Origin: Candidatus Cybelea sp.
GTDB taxonomy: Bacteria; Vulcanimicrobiota; Vulcanimicrobiia; Vulcanimicrobiales; Vulcanimicrobiaceae
DNA length: 37,971 bases
Assembly: GCA_036489315.1 (NCBI GenBank)
Contig: DASXFZ010000018.1
Location: 1 to 37,971, forward strand
Reading direction: 5' to 3'
Below are positions 1 to 37,971 of this stretch, piece after piece. Below the pieces are notes generated by a model that had not been told where the DNA came from, made no database searches, and saw only the letters and a list, made by a program, of their open reading frames with translations. The stretch's first letter is position 1. The number at the start of each line of letters is the position of its first letter. Position numbers and translations under genes: made by a program.

Positions 1-9
1 GTCGGCCCG

Positions 10-1719
10 ATGCGCGCGCGACTCTTCTTTTATGGATGCATGATCGTCGCGCTCTTCCTCGCCTGGCGTCTGTGGGAGGTCCAGGCGCTGCACGGGCCGG
101 TCTATGCGAAAGAGGCGCTGGCGCAGCGTTCGGACACGATCGAGGTCTTCGCGCGCCGCGGCAGCATTCTCGATCGCGACGGTAACGTGCTCGTGCGCTC
201 GCTTCCCTCAGAGAGCGTGTACGCCGTACCCCGCGAGATCGTCGACCCCGCGGCGGCCGCCGCGAAGCTGCAGAACGTCGTCGGTAAGCTCGACCCCGCC
301 GTCGTCGCCGCCCTGCACGACCGCCACCTGTGGTTCGTGTGGATCGCGCGCAAGGTATCGCATGAAACGGCCACGCGGATCGCCGCGCTCGGACTGGTCG
401 GCATCGATCTCAAGGAAGAAGACACCGGACTGCGCGTCGATACGGCGGGCCGGACGGCGTCGACGGTGCTGGGCTTCGTCGGCACCGATGAGAACGGACT
501 CGACGGAGTCGAGTACTCGTTCGACGACATTCTGCGCGGCCGCTCCGGCCGCGTCACGCTAGAAGCCGATGAGTTCGGCCGCCCGATCCCGTTCGGCCGC
601 GAGCGCATCGTCGCGCCGGCGCTCCCCGGTGCCAGCGTCGAGCTTACGATCGACCCGTATTTGCAGTTCGTCGCCGAGCGGGCGCTGGAAAAGCAGGTCA
701 AAGCCTATCACGCGCTCGACGGCTCGGCAATCGTCATCGACCCGTGGACGGGAGAGATACTCGCGCTGGCCAACGCGCCCAACTTCGATCCGAATAGGTT
801 CTGGCGCTACTCCGGCGATCAACGCCGCGACCGTGCCGTGATGGACGCGTACGAACCCGGTTCAACCTACAAGCTCGTGACTGCGGCAGCCGCGCTCGAC
901 TCGCATAAAGTCGGGCTGTCGTCGCGCTTCCCGGCGCGCGATACCATCGAGGTAGGTGGTCGAACGATCCATAACGCGGAAGACGGCTTCATGGCCGGCA
1001 CGGGGGGGAGCGAGACGCTCGCGCAGATCATCGAGTTCTCGCACAACGTCGGCGCCGCGGAGGTGGGTCTTGCCATCGGCGGGCGAACCTTCTACGCTAT
1101 GGAACGCAAGGCGGGCTTTGGATCGCCGAGCGGCGTTGGGTTGCCTGGAGAGAATCCGGGGATCGTCCCACCGCCTTCCCAATGGAGCGGCTCCTCGCTC
1201 GCGACGATGTCTTTCGGTCAGGGCGTCTCGGTCACACCGCTGGCGATGGCGCGGTACTACGGGGCGATCGCCAACGGTGGTCTCCTGATGGAGCCGTACA
1301 TCGCCAAAGCGATCTACGATCAACAAGGAAGGGTTTTGCATCGTTACGCTCCACGCGTGACCTGCCGCGTGTTCTCCCAGCGAACGGCCGAGGAACTGCG
1401 AACGTTCCTGCGCGCCGTCGTCCTCCATGGGACCGGCGATCCGACCGCGCAGATCGATGGGTACGCTACCGCCGGAAAAACGGGAACGGCGTCAATGGTC
1501 GTTGACGGCGAGTACCGTTCCGGATACTATGCAGCCTCCTTTATCGGTATGGTCCCCTATCCTCGTCCACGCTACGTCGTCTACGTGAAAGTCGAACGGC
1601 CGGTCGGCTCGTACTACGGCAGCGTTGTGGCCGCCCCGGCATTTGCTCAAATTGCGCGCGCGGCTATGCTGCACGCCGGCGTTCTGCCGGCCGGCACGGT
1701 TGCGCACAATGGCCGCTAA
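10..1719 (+). CDS. ftsI: Peptidoglycan D,D-transpeptidase FtsI / PBP2-type class B penicillin-binding protein
   Basis: This class B penicillin-binding protein cross-links septal peptidoglycan outside the membrane, normally as the partner of FtsW. The 569-aa product has one N-terminal membrane anchor (about residues 5-22), then the PBP dimerisation domain with the RGSILDRDG motif near residue 50. The transpeptidase domain carries the three active-site motifs: STYK (nucleophile S285, K288), SHN (344-346) and KTG (490-492). Length is normal for FtsI/SpoVD proteins without C-terminal PASTA domains, and none are seen here. The ATG at 10 gives a family-like N-terminus, but only nine bases precede it, so an earlier start outside the window cannot be excluded. 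The 3' end overlaps murE by 11 bp. Function is confident; the ftsI versus spoVD name rests on dcw context. Confidence 0.93.
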   Translation: MRARLFFYGCMIVALFLAWRLWEVQALHGPVYAKEALAQRSDTIEVFARRGSILDRDGNVLVRSLPSESVYAVPREIVDPAAAAAKLQNVVGKLDPAVVAALHDRHLWFVWIARKVSHETATRIAALGLVGIDLKEEDTGLRVDTAGRTASTVLGFVGTDENGLDGVEYSFDDILRGRSGRVTLEADEFGRPIPFGRERIVAPALPGASVELTIDPYLQFVAERALEKQVKAYHALDGSAIVIDPWTGEILALANAPNFDPNRFWRYSGDQRRDRAVMDAYEPGSTYKLVTAAAALDSHKVGLSSRFPARDTIEVGGRTIHNAEDGFMAGTGGSETLAQIIEFSHNVGAAEVGLAIGGRTFYAMERKAGFGSPSGVGLPGENPGIVPPPSQWSGSSLATMSFGQGVSVTPLAMARYYGAIANGGLLMEPYIAKAIYDQQGRVLHRYAPRVTCRVFSQRTAEELRTFLRAVVLHGTGDPTAQIDGYATAGKTGTASMVVDGEYRSGYYAASFIGMVPYPRPRYVVYVKVERPVGSYYGSVVAAPAFAQIARAAMLHAGVLPAGTVAHNGR

Positions 1720-3181
1720 GCGCCGCAAATCTTTCGCCGAGTTACTCGAACGCCTGCCGCGCAGCCGCGTGCTTTCCGGGCGTGCCGGCGTCATTTCCGG
1801 CATTGCGATCGACTCGCGTGCAGTGGAGACCGGCGACATCTTCGTCGCGCTGCGAGGCGAGCACACCGACGGCCATCGATTCGTCGGCGACGCGCTCGCG
1901 CGCGGCGCGGCGGCGGTAGTCGTCGACGCTCCGATCGACGGCGCGCAAAGCGGCAATGCGGCCGTCGTGCTCGTCCCCGATACCAAACGCGCGCTTTCGC
2001 AGCTCGCCGCAACCTTTTACGGAGATCCATCGGGCGGCCTCGACGTGATCGGCGTCACCGGCACGAACGGGAAGACGACGGTCACGCACATGGTTAGCTC
2101 GATCCTCAACCGCGCAGGCATTCCGTGCGCCGTAATGGGAACGGTCGGCGCCGAGTTTGCGCGGCGGCGATGGGAGCTGCACAACACCACGCCTCTACCG
2201 CCGGAACTTCATCGCGTGCTGGCAGCAATGAGGGACGACGGCGCGCGCGCCGTCGCACTCGAAGTGAGCTCTCACGCGCTGGCGCTGGAACGGGTCGACG
2301 ACGTGCGCTTCTCCGTTGCCGCATTGACGAACGTCACGCGCGATCACCTCGACTTTCACGGCTCTCCCGACGCGTACGCCGCCGCAAAGCGCCGGCTCTT
2401 CGATCTGTCGCCGCACGGCGTGCTCAACGTCGACGACGAGTGCGGCGCGCGTTGGGCCGGCGAACTTCGCCGCGCCGGACGCAGCGCGCTGACGTACGGT
2501 CTGCGCAGCGGTGCGGATCTCGTTCCCGAACGGATAGTGCTGGGAGCATCGGGGAGCCGCTTTGTCGTCGATGGCCGCCCGTACGAGCTCGGTTTGCCCG
2601 GCCGCTTCAACGTCTGGAACGCACTGGCGGCGATCGGGATCGCGCGTATCATGAAAATCGACGAGCGCGCGATCGCCCAAGGGCTCGCTTCTCTCGAGCG
2701 CGTTGCGGGCCGGATGGAGCGGCTGCACGGGATGGGCGTGGACGTGGTCGTCGACTACGCTCATACGCCCGACGCGCTGCGCTGCGCGCTGCACGCTCTG
2801 CGCGAGACGAAGACCGGCAGTCTGGCCGTCGTGTTCGGCTGCGGCGGCGACCGCGATCGCGGGAAGCGCGCGGAGATGGGCGCGATCGCCGTCGAGCTCG
2901 CCGACCGCATCTATCTTACCAACGACAACCCGCGCAGCGAAGAGCCGCTTGCGATCGTGCGCGACATCGCCGGCGGCATCGCCGACGAACGGCGCTACGT
3001 CGTCGAACTCGATCGCGGCGCCGCAATCTCGCGGGCGATCGCCGAGGCGCGCGCCGGTGACGTCGTGCTCGTTGCGGGCAAGGGGCACGAGACGTATCAG
3101 ATCGTCGGCGATCGCGTGCTCGCATTCGACGACCTCGCCGCTGCGCGCGAGGCGCTGGCAAAACAAGGAGTTGCGCGCTGA
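1709..3181 (+). CDS. murE: UDP-N-acetylmuramoyl-L-alanyl-D-glutamate--meso-diaminopimelate ligase MurE
   Basis: This cytoplasmic ligase adds the third stem residue to UDP-MurNAc-L-Ala-D-Glu. The 490-aa product has the Mur-ligase N-domain (substrate motif around DSRAVETGDIFVAL), the ATP P-loop GVTGTNGKTT (about 115-124), the central-domain motif TNVTRDHLDFHG, and a C-domain with DNPR at 406-409. DNPR is the signature for meso-diaminopimelate rather than L-lysine in this family. KGHE follows near 458. The frame stays open upstream to 1625, but the ATG at 1709 overlaps the ftsI stop and gives the family-typical length, so it was chosen. The gene ends in CTGA, which is shared with the proposed murF start. 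Confidence 0.95.
   Translation: MAAKRRKSFAELLERLPRSRVLSGRAGVISGIAIDSRAVETGDIFVALRGEHTDGHRFVGDALARGAAAVVVDAPIDGAQSGNAAVVLVPDTKRALSQLAATFYGDPSGGLDVIGVTGTNGKTTVTHMVSSILNRAGIPCAVMGTVGAEFARRRWELHNTTPLPPELHRVLAAMRDDGARAVALEVSSHALALERVDDVRFSVAALTNVTRDHLDFHGSPDAYAAAKRRLFDLSPHGVLNVDDECGARWAGELRRAGRSALTYGLRSGADLVPERIVLGASGSRFVVDGRPYELGLPGRFNVWNALAAIGIARIMKIDERAIAQGLASLERVAGRMERLHGMGVDVVVDYAHTPDALRCALHALRETKTGSLAVVFGCGGDRDRGKRAEMGAIAVELADRIYLTNDNPRSEEPLAIVRDIAGGIADERRYVVELDRGAAISRAIAEARAGDVVLVAGKGHETYQIVGDRVLAFDDLAAAREALAKQGVAR
3165..3180 (+). promoter_or_regulatory. Ribosome binding site and CTG start that decide the murF start
   Basis: AAGGAG lies at 3165-3170, followed by seven bases and CTG at 3178-3180. 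The CTG overlaps the murE stop as CTGA, the same geometry as the GTGA and ATGA junctions elsewhere in this cluster. In this frame there is a stop at 3058-3060 and no ATG, GTG or TTG between 3061 and 3300. Confidence 0.75.
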
Positions 3182-4563
3182 GGCTTCCGCTCGAGGCCAT
3201 CCTGGCCGCAACCGATGCAACGCTGCTCGACGGAGATCGTGCGCCGGCGAGCCTGCGGGTCGGCACGGACACGCGGTCGCTCGAGAGCGGCGACGCATTT
3301 TTGGCATTGCGCGGCGAGCGCTTCGACGGCCACGACTTCACCGGCGAAGCGGTGCGGGCCGGTGCGGCCGTGCTCGTCGTCGACGATGCCGCGGCGCGTA
3401 TAGCGGGAGTCGCAACGCTCGTGGTCGCGCGGACCGATCGAGCCTATCTGCAACTCGCCCGGCTTGCCGCGCAAAGGTTCGAGGGCGCGATCGTCGCGAT
3501 CACCGGCAGCAGCGGCAAAACCACCACGAAGGATTTTTTGGCCGAGCTCTGCGCGGTGAGATACCGCGTCGCGGCATCGGTAAAGAACGAGAACAACGAG
3601 ATCGGCGTGGGAAAGCTGCTGCTGAGCCTCTCGAACGAGGAGCACGACGTGGCGATCGTCGAGATGGGCGCCCGCCATTACGGTGACATCGCCGTCCTGG
3701 TGGAGGCGGCGCTGCCCGCACTGGGAGTTTTAACCAACGTCGGCGACGCGCACGTCGAGATCGTGGGATCGCGCGAACGTCTGGCCGACACGAAATGGGC
3801 GCTCTTCTCCGGCGGCGCCGGCGCGGTCCTCAACGCCAACGACGAGGTCTCCCGCGAGCGCGCTCCCGGGCTGCGCAATCCGCAAAGCACGCGCTGGTTC
3901 GTCGCGGTCGCCGGCGCCGCAGAGCTGGCCGCCTACGCCGGCATCGAGCGGCTCGCCGCGATCGCCGGCGACGATTTGCTCGTCGTGCGCGAAGGCGGCG
4001 CAACGCAGGAGTTTGCGATCGAGTGCACGCTGCCGGGACTCTATAATCGCGCGAATCTGGCGGCCGCGATCGCGGCGGCCGGCGCGCTCGGCATCGCTCC
4101 GGGCGAGCTCGTCCCCGCTATAGCGACGCTCTCGTTGCCGCCGGGTCGTTACCAGCGCGTGACGATCGAGGGCGGCCCGCGCCTGATATTTGATGCCTAC
4201 AACGCCAATGCGAGCGGAATGATTGCCGCGCTCGACGCTTTTGCCGGCGAAGACGCCAAGCGGAAGATCGCGGTCCTCGCTAGCATGGCAGAGCTGGGCG
4301 ACGAAGCACAGCGGCTGCACGAGCGCGTTGGCGAACACGCTGCCGCCGCCGTCGACGTGCTGCTCGTCAGCGGCGATTTCGCGGAAGCACTCGCGCGCGG
4401 CGCACGGCGCGCCGGTCTCGACGCCTCCCGGATCGTCCCGGTCGAGGGCAACTCGCAAGCCGCGGCGTGGCTGCGCGCGAACGCAAACGGCCGGGATCTC
4501 GTCCTGTTGAAAGGCTCGCGGAAGTATCGCATGGAGGAGATCGTCGAGGAACTTCAGCCGTGA
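3178..4563 (+). CDS. murF: UDP-N-acetylmuramoyl-tripeptide--D-alanyl-D-alanine ligase MurF
   Basis: MurF adds D-Ala-D-Ala to the UDP-MurNAc-tripeptide, the last cytoplasmic step before MraY. From the proposed CTG start the product is 461 aa. It begins with the uridine-nucleotide-binding domain (VGTDTRSLESGDAFLALRGE, about residues 28-47), continues with the P-loop ITGSSGKTTTK (about 108-118), the NEIGVGK motif and the C-terminal Mur-ligase domain. The first conventional start, TTG at 3301, would remove the conserved N-terminal block, so that choice is rejected. The CTG at 3178 has a good Shine-Dalgarno and overlaps the murE stop. The 3' end overlaps the next gene as GTGA. Identity is confident; the unusual start is inferred from open-frame homology and the ribosome binding site. 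Confidence 0.9.
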   Translation: MRLPLEAILAATDATLLDGDRAPASLRVGTDTRSLESGDAFLALRGERFDGHDFTGEAVRAGAAVLVVDDAAARIAGVATLVVARTDRAYLQLARLAAQRFEGAIVAITGSSGKTTTKDFLAELCAVRYRVAASVKNENNEIGVGKLLLSLSNEEHDVAIVEMGARHYGDIAVLVEAALPALGVLTNVGDAHVEIVGSRERLADTKWALFSGGAGAVLNANDEVSRERAPGLRNPQSTRWFVAVAGAAELAAYAGIERLAAIAGDDLLVVREGGATQEFAIECTLPGLYNRANLAAAIAAAGALGIAPGELVPAIATLSLPPGRYQRVTIEGGPRLIFDAYNANASGMIAALDAFAGEDAKRKIAVLASMAELGDEAQRLHERVGEHAAAAVDVLLVSGDFAEALARGARRAGLDASRIVPVEGNSQAAAWLRANANGRDLVLLKGSRKYRMEEIVEELQP

Positions 4564-5264
4564 GCCTAACGGCGCGCGGTCTCGCCGTTACGCGGCCGGA
4601 AGTGCCGGCCGGCGTGAAGGCGATACCGGTGCGAACGCGCTTGGTGCGTCCCGGCGACGACCTGGCCGCGATCGTAGCCGACGCGGTCTCCGGCATCGCG
4701 CGCGCCGGCGACGTCATCGCGGTCTCGGAGACGGCCGTAGCGATCGCCCAGGGCGAGTTCGTCGTCGCCGAGCACGTTCGCCCTTCGCGACTTGCCTATC
4801 TGCTCTGCCGGAACGCCGGTCCGCTGGCGACGATCAGCCAGCCCGAGTCGATGCAGCTGGTTATCGACGCGGTCGGCTATCGGCGCGTGATCGCGGCGAC
4901 GGCGGCGCATCTGTTCGCGCGGCTGTTCGGGAAACGAGGCACCTTTTATGAAATGATGGGCGAGGCGATCGCGGCGGTTGACGGCTACACCGGGACGATG
5001 CCGCCCTACGAGCGGGCGATCGTGCTCGCGCCGCGCGAGCCTGCGGAGTTCGCGGGGGCATTGCGCGAGCGCAGCGGAGTCGAGTCGACGGTCGTCGACG
5101 CCAACGACCTTTCGAAGGCGAAGGTCCTGGGCAGCTCGAGTGGAGTTCGCAGCGAGAGCGTCGAGCGCGCGCTGCTCGACAATCCGCACGGCAACAGCGA
5201 CGAACAGACGCCGGTCGTCGTACTCAAGTGGCGAGGGGCGGGAGAGAATCCACTATGCCGGTGA
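4560..5264 (+). CDS. CofE-like (F420-0:gamma-glutamyl ligase family) protein inside the dcw cluster
   Basis: The 234-aa product resembles the coenzyme F420-0:L-glutamate ligase (CofE) fold. Recognisable parts are an N-terminal strand followed by RLVRPGDDL, then GDVIAVSETAVAIAQG (about 52-67), DGYTGTMPPY (about 142-151), a VVDANDLSKAKVLG stretch and a C-terminal NPHGNSDEQTP. Classical CofE joins glutamate through gamma-linkages to the F420 side chain with GTP. This looks like a shorter, divergent subgroup, and no other F420 gene is visible in the window. The GTG at 4560 overlaps the murF stop (GTGA) and has a GAGGA ribosome binding site at 4546-4550. The 3' end overlaps mraY by 10 bp, so it is embedded in the cell-wall operon. 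A role in modifying peptidoglycan precursors is a possibility only. Family assignment is from memory of motifs. Confidence 0.72.
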   Translation: MSLTARGLAVTRPEVPAGVKAIPVRTRLVRPGDDLAAIVADAVSGIARAGDVIAVSETAVAIAQGEFVVAEHVRPSRLAYLLCRNAGPLATISQPESMQLVIDAVGYRRVIAATAAHLFARLFGKRGTFYEMMGEAIAAVDGYTGTMPPYERAIVLAPREPAEFAGALRERSGVESTVVDANDLSKAKVLGSSSGVRSESVERALLDNPHGNSDEQTPVVVLKWRGAGENPLCR

Positions 5265-6211
5265 TGCTCCTTTGGCTCGTTTATGGCTTTGCGGCCTCCG
5301 TCGTCTGCGGGGCCGTCCTCATCGCGGCGTCTAAGCGCTTCAATCTGCGCCAACAAGCCTACGCGCTGGCCCCGCAGACGCACCGGGAAAAGTCAGGCAC
5401 GCCGACGATGGGCGGACTCGTCTTCGTCGTTGCCTTCCTGGGGATGCTCGCCGCCTCGAAGTCGGCACTCTCGATCGCGATCGTCTTCCTCGTTTGCGCC
5501 TGCGCGTGCATCGGCGCGGTCGACGACGCGCTGACGATTTGGGTAGCCGCCGGGCGAGGTCTTCGCGCGCGCACGAAGCTGCTCGCGACGGCGCTGGCGG
5601 CCGCGATCTTCCTGCGCATGATCGGGAACACGCCCTACCTCTTTCCGGTCGACGTGCTCTTTCACGCCGGCAGCTTTTCGTTGGCAGTGCCCCACTGGCT
5701 ATGGCTCGCGCTGGGGGTGCTCGCGATCACCGGAACGATTCACGCGGTGAACTTGACCGACGGTCTCGACGGCCTCGCGGCCGGAAGCGTGATTCCGCCG
5801 CTGGTCGTTTTCGGCCTATTCGCGGCCGCGTCGAACCTCGCGCCCGCGGCGATCGCCGCCGCGGTCGGCGTCGGGAGTTGCGCGGGCTTTCTCCTCTACA
5901 ATCATTACCCTGCCAAGCTGTTCATGGGCGATACCGGTTCGCTCGCGCTCGGGGCGCTGCTTTCCGGCGTGGCGATTCTCACCGGCGAGGTGCTGCTGCT
6001 CCTGCTCGTCGGAGGAGTATTCGTCGCCGAAGCGCTCTCGGTGATGCTTCAGGTCTCGTACTTCAAGCTCAGCAAGGGCAAGCGAATTCTTCGAATGAGC
6101 CCGCTGCATCATCACTTCGAGCTGGGAGGATGGCGCGAAACGAAGGTAACGGCGCGTTTCTGGCTTGCGTCGTTGCTATGTTCGTTGCTAGGATGGGTCA
6201 TTGTTCGATGA
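5255..6211 (+). CDS. mraY: Phospho-N-acetylmuramoyl-pentapeptide transferase MraY
   Basis: MraY is an integral membrane enzyme that transfers phospho-MurNAc-pentapeptide from UDP to undecaprenyl phosphate, making lipid I. The 318-aa product is strongly hydrophobic, consistent with about ten membrane segments. It shows the family motifs HREKSGTPTMGG near the N-terminus, NLTDGLDGLA, FMGDTGSLALG and the C-terminal SPLHHHFE. The ATG at 5255 is preceded by a GGGAG-type ribosome binding site and overlaps the CofE-like gene by 10 bp. An in-frame GTG at 5228 would add nine non-conserved residues and was not chosen. The stop overlaps the murD start as ATGA. Confidence 0.95.
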   Translation: MPVMLLWLVYGFAASVVCGAVLIAASKRFNLRQQAYALAPQTHREKSGTPTMGGLVFVVAFLGMLAASKSALSIAIVFLVCACACIGAVDDALTIWVAAGRGLRARTKLLATALAAAIFLRMIGNTPYLFPVDVLFHAGSFSLAVPHWLWLALGVLAITGTIHAVNLTDGLDGLAAGSVIPPLVVFGLFAAASNLAPAAIAAAVGVGSCAGFLLYNHYPAKLFMGDTGSLALGALLSGVAILTGEVLLLLLVGGVFVAEALSVMLQVSYFKLSKGKRILRMSPLHHHFELGGWRETKVTARFWLASLLCSLLGWVIVR

Positions 6212-7608
6212 CCGATAGCTTTCAACTCAACGCCGGCAGCTCGCTCCTCGTCATTGGGTTGGGCCGCAGCGGGCTGGCGAGTCTGGAAGTCCTGGCGCGC
6301 AGCGATGTGCGGCTATTCGCAACCGATGAAAAGCCGGTCGAGGCCCGCAGCGATGCCGTCGCCGCCGCCGAAGCGTTCGGAGCAGAGTTCGTCGAACCCG
6401 AGGCGCTGAACTCGATCCTGGACCGCATCGACTGGGCCGTTCTCTCGCCTGGGGTTCCGCCGATTTCGCCCGTCGTTCGGGCGCTGCACGGGGCAAACGT
6501 TCCGGTCATCGGCGAGGTCGAACTGGCCTACCGCCTCTGCAAAGCGCCGATCATCGCCGTAACGGGAACCAAAGGTAAATCGACGACCACCGCACTGATC
6601 GGTCACCTGCTGCGCGCCTGCGGCTTGCGAACGCGCGTCGGCGGCAACATTGGGAATCCGCTGATTACCGAGGTCGTCGACGCGGAGAGCGATGAGTGGG
6701 TCGTAGCCGAAGTGTCGTCCTTTCAGCTCGAGACGATTCGCGCGTTCAAGCCGCGCGTCGCCGTTTTGCTCAACCTTGCGCCGGATCACCTCGACCGCTA
6801 TCCCTCGATGGAGGAGTACGCCGAAGCGAAATACCGCATCTGCGCCAACCAATCGATGAGCGATTGGTTCGTCGGAAACCTCGACGACCCGCGAATCGAG
6901 GCGCTCGCGTGGCGCCACGGCGGCGCCCGCGTCCAAGCCAAGCAAATGTGGTTTACGCTCGGAAGCGGGGAGCGCGCGACGATCTATCTCCGCGACGGAA
7001 ACCTCGTCTACGCGCCGGTATGCGGCGACCCTCGGCCGATCGTCTTGATGCCGTGCGGCGAAATCACGCTTTGCGGCCGGCATAACGTCCAAAACGTGAT
7101 GGCCGCGCTGCTGGCCGCCTTGGCCGTCGGCTGCGACCCGGCGATGCTGCGGCGCGCGATCGCTTCGTTTGTGCCGATGCCGCACCGGCTCGAGCGCGTT
7201 GCCGAGATCGACGGCGTTCTCTACGTCGACGATTCTAAATCCACCAACCCCAGCTCCGTGATTGCCGCGCTGCGCAGTTACGAGCGGCCAATCGTACTCA
7301 TCGCCGGCGGCCGGTCGAAGGGCAGCGAGTTCGACGAGCTCGGCGCGGAGATCGGCCGGCAGGTCAAAGCGCTCGTGGCGATCGGCGAGTCGGCGGGAGA
7401 TATTCGCCGCGCGGCCGGGGGCGTCGTCTCCGTCGAAGCCGCTACGATGGAGGAGGCCGTAGACAAAGCGCGCGGCTTCGCCGCTTCGGGTGACGTCGTG
7501 CTGCTATCGCCCGGCTGCGCATCCTTCGACATGTTCGCGTCGGCGGAGGACCGGGGGCACCGCTTCGCGGCGGCCGTCGCTTCGCAGAAGGAGCCGGCGG
7601 GTGCATAG
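6208..7608 (+). CDS. murD: UDP-N-acetylmuramoylalanine--D-glutamate ligase MurD
   Basis: MurD adds D-glutamate to UDP-MurNAc-L-alanine in the cytoplasm. The 466-aa product has an N-terminal Rossmann-like domain (VIGLGRSGLASLEVL), the P-loop TGTKGKSTT (about 119-127), the central SFQLET and LAPDHLDRY motifs, and the C-domain motifs PHRLERV, DDSKSTNP and SPGCASFDMF. The reading frame is open far upstream through mraY in another frame, but the ATG at 6208 forms ATGA with the mraY stop and matches the family N-terminus. An ATG at 6193 is an in-frame alternative. The 3' end overlaps ftsW by 8 bp. Confidence 0.94.
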   Translation: MTDSFQLNAGSSLLVIGLGRSGLASLEVLARSDVRLFATDEKPVEARSDAVAAAEAFGAEFVEPEALNSILDRIDWAVLSPGVPPISPVVRALHGANVPVIGEVELAYRLCKAPIIAVTGTKGKSTTTALIGHLLRACGLRTRVGGNIGNPLITEVVDAESDEWVVAEVSSFQLETIRAFKPRVAVLLNLAPDHLDRYPSMEEYAEAKYRICANQSMSDWFVGNLDDPRIEALAWRHGGARVQAKQMWFTLGSGERATIYLRDGNLVYAPVCGDPRPIVLMPCGEITLCGRHNVQNVMAALLAALAVGCDPAMLRRAIASFVPMPHRLERVAEIDGVLYVDDSKSTNPSSVIAALRSYERPIVLIAGGRSKGSEFDELGAEIGRQVKALVAIGESAGDIRRAAGGVVSVEAATMEEAVDKARGFAASGDVVLLSPGCASFDMFASAEDRGHRFAAAVASQKEPAGA

Positions 7609-8764
7609 CGCGGCGACCCTTCGCAGCGACCGCCGGCCGAGCCAAGGGATTCGCTCGTTCGTCAACGCGCCGCTGGACGTTTGGCTCTTCACCTCGGTTG
7701 CGGCGCTCGTGGCGATTGGCCTCGTCATGGTCTTTTCCGCTTCGAGCGCGACCGCGTACGCCGAACACGGGGATATCGCCTATTATCTCAAGCGTCAATT
7801 GGTCTGGCTGGCGGTCGGGCTGGCCGGCGCTTACGCGTGTTATCGACTCGATTATCAGCGCCTGCGCGCGGCCGCGCCGTATCTGCTGATTGCGGCGATC
7901 GCCGGCCTTCTGCTTGTCTTCGTTCCGCACATCGGCGTCGGGGTAAACGGCGGCCGGCGCTGGCTGGGAACCGCCGGATTGAGCCTGCAGCCGTCGGAGT
8001 TTGCCAAACTGGCACTGGTGATCTATCTCGCGGCGGTGCTCTCCTCGCGCGGCGAACACATTACCTCGCTTTCGCGCGGTCTCTTTCCACTCTGCGTACC
8101 GATCGCGATCGTCACCGTGCTCGTGCTCAAAGAGCCGGATATGGGAACGGCGAGCCTGCTCTTTTTCGCGGCGTTCACCATGCTTTTCGCCGCCGGCGCG
8201 CGCCTCGTTCACCTCACGGCGATTGCACTCGCGACGGTGCCTTTCGCAGCACTGACGGTGCTCGCGAGCCCGTACCGGCGCGCGCGCATTTTCGCCTTCG
8301 TCGATCCCTGGCGCGATCCGCTCAACACCGGCTTTCACATCGTTCAATCGTTGTTGGCGCTGGGCAGCGGCGGGATCTTTGGCGTCGGCTTGGGTGCCTC
8401 TCGCGCAAAGTTTTTCTATCTGCCCGAACAGTACACCGACTTCATCTTCTCGGTTCTCGGCGAAGAGCTCGGATTGATCGGGACGCTCGTCGTCGTCGCG
8501 CTCTTCCTGACGCTCGCCTATCGCGCCGTGAAGATCGCGCTTGCGGCGCCGGATCGCTTTGGCTTCTTCCTCGCGATCGGCTGCGGCGCGATGATCGCGA
8601 TCCAGGCGTTCGTAAACATCGGCGTCGTCTCGTCGTCGTGGCCCGTAACGGGCGTACCGCTGCCCTTCATCTCGTTTGGCGGCAGCTCGCTAGTCGTCAG
8701 CCTTATCGCCGTCGCACTCATCGCTAACGTGGGGCGCCATCGCAAAATAAGGAACGCTTCGTAA
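7601..8764 (+). CDS. ftsW: Peptidoglycan glycosyltransferase FtsW (SEDS family)
   Basis: FtsW polymerises lipid II glycan strands at the septum with its class B PBP partner, here presumably the FtsI at the start of the cluster. The 387-aa product is polytopic and carries SEDS signatures: NGGRRWLG followed by LQPSEFAKLALV, KEPDMGTA, the GLGASRAKFFYLPEQYTDF region, FSVLGEELG, and the C-terminal PLPFISFGGSSL. The GTG at 7601 has AGAAGGAG about seven bases upstream and overlaps the murD stop. The open frame before 7601 lies in murD and is ignored. FtsW rather than RodA is preferred because of the dcw position between murD and murG. Confidence 0.92.
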   Translation: MHSAATLRSDRRPSQGIRSFVNAPLDVWLFTSVAALVAIGLVMVFSASSATAYAEHGDIAYYLKRQLVWLAVGLAGAYACYRLDYQRLRAAAPYLLIAAIAGLLLVFVPHIGVGVNGGRRWLGTAGLSLQPSEFAKLALVIYLAAVLSSRGEHITSLSRGLFPLCVPIAIVTVLVLKEPDMGTASLLFFAAFTMLFAAGARLVHLTAIALATVPFAALTVLASPYRRARIFAFVDPWRDPLNTGFHIVQSLLALGSGGIFGVGLGASRAKFFYLPEQYTDFIFSVLGEELGLIGTLVVVALFLTLAYRAVKIALAAPDRFGFFLAIGCGAMIAIQAFVNIGVVSSSWPVTGVPLPFISFGGSSLVVSLIAVALIANVGRHRKIRNAS

Positions 8765-8767
8765 CCG

Positions 8768-9883
8768 GTGACGGTCGTTTTTGCCGGGGGAGGAACGGGC
8801 GGCCACCTCTATCCGGCGATCGCGATCGCCGATGCGCTGCGCGCGCGCGGAGCGCGGATCGCCTTCATCGGCAGCGCCGGCCGGCTCGAAGCGGCGATCG
8901 TGCCGAAGGCCGGCTATACGCTGCATACGATTGCGGCCCATCCCTTGCCGCGGCGCCCGTCTTTTTCGCTGTTGCGAGCCGCGGCGCATAACCTGCGCGG
9001 AACGCTGCAGAGCCTACGCGTCCTCGCTGCCTCGCGCCCGGACGTCGTCGTCGCCACCGGCGGCTACGTCTGCTTTCCGGTCGCGCTGGCGGCGCGCATT
9101 AGGCGACTGCTGCGGCGCGATACGGCACGGATCGTTTTGCTCGAGCCCAATGCCGCGCCCGGGCTCACCGCACGTCTGCTCGCGCCGATGGCCGACGAGA
9201 TTTGGGGCGAGTGCGAGGGCTTCGTTGCGGGACTGCATGCGAAGTGCCGCTCGACCGGGGTTCCGGTGCGCGCCTCGCTGCTCGAGCACCGTTCGCGGGA
9301 AGAGGCCGCGGTGCGCTTAGGTTTGGATCCGACGCTCGCCACGCTGCTCGTGCTCGGCGGCAGCCAGGGCGCCCGGACGATCAATGAGGCGCTCTTACGC
9401 GCCTGGCAGACCTGCAGCATTCCCGCGGGCTGGCAGGTGCTCGCCGTGACCGGTGAGGGGAACTACGAGCGAGTCGCGGGCACGCCGCGATCGCAGCGGG
9501 GGGCGCCATTTGCGGCGCGCGCGTACCTGGACGACATGGGCGACGCGTACGCCGTCGCGGATCTCGTCCTTGCACGCGCGGGCGCGTCGACGCTCAGCGA
9601 ACTGGCAGCACTCGGTCTCCCCGCGATTCTGGTTCCATACCCTTACGCGACCGAGGGCCATCAGGCGGCGAACGCCCGCCGTTTCGAATCGGCCGGCGCT
9701 GCCGTCGTTGCGACTGACGACGAGCTGGTATCGGGGCGGCTCGGAGAACTGCTCGCGCAGACGATGCAGCCGGCGCGGCTCGAGCAGCTCCGCGCCGGCG
9801 TCAAGAGACTACAAGCGGGCGATCCCCTCGAACGGATTCTCGCACGGGTCGATCTCCTTACGCGCGGAAAGAGCGAAGGGTGA
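8768..9883 (+). CDS. murG: UDP-N-acetylglucosamine--lipid I GlcNAc transferase MurG
   Basis: MurG adds GlcNAc to lipid I at the inner face of the membrane, producing lipid II. The 371-aa product has the GT-B two-domain layout, with the glycine-rich GGGTGGHLYP loop at residues 7-16 (catalytic-type H13), GGSQGARTIN at the domain junction, and the UDP-GlcNAc-binding segment GASTLSELAALGLPAILVPY followed by EGHQAANA. The GTG at 8768 lies three bases after the ftsW stop, the only junction in the cluster without an overlap. The 3' end overlaps murC as GTGA. Confidence 0.95.
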   Translation: MTVVFAGGGTGGHLYPAIAIADALRARGARIAFIGSAGRLEAAIVPKAGYTLHTIAAHPLPRRPSFSLLRAAAHNLRGTLQSLRVLAASRPDVVVATGGYVCFPVALAARIRRLLRRDTARIVLLEPNAAPGLTARLLAPMADEIWGECEGFVAGLHAKCRSTGVPVRASLLEHRSREEAAVRLGLDPTLATLLVLGGSQGARTINEALLRAWQTCSIPAGWQVLAVTGEGNYERVAGTPRSQRGAPFAARAYLDDMGDAYAVADLVLARAGASTLSELAALGLPAILVPYPYATEGHQAANARRFESAGAAVVATDDELVSGRLGELLAQTMQPARLEQLRAGVKRLQAGDPLERILARVDLLTRGKSEG

Positions 9884-11235
9884 CCTACCACTTCGTCGGT
9901 ATCGGCGGCATCGGGATGAGCGCGATCGCGCGGATTTTGCGCACGCGCGGCATCGACGTTCGCGGCTCCGACGTAAGCGTTACGCCGCTGGTCGAACAGC
10001 TCCGGCATGAGGGAATCCCGGTCACGATCGGCCACGCCGCACGCAACGTTGGGGATGCCGCCGTCGTCGTCGTCAGCTCGGCGATCGAGCGCAACAACCC
10101 CGAGTACGCGGCCGCGCTGCGCGATGGAATAAAGGTTCTGCACCGCGGCGAGATGCTAGCGGACCTGCTCTCGAGCCGCCGTGGTATCGCGATCTGCGGC
10201 ACGCACGGCAAAACGACGACCAGCGCGATGACCCACGCAGTGCTGCGGGGCGGCGGGATCGATGCCGGGCTCGTGCTCGGCGGTATCGACGGCATTCTGA
10301 ATACGAACGCTTACGACGGTGCGTCGCCGTGGTTCGTAACCGAAGCGGACGAATCCGATGGATCGTTCGCGCTGCTCGAACCCGTGGTTGCCGTCGTCAC
10401 CAACATCGAAAACGATCATTTGAGCAGCGACGACGAGCTGCCCGGACTGGCGCGCGCATTCGGGGAGTTTCTCGCGAAGCTTCCCGACGACGGCCTCGCC
10501 GTCATCGGAGTGGACAACCCGCTTTCGGCGTCGCTGACCGACCACGAACTGCGGGCGAGAGTCGTCACGTTCGGGCTCGATAGCGGCGCACGGATCCGCG
10601 CGGCGAATCTCGCCTTCGAAAATTTTGGTTCCAGTTTCGACGTGTTCGACGGCCCGCGGCGGCTCGGCCGCGCCGAACTGCGCGTTCCCGGCGCCATGAA
10701 CGTTCAGAATGCCCTAGCCGCGATCGCCGTCGCCTGGGAGCTGGAGGTGCCCTTCGCACGAATTGCCGCGGCGCTGCGCGGCTTCTGCGGCGTGCGCCGC
10801 CGGTTCGACATCTTGCTTTCGAACGAACGGATGACTATCGTCGACGACTACGCGCACCATCCGACCGCCGTGCGGGCGACGATCGCCGCGGCGCGCCATT
10901 ACCATCGAGGCACGCTCGTCGTTGCCTTTCAGCCGCACCGCTACTCGAGAACGGCGTACCTGGCCGCCGATTTCGCCGACGCGCTGCGCGGAGCCGACCA
11001 CATCTATCTCACCCCCGTTTACGCCGCGTCAGAGCCGGCGATTCCGGGCGTTAGCGAACGCTCGATCGGCGACTCGTTGGGACATAACGGGACGCGTGTC
11101 GACTACGTTGCGGGCGTCGACGAACTGGAGCGGCGGATCTTCGCGGAAGCGCCGCGGGGGGCACTCGTCCTCATGCTCGGCGCTGGAAACATCACCGACG
11201 CCGCGGGCCGTTTGGCCGAACTTGCGCGCGGATGA
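9880..11235 (+). CDS. murC: UDP-N-acetylmuramate--L-alanine ligase MurC
   Basis: MurC starts the stem peptide by adding L-alanine to UDP-MurNAc. The 451-aa product begins with the nucleotide-binding FVGIGGIGMSAIA motif, has the ATP P-loop GTHGKTTT at 107-114, the central EADESDGSF and NIENDHL motifs, and the C-domain DDYAHHPTAV followed by QPHRYSR. Length and motif order are normal. The GTG at 9880 overlaps the murG stop (GTGA), and the stop overlaps murB as ATGA, so translation is probably coupled on both sides. Confidence 0.95.
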   Translation: MTYHFVGIGGIGMSAIARILRTRGIDVRGSDVSVTPLVEQLRHEGIPVTIGHAARNVGDAAVVVVSSAIERNNPEYAAALRDGIKVLHRGEMLADLLSSRRGIAICGTHGKTTTSAMTHAVLRGGGIDAGLVLGGIDGILNTNAYDGASPWFVTEADESDGSFALLEPVVAVVTNIENDHLSSDDELPGLARAFGEFLAKLPDDGLAVIGVDNPLSASLTDHELRARVVTFGLDSGARIRAANLAFENFGSSFDVFDGPRRLGRAELRVPGAMNVQNALAAIAVAWELEVPFARIAAALRGFCGVRRRFDILLSNERMTIVDDYAHHPTAVRATIAAARHYHRGTLVVAFQPHRYSRTAYLAADFADALRGADHIYLTPVYAASEPAIPGVSERSIGDSLGHNGTRVDYVAGVDELERRIFAEAPRGALVLMLGAGNITDAAGRLAELARG

Positions 11236-12188
11236 GCCTCACGACGCAACGCGCGCTGCGCACGCTCCTCGCCCCCGCCGACCGGGAGGCGCTGCGCACG
11301 ATTTTCGCGGAGCGCGCCAAGTTCGATGAGCCCCTGGCACCCTACACCTCGTGGAAGGTCGGCGGCCCGGCGGATGCCTTCGTCACCGTGCGCACGCAGG
11401 CCGAGCTGGCGGAACTGATGCGGCTGTGCCTGCGGCGGAAGATGGCGTGGTGGATCATCGGCGGCGGAAGCAACATGCTCGTGGGCGACGGCGGCGTGCG
11501 CGGCGTCGTGATCCGCTTGGCCGGCGAGTTCGCCGCGGTCGGCGTCGCCATCGAACACGGCGCAGTGGTCGTCGAAGCGGGCGGTTCGGCCGGCATGGCG
11601 CTGGTGACCGCAAAGGCGGCATCGGCCGGAGCGAAGAGCGTCGGATCGCTCTCGGGGATCCCCGGGACCATCGGCGGATCGCTGCGCATGAACGCGGGAA
11701 CCGATCGTGAGATCGGCGACTTCGTTCGCAGCGTGTGGGTGCAGTCGCCGAGCCGCCCCGAGCCGCACCGCGTCAGCATCCGCTATCTCTATCGTCATTC
11801 CACGCTCGAACGTGACGTCGTGGTCTCGCGTGTAACCCTTGCCTTCGAGCGAGCGGACTCGAGCGAGGTGCGCGAAGAGATGCGCGGGCGTCTGGTTCGC
11901 CGCAAACGGACGCAGCCGATCGCAACGCCCAATGCGGGATCGTGCTTCCGGAACCCCCAAGGCGACAAGGCCGCGCGGCTGATCGAATCGGCTGGGGCTA
12001 AGGGGTGGCGCGAGGGGGGCGCGGAAGTCTCGGCGCTGCACGCAAACTTTATCAATAACACCGGGGGAGCGACGGCGCGCGACGTCGCAACGCTGCTCGC
12101 ACGAGTCCGCCGTGCGGTCCTCGATCGCAGCGGAGTCGAACTGCGCTTGGAAGTGCATCTCGTTGGAGTCTTTATCGATGCAACGTAA
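11232..12188 (+). CDS. murB: UDP-N-acetylenolpyruvoylglucosamine reductase MurB
   Basis: MurB is the FAD- and NADPH-dependent reductase that makes UDP-MurNAc. The 318-aa product has the FAD-binding TSWKVGGPAD and IIGGGSNMLV motifs, then SGIPGTIGGSLRMNAG, and the C-terminal domain with NAGSCFRNP (catalytic-type Ser near 237) and LEVHLVG (Glu near 307). The layout fits the shorter type II MurB enzymes. The ATG at 11232 overlaps the murC stop. The 3' end overlaps ddl by 11 bp. Confidence 0.95.
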   Translation: MSLTTQRALRTLLAPADREALRTIFAERAKFDEPLAPYTSWKVGGPADAFVTVRTQAELAELMRLCLRRKMAWWIIGGGSNMLVGDGGVRGVVIRLAGEFAAVGVAIEHGAVVVEAGGSAGMALVTAKAASAGAKSVGSLSGIPGTIGGSLRMNAGTDREIGDFVRSVWVQSPSRPEPHRVSIRYLYRHSTLERDVVVSRVTLAFERADSSEVREEMRGRLVRRKRTQPIATPNAGSCFRNPQGDKAARLIESAGAKGWREGGAEVSALHANFINNTGGATARDVATLLARVRRAVLDRSGVELRLEVHLVGVFIDAT

Positions 12189-13131
12189 CGGAGGGTCTCG
12201 CGCGACGGTCGCCGTCGTGATGGGTGGGAACAGCGCCGAACGCGAGATCTCGATTCAGTCGGGTACGCAGGTATTACGCGCCCTGCATTCACTGGGCTAC
12301 GAGGCGCGCTCCATCGATTACGACGAGCGCTTCGTCGACGCGCTGCGTGAGTTGCGGCCCGACGTCGTATTCATCGCTCTGCACGGGCCGGGCGGCGAAG
12401 ACGGTCACGTGCAGGCGCTGCTCGAGTATCTATCGATTCCGTACACCGGGAGCGGCCTGGAAGCGGCCGCATTGTCGATGGACAAACACTTGACGAAGAA
12501 GCTGCTCGCCGCCGAAGGATTGCCAACGCCGGTATGGGACCTGTTCGATCTCACGGGCGGCACGCTGCCCCTCTTGCCCGGCTCGCTCGATCTTCCGCTC
12601 GTAATCAAACCGCGATTCGAAGGCTCCTCTACGGGGGTCACGATCGTGCGCACGCATGAAGAGTGGACCAATGCGATGCTGGAGGCGTCGAAGTCGTACG
12701 CTGCGATCCTTGCCGAAGAGTACGTCGAGGGGCGGGAATTTACGTGCGCGGTGCTCGGCGAGGAGGCGCTGCCGATCGTCGAGATCGTCGCCCACCGCGA
12801 CGGCTTCTACAGTTACGGCTCGAAGTACGACGCCGGCGGCTGCACGCACATCGCGCCGGCGCAAATCGACGACGGCTTGGCAGCACGCCTGCAGATGCTC
12901 GGACTCTCGGCTCATCGGCTTTTGGGGCTACGCGATTACTCACGCAGCGACTTCATCATCCGTTCGGACAGCCGGCCCTATCTTTTGGAGATCAACTCGC
13001 TTCCCGGGCTCTCGCCCGCAAGTCTGCTTCCCGATGCGTGCGCGGCCGCCGGCATCGGTTTCGAAGCGCTCGTCGAGCGGCTGGTCAACTATGCGATGGC
13101 GCGCGGTGCCGTCCGCGACGCCGTGGCTTAG
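12178..13131 (+). CDS. ddl: D-alanine--D-alanine ligase Ddl
   Basis: Ddl is the ATP-grasp ligase that makes D-Ala-D-Ala, the MurF substrate. The 317-aa product shows VAVVMGGNSAEREISIQSG at the N-terminus, HGPGGEDGHVQALLE, YTGSGLEAAALSMDK, KPRFEGSSTGV, the ATP-grasp EEYVEGREFTCAVL segment and the metal- and substrate-binding end LLEINSLPGLSPASLLP. The ATG at 12178 overlaps the murB stop. Ddl is the last gene before a strong terminator, so the transcript ends here and ftsQ, ftsA and ftsZ do not follow. Confidence 0.94.
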   Translation: MQRNGGSRATVAVVMGGNSAEREISIQSGTQVLRALHSLGYEARSIDYDERFVDALRELRPDVVFIALHGPGGEDGHVQALLEYLSIPYTGSGLEAAALSMDKHLTKKLLAAEGLPTPVWDLFDLTGGTLPLLPGSLDLPLVIKPRFEGSSTGVTIVRTHEEWTNAMLEASKSYAAILAEEYVEGREFTCAVLGEEALPIVEIVAHRDGFYSYGSKYDAGGCTHIAPAQIDDGLAARLQMLGLSAHRLLGLRDYSRSDFIIRSDSRPYLLEINSLPGLSPASLLPDACAAAGIGFEALVERLVNYAMARGAVRDAVA

Positions 13132-13154
13132 GTTTCCCCGACAAGACGATTAAA

Positions 13155-13185
13155 AAAAGCGGGCCGCCGAAGCGGGCCCGCTTTT
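13155..13185. terminator. Bidirectional intrinsic terminator between ddl and the lipoprotein gene
   Basis: An 11-bp perfect stem pairs 13155-13165 (AAAAGCGGGCC) with 13175-13185 (GGCCCGCTTTT) around a 9-nt loop. The flanking A-run and T-run let it work on both strands, as expected between convergent genes that end at 13131 (plus) and 13213 (minus). Confidence 0.9.
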
Positions 13186-13212
13186 CGCTTGAGGATCCTT
13201 TGCTTTCGTACG

Positions 13213-14280
13213 TTAGTACTTCGAGCGAGGATTGATGCCGATGCCGTCGGGCTTTTCGGCTGCCGAGAGGCCGGAGCTGAAGTCGTACATGAACTTGAGG
13301 CCCTTGGTGCTGTAGGAATAGACATCGACGAGTCCGTCCGTACGATCGACCGCCATATACTCGCTGTTGTCCTGGGTCAGCTTGCCGAAGAAGCTCTCAC
13401 CCTTGAGGGGGTAGGGTCCGCCGACGACCTTGCACTTCGGATTGCAGCCGCTATACACGGTGGTTGTCATGGCCATGTCGTCGATGATGAGGAGGTCGCC
13501 CTTGTTGTCCAGCTCGATGCCGCCGTAGTACGAGCTCTTGAAGCCGCTCGCTACGACACCGCTGCCTTTGCAGCCCTTCCAATAAATCAGCGCCGCGCCG
13601 CTGCCGGTGGTTTTCGCGTCGTTCCAGCAGTCGCCCCCCGGTGACATCGCCACGCCGCCGGCGTGATAGATCTTGCTGTTGGTGAGGTTGGTCGTGCAGC
13701 CGGCCTTGATCGAGCACAGCGCGACGCTTCCGGGCGCCGAGCCGGTGTCCGCCAACTGCGAGACGGCGATCGTGCCGGTCGCCGCATCTGCGCTGGTGGC
13801 ATCGGCGGCTTGACCGATCGTATCGGCAATCAATCCGATCTGCTTGCCGCTGCACATCGTCGGTCCTTGGTAGACGATGACATACTGGCTGCCGCCGTCG
13901 GGATCGATCAGGTTACCTTTTCCGTCGACGCCGACGTCGTTGACGTCAAGGACTCCCTGAACCGTGCAAATAGGTTTCTTGTTGCCCTTATTGTCTATAG
14001 GATAGCCATTAATGTTGGTGCCGTAGAACTCGGAGACGTAGATCCCGGTCTTCGGCAACTTCTTCTTCTTCTTGTCGGGGCTGATTCCGTCGGGAACGAG
14101 CGAGTGCAGGACCTGTACGGTACGCGGCGGAGCCACATCGCCGTACACGCTTTCGGGGCGCATTTGCAGATCGGCACCTGCGACCGGCATCGAATTATTC
14201 GATCCCGCGAGATTGCCGCTGCATCCTGCGAGGAACGCGACCGCTACGCTCGCGCACAGCGTCGAATTAAACACACGCAT
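13213..14280 (-). CDS. Predicted lipoprotein, possible beta-propeller
   Basis: No specific function is recognised. The 355-aa product starts with a bacterial lipoprotein signal, hydrophobic and ending in the lipobox LAGC with C20 as the likely lipidated residue, followed by a low-complexity S/G/N linker. The mature part is rich in Gly, Asp and Cys. It contains loosely repeating segments such as VDGKGNLIDPDGG, ELDNKGDLLIIDD and VDRTDGLVDVYSY, which look like blades of a secreted beta-propeller (NHL/SMP-30-like), plus a KKKKK run near the N-terminus. The ATG at 14280 has AAGGAG at 14291-14296 on the minus strand. The longer frame up to 14418 was rejected because it buries the signal peptide. 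It ends at the shared terminator. Confidence 0.8.
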   Translation of the reverse strand: MRVFNSTLCASVAVAFLAGCSGNLAGSNNSMPVAGADLQMRPESVYGDVAPPRTVQVLHSLVPDGISPDKKKKKLPKTGIYVSEFYGTNINGYPIDNKGNKKPICTVQGVLDVNDVGVDGKGNLIDPDGGSQYVIVYQGPTMCSGKQIGLIADTIGQAADATSADAATGTIAVSQLADTGSAPGSVALCSIKAGCTTNLTNSKIYHAGGVAMSPGGDCWNDAKTTGSGAALIYWKGCKGSGVVASGFKSSYYGGIELDNKGDLLIIDDMAMTTTVYSGCNPKCKVVGGPYPLKGESFFGKLTQDNSEYMAVDRTDGLVDVYSYSTKGLKFMYDFSSGLSAAEKPDGIGINPRSKY

Positions 14281-14365
14281 GGGATTATCTCTCCTTGCCA
14301 GTAGATGGGAAATCGGACTCTCGACGTTGCGTGCAGAGGCCGGCAAACCCTTTGGCGCGCGTATT

Positions 14366-14790
14366 TTAAGGGAAGGCTTCGTTATCGTCGGCGACGAGCA
14401 GATCAAGCCGGGACGCATCCGGCGCTAGGCGCCGCGCGGCTGGATATCGGGCCAAAAACGCCGCGTCGCCGAGTCGTTCTCCGACGGTCGGACGTTCGAG
14501 CGCGGCGTTGATCTCCGCGTACTTGGACGGGTCGCTATGCCGGGCGATCCAATCGGCGACGTCGCCGTCGGAATCCGCTCGTGCGATCGCCTCGCGCAGC
14601 GCCCTTCGGGAAAACCGAGTGCTTCGATCAGGCGCGAGCTGAAGCCGGTGATTTGGTACTCTCCCAGAGTGCCGCCGGGGAGCGTCGCGCGAAGCTTGTC
14701 GACGGTGCGCGCCGCCATCAAGAGGCTCAGGCCGGGCAAGAGTTCACGCGGGCTGCGTGGCGGTTGCTTCGTAAGGTTGAGTGCGTTCAT
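14366..14790 (-). pseudogene. DUF5069-family protein, interrupted by a -1 frameshift
   Basis: Two overlapping minus-strand frames together give one family-like protein. The first runs from ATG 14790 (MNALNLTKQPPRSPREL, then RTVDKLRATLPGGTLGEYQ and ALGFPEG) and loses similarity after the GGG at 14602-14604. The other frame continues from about 14602 with ALREAIARADSDGDVADWIA, a YAEINAALERPTVGER segment and DLLVADDNEAFP, ending at TAA 14366-14368. Restoring one base gives about 141 aa, the usual size for DUF5069 proteins. The junction lies in a short G-run on the coding strand, so a real deletion, an assembly error, or less likely programmed slippage are all possible. Read uncorrected, the first frame ends at 14425. 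Function of the family is unknown to me. Starts at 14799 or 14805 are alternatives. Confidence 0.72.
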
Positions 14791-14905
14791 AATGTGCATC
14801 TTCAACCAACCGGGCCGGCAGAGCCTTGCGGCTTACGAGGCGCCGACTCGGCGAAGTCGAAACTTCCGGCCGTCGAATGAGATTGTTAACCATAACCACT
14901 TAAAT

Positions 14906-14918
14906 GGAGGAATCCTTG
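14906..14918 (+). promoter_or_regulatory. Ribosome binding site and TTG start for citrate synthase
   Basis: GGAGG at 14906-14910 sits five bases before TTG at 14916-14918. The in-frame ATG at 14904 overlaps this Shine-Dalgarno and has none of its own, so TTG is the better start. Confidence 0.7.
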
Positions 14919-16082
14919 CCAACCGTTGTCGATCGGGGTCTCGAGGGTGTCGTCGTCGGGTCCACCGAGCTTAGTAACGTCGAAGGCGCGATCGGACGCT
15001 TAACCTATCGCGGTTACGATATCGACGATCTCGCTCCGAACGCCACGTTCGAAGAGATCGTTCACCTGCTGCTCTACGGCCATCTTCCCAACCGCCATCA
15101 TCTCGAAGAGCTTCGCCGCGAGCTCGCCGCGCGCCGCGCGCTGCCGGAACCGCTCGTCACGGCAATGCAGAACTTTCCCAAGACCGCGTGGCCGATGGAA
15201 GTGCTGCGCACCGTTACCAGCGGACTCGGTCTCTTCTCACCGGTCAACGCGAACGGAGAGCATCTCTCCGACGTGCACACGGCGATCGATCTGATCGCCA
15301 AGATGCCGACGATCGTCGCCGGCTGGGATCGCATTCGCCGCGGGCTCGACCCGATCGGCCCGCGCCCCGACCTCTCGCAGGCCGGAAACTTTCTCTACAT
15401 GCGAACGGGCAAGGTCCCGCACGCGCTCGAGGAAGATGCGATCGACACCTATCTGGTGCTGCTCGCGGACCACTCGTTCAACGCGTCGACCTTTGCGGCA
15501 AGAGTGGCCGCGTCGACCCGCGCCGACATGTACGCGTCGGTGACCGCAGCGCTGGCGACGCTCCAGGGCGACCTGCACGGCGGCGCGGCGAGCGCGGCGT
15601 TTCGCACGCTGTCCGAGGTGAAGGCTCCCGAGAACGCCGAGGCGTACGTGCGCGGAATCCTCGACCGCGGTCAACGCATCATGGGCATGGGACACCGCGA
15701 ATACAAGGTACGCGATCCGCGGGCTAAACATTTGGAGGCGATCGCCAAGGAACTCTCGCAGCACGTCGGCGGTGAGCAACGGTGGTACGAAACCGCGCAC
15801 GAAATCGAAGAAGCGAGCCGAAAGGTGCTTCAAGAGAAGAAGCCCGGCAACACGATCTATGCGAACGTCGACTTTTACACCGCACCGGTGCTCGCCGATC
15901 TCGGTATTCCGGGTGACGAATTTACCTGCCTCTTTGCCTGCGGACGTATCGCCGGTTGGACGGGACACATCCTCGAGCAGTTGGCCGACAATCGTTTGAT
16001 TCGTCCGCAAGCTACCTACGACGGTCCAGCGACCGGCCCGTACGTGCCGATCGAAAAACGCACGAACGGCACGACCGGCTAG
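14916..16082 (+). CDS. gltA: Citrate synthase
   Basis: Citrate synthase condenses acetyl-CoA and oxaloacetate at the entry to the TCA cycle. The 388-aa product has the short, Gram-positive/archaeal-like architecture without the long N-terminal extension of proteobacterial GltA. It starts with RGLEGVVVGSTELSNVEG and contains GRLTYRGYDIDDLA, the catalytic-region motif DLHGGAASAAF, MGMGHREYKVRDPRA, and NVDFYTAPVL with the expected catalytic Asp, then the CFACGRIAGWTGHILEQ signature. A 2-methylcitrate synthase of the same family cannot be ruled out by sequence reading alone. A hairpin GAAGT-CGAA-ACTTC lies upstream at 14853-14866. hisA follows after 14 bp and may be co-transcribed, although the pathways are unrelated. 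Confidence 0.93.
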   Translation: MPTVVDRGLEGVVVGSTELSNVEGAIGRLTYRGYDIDDLAPNATFEEIVHLLLYGHLPNRHHLEELRRELAARRALPEPLVTAMQNFPKTAWPMEVLRTVTSGLGLFSPVNANGEHLSDVHTAIDLIAKMPTIVAGWDRIRRGLDPIGPRPDLSQAGNFLYMRTGKVPHALEEDAIDTYLVLLADHSFNASTFAARVAASTRADMYASVTAALATLQGDLHGGAASAAFRTLSEVKAPENAEAYVRGILDRGQRIMGMGHREYKVRDPRAKHLEAIAKELSQHVGGEQRWYETAHEIEEASRKVLQEKKPGNTIYANVDFYTAPVLADLGIPGDEFTCLFACGRIAGWTGHILEQLADNRLIRPQATYDGPATGPYVPIEKRTNGTTG

Positions 16083-16096
16083 GGCGGCGCGCGGGG

Positions 16097-16816
16097 ATGC
16101 TCGTCGTGCCTGCAATCGACTTACGCGGGGGCAAGTGCGTTCGCATGCGCCAGGGCGATCCGACGACCGAAACGGTCTACGACGGCGATCCCGCTGAGCG
16201 CGCGCGTGCGTTCGTCGCGCAGGGTGCGCAACGGCTGCACGTCATCGACCTCGACGGCGCGTTCGGCTCCGGCGAGAATCTCGCGGCGGTCGAGCGCATC
16301 TGCAAAGCCGTCGACGTCCCGGTTCAAACCGGCGGCGGCCTGCGCGCCGTCAAGCACGCGGAGAACGCATTTGCGGCGGGCGCTCGCGAAATCATCCTCG
16401 GCACGCTCTTAGTCGAAGACGAGCGGCTGGCACGACACATCGTCAGCCGCTTCCCCGGGCGCGTCATCGCCGGCATCGACGTTCGCGGAACTCAGGTCGC
16501 GACGCACGGCTGGCAGGAACGCACGCCGGTCGATCGCGATGCGCTGGTGCGCCGCGTCGCGCAGTGGGGGATTTTGCGAATCATCTTTACCGAGATTCGG
16601 CGCGACGGAATGGGCGAGGGCTACGATATCGAGGCGCTTACGGCCGTCGCGAACGCCGCACCGGTCAAAGTGACCGCGAGCGGCGGTGCGCGAAACATCG
16701 ACGATCTGCGAACCTTGAAAGAAGCGGCTCCGCCGGCGATCGACTCGTGCATCGTCGGCAGCGCGCTCTACGCGCAGACGCTCGACCTGCGATCGGCGAT
16801 CGCCGCCGTCGCCTAG
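16097..16816 (+). CDS. hisA: Phosphoribosyl-formimino-AICAR ribotide isomerase HisA
   Basis: HisA catalyses the Amadori isomerisation of ProFAR to PRFAR in histidine synthesis. The 239-aa product is a (beta/alpha)8 barrel with VPAIDLRGGKCVRMRQGD at the N-terminus (Asp near residue 8 as catalytic base), VIDLDGAFGSGENL, the phosphate-binding TGGGLR, AGIDVRGTQVATHGW carrying the second catalytic Asp, FTEIRRDGMGEG and SGGARNIDDL. These favour HisA over the related HisF. The ATG at 16097 has a GCGGGG stretch just before it. The longer open frame from 15956 runs through gltA and was rejected. No other his gene is nearby, so it lies outside a histidine operon. Confidence 0.93.
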   Translation: MLVVPAIDLRGGKCVRMRQGDPTTETVYDGDPAERARAFVAQGAQRLHVIDLDGAFGSGENLAAVERICKAVDVPVQTGGGLRAVKHAENAFAAGAREIILGTLLVEDERLARHIVSRFPGRVIAGIDVRGTQVATHGWQERTPVDRDALVRRVAQWGILRIIFTEIRRDGMGEGYDIEALTAVANAAPVKVTASGGARNIDDLRTLKEAAPPAIDSCIVGSALYAQTLDLRSAIAAVA

Positions 16817-16824
16817 GCGGCTGC

Positions 16825-17955
16825 CTAGTCGACGTAGACGCGCGGCAGTTCGCTCGGCAGCCGCGTTACGATCTCGTAGTTGATCGTCTCTGCCCATCGC
16901 GCCCAGTCGTCCGCGCTCACCACTGCGTCACCGTCACGGCCAATGAGCGTAACGGTCGATCCGACGCGCGCCCGCGGCGCGTCGGTGAGATCGATCTGCG
17001 TCATGTTCATCGCGACCCTTCCGACGATCGGGCAAAGCGCGCCGTCGCAGGCGAAGGCGCCGCGGTTCGAGAGCGCGCGCGGGATCCCGTCGGCGTAACC
17101 GGCCGGAAGGACGCCGATCCGCATCTCACGGGGGGCGTGAAAGGTGCCGCCGTAGCCGACCGAGGCTCCGGCCGCCACGGTTCGGACCACCACGAGTTCG
17201 CTGGAATACGTCAGCGCCGCACGAAGATCGGGCGGCTGCGCTTCCAGCGCCTCGGCGGTCTGCGGCGAGGGCATCAAACCGTAGAGTGCAATCCCAAAAC
17301 GTACCATGTCCAGACGGGTCCAGGGCCAGAGCATCCCAGCGGCCGAGGCGGCGATGTGACGAAGCGGCTTTAGCCGGCGCGCTTCGAGCAACGGTTCGCT
17401 CTCCGCGAGCGCCTGCCCAAACGCTTCGAGCTGGCGGATTGTGTAGGGGGAGTCGATCTCCTCGGCGGCCGCGAGATGCGAGAAAACCCCGGCAAGCGCA
17501 ATTTGGGGCAGGCCGCCGAGCCCCTCGATCGCACCGCGCACCAGCGTCGAATCGATTCCCAAGCGGTTGAGGTCCGTATTGACTTTCAAATGAACGCCGG
17601 CCCGACGATGCTGCTTCTCGGCCGCTTCCGCTAGCCGCCTTGCAAAGCTGCGGGGGTCCCAAAGCGCCACCTCGAGACCGGCGGCGACTGCTTCAGCCAG
17701 CAAGTCTTTGGGCACCGGGCCCATCACGAGGATCGGCGCCGTGACGCCGCCGGCGCGCAAGGCGAGCGCCTCCACCGCAGTGTAGACGCAGATGCGGGCA
17801 GCCGCGCTTTCGACCGCGGCGGCGACGGGCAGAAGGCCGTGGCCGTAGGCGTTTCCTTTGACCACGAAGGCGGCTTTGGCGGGGGAGACAAGCCGGCCGA
17901 GGAGCTCTGCGTTATGGCGGATGGCGCCCAGCGAGACCGCAATTCTACCGATCAT
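16825..17955 (-). CDS. alr: Alanine racemase
   Basis: This PLP enzyme interconverts L- and D-alanine and supplies Ddl with D-Ala. The 376-aa product has the PLP-lysine motif VVKGNAYGHG (K33; most relatives have Ala where Gly follows the lysine), NTDLNRLGI, FSHLAAAEE, the RFGIALYGL segment, the C-terminal-domain catalytic Tyr in SVGYGGTF, LPAGYADGIPR, and GRVAMNMTQIDL. The ATG at 17955 was chosen. A GTG at 17991 is in frame, but it lies inside the groES promoter on the other strand and has no spaced ribosome binding site. It is divergent from groESL and converges with hisA, eight bases apart. Confidence 0.93.
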   Translation of the reverse strand: MIGRIAVSLGAIRHNAELLGRLVSPAKAAFVVKGNAYGHGLLPVAAAVESAAARICVYTAVEALALRAGGVTAPILVMGPVPKDLLAEAVAAGLEVALWDPRSFARRLAEAAEKQHRRAGVHLKVNTDLNRLGIDSTLVRGAIEGLGGLPQIALAGVFSHLAAAEEIDSPYTIRQLEAFGQALAESEPLLEARRLKPLRHIAASAAGMLWPWTRLDMVRFGIALYGLMPSPQTAEALEAQPPDLRAALTYSSELVVVRTVAAGASVGYGGTFHAPREMRIGVLPAGYADGIPRALSNRGAFACDGALCPIVGRVAMNMTQIDLTDAPRARVGSTVTLIGRDGDAVVSADDWARWAETINYEIVTRLPSELPRVYVD

Positions 17956-17985
17956 GCCAGCCGCTGCTTTCGCCCACTTTGACGC

Positions 17986-18014
17986 TTGCACTCCTTCCGA
18001 GACTCTGCTAACAT
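17986..18014 (+). promoter_or_regulatory. Sigma-70-type promoter of groES-groEL
   Basis: TTGCAC at 17986-17991 and TAACAT at 18009-18014 are separated by exactly 17 bp. The expected transcription start, near 18021, places the CIRCE element at the very start of the transcript, the usual arrangement for HrcA control. Confidence 0.7.
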
Positions 18015-18021
18015 AGCACGG

Positions 18022-18048
18022 CTAGCGCTCTTGCGCTGAGAGTGCTAA
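18022..18048 (+). promoter_or_regulatory. CIRCE operator (HrcA binding site) of groESL
   Basis: CTAGCGCTC, nine bases, then GAGTGCTAA form an inverted repeat. It matches the CIRCE consensus TTAGCACTC-N9-GAGTGCTAA with two differences, both in the left arm. HrcA repression of the chaperonin operon is the established function of this element. No hrcA gene is in the window. Confidence 0.92.
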
Positions 18049-18085
18049 CTTGTGTTGCGAAGTAACCCAACCTGTGGAGGTCTAC

Positions 18086-18391
18086 GTGAATCTCAAGCCC
18101 CTGTTCGACAACGTCGTTGTCGAGCACATCGAACAGGACGACAAGACGACCGGCGGCGTGTTTCTACCCGACACCGCCAAGGAGAAGCCCCAGGAGGGCA
18201 TGATCCGTGCGGTCGGCTCCGGCCGAGTAACCGATAAAGGCACGAAGCTAGACATGCATGTCAAGGTCGGCGATCGTGTGCTCTACCGCAAATATTCCGG
18301 TAGCGAAGTTAAGATCGATGGTACCGAGTACCTCATCATCCCCGAAAAAGACATTCTCGCCATCGTCGACAAAGTGCCGGCCGGCGTCTAA
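18086..18391 (+). CDS. groES: Co-chaperonin GroES (Hsp10)
   Basis: GroES is the heptameric lid of the GroEL folding chamber. The 101-aa product starts [16 protein letters not shown], contains the mobile-loop region [20 protein letters not shown] and the [18 protein letters not shown] core, and ends with the typical [13 protein letters not shown]. The GTG at 18086 is preceded by GGAGG at 18076-18080. The frame from 18050 adds 12 residues that include the CIRCE-proximal leader and was rejected. It is controlled by the upstream promoter and CIRCE and is co-transcribed with groEL, 17 bp downstream. Confidence 0.96.
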
Positions 18392-18408
18392 GGAGTTCAA
18401 CGTTTTAA

Positions 18409-20067
<1,659 letters not shown>

Positions 20068-20109
20068 TCCTTCGACTGCGCCGCTAACGCGGCGCGCTCA
20101 GGGATAACA
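20068..20109. repeat. REP-like palindromic repeat, copy 1
   Basis: TCCTTCGAC (20068-20076) and CTCAGGGATAACA (20097-20109) flank a 7-bp stem, GCGCCGC (20078-20084) paired with GCGGCGC (20089-20095) around a TAAC loop. The flanks match the repeat after korA at 23139. Similar CCTTCGAC...CTCAGGATGACA units are commonly seen between genes in many bacterial genomes. Confidence 0.65.
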
Positions 20110-20116
20110 CGAACGC

Positions 20117-20152
20117 AAAGAGGCCCGGGCGAAAAACGCCGGGCCTCTTTTT
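20117..20152 (+). terminator. Intrinsic terminator after groEL
   Basis: A 12-bp perfect stem pairs 20117-20128 (AAAGAGGCCCGG) with 20139-20150 (CCGGGCCTCTTT). The T-run continues to 20152. Confidence 0.9.
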
Positions 20153-20190
20153 AGTGGGCACTGTAGCCAAAGTTGTAGAATCTAAAGGTC

Positions 20191-20397
20191 ATGGCAGCGC
20201 CCCCACGTCAGCAGAATCCGTTCCTAGAAGCGCTAGCCAGGTTCTTCCAAGGCCTGGCGGATAGCCTTCAGGTTAGCCCTGGCTCCGAGACACGTGCTCG
20301 CTCGGATTATGGCATAGTGAAGGGTGCGCCTAAGGCCTCCCCCGAGGACCTGCCTTCTATCGACGACCTGATCTTCAAGGTTTCGTCGGGCCGCTGA
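20191..20397 (+). CDS. Small hypothetical protein, 68 aa
   Basis: No family is recognised. The product begins MAAPPRQQNPFLEALARFFQ, which could form an amphipathic helix, and ends in an acidic segment with DLPSIDDLIFKV. No signal peptide or long membrane segment is seen. An AAAGG at 20184-20188 lies only two bases from the ATG, so the ribosome binding site is poor, and a TAGAAT at 20176-20181 could be a -10 box without a clear -35. Its codons (CTA, AGG, ACA, ATA and many T-ending) differ from the strongly GC-ending neighbours, which suggests either a foreign origin or a non-coding frame. It stands alone between the groEL terminator and a convergent gene. Confidence 0.4.
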   Translation: MAAPPRQQNPFLEALARFFQGLADSLQVSPGSETRARSDYGIVKGAPKASPEDLPSIDDLIFKVSSGR

Positions 20398-20475
20398 CAT
20401 CCCGGAAAGCAACTCAGAACGCGAGAACGGTTTCGTTCAGCGTTTACCACGCGCCCAGTGTAAGGGACTACACTC

Positions 20476-21186
20476 TTAGCCGGCCGAGGTTTCCCAGAGT
20501 TTCGGACAGAGAAGCGTGTCGGTAGTTTCGCCGGCGAGTCCATCGACCATGTCTTCGGTCACGTTGAACTGGATGCTCGACGGCCAGCCCGTCCACGGCA
20601 CCGGAAATGGAACCGGGAGGCGGACATAATGATACTGGTGCGTCGGCGTCTTTAGCCGCATCGCGAGCTGCTGTGACGAAGGCGCGCTCTGCGGGTTGGG
20701 ATAGAGCCATACGTAGTAGGCATCTTGGTCGTTTTCGACCCGGATGTCTTCAGAGAGCGGCTGCGCGATCGGTTTCTTGCAGCTGACCGCGGCTTTATCG
20801 AAAAGGACGAACGTGGGCTGCACGTAGAGAAACGATTGCGGCGCCGTCCCCGAGAGGATCAGCGGCGTCCGCGGCGGCGGCGCGGGAGCGTCGTAGAGCG
20901 GCTCGGTGATCGCGCGATCGTGACCTGAGATGAAGAACAGATAGTCGCTGGCGGAACAGCGGTACTTCTCCGTGGCGAGATCGATGCGGTACATGCCGAA
21001 GGAGCTGTCGAATTCGACGATGCTCTCCGCTTCGTCGCCGCGCTCGAAATGGTAGACGCGGTCGAGCATCCGCCGTCCGGCGCGGTCGGTCAGACGAAGG
21101 TGCAGCGCGATCGTTGCGCCGGCAGGCGCCCGAGCAATCGAGCTGCAGAGGCCGACGTGAAGAATGACGTGCGAGAGTGCGAGCAT
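20476..21186 (-). CDS. Hypothetical protein, 236 aa
   Basis: I do not recognise the family. The N-terminal half (GATIALHLRLTDRAGRRMLDR onward, with RIDLATEKYRC) reads like a beta-sandwich domain. A proline-rich linker (DAPAPPPRTP, near 120) leads to a second part with paired cysteines, many aromatic residues and VWLYPNPQS. There is no clear signal peptide, although the first 20 residues are mildly hydrophobic. The ATG at 21184-21186 has an AAGG at about eight bases. Codon use matches the other genes here, which supports it being real. It is divergent from korA, with 128 bp between them that hold GC-rich inverted segments but no promoter I would commit to. Confidence 0.7.
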   Translation of the reverse strand: MLALSHVILHVGLCSSIARAPAGATIALHLRLTDRAGRRMLDRVYHFERGDEAESIVEFDSSFGMYRIDLATEKYRCSASDYLFFISGHDRAITEPLYDAPAPPPRTPLILSGTAPQSFLYVQPTFVLFDKAAVSCKKPIAQPLSEDIRVENDQDAYYVWLYPNPQSAPSSQQLAMRLKTPTHQYHYVRLPVPFPVPWTGWPSSIQFNVTEDMVDGLAGETTDTLLCPKLWETSAG

Positions 21187-21314
21187 TGAGTTACCTTAAA
21201 GCGTAAGAGCGGGCAGCGTCTGGCCCCTTCGGCCCCCGGGGCCCGGCTCCATCTCCTCCGGCGGCTCGCTCGTCTGGAGAAGGCCGCACCGTCACGACGG
21301 ATAACTCCATCTAT

Positions 21315-23138
21315 ATGCCTGCTCGCGCCGTAAACGACTTTACAATTAGGGTAGCGACGGTCAACGGCTCGGGAAGCCAATCCTCCAATCTCGTGTTGAC
21401 CAACGCCATCGCGCGCCTCGGAATCCCCGTGGCTCCCAAGAACGTCTTCCCGTCGAATATCGAAGGCTTGCCGACCTGGTTCGACGTGCGCATCAGCGCG
21501 CTGGGTTACCAGTGCCGCGCGCGCCACTTCGACGTACTGGTGGCGCTCAACGCCGCGACGTGGCAGCAGGACGTCGGCGGCGTGAAGTCCGGTGGTGCCG
21601 TCGTGCATGAAGAAGTGTTTCCGTGCAAGGGCGACACGCTGCGCGAGGATCTCAGCTACTACGCCGTGCCGTTTACGGCACTCGCGAAGGAGCACTTCGC
21701 GGATAAGGGCGACCTGCGCAAGTACTTGATGAATATGATCTACGTCGGCGTGGTGGCGCAGCTGCTCGAGATTCCGCTGTCGACGATCGAAGAAGCGCTG
21801 CGTACGCAGTTTCGCTCAAAGGCTGCGGCGGTCGAGCTCAATATGTCCGCCGTGCGCATCGGCGTCGACTACGTGCAGCAGAATCTGGAAAAGCACGATC
21901 CCTGGCGCGTCGTGCCGATGAGCGGCAAGATCGACGGCCTGCTGTTCATGGAGGGCAACCGCGCCGCCGCGCTCGGCTGCGTCATGGGCGGCTGCACGGT
22001 TGCGGCCTGGTATCCGATCACGCCGTCGTCGTCGCTCTGCGAATACTTCATCCAGTACTGCGATCGCTACCGCGTCGATCCGCAGACCGGCAATCGCAGC
22101 GTCGCCGTCGTGCAGGCAGAGGACGAGCTCGCCGCCGCCGGCATTGTCTTCGGTGCGGGTTGGGCGGGAGCGCGCGCGATGACGTCGACCTCGGGTCCCG
22201 GGATCTCGCTGATGGCCGAGTACGCTGGTTACGGGTATTTTGCCGAGGTGCCGGGCGTGATCTTCGACGTGCAGCGCGCCGGGCCGTCAACCGGCCTGCC
22301 GACGCGGACGATGCAGGGCGACCTCGCGTTCGCCTATACGCTCTCGCACGGCGACACCAAACACATCGTGCTGTTGCCCGCCACCGTCGCCGAGGCGTAC
22401 GAGTTTGCGATGGCGGCCTTCGATCTGGCGGAGCGCTTTCAGACTCCCGTCTTCGTGCTCAGCGACCTCGATCTCGGAATGAACCCCTGGCTCACGCCGC
22501 CGCTGCAGTATCCCGAGGGTTCATTCGATCGCGGGAAGGTGCTTGGCGCCGACGACTTGGCCTCGATGAAGTCTTGGGGCCGGTACCGGGACGTCGACAA
22601 AGACGGTATCGGCTACCGCACGCTTCCGGGGACGAACCATCCTGCGGCCGGATTCTTTACTCGCGGAACCGGCCACGACGAAGAGGCCCGTTATTCCGAG
22701 ATGCCCGACGTGTGGGAGCGCAATCTCGATCGCCTCAACCGCAAAACGGAGACCGCACGAACGGCGGTGCCGCCCCCGGTCGTCTCGGAGAAAAAGAGCA
22801 CGAAGGTCGCGATCCTCGCGTACGGCACGACTCATCACGCCGTCGTCGAAGCCCGCGATTTCCTGCGCGATGCCGGCGTCGAAGTCAACTACCTGCGGGT
22901 GCGCGCGCTTCCGCTCCCTCCGGAGGTGGCCGCCTTCATAAAGCGTCACGACCGCGTGTACGTCGTCGAGCAGAACCGCGACGGGCAGCTCTACGGAATT
23001 CTGCGCACCGAACTTCCAACGTACCTCATCGGGCGACTGCAATCGATACGCCACTACAACGGCGTACCCATCGACGCCCATGCTATCATCGACCCGCTGT
23101 TGGCGGAGCAGCGCGAGCCGGCGGTGGTCGCGGAGTGA
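21315..23138 (+). CDS. korA: 2-oxoacid:ferredoxin oxidoreductase, fused gamma-alpha subunit
   Basis: This is the large subunit of a two-subunit KorAB-type enzyme that oxidatively decarboxylates 2-oxoglutarate or a related 2-oxoacid to the acyl-CoA, passing electrons to ferredoxin. The 607-aa product has an N-terminal gamma domain (about 12-190, with VNGSGSQSSN and the GLPTWFDVRIS segment). The alpha (pyrimidine-binding) domain starts near 205 and carries GNRAAALG, WYPITPSSS (about 232-240), EDELAAAGIVFGAGWAGARA and TSTSGPGISLM. A C-terminal transketolase-like domain follows (about 490-607). The gamma-alpha fusion is typical of KorA. The ATG at 21315 lacks a strong ribosome binding site. korB follows after a short repeat. 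Substrate is inferred. Confidence 0.9.
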   Translation: MPARAVNDFTIRVATVNGSGSQSSNLVLTNAIARLGIPVAPKNVFPSNIEGLPTWFDVRISALGYQCRARHFDVLVALNAATWQQDVGGVKSGGAVVHEEVFPCKGDTLREDLSYYAVPFTALAKEHFADKGDLRKYLMNMIYVGVVAQLLEIPLSTIEEALRTQFRSKAAAVELNMSAVRIGVDYVQQNLEKHDPWRVVPMSGKIDGLLFMEGNRAAALGCVMGGCTVAAWYPITPSSSLCEYFIQYCDRYRVDPQTGNRSVAVVQAEDELAAAGIVFGAGWAGARAMTSTSGPGISLMAEYAGYGYFAEVPGVIFDVQRAGPSTGLPTRTMQGDLAFAYTLSHGDTKHIVLLPATVAEAYEFAMAAFDLAERFQTPVFVLSDLDLGMNPWLTPPLQYPEGSFDRGKVLGADDLASMKSWGRYRDVDKDGIGYRTLPGTNHPAAGFFTRGTGHDEEARYSEMPDVWERNLDRLNRKTETARTAVPPPVVSEKKSTKVAILAYGTTHHAVVEARDFLRDAGVEVNYLRVRALPLPPEVAAFIKRHDRVYVVEQNRDGQLYGILRTELPTYLIGRLQSIRHYNGVPIDAHAIIDPLLAEQREPAVVAE

Positions 23139-23162
23139 TCCTTCGACATGCTCAGGATGACA
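23139..23162. repeat. REP-like repeat, copy 2 (short form)
   Basis: TCCTTCGAC, three bases, then CTCAGGATGACA occupy most of the korA-korB gap. It shares both flanks with the copy after groEL but lacks its central GC stem. Confidence 0.6.
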
Positions 23163-23172
23163 AGGTAAAGTA

Positions 23173-24201
23173 ATGACGGCTAACCTCAATATCATCGGCC
23201 TCGCACGGGAAGTCTACAAAGGGCTTCCGACGACGCTCTGCGCCGGGTGCGGGCACAACTCGATCACCAATCATCTGATCAAAGCGCTCTACGAGTACGG
23301 CGTCGAGCCGCATAAGCTGGCAAAGATGAGCGGCATCGGCTGCTCGTCGAAGACGCCGGCCTACTTCGTCGAACAGGCGCACGGCTTCAACGGCCTGCAC
23401 GGCCGCATGCCGTCGGCGGCAACCGGGGCGAAGCTCGCGAACCGGGAGCTGGTCGTGCTCGGCATCAGCGGCGACGGCGATACCGCGAGCATCGGACTCG
23501 GTCAGTACTGTCACATGATTCGGCGCAACGTCGACTGCACGTATATCGTCGAGAACAACGGCTGCTACGGGCTGACCAAAGGCCAGTTCTCCGCGACCGC
23601 CGACGTCGGCTCCACGCAGAAAGGCGGTAAGGCCAACGAGTACTCGACGATCGACGTCTGCGGTCTGGCGATCGAGCTCGGTGCAACTTTCGTCGCCCGC
23701 TCTTTCTCGGGTGACGGCAAGCAGCTCGTACCGCTGCTGCAGGCCGCGTTCTCGCACCGCGGGACGGCCATTCTCGACGTCATCAGTCCCTGCGTGACGT
23801 TCAACGACCACGTGGGCTCGACCAAGAGTTACGCCTACGTCAAGGAGCACGACATCGTTCTCCACACGGCCGACTACATCGCCGGCGGCCGCGAGATCAC
23901 CGTCGACTACGAGCCCGGCACGGTCCGCGACGTCGAACTGGAAGACGGCGCGCACGTGCTGCTGCGCAAGCTCGACGTCGACTACGATCCAACCGACGAA
24001 TCGAGCGCCTTGAGAACGATCCATGAGTCGCGCGAGCGGGGCGAGTTCGTCACCGGGCTGCTGTATGTCGATACGCACCAGCAAGATCTCTGCGCGCGCG
24101 AGCATATGGTGAAGCAGCCGCTCGCGACGCTCGACGAAGAGACGCTGCGCATCGGGCGCGAGGACTGGGACAAAATGATGCGTCCCCTAACGGAGACCTG
24201 A
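23173..24201 (+). CDS. korB: 2-oxoacid:ferredoxin oxidoreductase, beta subunit
   Basis: KorB binds thiamine diphosphate and one [4Fe-4S] cluster and forms the active enzyme with KorA. The 342-aa product has LCAGCGH with C23 and C26, C57 in GIGCSSK, and C207 in SPCVTFN. This four-cysteine spacing matches the single-cluster pattern known in OGOR beta subunits. The TPP motif is GDGD at 100-103, with ENNGCYGLTKGQ (about 127-138) providing the metal-binding end. No separate ferredoxin domain or KorC/KorD gene is present. The gene directly follows korA apart from the REP-like repeat. The stop lies four bases before the next GTG. Confidence 0.92.
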   Translation: MTANLNIIGLAREVYKGLPTTLCAGCGHNSITNHLIKALYEYGVEPHKLAKMSGIGCSSKTPAYFVEQAHGFNGLHGRMPSAATGAKLANRELVVLGISGDGDTASIGLGQYCHMIRRNVDCTYIVENNGCYGLTKGQFSATADVGSTQKGGKANEYSTIDVCGLAIELGATFVARSFSGDGKQLVPLLQAAFSHRGTAILDVISPCVTFNDHVGSTKSYAYVKEHDIVLHTADYIAGGREITVDYEPGTVRDVELEDGAHVLLRKLDVDYDPTDESSALRTIHESRERGEFVTGLLYVDTHQQDLCAREHMVKQPLATLDEETLRIGREDWDKMMRPLTET

Positions 24202-24205
24202 GAAC

Positions 24206-24613
24206 GTGAAAGCACCGATTGCCGCGCTAACGGCGCTTCTCTACGCGGCGGCCCTCGAGCCGGCGTTCGCGGCGGTCGAGCACGGGCGGGTTTGGCAGGC
24301 TACGTACGTCGCCGCGTATCAGCCGACGTTCGGCCGGCAGGGCGTTCCGTATTCGGGCACGCTGAAGCTCAAATTTAACGACGGCATCGTCAGCGGTACG
24401 TATCTCGCCGAGTCGGTTCGGCCCGATCCGCTCTACGGGCGCACGATCAACGTGAGCGGAGGCGTCAGTCAGGGCCACGTCACCCTGGATTTTCGGGCAT
24501 CGGGCGGTTTCACCGTGCGCGGAACGCTCGCGGGAAACGGGGAGATCTCCGGCACGGCGACGATCGGCGGCCGCTTCTACAGCTTTCTCGCTAAGGTAAA
24601 GTCCTCGCCGTAA
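24206..24613 (+). CDS. Small secreted protein, 135 aa
   Basis: No family is recognised. A Sec signal peptide is clear: MKAP, a hydrophobic Ala/Leu core, and a likely AFA cleavage site near residue 22. The mature part is rich in Gly, Thr and Val with alternating polar and hydrophobic residues (YSGTLKLKFNDGIVSGTYL, then VRGTLAGNGEISGTATIGG), as expected of a small all-beta fold such as a calycin-like barrel. The GTG at 24206 has GGAG at 24192-24195. It lies immediately after korB and just before the MFS gene, so it is probably in the same transcript. Confidence 0.75.
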   Translation: MKAPIAALTALLYAAALEPAFAAVEHGRVWQATYVAAYQPTFGRQGVPYSGTLKLKFNDGIVSGTYLAESVRPDPLYGRTINVSGGVSQGHVTLDFRASGGFTVRGTLAGNGEISGTATIGGRFYSFLAKVKSSP

Positions 24614-24615
24614 AC

Positions 24616-26094
24616 GTGGCAGCGATGCGCGGCATCCCGCGCGTTTGGGTCGCATTCACGTTGTTGAGCGCGACCTTTTTCATGCTGCTCGTCGACTTCT
24701 CGATCGTGAGCATCGCGCTGCCGTCGATCGAGCGCGAGCTGGGCATGCGCGCGTCACAGGGTCAGTGGATCGTGAGCACCTACGCGATTTTTCTCGCCGG
24801 ATTTCTGATGCTGACGGGACGCTGCTCCGACCTCTTCGGGCGATTTCGTTTCTTCATCGCGGGGCTCGTGCTCTTTACCGTGGCATCTTTTCTCGGCGGC
24901 CTGGCGACGACTGGAGCGTTTCTGATCGCGATGCGCGCCATGCAAGGGCTCGGCGCCGCGCTCGTCAATCCGGCCGCGCTCTCCATCGTTCTCTCGATGT
25001 TTCCTTCCGGTGAGGAACGTTCGCGTGCGGTAGCGCTCTGGGGAACGATCGGAAGCCTGGGCATTGCGGCGGGAATGCTCTTCGGGGGCGTCCTCGTACA
25101 GTATCTCGGCTGGCGGTCGGTCCTGTACGTAAACGTGCCCGTGGCGCTCGCTATTCTAGCGGTGGCCCCTTCGATGCTGCCGCGCGATCGCGGCGTCGGC
25201 ATGAGCGCGAAGCTCGACGTCTCCGGCGCCATCTTGCTTACCGCGTCGCTAGTAACGTTCGTGTATACGATCGAATCGATTCCCGATCGGGGACTCGGCT
25301 CGTGGCAGACGCTCGCAGGAATTGCACTGACGATCGCGCTCTCTGCGGCGTTCGCCTTGACGGAACGCCGCGCCGCCGAACCGATTCTTCCTGCGCGGCT
25401 CTTTCGTTACCCGGATCTGCTCTCCGGTGCCTCGGTCGTTTTGCTGCAGCCGCTATCGTACGCGGGCATCCTGATTTTTGCGTCGGTCTACGTTCAGCGC
25501 GTTTCGGGGTACGAGCCGCTCTTCGCGGGGCTTGCCTTTCTCCCCTCGGCGCTGCTGGTCTCGTTCGTCGCCGCGCCGTTGACGATACCGATCGCGCGCG
25601 CGATCGGAGTGCGAACGATGTGCATCGTCACCGGTATCCTGATGATCGCAGGCGAAGCGATTCTGCTGACGATGCAGCCGCACTCCTCCTACTGGAGCAG
25701 TATTTTTGCGGCCACCTGCATCGGCGGATTCGGCGGCATGCTGGCCTATCAGAGCGGTATGATTGCGGGCTTGGCGCACGTCGAGGATGCGGATGAAGGA
25801 AGCGCGTCGGCGGTGCTGAGCTTCGCGCTGCAGCTCGGCATCGGCTTCGGCGTGGCGCTCGGCGCGGCCGCCGAACAACTGCGCAGCAATGCGCTGGAGG
25901 CCGCGGGTGCGACGCCGGTTGCGGCGCTTGCCGGCGGCTTGCAGGCGTCGTTTTGGGTCTCGGTTCTCGCCGGCGTCGCGATGATCGCGGCGGCGGTCTT
26001 CGGTCTGCGCCACTCGGCGGCCGCGAGGATTCCGCTGCGTCACTACATCGCGTTCGGCAGACTCCATCATCGAATCTCGGTCAGAACGCCGTAA
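24616..26094 (+). CDS. MFS multidrug exporter, DHA2 (EmrB/QacA) family
   Basis: This is a proton-driven efflux pump of the drug:H+ antiporter-2 type. The 492-aa product is hydrophobic throughout, consistent with 14 membrane segments. It has the early DFSIVSIALPSIERELG motif (the DHA2 D1 signature region), the loop 2-3 motif near GRCSDLFGRFRFF, and motif C-like glycine-rich helix 5 (GTIGSLGIAAGMLFGGVL followed by GWRSVLYVNVP). The substrate is unknown. The start is either GTG 24616 or ATG 24625; the ribosome binding site does not decide. No fused adaptor or TetR-type regulator is nearby. The stop overlaps the sirtuin start by one base (TAATG). Confidence 0.88.
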   Translation: MAAMRGIPRVWVAFTLLSATFFMLLVDFSIVSIALPSIERELGMRASQGQWIVSTYAIFLAGFLMLTGRCSDLFGRFRFFIAGLVLFTVASFLGGLATTGAFLIAMRAMQGLGAALVNPAALSIVLSMFPSGEERSRAVALWGTIGSLGIAAGMLFGGVLVQYLGWRSVLYVNVPVALAILAVAPSMLPRDRGVGMSAKLDVSGAILLTASLVTFVYTIESIPDRGLGSWQTLAGIALTIALSAAFALTERRAAEPILPARLFRYPDLLSGASVVLLQPLSYAGILIFASVYVQRVSGYEPLFAGLAFLPSALLVSFVAAPLTIPIARAIGVRTMCIVTGILMIAGEAILLTMQPHSSYWSSIFAATCIGGFGGMLAYQSGMIAGLAHVEDADEGSASAVLSFALQLGIGFGVALGAAAEQLRSNALEAAGATPVAALAGGLQASFWVSVLAGVAMIAAAVFGLRHSAAARIPLRHYIAFGRLHHRISVRTP

Positions 26095-26807
26095 TGGAAC
26101 GGCTCGTAGCGGCGCTGCGCGGCGCGTCCTCGGTCTTCGTCCTCACCGGTTCGGGTATCTCCGCGGAGAGCGGGTTGCCGACGTTTCGCGGAATCGGCGG
26201 CCTGTGGCGAACGCACCGCGTCGAGGAGCTGGCTTCGGCGGAAGGTTTCGCCCGCGATCCAGAGCTGGTCTGGACCTGGTACAACGAGCGAAAGGCCGCG
26301 CATCAAAACGCAGAGCCCAACGCTGCGCACGCAGCGCTCGCGCGGCTCGAGCGCAAGCTCCCAGACTTTACGCTGGCAACGCAAAACGTCGACTCGCTGC
26401 ATTTTCGCGCCGGATCGCAGCGAGTCGTCGAGCTCCACGGCGACTTGCGCGAAGCGCGCTGCACCCATTGCGGTGCGCGGCAAGCTCTCGATGCTGGAGG
26501 TCTGCCGCTCGATCGGATCCGTCACTCCTGCGGCGGGATGATGCGGCCGAACATCGTTTGGTTCGGTGAACCGCTTCCCCCGCAAGCTTGGTGGCGAGCT
26601 CGAGAAGCGGCTTCACGCGCCGGCGTCATTCTCGTGATCGGGACCAGCGCCGTCGTGTATCCTGCGGCCGCCCTAGCGACCAGCTACAACTCGGGCGCGT
26701 TCGTTGCCGAGATCAATCCGGAGGAGACCGCGATCAGCACGGGTGTCGACTGCGTTTTGCGCAGTTCCGCAAGCGAAGCGCTGGCGCGGATCGCGGCTGC
26801 CCTTTAG
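26094..26807 (+). CDS. NAD-dependent protein deacylase, sirtuin class III-like
   Basis: Sir2-family enzymes remove acyl groups from lysines using NAD+. The 237-aa product has GSGISAESGLPTFRG (about 19-33), TQNVDSLH (about 96-103), the catalytic His in VELHGDL (H115), the MMRPNIVWFGE motif and GTSAVVYPAA. Y63 and R66 in WYNER match the YxxR pair that defines class III sirtuins (SIRT5/CobB), which prefer succinyl and malonyl lysines. The zinc module is odd: C123 and C126 are present, but the second pair reads RHSC, with only C146 and H144 as a possible fourth ligand. It starts at the stop of the MFS gene, and its own stop overlaps the convergent permease. Confidence 0.9.
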   Translation: MERLVAALRGASSVFVLTGSGISAESGLPTFRGIGGLWRTHRVEELASAEGFARDPELVWTWYNERKAAHQNAEPNAAHAALARLERKLPDFTLATQNVDSLHFRAGSQRVVELHGDLREARCTHCGARQALDAGGLPLDRIRHSCGGMMRPNIVWFGEPLPPQAWWRAREAASRAGVILVIGTSAVVYPAAALATSYNSGAFVAEINPEETAISTGVDCVLRSSASEALARIAAAL

Positions 26808-28174
26808 CCGGCTTCGCCCGTTCCGTAAGCGTTCGCGGCGCCTGCCTTGCGGCGCGAGAAGAGCCAATAGACGGGTAGGCCGCTTATCAGTATGGCGATT
26901 CCGACCGAGGTTTCCAGCGGCGACTTCCACATCGAATCGCCGACGACGCTCCACGCGACCGCCAAAAAGAGCAGCGTCGTGAATGGCTGCCCGGGCATTC
27001 GAAATGAGGGCGCCGCGGCCGGTCCGTCGCGCGCATCGCGATTGCGGAAGATCAGCAGCGCGATGGCGCACAACCCGAAGAAGATGTAGTCGTTGCAGGT
27101 AACGTAGGTGAGGATCTGATCGTACCGGCCGCTCACCGAGATGACGATCGCGACGAGGCCTTGCAGCACGATAGCGATGACGGGCGCGTGCGTGCGGGAG
27201 TTCACCCGGGCCAGCTGCTTGAAGAACGTTCCATCGGCGGCCATCTGAAAGTAGACGCGCGGCGACGTCAGAATCTGATTGCTCAAGAATCCCAGCGTCG
27301 AGAGCGCGATGACGATCGCCATCACGCGCAGGCCGACCGGCCCGAACGCAAGCCGAGCGACGTCGGATGCCGGCGTGTTCGTCGCAGCCAAACCGCCGAT
27401 GCCCAGCGCTCTTAGACAGGTCGCGTTTACGGCGATGTACAGCAGGACGACGATGATGACGCCGACGATCATGCCTCGTGCGAGCGTGCGCTGCGGCTGG
27501 TGCAGCTCGGCGGTCATGAAGCTCGACGTCTGCCAACCGCTATAGGCGAAGAGCACGGGCACCATCGCGAGCCCGATGACGGCGAGCGTGCTCCCTGCGA
27601 TCTGCGGCGCGGCGGCGGTCAGCGCCGCCGGCGCGTGGACGACGAAAAGCCCGATCACCGCAAAACCGGCGATCGCCAAGATTTTTGCGACCATGAAGAG
27701 ATTCTGCGTCGTCGTGCCGGAACGAACGCCCAGCGCATTGATGGCGGTGAAGACGGCGATCGCGGCGACCGCAATCGCCGTGATTTGCGCGTGGGAGCCT
27801 TGGAAGCCGGTCAGCGGTGCGAAATAATTGGCGAACGTTACGGCCGCGGCCGCCATCCCACCGCTCTGCGAAACGAGCAGCAGCGTCCAGCCGAAGATGA
27901 ACGCGAGCGCCGGATGAAAGGCATCGCGTAGATAGGCGTACTGGCCTCCGTCGTGGGGACGGCGCGCCGCGAGTTCGGCGAAGACGCCTGCACCGAGCAG
28001 CGCGATCGCTCCGCCCGCAATCCATACCGCCATCACGAGGCCGCCGCTGCCGACGATTCTGGCGACGACCGACGGGTTCATGAAGATGCCCGAACCGACG
28101 ATGCCGCCCATCACGATCAGCACGGCGTCGCGTCCGCCCAAGCGGCGCGCGAGCTTCGCGCGGCCGGCAATCAT
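26804..28174 (-). CDS. APC-superfamily amino-acid permease
   Basis: This is a polytopic transporter of the amino acid-polyamine-organocation superfamily, nearest in appearance to LAT-type exchangers. The 456-aa product has about 12 hydrophobic segments, the unwound-helix substrate motif GGIVGSGIF (residues 23-31), LAARRPHDGGQYAYLRDAFH after helix 2, and a conserved NALGVRSG loop. The substrate cannot be read from the sequence. The ATG at 28174 was chosen because the extra 30 residues in the frame up to 28264 are charged and Cys/His-rich, unlike family N-termini. No good ribosome binding site is seen. Its stop shares bases with the convergent sirtuin stop (TTAG). Confidence 0.85.
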   Translation of the reverse strand: MIAGRAKLARRLGGRDAVLIVMGGIVGSGIFMNPSVVARIVGSGGLVMAVWIAGGAIALLGAGVFAELAARRPHDGGQYAYLRDAFHPALAFIFGWTLLLVSQSGGMAAAAVTFANYFAPLTGFQGSHAQITAIAVAAIAVFTAINALGVRSGTTTQNLFMVAKILAIAGFAVIGLFVVHAPAALTAAAPQIAGSTLAVIGLAMVPVLFAYSGWQTSSFMTAELHQPQRTLARGMIVGVIIVVLLYIAVNATCLRALGIGGLAATNTPASDVARLAFGPVGLRVMAIVIALSTLGFLSNQILTSPRVYFQMAADGTFFKQLARVNSRTHAPVIAIVLQGLVAIVISVSGRYDQILTYVTCNDYIFFGLCAIALLIFRNRDARDGPAAAPSFRMPGQPFTTLLFLAVAWSVVGDSMWKSPLETSVGIAILISGLPVYWLFSRRKAGAANAYGTGEAG

Positions 28175-28210
28175 CGGGGGAATGTCCGCATCGCAGCGAA
28201 GAGCCGACTC

Positions 28211-28732
28211 ATGCTGGCAATCGTTACGTTCCTGTTCGCAGCCTTGAACAACATGGTGGCGCAAGCTCCTCCGCAGGGGCCCCCGGCGGCCCAGTCAATG
28301 CAGCCGCCGCTCGAAAGCGGCGCGTGCTTAGATTCACCGCGTCCGGTGCCCAAAGTCCTACAGAAGCCTGTCTCTCGCGGAATGCAGATCGTGCGGATCG
28401 ACGAGGTCGTCTCGACGGCCACGATGACGCAGGGCCAGGTGATCGGCTTTGTCTATACGACTCAGGACGGCGGTACGTGGCTCGGCGAGCGCACCCCCAA
28501 CTTCACCTCGCCGGCGAATGCGACCGAGATCAATGAGCTGCTGGCGTCGACGCGCACGCCCGGTGTGAAGGACACCAAGTTTCCACCGCAGACCGAGTAC
28601 GGCGTGGCTACCAAGTACCCCCAGTTCTTCCGCGTCTCGATCCCGCCGGATGCGATGCGGCCGCTGCGAGTCGCGCTCCTTTCGTGCGTCGCCTGGCCGG
28701 CCGGCCGGCCGCTGGCCGACCCCAGCCTGTAG
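28211..28732 (+). CDS. Small secreted protein, 173 aa
   Basis: No family is recognised. The N-terminus MLAIVTFLFAALNNMVAQA looks like a Sec signal peptide with cleavage after AQA, followed by a Pro/Gln-rich linker and a single-domain mature protein with two cysteines. The divergent permease starts only 36 bp away, so the promoters must share that gap or lie inside the other gene. The frame is open back to 27953, but that extension is antisense to the permease. A perfect 12-bp palindrome (GGCC repeated three times with GG/CC junctions) lies near the 3' end at 28695-28706. Confidence 0.7.
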   Translation: MLAIVTFLFAALNNMVAQAPPQGPPAAQSMQPPLESGACLDSPRPVPKVLQKPVSRGMQIVRIDEVVSTATMTQGQVIGFVYTTQDGGTWLGERTPNFTSPANATEINELLASTRTPGVKDTKFPPQTEYGVATKYPQFFRVSIPPDAMRPLRVALLSCVAWPAGRPLADPSL

Positions 28733-28764
28733 GACCTAGGCTCCCCCTGCTTGCCGAGCGGGCG

Positions 28765-28791
28765 ATAGCACTCAGCGCATCCGAGTGCTAA
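28765..28791 (+). promoter_or_regulatory. CIRCE operator (HrcA binding site) of hsp20-lon
   Basis: ATAGCACTC, nine bases, then GAGTGCTAA match the CIRCE consensus with one difference. The right arm is identical to that of the groES operator. It sits 12 bp before the hsp20 start. Confidence 0.92.
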
Positions 28792-28794
28792 AAT
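28766..28794 (+). promoter_or_regulatory. Promoter overlapping the hsp20-lon CIRCE
   Basis: TAGCAC at 28766-28771 and TAAAAT at 28789-28794 are spaced 17 bp apart. The -35 box lies in the left CIRCE arm and the -10 box overlaps the right arm. A start near 28801 would fall within a few bases of the GTG at 28803. Confidence 0.6.
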
Positions 28795-28802
28795 AGGGTG
28801 TT

Positions 28803-29201
28803 GTGAGCCGAATGGAGTTCGTTGCCCGGCCTCGCCTCGGGGCCTTCGCACCCAACGCCGACGTCTTCGTCGACGAAGAGCAGCGCCGGCTGGTCGTGGT
28901 CGTCGAGGTCGCCGGCGCCGACCCCGAGAGCCTGCGCGTCGTCTTCGACGAGCGCAGCCTCGTCATCGGCGGCCGCCGGTGCGAAGCGGCTCGTCTGCGG
29001 CGCGGTTCGTTCGTGCAAAAGGAGATCGCCAACGGCGACTTCGTCAAGCGGATCCCGCTCCCAGTAGCGATTGAGTACGAGCGCATCGTCGCATCGTACG
29101 AGGATGGCTTCCTGGTCGTCTTGGCACCGATTGCCGCAACGGCCTACCTGCCGACCGCACGAACGGAACTTCACATCTTGGTCAAAAGGACGCATTCCTA
29201 A
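28803..29201 (+). CDS. Small heat-shock protein, Hsp20/alpha-crystallin family
   Basis: Hsp20 proteins hold unfolding clients for refolding by ATP-dependent chaperones or degradation. The 132-aa product has a short N-terminal arm, an alpha-crystallin domain (about 18-108) beginning NADVFVDEEQRRLVVVVEVAG, with LVIGGRR and the strand pair around FVKRIPLPVAIEYERIVASYEDGFLVVLAP, and a C-terminal tail. The GTG at 28803 follows the CIRCE operator with almost no leader; ATG 28812 is an alternative. No Shine-Dalgarno is present. lon starts five bases after the stop, so the two form one heat-shock operon. Confidence 0.88.
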   Translation: MSRMEFVARPRLGAFAPNADVFVDEEQRRLVVVVEVAGADPESLRVVFDERSLVIGGRRCEAARLRRGSFVQKEIANGDFVKRIPLPVAIEYERIVASYEDGFLVVLAPIAATAYLPTARTELHILVKRTHS

Positions 29202-29206
29202 CTGTA

Positions 29207-31681
29207 ATGGCTCAGAAAACGAATCAAAATATCGCCCCCGCCAATTTGATCGGCATCCTGCCGCTTCAAGAGGCCGTACTCTTTCCGCATACCGTTATTC
29301 CGCTCGCGGTCGTCAAAAAGTCGGGCATTCAGCTGGTCGAGGAGGCTTTACGCGAAGGCAAACCGATCGGGCTGACCGTCCTGCGCGATCGCGAGATCGA
29401 AGACCCCGGGCCCGACGACATTCAACACGTCGGTACGATCGGGGTCATCCAAAAGATGCTGAAGGTTCCCGACGGCACGCTGCGTTGCATCGTCGCCGGG
29501 CAGCAGGTCTTCCGGATCGAGCAGTTCACGCAGGTCGCGCCCTACATGGTTGCGGCCTATACCGAGCTGCCCGACACGACGGTCGAGAACGAAGAGCTCG
29601 TCGCGATGCAGCGCAACCTTGCTGGGCTCTTCCAGAAACTGCTCTCCTACCTGCCGCAAGCGCCGCGCGAGATGGAGATGGAGGTGGCGAACATCACCGA
29701 CCCGGTGGTGCTGACCTACTTCGTCGCGTCGACGATGCGGCTCGAAACCGCCGACCGTCAGGCGCTGCTCGAGGAGCGCGATACCGCTAAGCGCATGCGC
29801 AAGCTGACGCTGCTGCTCACGAAGGAACTGGAGGTCGTCGAGCTCGGTCACAAAATTCAGAGCGACATCCAGCGAGAGATGGAAAAGAATCAGCGCGAGT
29901 TCTATCTGCGCCAGCAGCTTCGCGCCATTCAAGAAGAACTCGGGGAAGTCGATCCGCAGCAAGCCGAAACCAACGAGCTGCGCACGAAGATCGACGCTGC
30001 CTCGATGCCCGAGGACGTGAAGAAAGCGGCAGATCGCGAGCTGGATCGACTCTCGAAAGTCCCGCAGGCGAGCCCCGAATACAGCGTTATCCGCACCTAT
30101 CTCGACTGGCTGGTCACGCTGCCCTGGAAGGAAGAGACGACCGACCACATCGATATCGTCACGGCGCGAGCGGTGCTCGACGAGGATCACTACGATCTCG
30201 ACAAGATCAAGGACCGGATCGTCGAGTATCTCGCCGTCGGCAAGCTCAAGAAAAAACTCACCGGTCCGATTCTGTGCTTCGTGGGTCCGCCGGGCGTCGG
30301 TAAGACTTCACTGGGGCAGTCGATCGCGCGCGCGATGGGGCGCAAGTTCGTGCGCCTCTCGGTCGGCGGCGTTCGCGACGAAGCCGAGATCCGCGGGCAT
30401 CGCCGTACGTACATCGGTGCGATGCCGGGCACGATCGTCCGCGCCATCCGCGATGCCGGCACGCGCAACCCCGTGATGATGATCGACGAGATCGACAAGG
30501 TCGGCGCCGATTTTCGCGGCGACCCGCAGTCGGCGCTGCTCGAAGTACTCGATCCCGAACAGAACAACAACTTCCGGGATCACTACCTCGACCTCCCGTT
30601 CGACCTCTCGCAAGTGCTCTTCATCTGCACCGCGAACACGCTCGACACGATCTCGCCGCCGTTGCGGGACCGCATGGAGATCATCACGCTCTCGGGCTAT
30701 ACCGAGTTCGAAAAGCTGCAGATCGCCAAGCGCTACCTGCTCAAAAAGCAGCGGCAGACCAATGGCCTGCGCGACAGCCAGGCGCAGATCAGCGATCAAA
30801 CGATTCGCGCGATCATCAACGACTACACGCGCGAGGCCGGCGTTCGCAACCTGGAACGCGAGATCGGCACGGTCTTTCGCAAGATCGCCCGGAAGATTGC
30901 GGAGCACGCGCGCTACAAAGCTCGCGTCAAGCCCGAGAATTTGGTCGAGTACCTCGGCCGGCCCCGCTTCTTCAACGAGGTACGCAAACGGGTCGCCTCC
31001 ATCGGCGTCGCGACGGGAATGTTCTGGACGCCGGTCGGCGGCGACATCCTCTTCATCGAAACGCAGGCGATGCCGGGCACGGGTAAACTCGTGCTGACCG
31101 GACAGCTCGGCGACGTCATGAAGGAGAGCGCGCAGGCTGCGGTCTCGTTCCTGCGCTCGCGCTCTGCGGAGCTCGGCCTGCCGGACGATTACTTCGCGAA
31201 GCACGACATTCACATTCACGTCCCGACGGGCGCGACGCCGAAGGATGGTCCCTCGGCCGGCATCGCGCTGGTGACCTCGATCGCCTCGATGCTGACGGGC
31301 TTGAAAGCCGATCCCAACCTCGCGATGACCGGCGAGATAACGCTGACCGGTCAGATCTTGCCGATCGGCGGAATCAAAGAGAAGGTCCTGGGCGCGCGCC
31401 GCGCCGGAATCGGCAAGATTCTCCTGCCGCGGCGCAACGAAGCGGATCTCGATGATATCCCCAAAGAGGTCCGCGAAAGCATGACCTTCGTTCCGGTAGA
31501 CGAGCTCTCGGAAGTGCTCCACCACGCGCTGGGCAAGCGCGTGATATCGCCGGTGCCGTTAGGGGCCGATCACGCCAAGACCAATAACGTCGTGCCGCTT
31601 CGGCGCGCGGCCCAAACCAAACGCCGCAACGGCATCGTCAGCAAACGCGCGCCGGAGCGCAAGCGCAAAGTCAAGCGATAA
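29207..31681 (+). CDS. lon: ATP-dependent protease Lon
   Basis: Lon is a cytoplasmic AAA+ serine protease that degrades misfolded and regulatory proteins. The 824-aa product has the LonN substrate domain (about 13-205), a helical linker, the AAA+ module with Walker A GPPGVGKT (360-367) and the MMIDEIDKVG Walker B, and the protease domain with PKDGPSAGIALV (S683) and GGIKEKVLG. K726 lies 43 residues after S683, as in E. coli Lon. The last 25-30 residues form a strongly basic tail (TKRRNG...ERKRKVKR) beyond the usual end of the family. It shares the CIRCE-controlled transcript with hsp20 and overlaps convergent selD by 11 bp. Confidence 0.96.
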   Translation: MAQKTNQNIAPANLIGILPLQEAVLFPHTVIPLAVVKKSGIQLVEEALREGKPIGLTVLRDREIEDPGPDDIQHVGTIGVIQKMLKVPDGTLRCIVAGQQVFRIEQFTQVAPYMVAAYTELPDTTVENEELVAMQRNLAGLFQKLLSYLPQAPREMEMEVANITDPVVLTYFVASTMRLETADRQALLEERDTAKRMRKLTLLLTKELEVVELGHKIQSDIQREMEKNQREFYLRQQLRAIQEELGEVDPQQAETNELRTKIDAASMPEDVKKAADRELDRLSKVPQASPEYSVIRTYLDWLVTLPWKEETTDHIDIVTARAVLDEDHYDLDKIKDRIVEYLAVGKLKKKLTGPILCFVGPPGVGKTSLGQSIARAMGRKFVRLSVGGVRDEAEIRGHRRTYIGAMPGTIVRAIRDAGTRNPVMMIDEIDKVGADFRGDPQSALLEVLDPEQNNNFRDHYLDLPFDLSQVLFICTANTLDTISPPLRDRMEIITLSGYTEFEKLQIAKRYLLKKQRQTNGLRDSQAQISDQTIRAIINDYTREAGVRNLEREIGTVFRKIARKIAEHARYKARVKPENLVEYLGRPRFFNEVRKRVASIGVATGMFWTPVGGDILFIETQAMPGTGKLVLTGQLGDVMKESAQAAVSFLRSRSAELGLPDDYFAKHDIHIHVPTGATPKDGPSAGIALVTSIASMLTGLKADPNLAMTGEITLTGQILPIGGIKEKVLGARRAGIGKILLPRRNEADLDDIPKEVRESMTFVPVDELSEVLHHALGKRVISPVPLGADHAKTNNVVPLRRAAQTKRRNGIVSKRAPERKRKVKR

Positions 31682-32717
31682 CCTCGATTCCGGATCCGGC
31701 GCGGACTTCACCGATGACCGCGCCGGTTACGTCGCGCGCGCGCAGCTCCTCGAGCAGACGGGCGAGCCGTTCGGGCCGCAGGGCTATCAACAAACCTCCC
31801 GACGTCTGTGCGTCGGAGAGCGCGACACGCACGCTGGCTGGAACCGATGGGGCAAACTCGGTAAAAGCGGCGTGCGTTTGCGCGTTGTTGCGCGTTCCGC
31901 CGGGCACGAGGCCGCGCTCGATCAGCTCGATCACGCCTTTCATGAGCGGCACCGCGTCCGCGCGAATCAGCAGGCCTGCGTTCGAGGCCCGCGCCATATT
32001 CTCGGCATGACCGAGCAGTCCGAAGCCGGTGACGTCGGTCGCCGCACTCACCCCCGTAGCCTGCATGGCGAGCGCGCCGCCCTCGTTGCGAGTCGTCATG
32101 ACGGCGATCGCCTGGGCGAGATCGGCCGGCGCGATCGCATCGCGCCGCAGGGCCGTCGTTAGAATCCCGGTACCCAACGGTTTGGTCAGCACGAGGACGT
32201 CGCCGGGCATGGCGCCCGCGTTGGTGATAACGCGCCGCGGATCGACGACGCCGGTCACCGCCATACCGTACTTCGGCTCCGCATCTTTGATCGTGTGCCC
32301 GCCGAGTATTGCGACGCCCGCATCGCGCGCGACGCGCGAGCCCCCTTCGAGGATGCGGGTTAAGATTGCAAGGTCGAGATCTTCGGGGAACGCCGCGATG
32401 TTGAGCGCGCTGAGGGGAACCGCTCCCATGGCGTAGACATCCGAGAGCGCGTTGGTTGCGGCGATGCGCCCGAAATCGTACGGATCGTCGACGATCGGTG
32501 GAAAGAAGTCGACCGTCTGCACGAGCGCGAGACCCTCGTGCAGCTCGTAGACGCCGGCGTCGTCGCAGCTGCCGTAACCCACGAGCACCCGCGCGTCGGT
32601 CGCCGGCGAAACGCGCTCCATTACGGCACGCAGTTCGGCGGCGCCGAGCTTGGCCGCACACCCGGCGCAGGAAGAGAGTTCGGTGAGGCGGATGCCCCCA
32701 GCGTCCATAGAAGTCAC
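31671..32717 (-). CDS. selD: Selenide, water dikinase SelD
   Basis: SelD makes selenophosphate from selenide and ATP for selenocysteine or selenouridine. The 348-aa product has the flexible N-terminal catalytic loop CAGCAAKLG, where C20 and K23 match the conserved Cys/Sec and Lys. No in-frame TGA is present, so this is the Cys form. GSCDDAGVY, QTVDFFPPIVDDPYDFGRI, TNALSDVYAMGA, GGHTIKDAEPKYG, ATDVTGFGLLGH and SDAQTSGGLLIA follow in the normal order. The start is GTG 32717 or ATG 32708. selA, selB and selU are not in the window. It is divergent from the aminotransferase gene, six bases apart, and its stop overlaps the end of lon. Confidence 0.94.
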   Translation of the reverse strand: MTSMDAGGIRLTELSSCAGCAAKLGAAELRAVMERVSPATDARVLVGYGSCDDAGVYELHEGLALVQTVDFFPPIVDDPYDFGRIAATNALSDVYAMGAVPLSALNIAAFPEDLDLAILTRILEGGSRVARDAGVAILGGHTIKDAEPKYGMAVTGVVDPRRVITNAGAMPGDVLVLTKPLGTGILTTALRRDAIAPADLAQAIAVMTTRNEGGALAMQATGVSAATDVTGFGLLGHAENMARASNAGLLIRADAVPLMKGVIELIERGLVPGGTRNNAQTHAAFTEFAPSVPASVRVALSDAQTSGGLLIALRPERLARLLEELRARDVTGAVIGEVRAGSGIEVIA

Positions 32718-32723
32718 TTATCC

Positions 32724-33827
32724 ATGCTCAAGCAGCTGCTATTCCTTCCCGGCCCCGTTACCGTCGCGCAGCCCGTTCTCGAAGCGGCGGCGCGGCCGAT
32801 GATCGACCATCGCGGCCCGCAGTTTGCGGCATTGCTCGAACGCGTGACCGGCGCGCTGCGCCCCGTCTACGGCACGAGCGGCGAAATCGCGGTGCTCGGC
32901 AGCTCTGGAACGGGTGCGATGGAGGCCGCGGTCGTCAACCTGTTCTCGCCCGGAGAACGGCTGCTGTCGTGCCCCGTGGGGGGATTCGGCAAGCGCTTTG
33001 CAGCGATCGCGCAGGGCTACGGCTGCATCGTCGAGACGCTCGTTACGCCGCTGGGATCGGCGCTCGATCCGCAAGCCCTTCGCCGTCGACTCGAAGAAGA
33101 TACCCAGCGAAGCATTGCCGGCGTGCTGCTGACGCATAACGAGACCTCGACCGGAGTTGCGAACGACATGGCGGCGCTCGCGCCGATGCTGCGCGCCCAC
33201 GGCGCGCTGACGCTCGTCGATTCGGTGAGCGGATTGGGCGCCTCGGAGTTCTTGATGGATGCGTGGGGCTATGACGCCGTTGCGACGGCGTCCCAGAAAG
33301 CCTTCGCCGCGCCGCCCGGCATTGCGACGGTTGCCTTGAGCGATCGCGCGCGAACGCGCGTCGCGGATCGGGCCTTGGGCCGCTACTATTTCGATCTGCG
33401 CCTGGCGATGGAGTTCGCCCGCATCGGCCAGACGCCGTGGACGCCACCGATCTCGATTCTCTTCGCGCTCGATGTCGCGCTCGAACGTTACCACGCCGAA
33501 GGGATGCAGGCCGCGTTCGCACGTCACGCCCGCTACGCCCGCAACGTGCGCGCGGGGCTGCAGCGGCTGGGCTTTTCGCTGTTTTCGCAGGCCGGCGCAC
33601 ACTCCGACACGGTTGTTGCGGCCTATCCCCCGGCCGGCGTCGACCCCGCCCTCTTGTTGCGGCAGCTGCGCGAGAAACACGGCGTCGTGCTCTCGGGCGG
33701 TCAGGGAGAGCTGGCGGGAAAAATCATTCGCTTTGGAACGATGGGGGCGGTAAGCGAAGCCGATTTTTCCGCCGCTCTCGATGCGATCGAGTCGACGCTT
33801 GCCGAGCTTACAAGTGGTGTCGCTTGA
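32724..33827 (+). CDS. Class V aminotransferase, alanine/serine--glyoxylate or --pyruvate type
   Basis: This is a PLP-dependent fold type I aminotransferase. The 367-aa product starts LLFLPGPVTVAQPVLEAA and contains DHRGPQF, GSSGTGAMEAAVVN (PLP-phosphate region), THNETSTGV, LVDSVSGLGA with the cofactor-binding Asp, the Schiff-base lysine K192 in TASQKAF, and the C-terminal RFGTMG. These match the AGXT/serine-pyruvate aminotransferase group, not cysteine desulfurases, so direct selenium chemistry with neighbouring SelD is unlikely. The ATG at 32724 fits the family N-terminus. The open frame from 32538 is antisense to selD. The 3' end overlaps convergent cvpA by 20 bp. Confidence 0.87.
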   Translation: MLKQLLFLPGPVTVAQPVLEAAARPMIDHRGPQFAALLERVTGALRPVYGTSGEIAVLGSSGTGAMEAAVVNLFSPGERLLSCPVGGFGKRFAAIAQGYGCIVETLVTPLGSALDPQALRRRLEEDTQRSIAGVLLTHNETSTGVANDMAALAPMLRAHGALTLVDSVSGLGASEFLMDAWGYDAVATASQKAFAAPPGIATVALSDRARTRVADRALGRYYFDLRLAMEFARIGQTPWTPPISILFALDVALERYHAEGMQAAFARHARYARNVRAGLQRLGFSLFSQAGAHSDTVVAAYPPAGVDPALLLRQLREKHGVVLSGGQGELAGKIIRFGTMGAVSEADFSAALDAIESTLAELTSGVA

Positions 33828-34350
33828 AGTACGGCATGAGAAAGGGCCGTGCGAACCAGGGAATCGTCGAAAGGATCGCTGCGTTCACCGTTGGATCGTA
33901 ACTCACGAGATAGGGCGCGAACTTCGACTGGTGCAGATCGGCTCGGATATCGCTCGAGAGCGGAAAGAAGAGCGCGATGAAGAGGATCAGCCAGAGAAGG
34001 ATGGCACCTTTCGCAAAACCGACGAACGCGCCGCCCAACGCGTTCCCAAGGCCGAGAATGGGGAGTTTGGCGATGCCGCCCAACACCCGCGCGATGAAGA
34101 GGACCACGACGTAGGTGAGCAGGCCGGTGCCGAACATGCCGATGACGTGTGCCGAGCCGGGCCCGAGTTTGGTGATCCCCTCGATCTGTGAATCCAAGCT
34201 TCCGTTGTAAAACCAGGGCGTCACGAGCGCAGCCGTCACTGCGACGGCTCCCCCGAGCTCGGCAACGAAGCCTCGCGCATAGCCTTTCCACGTTGCGAAA
34301 GCGAGGACGATGACGATGATGACGTCCGGCCACGCGAAGCCGCCGATCAC
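33808..34350 (-). CDS. cvpA: CvpA family membrane protein
   Basis: The 180-aa product has four predicted membrane segments in the CvpA arrangement. The first begins at PDVIIVIVLAFATWKGYARGF, which contains the conserved W-KGYxRGF turn, and the third and fourth carry GNALGGAFVGFAKGA. CvpA homologues are linked to colicin V production and envelope stress, but the molecular role is unsettled. The GTG at 34350 overlaps the pheT stop (GTGA), so it is the last gene of the pheS-pheT-cvpA operon. In Firmicutes a cvpA gene is often found near pheST with zapA and mutS2, which are absent here. Confidence 0.85.
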   Translation of the reverse strand: MIGGFAWPDVIIVIVLAFATWKGYARGFVAELGGAVAVTAALVTPWFYNGSLDSQIEGITKLGPGSAHVIGMFGTGLLTYVVVLFIARVLGGIAKLPILGLGNALGGAFVGFAKGAILLWLILFIALFFPLSSDIRADLHQSKFAPYLVSYDPTVNAAILSTIPWFARPFLMPYFKRHHL

Positions 34351-36662
34351 GTACGGATCTCGGCTCCGAACTGCGCGCGCATCGCCTTGAGCAGCCGCGC
34401 GATCGCGGCGTCGGCTTCTTCGTCGGTTATCGTCGCGTCGAAACGCTGCAGCGTGACGCGTACCGCAAGGCTCTTGCGTCCCTCGCCGATCTGTGGTCCG
34501 CGATATTCGTCGAAGACCCGGACGTTCGTGCAGATGCTGCGCAGCTCGGTCGAAACGGCCTCTTCGATCGCGCCGGCAGCGACGTCGATGGCGACGATCA
34601 GCGCCAGGTCGCGATAGGTCGACGGATATCTGGAGGGCGGCGAATACGAGGGAGTTTCATAAGGAGGCAGCGCGCGGATGTCGACGATGCACAAGTACGC
34701 ATTCCGGCGGAGATCGTTGCGCTTCGCCACGCGAGGATCGATCTTGCCGAGATAGCCGGCCTCGCGCCCGTGAAGCGAAAGCACGGCCGTCTTGCCGGGA
34801 TGGAAGCCCGCGCGCGCGCCGCGAGTCACGGCGGGGATGCGTCCGGTGACGCGGTGCAGCAATTCTTCGCAATCGCCTTTGAGCCGGAGGAACTCCGAGT
34901 CACGCCACTCCGGCTCCTCGATTGGATCCGCCGAAAAGCCGAAGGCAAGCATCGAGCGTTCGGCGATTGGGTCTTCGTTTGCGAAGGTTTCGCCGATCTC
35001 GAAGATGCGTGCCGGGCTCGCCGCTTCGGCAAAGTACTCCAGCGCGCCGGGGAGCAGGGACTCGCGCAGGAAGCGGTGCTCTTCGGAGAGCGGATTGCGA
35101 ACCTCGACCGTCCCTTCGCTGCGCAGCGACTGCGTGATGATCTCGCGGTATCCCAATCCTTGGAGAACGTCGCCGAGTTGGTTCTCGCGCTCGTACTCCG
35201 CACTGGATATCTCATGCGGTGCAACCGAAGGAACGACCGCCGGAATTTGGTCGTAGCCTTCGATGCGTGCGACTTCTTCGACGAGGTCGGCCGCAATGCT
35301 CAGATCGCGGCGCCAGGGCGGCGGCGTCACGACGAGCGTTCCGCCGTCACGCGCCACGGCACACCCGAGGGAGGTGAGATGGCGTTCGATACGTTCGGCC
35401 GGAATGCGCATGCCCAACAAGCGTTCCACTTCGGCGGCCTGCAGCATAATTTGTGCGGCGTCCCACGCGGAGATGCCGTACGCACGCGGCGCGTGCACGA
35501 TCGCACCGAAGCCTGCCAGCAGCGTTGCCGCGCGTGCGGCCCCGGCGTCGGTCAACGCGAGCGGGAGCGACTTCTCGTGATGTGACGAAGCTTCGGTGCG
35601 CAACGCCAGCTCGCTGCTCATGCGGCGAATGCGCGGGCCGTCAAAGTTCGCGGCCTCCAATACGATGGCGGTTGTCGCCGTGCCGACTTCACTGGAAGCT
35701 CCGCCCATGAGCCCTGCAAGGCAGAGCGGCTGCTTTGCGTCGGCAATAACCAGCGCTTGTGAGTTCAGGGTGCGCGTCACGCCGTCGAGCGTCTCGATCC
35801 GCTCGCCCTCGCGAGCGTCGCGAACGATCAGCGTACCGCCGGCGATTTTCGCCGCGTCGTAGAAATGCAGCGGTTGCCCCGTCTCGAGCATCACGTAGTT
35901 GGAGACGTCGACGACGTTGTTGATCGGTCGCTGCCCCGATAAGGCGAGGCGGATTCGCATCCACGCCGGCGCAATCCCGACGCGCAGCCCGTCGATGCGC
36001 TGGCTGACGAAACGCCGGCAATCTGGCGATTCGAGCGCGACGGATACCTCTTTTCCAGGCGGCTCGGCTGCGCTTCCCGGATTGTCGAATGACGGCAGGC
36101 GGAGCGGAACGCCGTACGAGGCGGCGAGCTCGCGCGCCAAACCGATCACAGACATCGCGTCCGGACGATTCGTCGTTACTTCGACGTCGAGCACGGCCGT
36201 GTCGAGCCCAAAGAATGCGACCGCATCGAGCCCGGGCGCGACGTCGGACTCGAGCTGCATGATGCCGTCTTCGAACCACTCGCCGGGCAGTGCGAGCTCT
36301 TCGGCGGAGATCATCATTCCGGCCGATGCGACGCCGCGCATCGTACGCGGTGCGATCGTCAGCTCGGGAAGGCGCGCCCCGATGGTCGCGACCGCGATCG
36401 TTTGACCGGCGGCCACATTCGTGGCGGCGGTCGCGATCGTCAAAGGCGCGCCGTCGCCAACGTCGACCTGCGCGACCACAAGGCGGTCGGCGTTGGGGTG
36501 CTTGGCGAGGCTCGCGATGCGACCGGCAACGACGCCCGTAATCTTTGGACGCTCGACGATCTCTGCGACCGGGAAGCCGAGCATTGCCAGCCGGTCGGCA
36601 ACCGCCGCGGGGTCGGGCGGCAGCGAGACGAACTCGCGCAGCCAGCTGATTGGAATGCGCAC
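34347..36662 (-). CDS. pheT: Phenylalanine--tRNA ligase, beta subunit
   Basis: PheT is the large subunit of the (alpha-beta)2 phenylalanyl-tRNA synthetase and contributes tRNA binding and editing. The 771-aa product has the expected order: the short N-terminal helix IPISWLREFV, an EMAP-type tRNA-binding domain (about 40-150, LAKHPNADRLVVAQVDVG), the B3/B4 editing domain (about 210-370), B5 (about 400-470), the catalytic-like core, and the C-terminal FDX-ACB anticodon-binding domain (about 680-771, PSRYPSTYRDLALIV). The GTG at 36662 lies two bases after the pheS stop. Length is normal. Confidence 0.95.
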   Translation of the reverse strand: MRIPISWLREFVSLPPDPAAVADRLAMLGFPVAEIVERPKITGVVAGRIASLAKHPNADRLVVAQVDVGDGAPLTIATAATNVAAGQTIAVATIGARLPELTIAPRTMRGVASAGMMISAEELALPGEWFEDGIMQLESDVAPGLDAVAFFGLDTAVLDVEVTTNRPDAMSVIGLARELAASYGVPLRLPSFDNPGSAAEPPGKEVSVALESPDCRRFVSQRIDGLRVGIAPAWMRIRLALSGQRPINNVVDVSNYVMLETGQPLHFYDAAKIAGGTLIVRDAREGERIETLDGVTRTLNSQALVIADAKQPLCLAGLMGGASSEVGTATTAIVLEAANFDGPRIRRMSSELALRTEASSHHEKSLPLALTDAGAARAATLLAGFGAIVHAPRAYGISAWDAAQIMLQAAEVERLLGMRIPAERIERHLTSLGCAVARDGGTLVVTPPPWRRDLSIAADLVEEVARIEGYDQIPAVVPSVAPHEISSAEYERENQLGDVLQGLGYREIITQSLRSEGTVEVRNPLSEEHRFLRESLLPGALEYFAEAASPARIFEIGETFANEDPIAERSMLAFGFSADPIEEPEWRDSEFLRLKGDCEELLHRVTGRIPAVTRGARAGFHPGKTAVLSLHGREAGYLGKIDPRVAKRNDLRRNAYLCIVDIRALPPYETPSYSPPSRYPSTYRDLALIVAIDVAAGAIEEAVSTELRSICTNVRVFDEYRGPQIGEGRKSLAVRVTLQRFDATITDEEADAAIARLLKAMRAQFGAEIRT

Positions 36663-36664
36663 GG

Positions 36665-37708
36665 CTAGTGGCCCAACTGCGTCAGGAACTCAATCTCGCT
36701 CTTGACGAAGCGGCGGATGTCGTCGACCCCGTACCGCGCGAGTCCCAAGCGCTCGACGCCGAAGCCGAACGCCCAGCCCGAATAACGCTCCGGGTCGTAT
36801 CCAACCTCACGAAGAACGTTGGGATGCACCATCCCGGAGCCGCCCAGCTCGATCCAGCCCGAGCCGCCGCACATGTTGCACGGGATCGCGGCCGGCGTCC
36901 CATTGCACTTCGGGCAAGTGGTATCGACCTCGGCGCTCGGTTCGGTGAAGGGAAAATACGACGGCCGAAACCGCACGCGCTGTGCTTGCCCGAAAAGCTC
37001 GCGGCAGAGCCCGGTGAGCATTCCCTTGAGGTGGCCGAAATGAATGCCCTCGGCGACCAGCAGCCCTTCGACCTGATGGAACTGGAAGAGATGGCGCGCG
37101 TCTACCGCGTCGCGCCGAAAGCACTTGCCCGGCGCGACGATCGCGATCGGCGGCGCGTAGCGCTGCATCGTTCGGATCTGCATCGGGGAGGTGTGCGGCC
37201 GGAGCAGCATCTTGTCGCTGAGCCAGAAAGAGTCGAATCCCTCGCGCGCCGGATGATCGGGGGGAATGTTGAGCGCGTCGAAGTTGTAGTAGTCCGGCTC
37301 GACTTCTGGGCCGATGACGACGGCGAATCCGTGACGCACGAAATAGGCGCAGCTCTGCTCGATGATGCGCCGGACGGGGTGGATGGAACCGGCGGGTTGC
37401 GAGATCGCCGGGAAGGTCACGTCGATCGAGGTCGCGAGTTCGCTCTCGAAGCGGCGCTCTTCGAGCCGCTCGCCGGCGGCCCCCAGTGCAAGCTCCATCG
37501 CCGCGACGGCGTCGTTGATGATCATGCCTGCGTCGCGCCGCTGCGGCGGTGCGAGTTTGCCGATGCCGCGCCTCAACAGCGTGACTTCGCCGCTGCGTCC
37601 GAGGTATGCCACACGCACATTTTCGAGCGCTTGCCCGTCGTTGGCAGCCTCGACCGCATCGGCAAAGCGCCGCTGCACGTCTTGAAGTTGATTTTGCAGT
37701 TCCGTCAT
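36665..37708 (-). CDS. pheS: Phenylalanine--tRNA ligase, alpha subunit
   Basis: PheS is the catalytic subunit of phenylalanyl-tRNA synthetase. The 347-aa product has an N-terminal coiled coil (about 1-90), then class II motifs: HPVRRIIEQ (motif 1 region), GPEVEPDYYNFDALNIPPDHPAR, LLRPHTSPMQIR, FHQVEGLLV and the motif 3 segment GWAFGFGVERLGLARYG. A four-cysteine insertion C265-x2-C268-x8-C277-x2-C280 precedes GSGWIELGGSGMVHP and could bind zinc, a feature known in some PheS lineages. The ATG at 37706-37708 has no Shine-Dalgarno; upstream is A/T-rich sequence from the terminator tail. Confidence 0.95.
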   Translation of the reverse strand: MTELQNQLQDVQRRFADAVEAANDGQALENVRVAYLGRSGEVTLLRRGIGKLAPPQRRDAGMIINDAVAAMELALGAAGERLEERRFESELATSIDVTFPAISQPAGSIHPVRRIIEQSCAYFVRHGFAVVIGPEVEPDYYNFDALNIPPDHPAREGFDSFWLSDKMLLRPHTSPMQIRTMQRYAPPIAIVAPGKCFRRDAVDARHLFQFHQVEGLLVAEGIHFGHLKGMLTGLCRELFGQAQRVRFRPSYFPFTEPSAEVDTTCPKCNGTPAAIPCNMCGGSGWIELGGSGMVHPNVLREVGYDPERYSGWAFGFGVERLGLARYGVDDIRRFVKSEIEFLTQLGH

Positions 37709-37715
37709 CGTTTTT

Positions 37716-37754
37716 AAAAAAGGAAAACGCCCGGTCGTTCTTTCTTACCGGGCG
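37716..37754 (-). terminator. Intrinsic terminator, probable attenuator of pheST
   Basis: On the minus strand CGCCCGGT (37747-37754) pairs with ACCGGGCG (37728-37735) around an 11-nt loop, and TTTTCCTTTTTT follows (37727-37716). It ends only seven bases before the pheS ATG, which leaves no room for a separate downstream promoter. A smaller hairpin (GCGGC/GCCGC, 37780-37796) lies upstream. Confidence 0.8.
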
Positions 37755-37805
37755 CTCCGAAAATCGCTTAACGTTCGGTGCGGCGTATCTAGCCGCGGAT
37801 GATTA

Positions 37806-37907
37806 CTACGTTGCCGTCGGCGCCGCGTGGAGCCTTCGGTATGCCAGATAAGCGTCGATCGAACCCGTTTGGGCGAAAAGCCTCCAGAAGAGATTGGACG
37901 TTGCCAT
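37806..37907 (-). CDS. yqzL: YqzL-like microprotein, 33 aa
   Basis: The encoded peptide begins MATSNLFWRLFAQTGSI and continues DAYLAYRRL. It matches the pattern of the YqzL family of tiny proteins (about 45 aa in Bacillus, with a W-x-x-F-x-Q-T-G-x-I-D-x-Y-L core), whose function is not settled. In Bacillus yqzL lies between era and recO. An AAGGAG on the minus strand (37921-37926) lies 13 bases before the ATG, which is rather far. The frame is also open upstream to the window edge, so a longer form is possible. It precedes the terminator upstream of pheS. A role as a translated leader for pheST attenuation is an alternative, but it has only two Phe codons and they are not clustered at the hairpin. 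Confidence 0.6.
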   Translation of the reverse strand: MATSNLFWRLFAQTGSIDAYLAYRRLHAAPTAT

Positions 37908-37926
37908 AGCGCTTTGCAGTCTCCTT

Positions 37927-37971
37927 CTAGCCGTCGGCTCCAGGGCGGCCCTCGTCGCGGAATGGGGTGAG
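37927..37971 (-). CDS. Possible 3' end of an upstream gene (partial)
   Basis: A minus-strand frame enters from the window edge and ends at TAG 37927-37929, reading LTPFRDEGRPGADG. It stops one base before the AAGGAG that precedes the yqzL-like gene, a spacing typical of operon neighbours. Fourteen residues are too few to identify it. Confidence 0.3.
   Translation of the reverse strand, partial: LTPFRDEGRPGADG

Follow-up and report, generated by a model that had tools for sequence, protein, structure and literature searches.

Internal intrinsic terminators can set the expression ratios of genes within operons, and the leader peptide of the Escherichia coli pheST operon contains a run of Phe residues. 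In Bacillota, pheST is already known to be under T-box control. The E. coli pheST attenuator is named in the available part of PMC3526635. The accessible sections of PMC11477304 describe T-boxes of the pheST kind as ending in a terminator and place a T-box before the PheRS alpha gene of C. difficile, and pheST appears among the T-box genes in the available text of PMC7927825. Leader peptides and attenuators are described for Actinobacteria in the accessible portion of PMC1262725. The pheST locus analysed here lies at the end of the window, the whole stretch of 37,971 nt under analysis, and follows the gene order found in Eremiobacterota: spoU, promoter, yqzL, hairpin with U-tract, and pheST. 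The earlier note on this DNA had overlooked the content of the leader, where the conserved small gene yqzL is located ahead of the hairpin.

All features of the locus are on the minus strand. The downstream part comprises pheS (PheRS alpha, 36665–37708, with the ATG at 37708), recognised by PF01409 (E 2e-91) and PF02912; pheT (PheRS beta, 34347–36662), which carries the B3_4, tRNA_synthFbeta, FDX-ACB, B5 and tRNA_bind domains; and a cvpA family gene (33808–34350; PF02674, E 3e-23) that overlaps the end of pheT. The leader contains a Shine-Dalgarno-like sequence of yqzL (AGAAGGAGA, 37920–37928), which is seen again in relatives, and yqzL itself (37806–37907), a 33-codon ORF (MATSNLFWRLFAQTGSIDAYLAYRRLHAAPTAT) assigned by Pfam PF14006 and by the aligned ORF in relatives. 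The yqzL stop is separated from the hairpin by a 49-nt spacer (37757–37805), in which neither a T-box nor a conserved antiterminator was found. The predicted terminator hairpin (37726–37756) is formed by AGCGCCCGGT and ACCGGGCGTT around an 11-nt loop and is supported by sequence, folding and covariation. The U-tract TTTTCCTTTTTT (37716–37727) shares its first two bases with the stem. As judged by sequence, the stop is real and yqzL-terminator-pheST is a conserved unit.

The yqzL promoter lies almost wholly past the end of the window and was read on C58, an overlapping contig of the same genome, of which positions 1–134 are identical to window positions 37838–37971. The window holds only the last two bases (37970–37971) of the putative −10 box (TATACT); the rest of the promoter, GTCAAGACTACC...TGGTATACT, is at C58:133–169, with spoU ahead of it. 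The promoter motif has a single occurrence in the genome and is kept in relatives. Two GTCAAGA boxes, 27 bp apart, are located ahead of the promoter (C58:133–196, upstream of window position 37971). Thirteen of the 18 genomes of the genus have this pair pattern, each with one site that is the yqzL promoter by position or sequence; extra matches to the pattern in five genomes start with GTCAAGC and appear unrelated. The GTCAAGA boxes are possible binding sites of a regulator. Upstream of yqzL in two other loci, L206 and L227, the DnaA box TTATCCACA follows the GTCAAGAC box and precedes the −10 box.

The yqzL ORF matches the Pfam YqzL family at 30.3 bits (cut-off 27, E 5e-7), with no match in an NCBIfam search. 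Eight residues (F7, W8, F11, G15, S16, Y20, Y23 and R24) are identical in 875 of 875 close pairs. Silent sites vary at seven of these eight invariant residues; the eighth is Trp, whose codon has no silent sites. By this pattern of substitution yqzL is under protein-level constraint, which makes predicted translation of the ORF into a functional peptide very likely. An extra RNA constraint within yqzL was considered and rejected: synonymous identity is 0.60 over the first 20 codons and 0.40 over the rest, values that lie within the spread of windows of 20 codons in pheS (mean 0.54, maximum 0.64; 875 pairs). No credible relative of YqzL was found among solved structures (best hit a netrin receptor, E 0.15), and literature searches by family name and by PF14006 found no description of YqzL function among the papers listed; the titles listed for PF14006 concern Plasmodium and other parasites, in which the string probably belongs to a gene name.

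Comparisons with Eremiobacterota relatives showed yqzL ahead of pheS in 38 of 41 loci (L003–L043), the other three being cut by contig ends. Of these, 39 were looked at, with yqzL directly ahead in all except the contig-cut L037; L040 and L041, in which pheS starts at the contig end, are outside the 39-locus count. In the wider set yqzL is upstream of pheS in 113 loci (87 distinct). Eight further loci are outside the 113: L191 has no pheS match, L037, L040 and L041 are cut short, and L138, L019, L185 and L209 were unrecognised by the motif within 900 nt, although L019 does show yqzL. A PF14006 match at E ≤ 1 was obtained in 108 of 118 relatives, 72 of them above the cut-off. In three loci from other classes of the phylum (L103–L105), a tandem pair of yqzL-like ORFs precedes pheS. 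Within the same phylum yqzL is also located ahead of cvpA, RNase PH and LptC/LptA-like genes; the LptC/LptA-like gene follows directly in L108, L114, L119 and L136 from other classes, in L136 by similar sequence. A terminator is present within 110 nt after yqzL in 9 of 16 same-phylum loci without pheS next (0.1 expected). Thus, the stop is as much a feature of yqzL as of pheST.

The stem pairs positions 37756–37747 with 37735–37726 through eight Watson-Crick pairs, one G-U pair and one A-U pair. A GC-rich stem is followed by a U-rich tract, as in an intrinsic terminator, and TTTTCCTTTTTT ends at 37716, seven bases ahead of the pheS ATG, in agreement with the intrinsic terminator with an 8-bp GC-rich hairpin of the earlier note. 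A simple terminator scan does not list the hairpin because it permits loops of only 3–8 nt. A 95-nt segment folds at −32.5 kcal/mol, whereas shuffled versions give −24.9 kcal/mol (z = −2.4), and 7 of 200 of them fold equally well. The folding energy of the whole 263-nt leader is ordinary (z = −0.5), so the significance of the hairpin rests on its conservation. In an alignment of 71 distinct hairpins, 95.7% of cells are paired, and 6 of 10 pairs have changed on both sides; because the hairpins were picked as best stems, which itself favours pairing, the six pairs with two-sided changes are the better evidence. None of 500 shuffles matches the observed values on any measure. A stem with a U-tract satisfying a strict terminator definition is present in 74 of the 87 distinct yqzL-pheS gaps, and most of the other 13 have a stem with a weak U-tract. 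A looser search gave a best hairpin in 84 loci, with L103–L105 left out. The stem pattern occurs at seven places in the genome, one of which is this site, and its reversed control also occurs at seven; a genome-wide hairpin repeat was therefore rejected. The conserved hairpin is a terminator-like element between the promoter and pheS.

The distance from the hairpin to the pheS start has a median of 22 nt over 73 loci, and a strong Shine-Dalgarno sequence for pheS is present in only 14 of the 73. In two loci of the same genus, L216 and L231, the hairpin contains the best pheS start identified, and a good U-tract is missing. A promoter downstream of the hairpin was rejected as a general rule, since a leaderless-type −10 box occurs in 3 of the 73 loci. 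With so short a distance and so few such boxes, pheS transcription needs read-through, as the earlier note had argued from the lack of room for a promoter. No transcript from an upstream promoter can reach pheS without crossing the hairpin, and pheST would be made only when RNA polymerase passes the stop.

The earlier note had also taken the terminator to imply regulated attenuation and proposed a covariation analysis in relatives. That analysis bore out the hairpin, with compensatory changes among the 71 distinct sequences, and yielded no antiterminator. A partner of the hairpin 5' arm was sought in the last 22 yqzL codons (stop included) and in the spacer of 72 loci; the mean z was −0.01, and 4% of the loci reached p ≤ 0.05. 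A consensus fold computed from 12 complete leaders, which extends the search for pairing to the 5' UTR, contains the terminator and weak stems only, with no alternative helix such as the competing antiterminator of the E. coli pheST type. Rfam gave no match at gathering scores; with the limit raised to E 10, the T-box covariance model (RF00230) still gave none, and the one match to any Rfam family was a chance-level microRNA (E 9.7). A degenerate T-box was rejected on the same search, and no T-box stem I with an antiterminator was found in the 49-nt spacer between yqzL and the terminator. No leader peptide with a run of Phe codons is present ahead of pheS: yqzL has two non-adjacent Phe in 33 codons, at codons 7 and 11, beside Trp 8. 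The absence of a T-box and of a Phe-rich leader, already remarked in the earlier note, is thus upheld, and Phe-sensing attenuation of pheST has little direct support.

In a draw of Bacillota genomes, yqzL was matched at E ≤ 0.001 in 100 of 149; among 20 single genomes of mixed phyla, the eight with a match are those of Paenibacillus and Neobacillus, and twelve gave none. The 97 yqzL loci fetched, best-scoring first and eight of them from the mixed-phyla genomes, comprise 49 before pheS, 39 before recO, 5 after spoU for which no pheS was found, 3 of unclear context and 1 without a recognised ORF. In 42 of the 49 loci the yqzL-pheS gap contains a T-box (32 above the gathering score and 10 below it, at E ≤ 1.4e-10). 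All six gaps shorter than 200 nt are without a T-box, and five of them carry a bare terminator; no T-box was found in the long gap of L268. A terminator follows recO-linked yqzL in none of the 14 loci analysed.

On balance we favour, by a modest degree of belief, an internal terminator with fixed read-through that sets pheST below yqzL. One promoter between spoU and yqzL would drive yqzL, the intrinsic terminator and pheS-pheT-cvpA as a single unit, and yqzL would encode a small conserved protein. The hairpin and U-tract would stop most transcripts after yqzL, the read-through fraction would form the pheST mRNA, and the output of PheRS would be kept at a set fraction of that of YqzL. Four points are established at the sequence level: the genes stand in this order, the hairpin is conserved, yqzL is constrained as a coding sequence, and a normal pheS promoter has no room. 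From these we infer termination at the hairpin in vivo and a constant, signal-independent read-through. The same yqzL-bare terminator-pheS layout in five of the six short-gap Bacillota loci argues for the internal terminator, whereas the 13 gaps without a strict terminator, the pheS starts inside the hairpin in L216 and L231 and the recO-linked yqzL genes without a stop argue against it. Some relatives keep the stem with a weak or missing U-tract, which, together with those two pheS starts and the scarcity of strong pheS Shine-Dalgarno sequences, is what would be expected if the hairpin were an RNA end or processing element that caps a cleaved yqzL mRNA or masks the pheS start. However, 74 of the 87 gaps have the U-tract as well as the stem, as does the window itself with TTTTCCTTTTTT, and such a role is very unlikely.

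A less probable account than fixed read-through, which we hold only tentatively, is that a bound protein, tRNA or small RNA raises read-through when PheRS is needed and that no classical antiterminator helix takes part. The hairpin is strongly conserved and covarying, stands before an aminoacyl-tRNA synthetase operon and occupies the position of the T-box of 42 of the 49 Bacillota loci, so that regulation is plausible at this spot here too. However, it has neither a conserved antiterminator partner nor a second conserved structure nor an Rfam family, and the interval from the yqzL stop to the hairpin is about 22–57 nt in most relatives. Ribosome-mediated attenuation, in which stalling at the Phe codons of yqzL as a leader peptide would free an RNA segment blocking the hairpin, draws on Phe 7 and 11 beside Trp 8, on the FFW of many relatives and on the Bacillota copies, in which Phe precedes the conserved Trp in 42 of 49 pheS-linked compared with 6 of 39 recO-linked ORFs (Fisher p 1.7e-11). 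However, all five spoU-linked Bacillota copies for which no downstream pheS was found keep FFW. Nor is Phe more frequent in the 17 ORFs that are not followed by a T-box above the gathering score (2.88 per ORF, compared with 3.38 with one); ten of these 17 ORFs carry weaker T-boxes. The Phe before Trp thus appears to characterise a subfamily and not to reflect sensing. Moreover, conservation is spread along the whole YqzL peptide, unlike in a control peptide, no antiterminator was found, and the Phe codons are more than 100 nt from the hairpin; the leader-peptide reading is improbable. It is equally a long shot that the YqzL protein or its translation sets the read-through of its own downstream terminator, making yqzL-pheST a self-contained control unit in Eremiobacterota and Bacillota. 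If so, the T-box of most Bacillota would be an added or replacing sensor.

The results connect the YqzL small protein family with the PheRS operon of two phyla and suggest that the role of YqzL is linked to translation. A bare terminator can take the place of the T-box, and yqzL-pheST allows fixed read-through and a yet-undescribed sensor for PheRS supply to be tested directly against each other. Compared with the Bacillota yqzL between era and recO (PF14006), the protein belongs to the same small family; however, the recO-linked genes have no terminator afterwards and mostly lack the Phe before Trp. As in the E. coli pheST attenuator, a terminator is located between the promoter and pheS with a short ORF ahead of it, whereas here the ORF is a YqzL-family gene and neither an antiterminator nor an Rfam match was found. 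The T-box leader of Bacillota pheST (RF00230) occupies the same yqzL-pheS gap, whereas the 49-nt spacer here is without one and far shorter than the 219-position T-box model. With the internal intrinsic terminators that set expression ratios, the locus shares a stop that separates two genes of the same unit and, as predicted here, read-through to the second.
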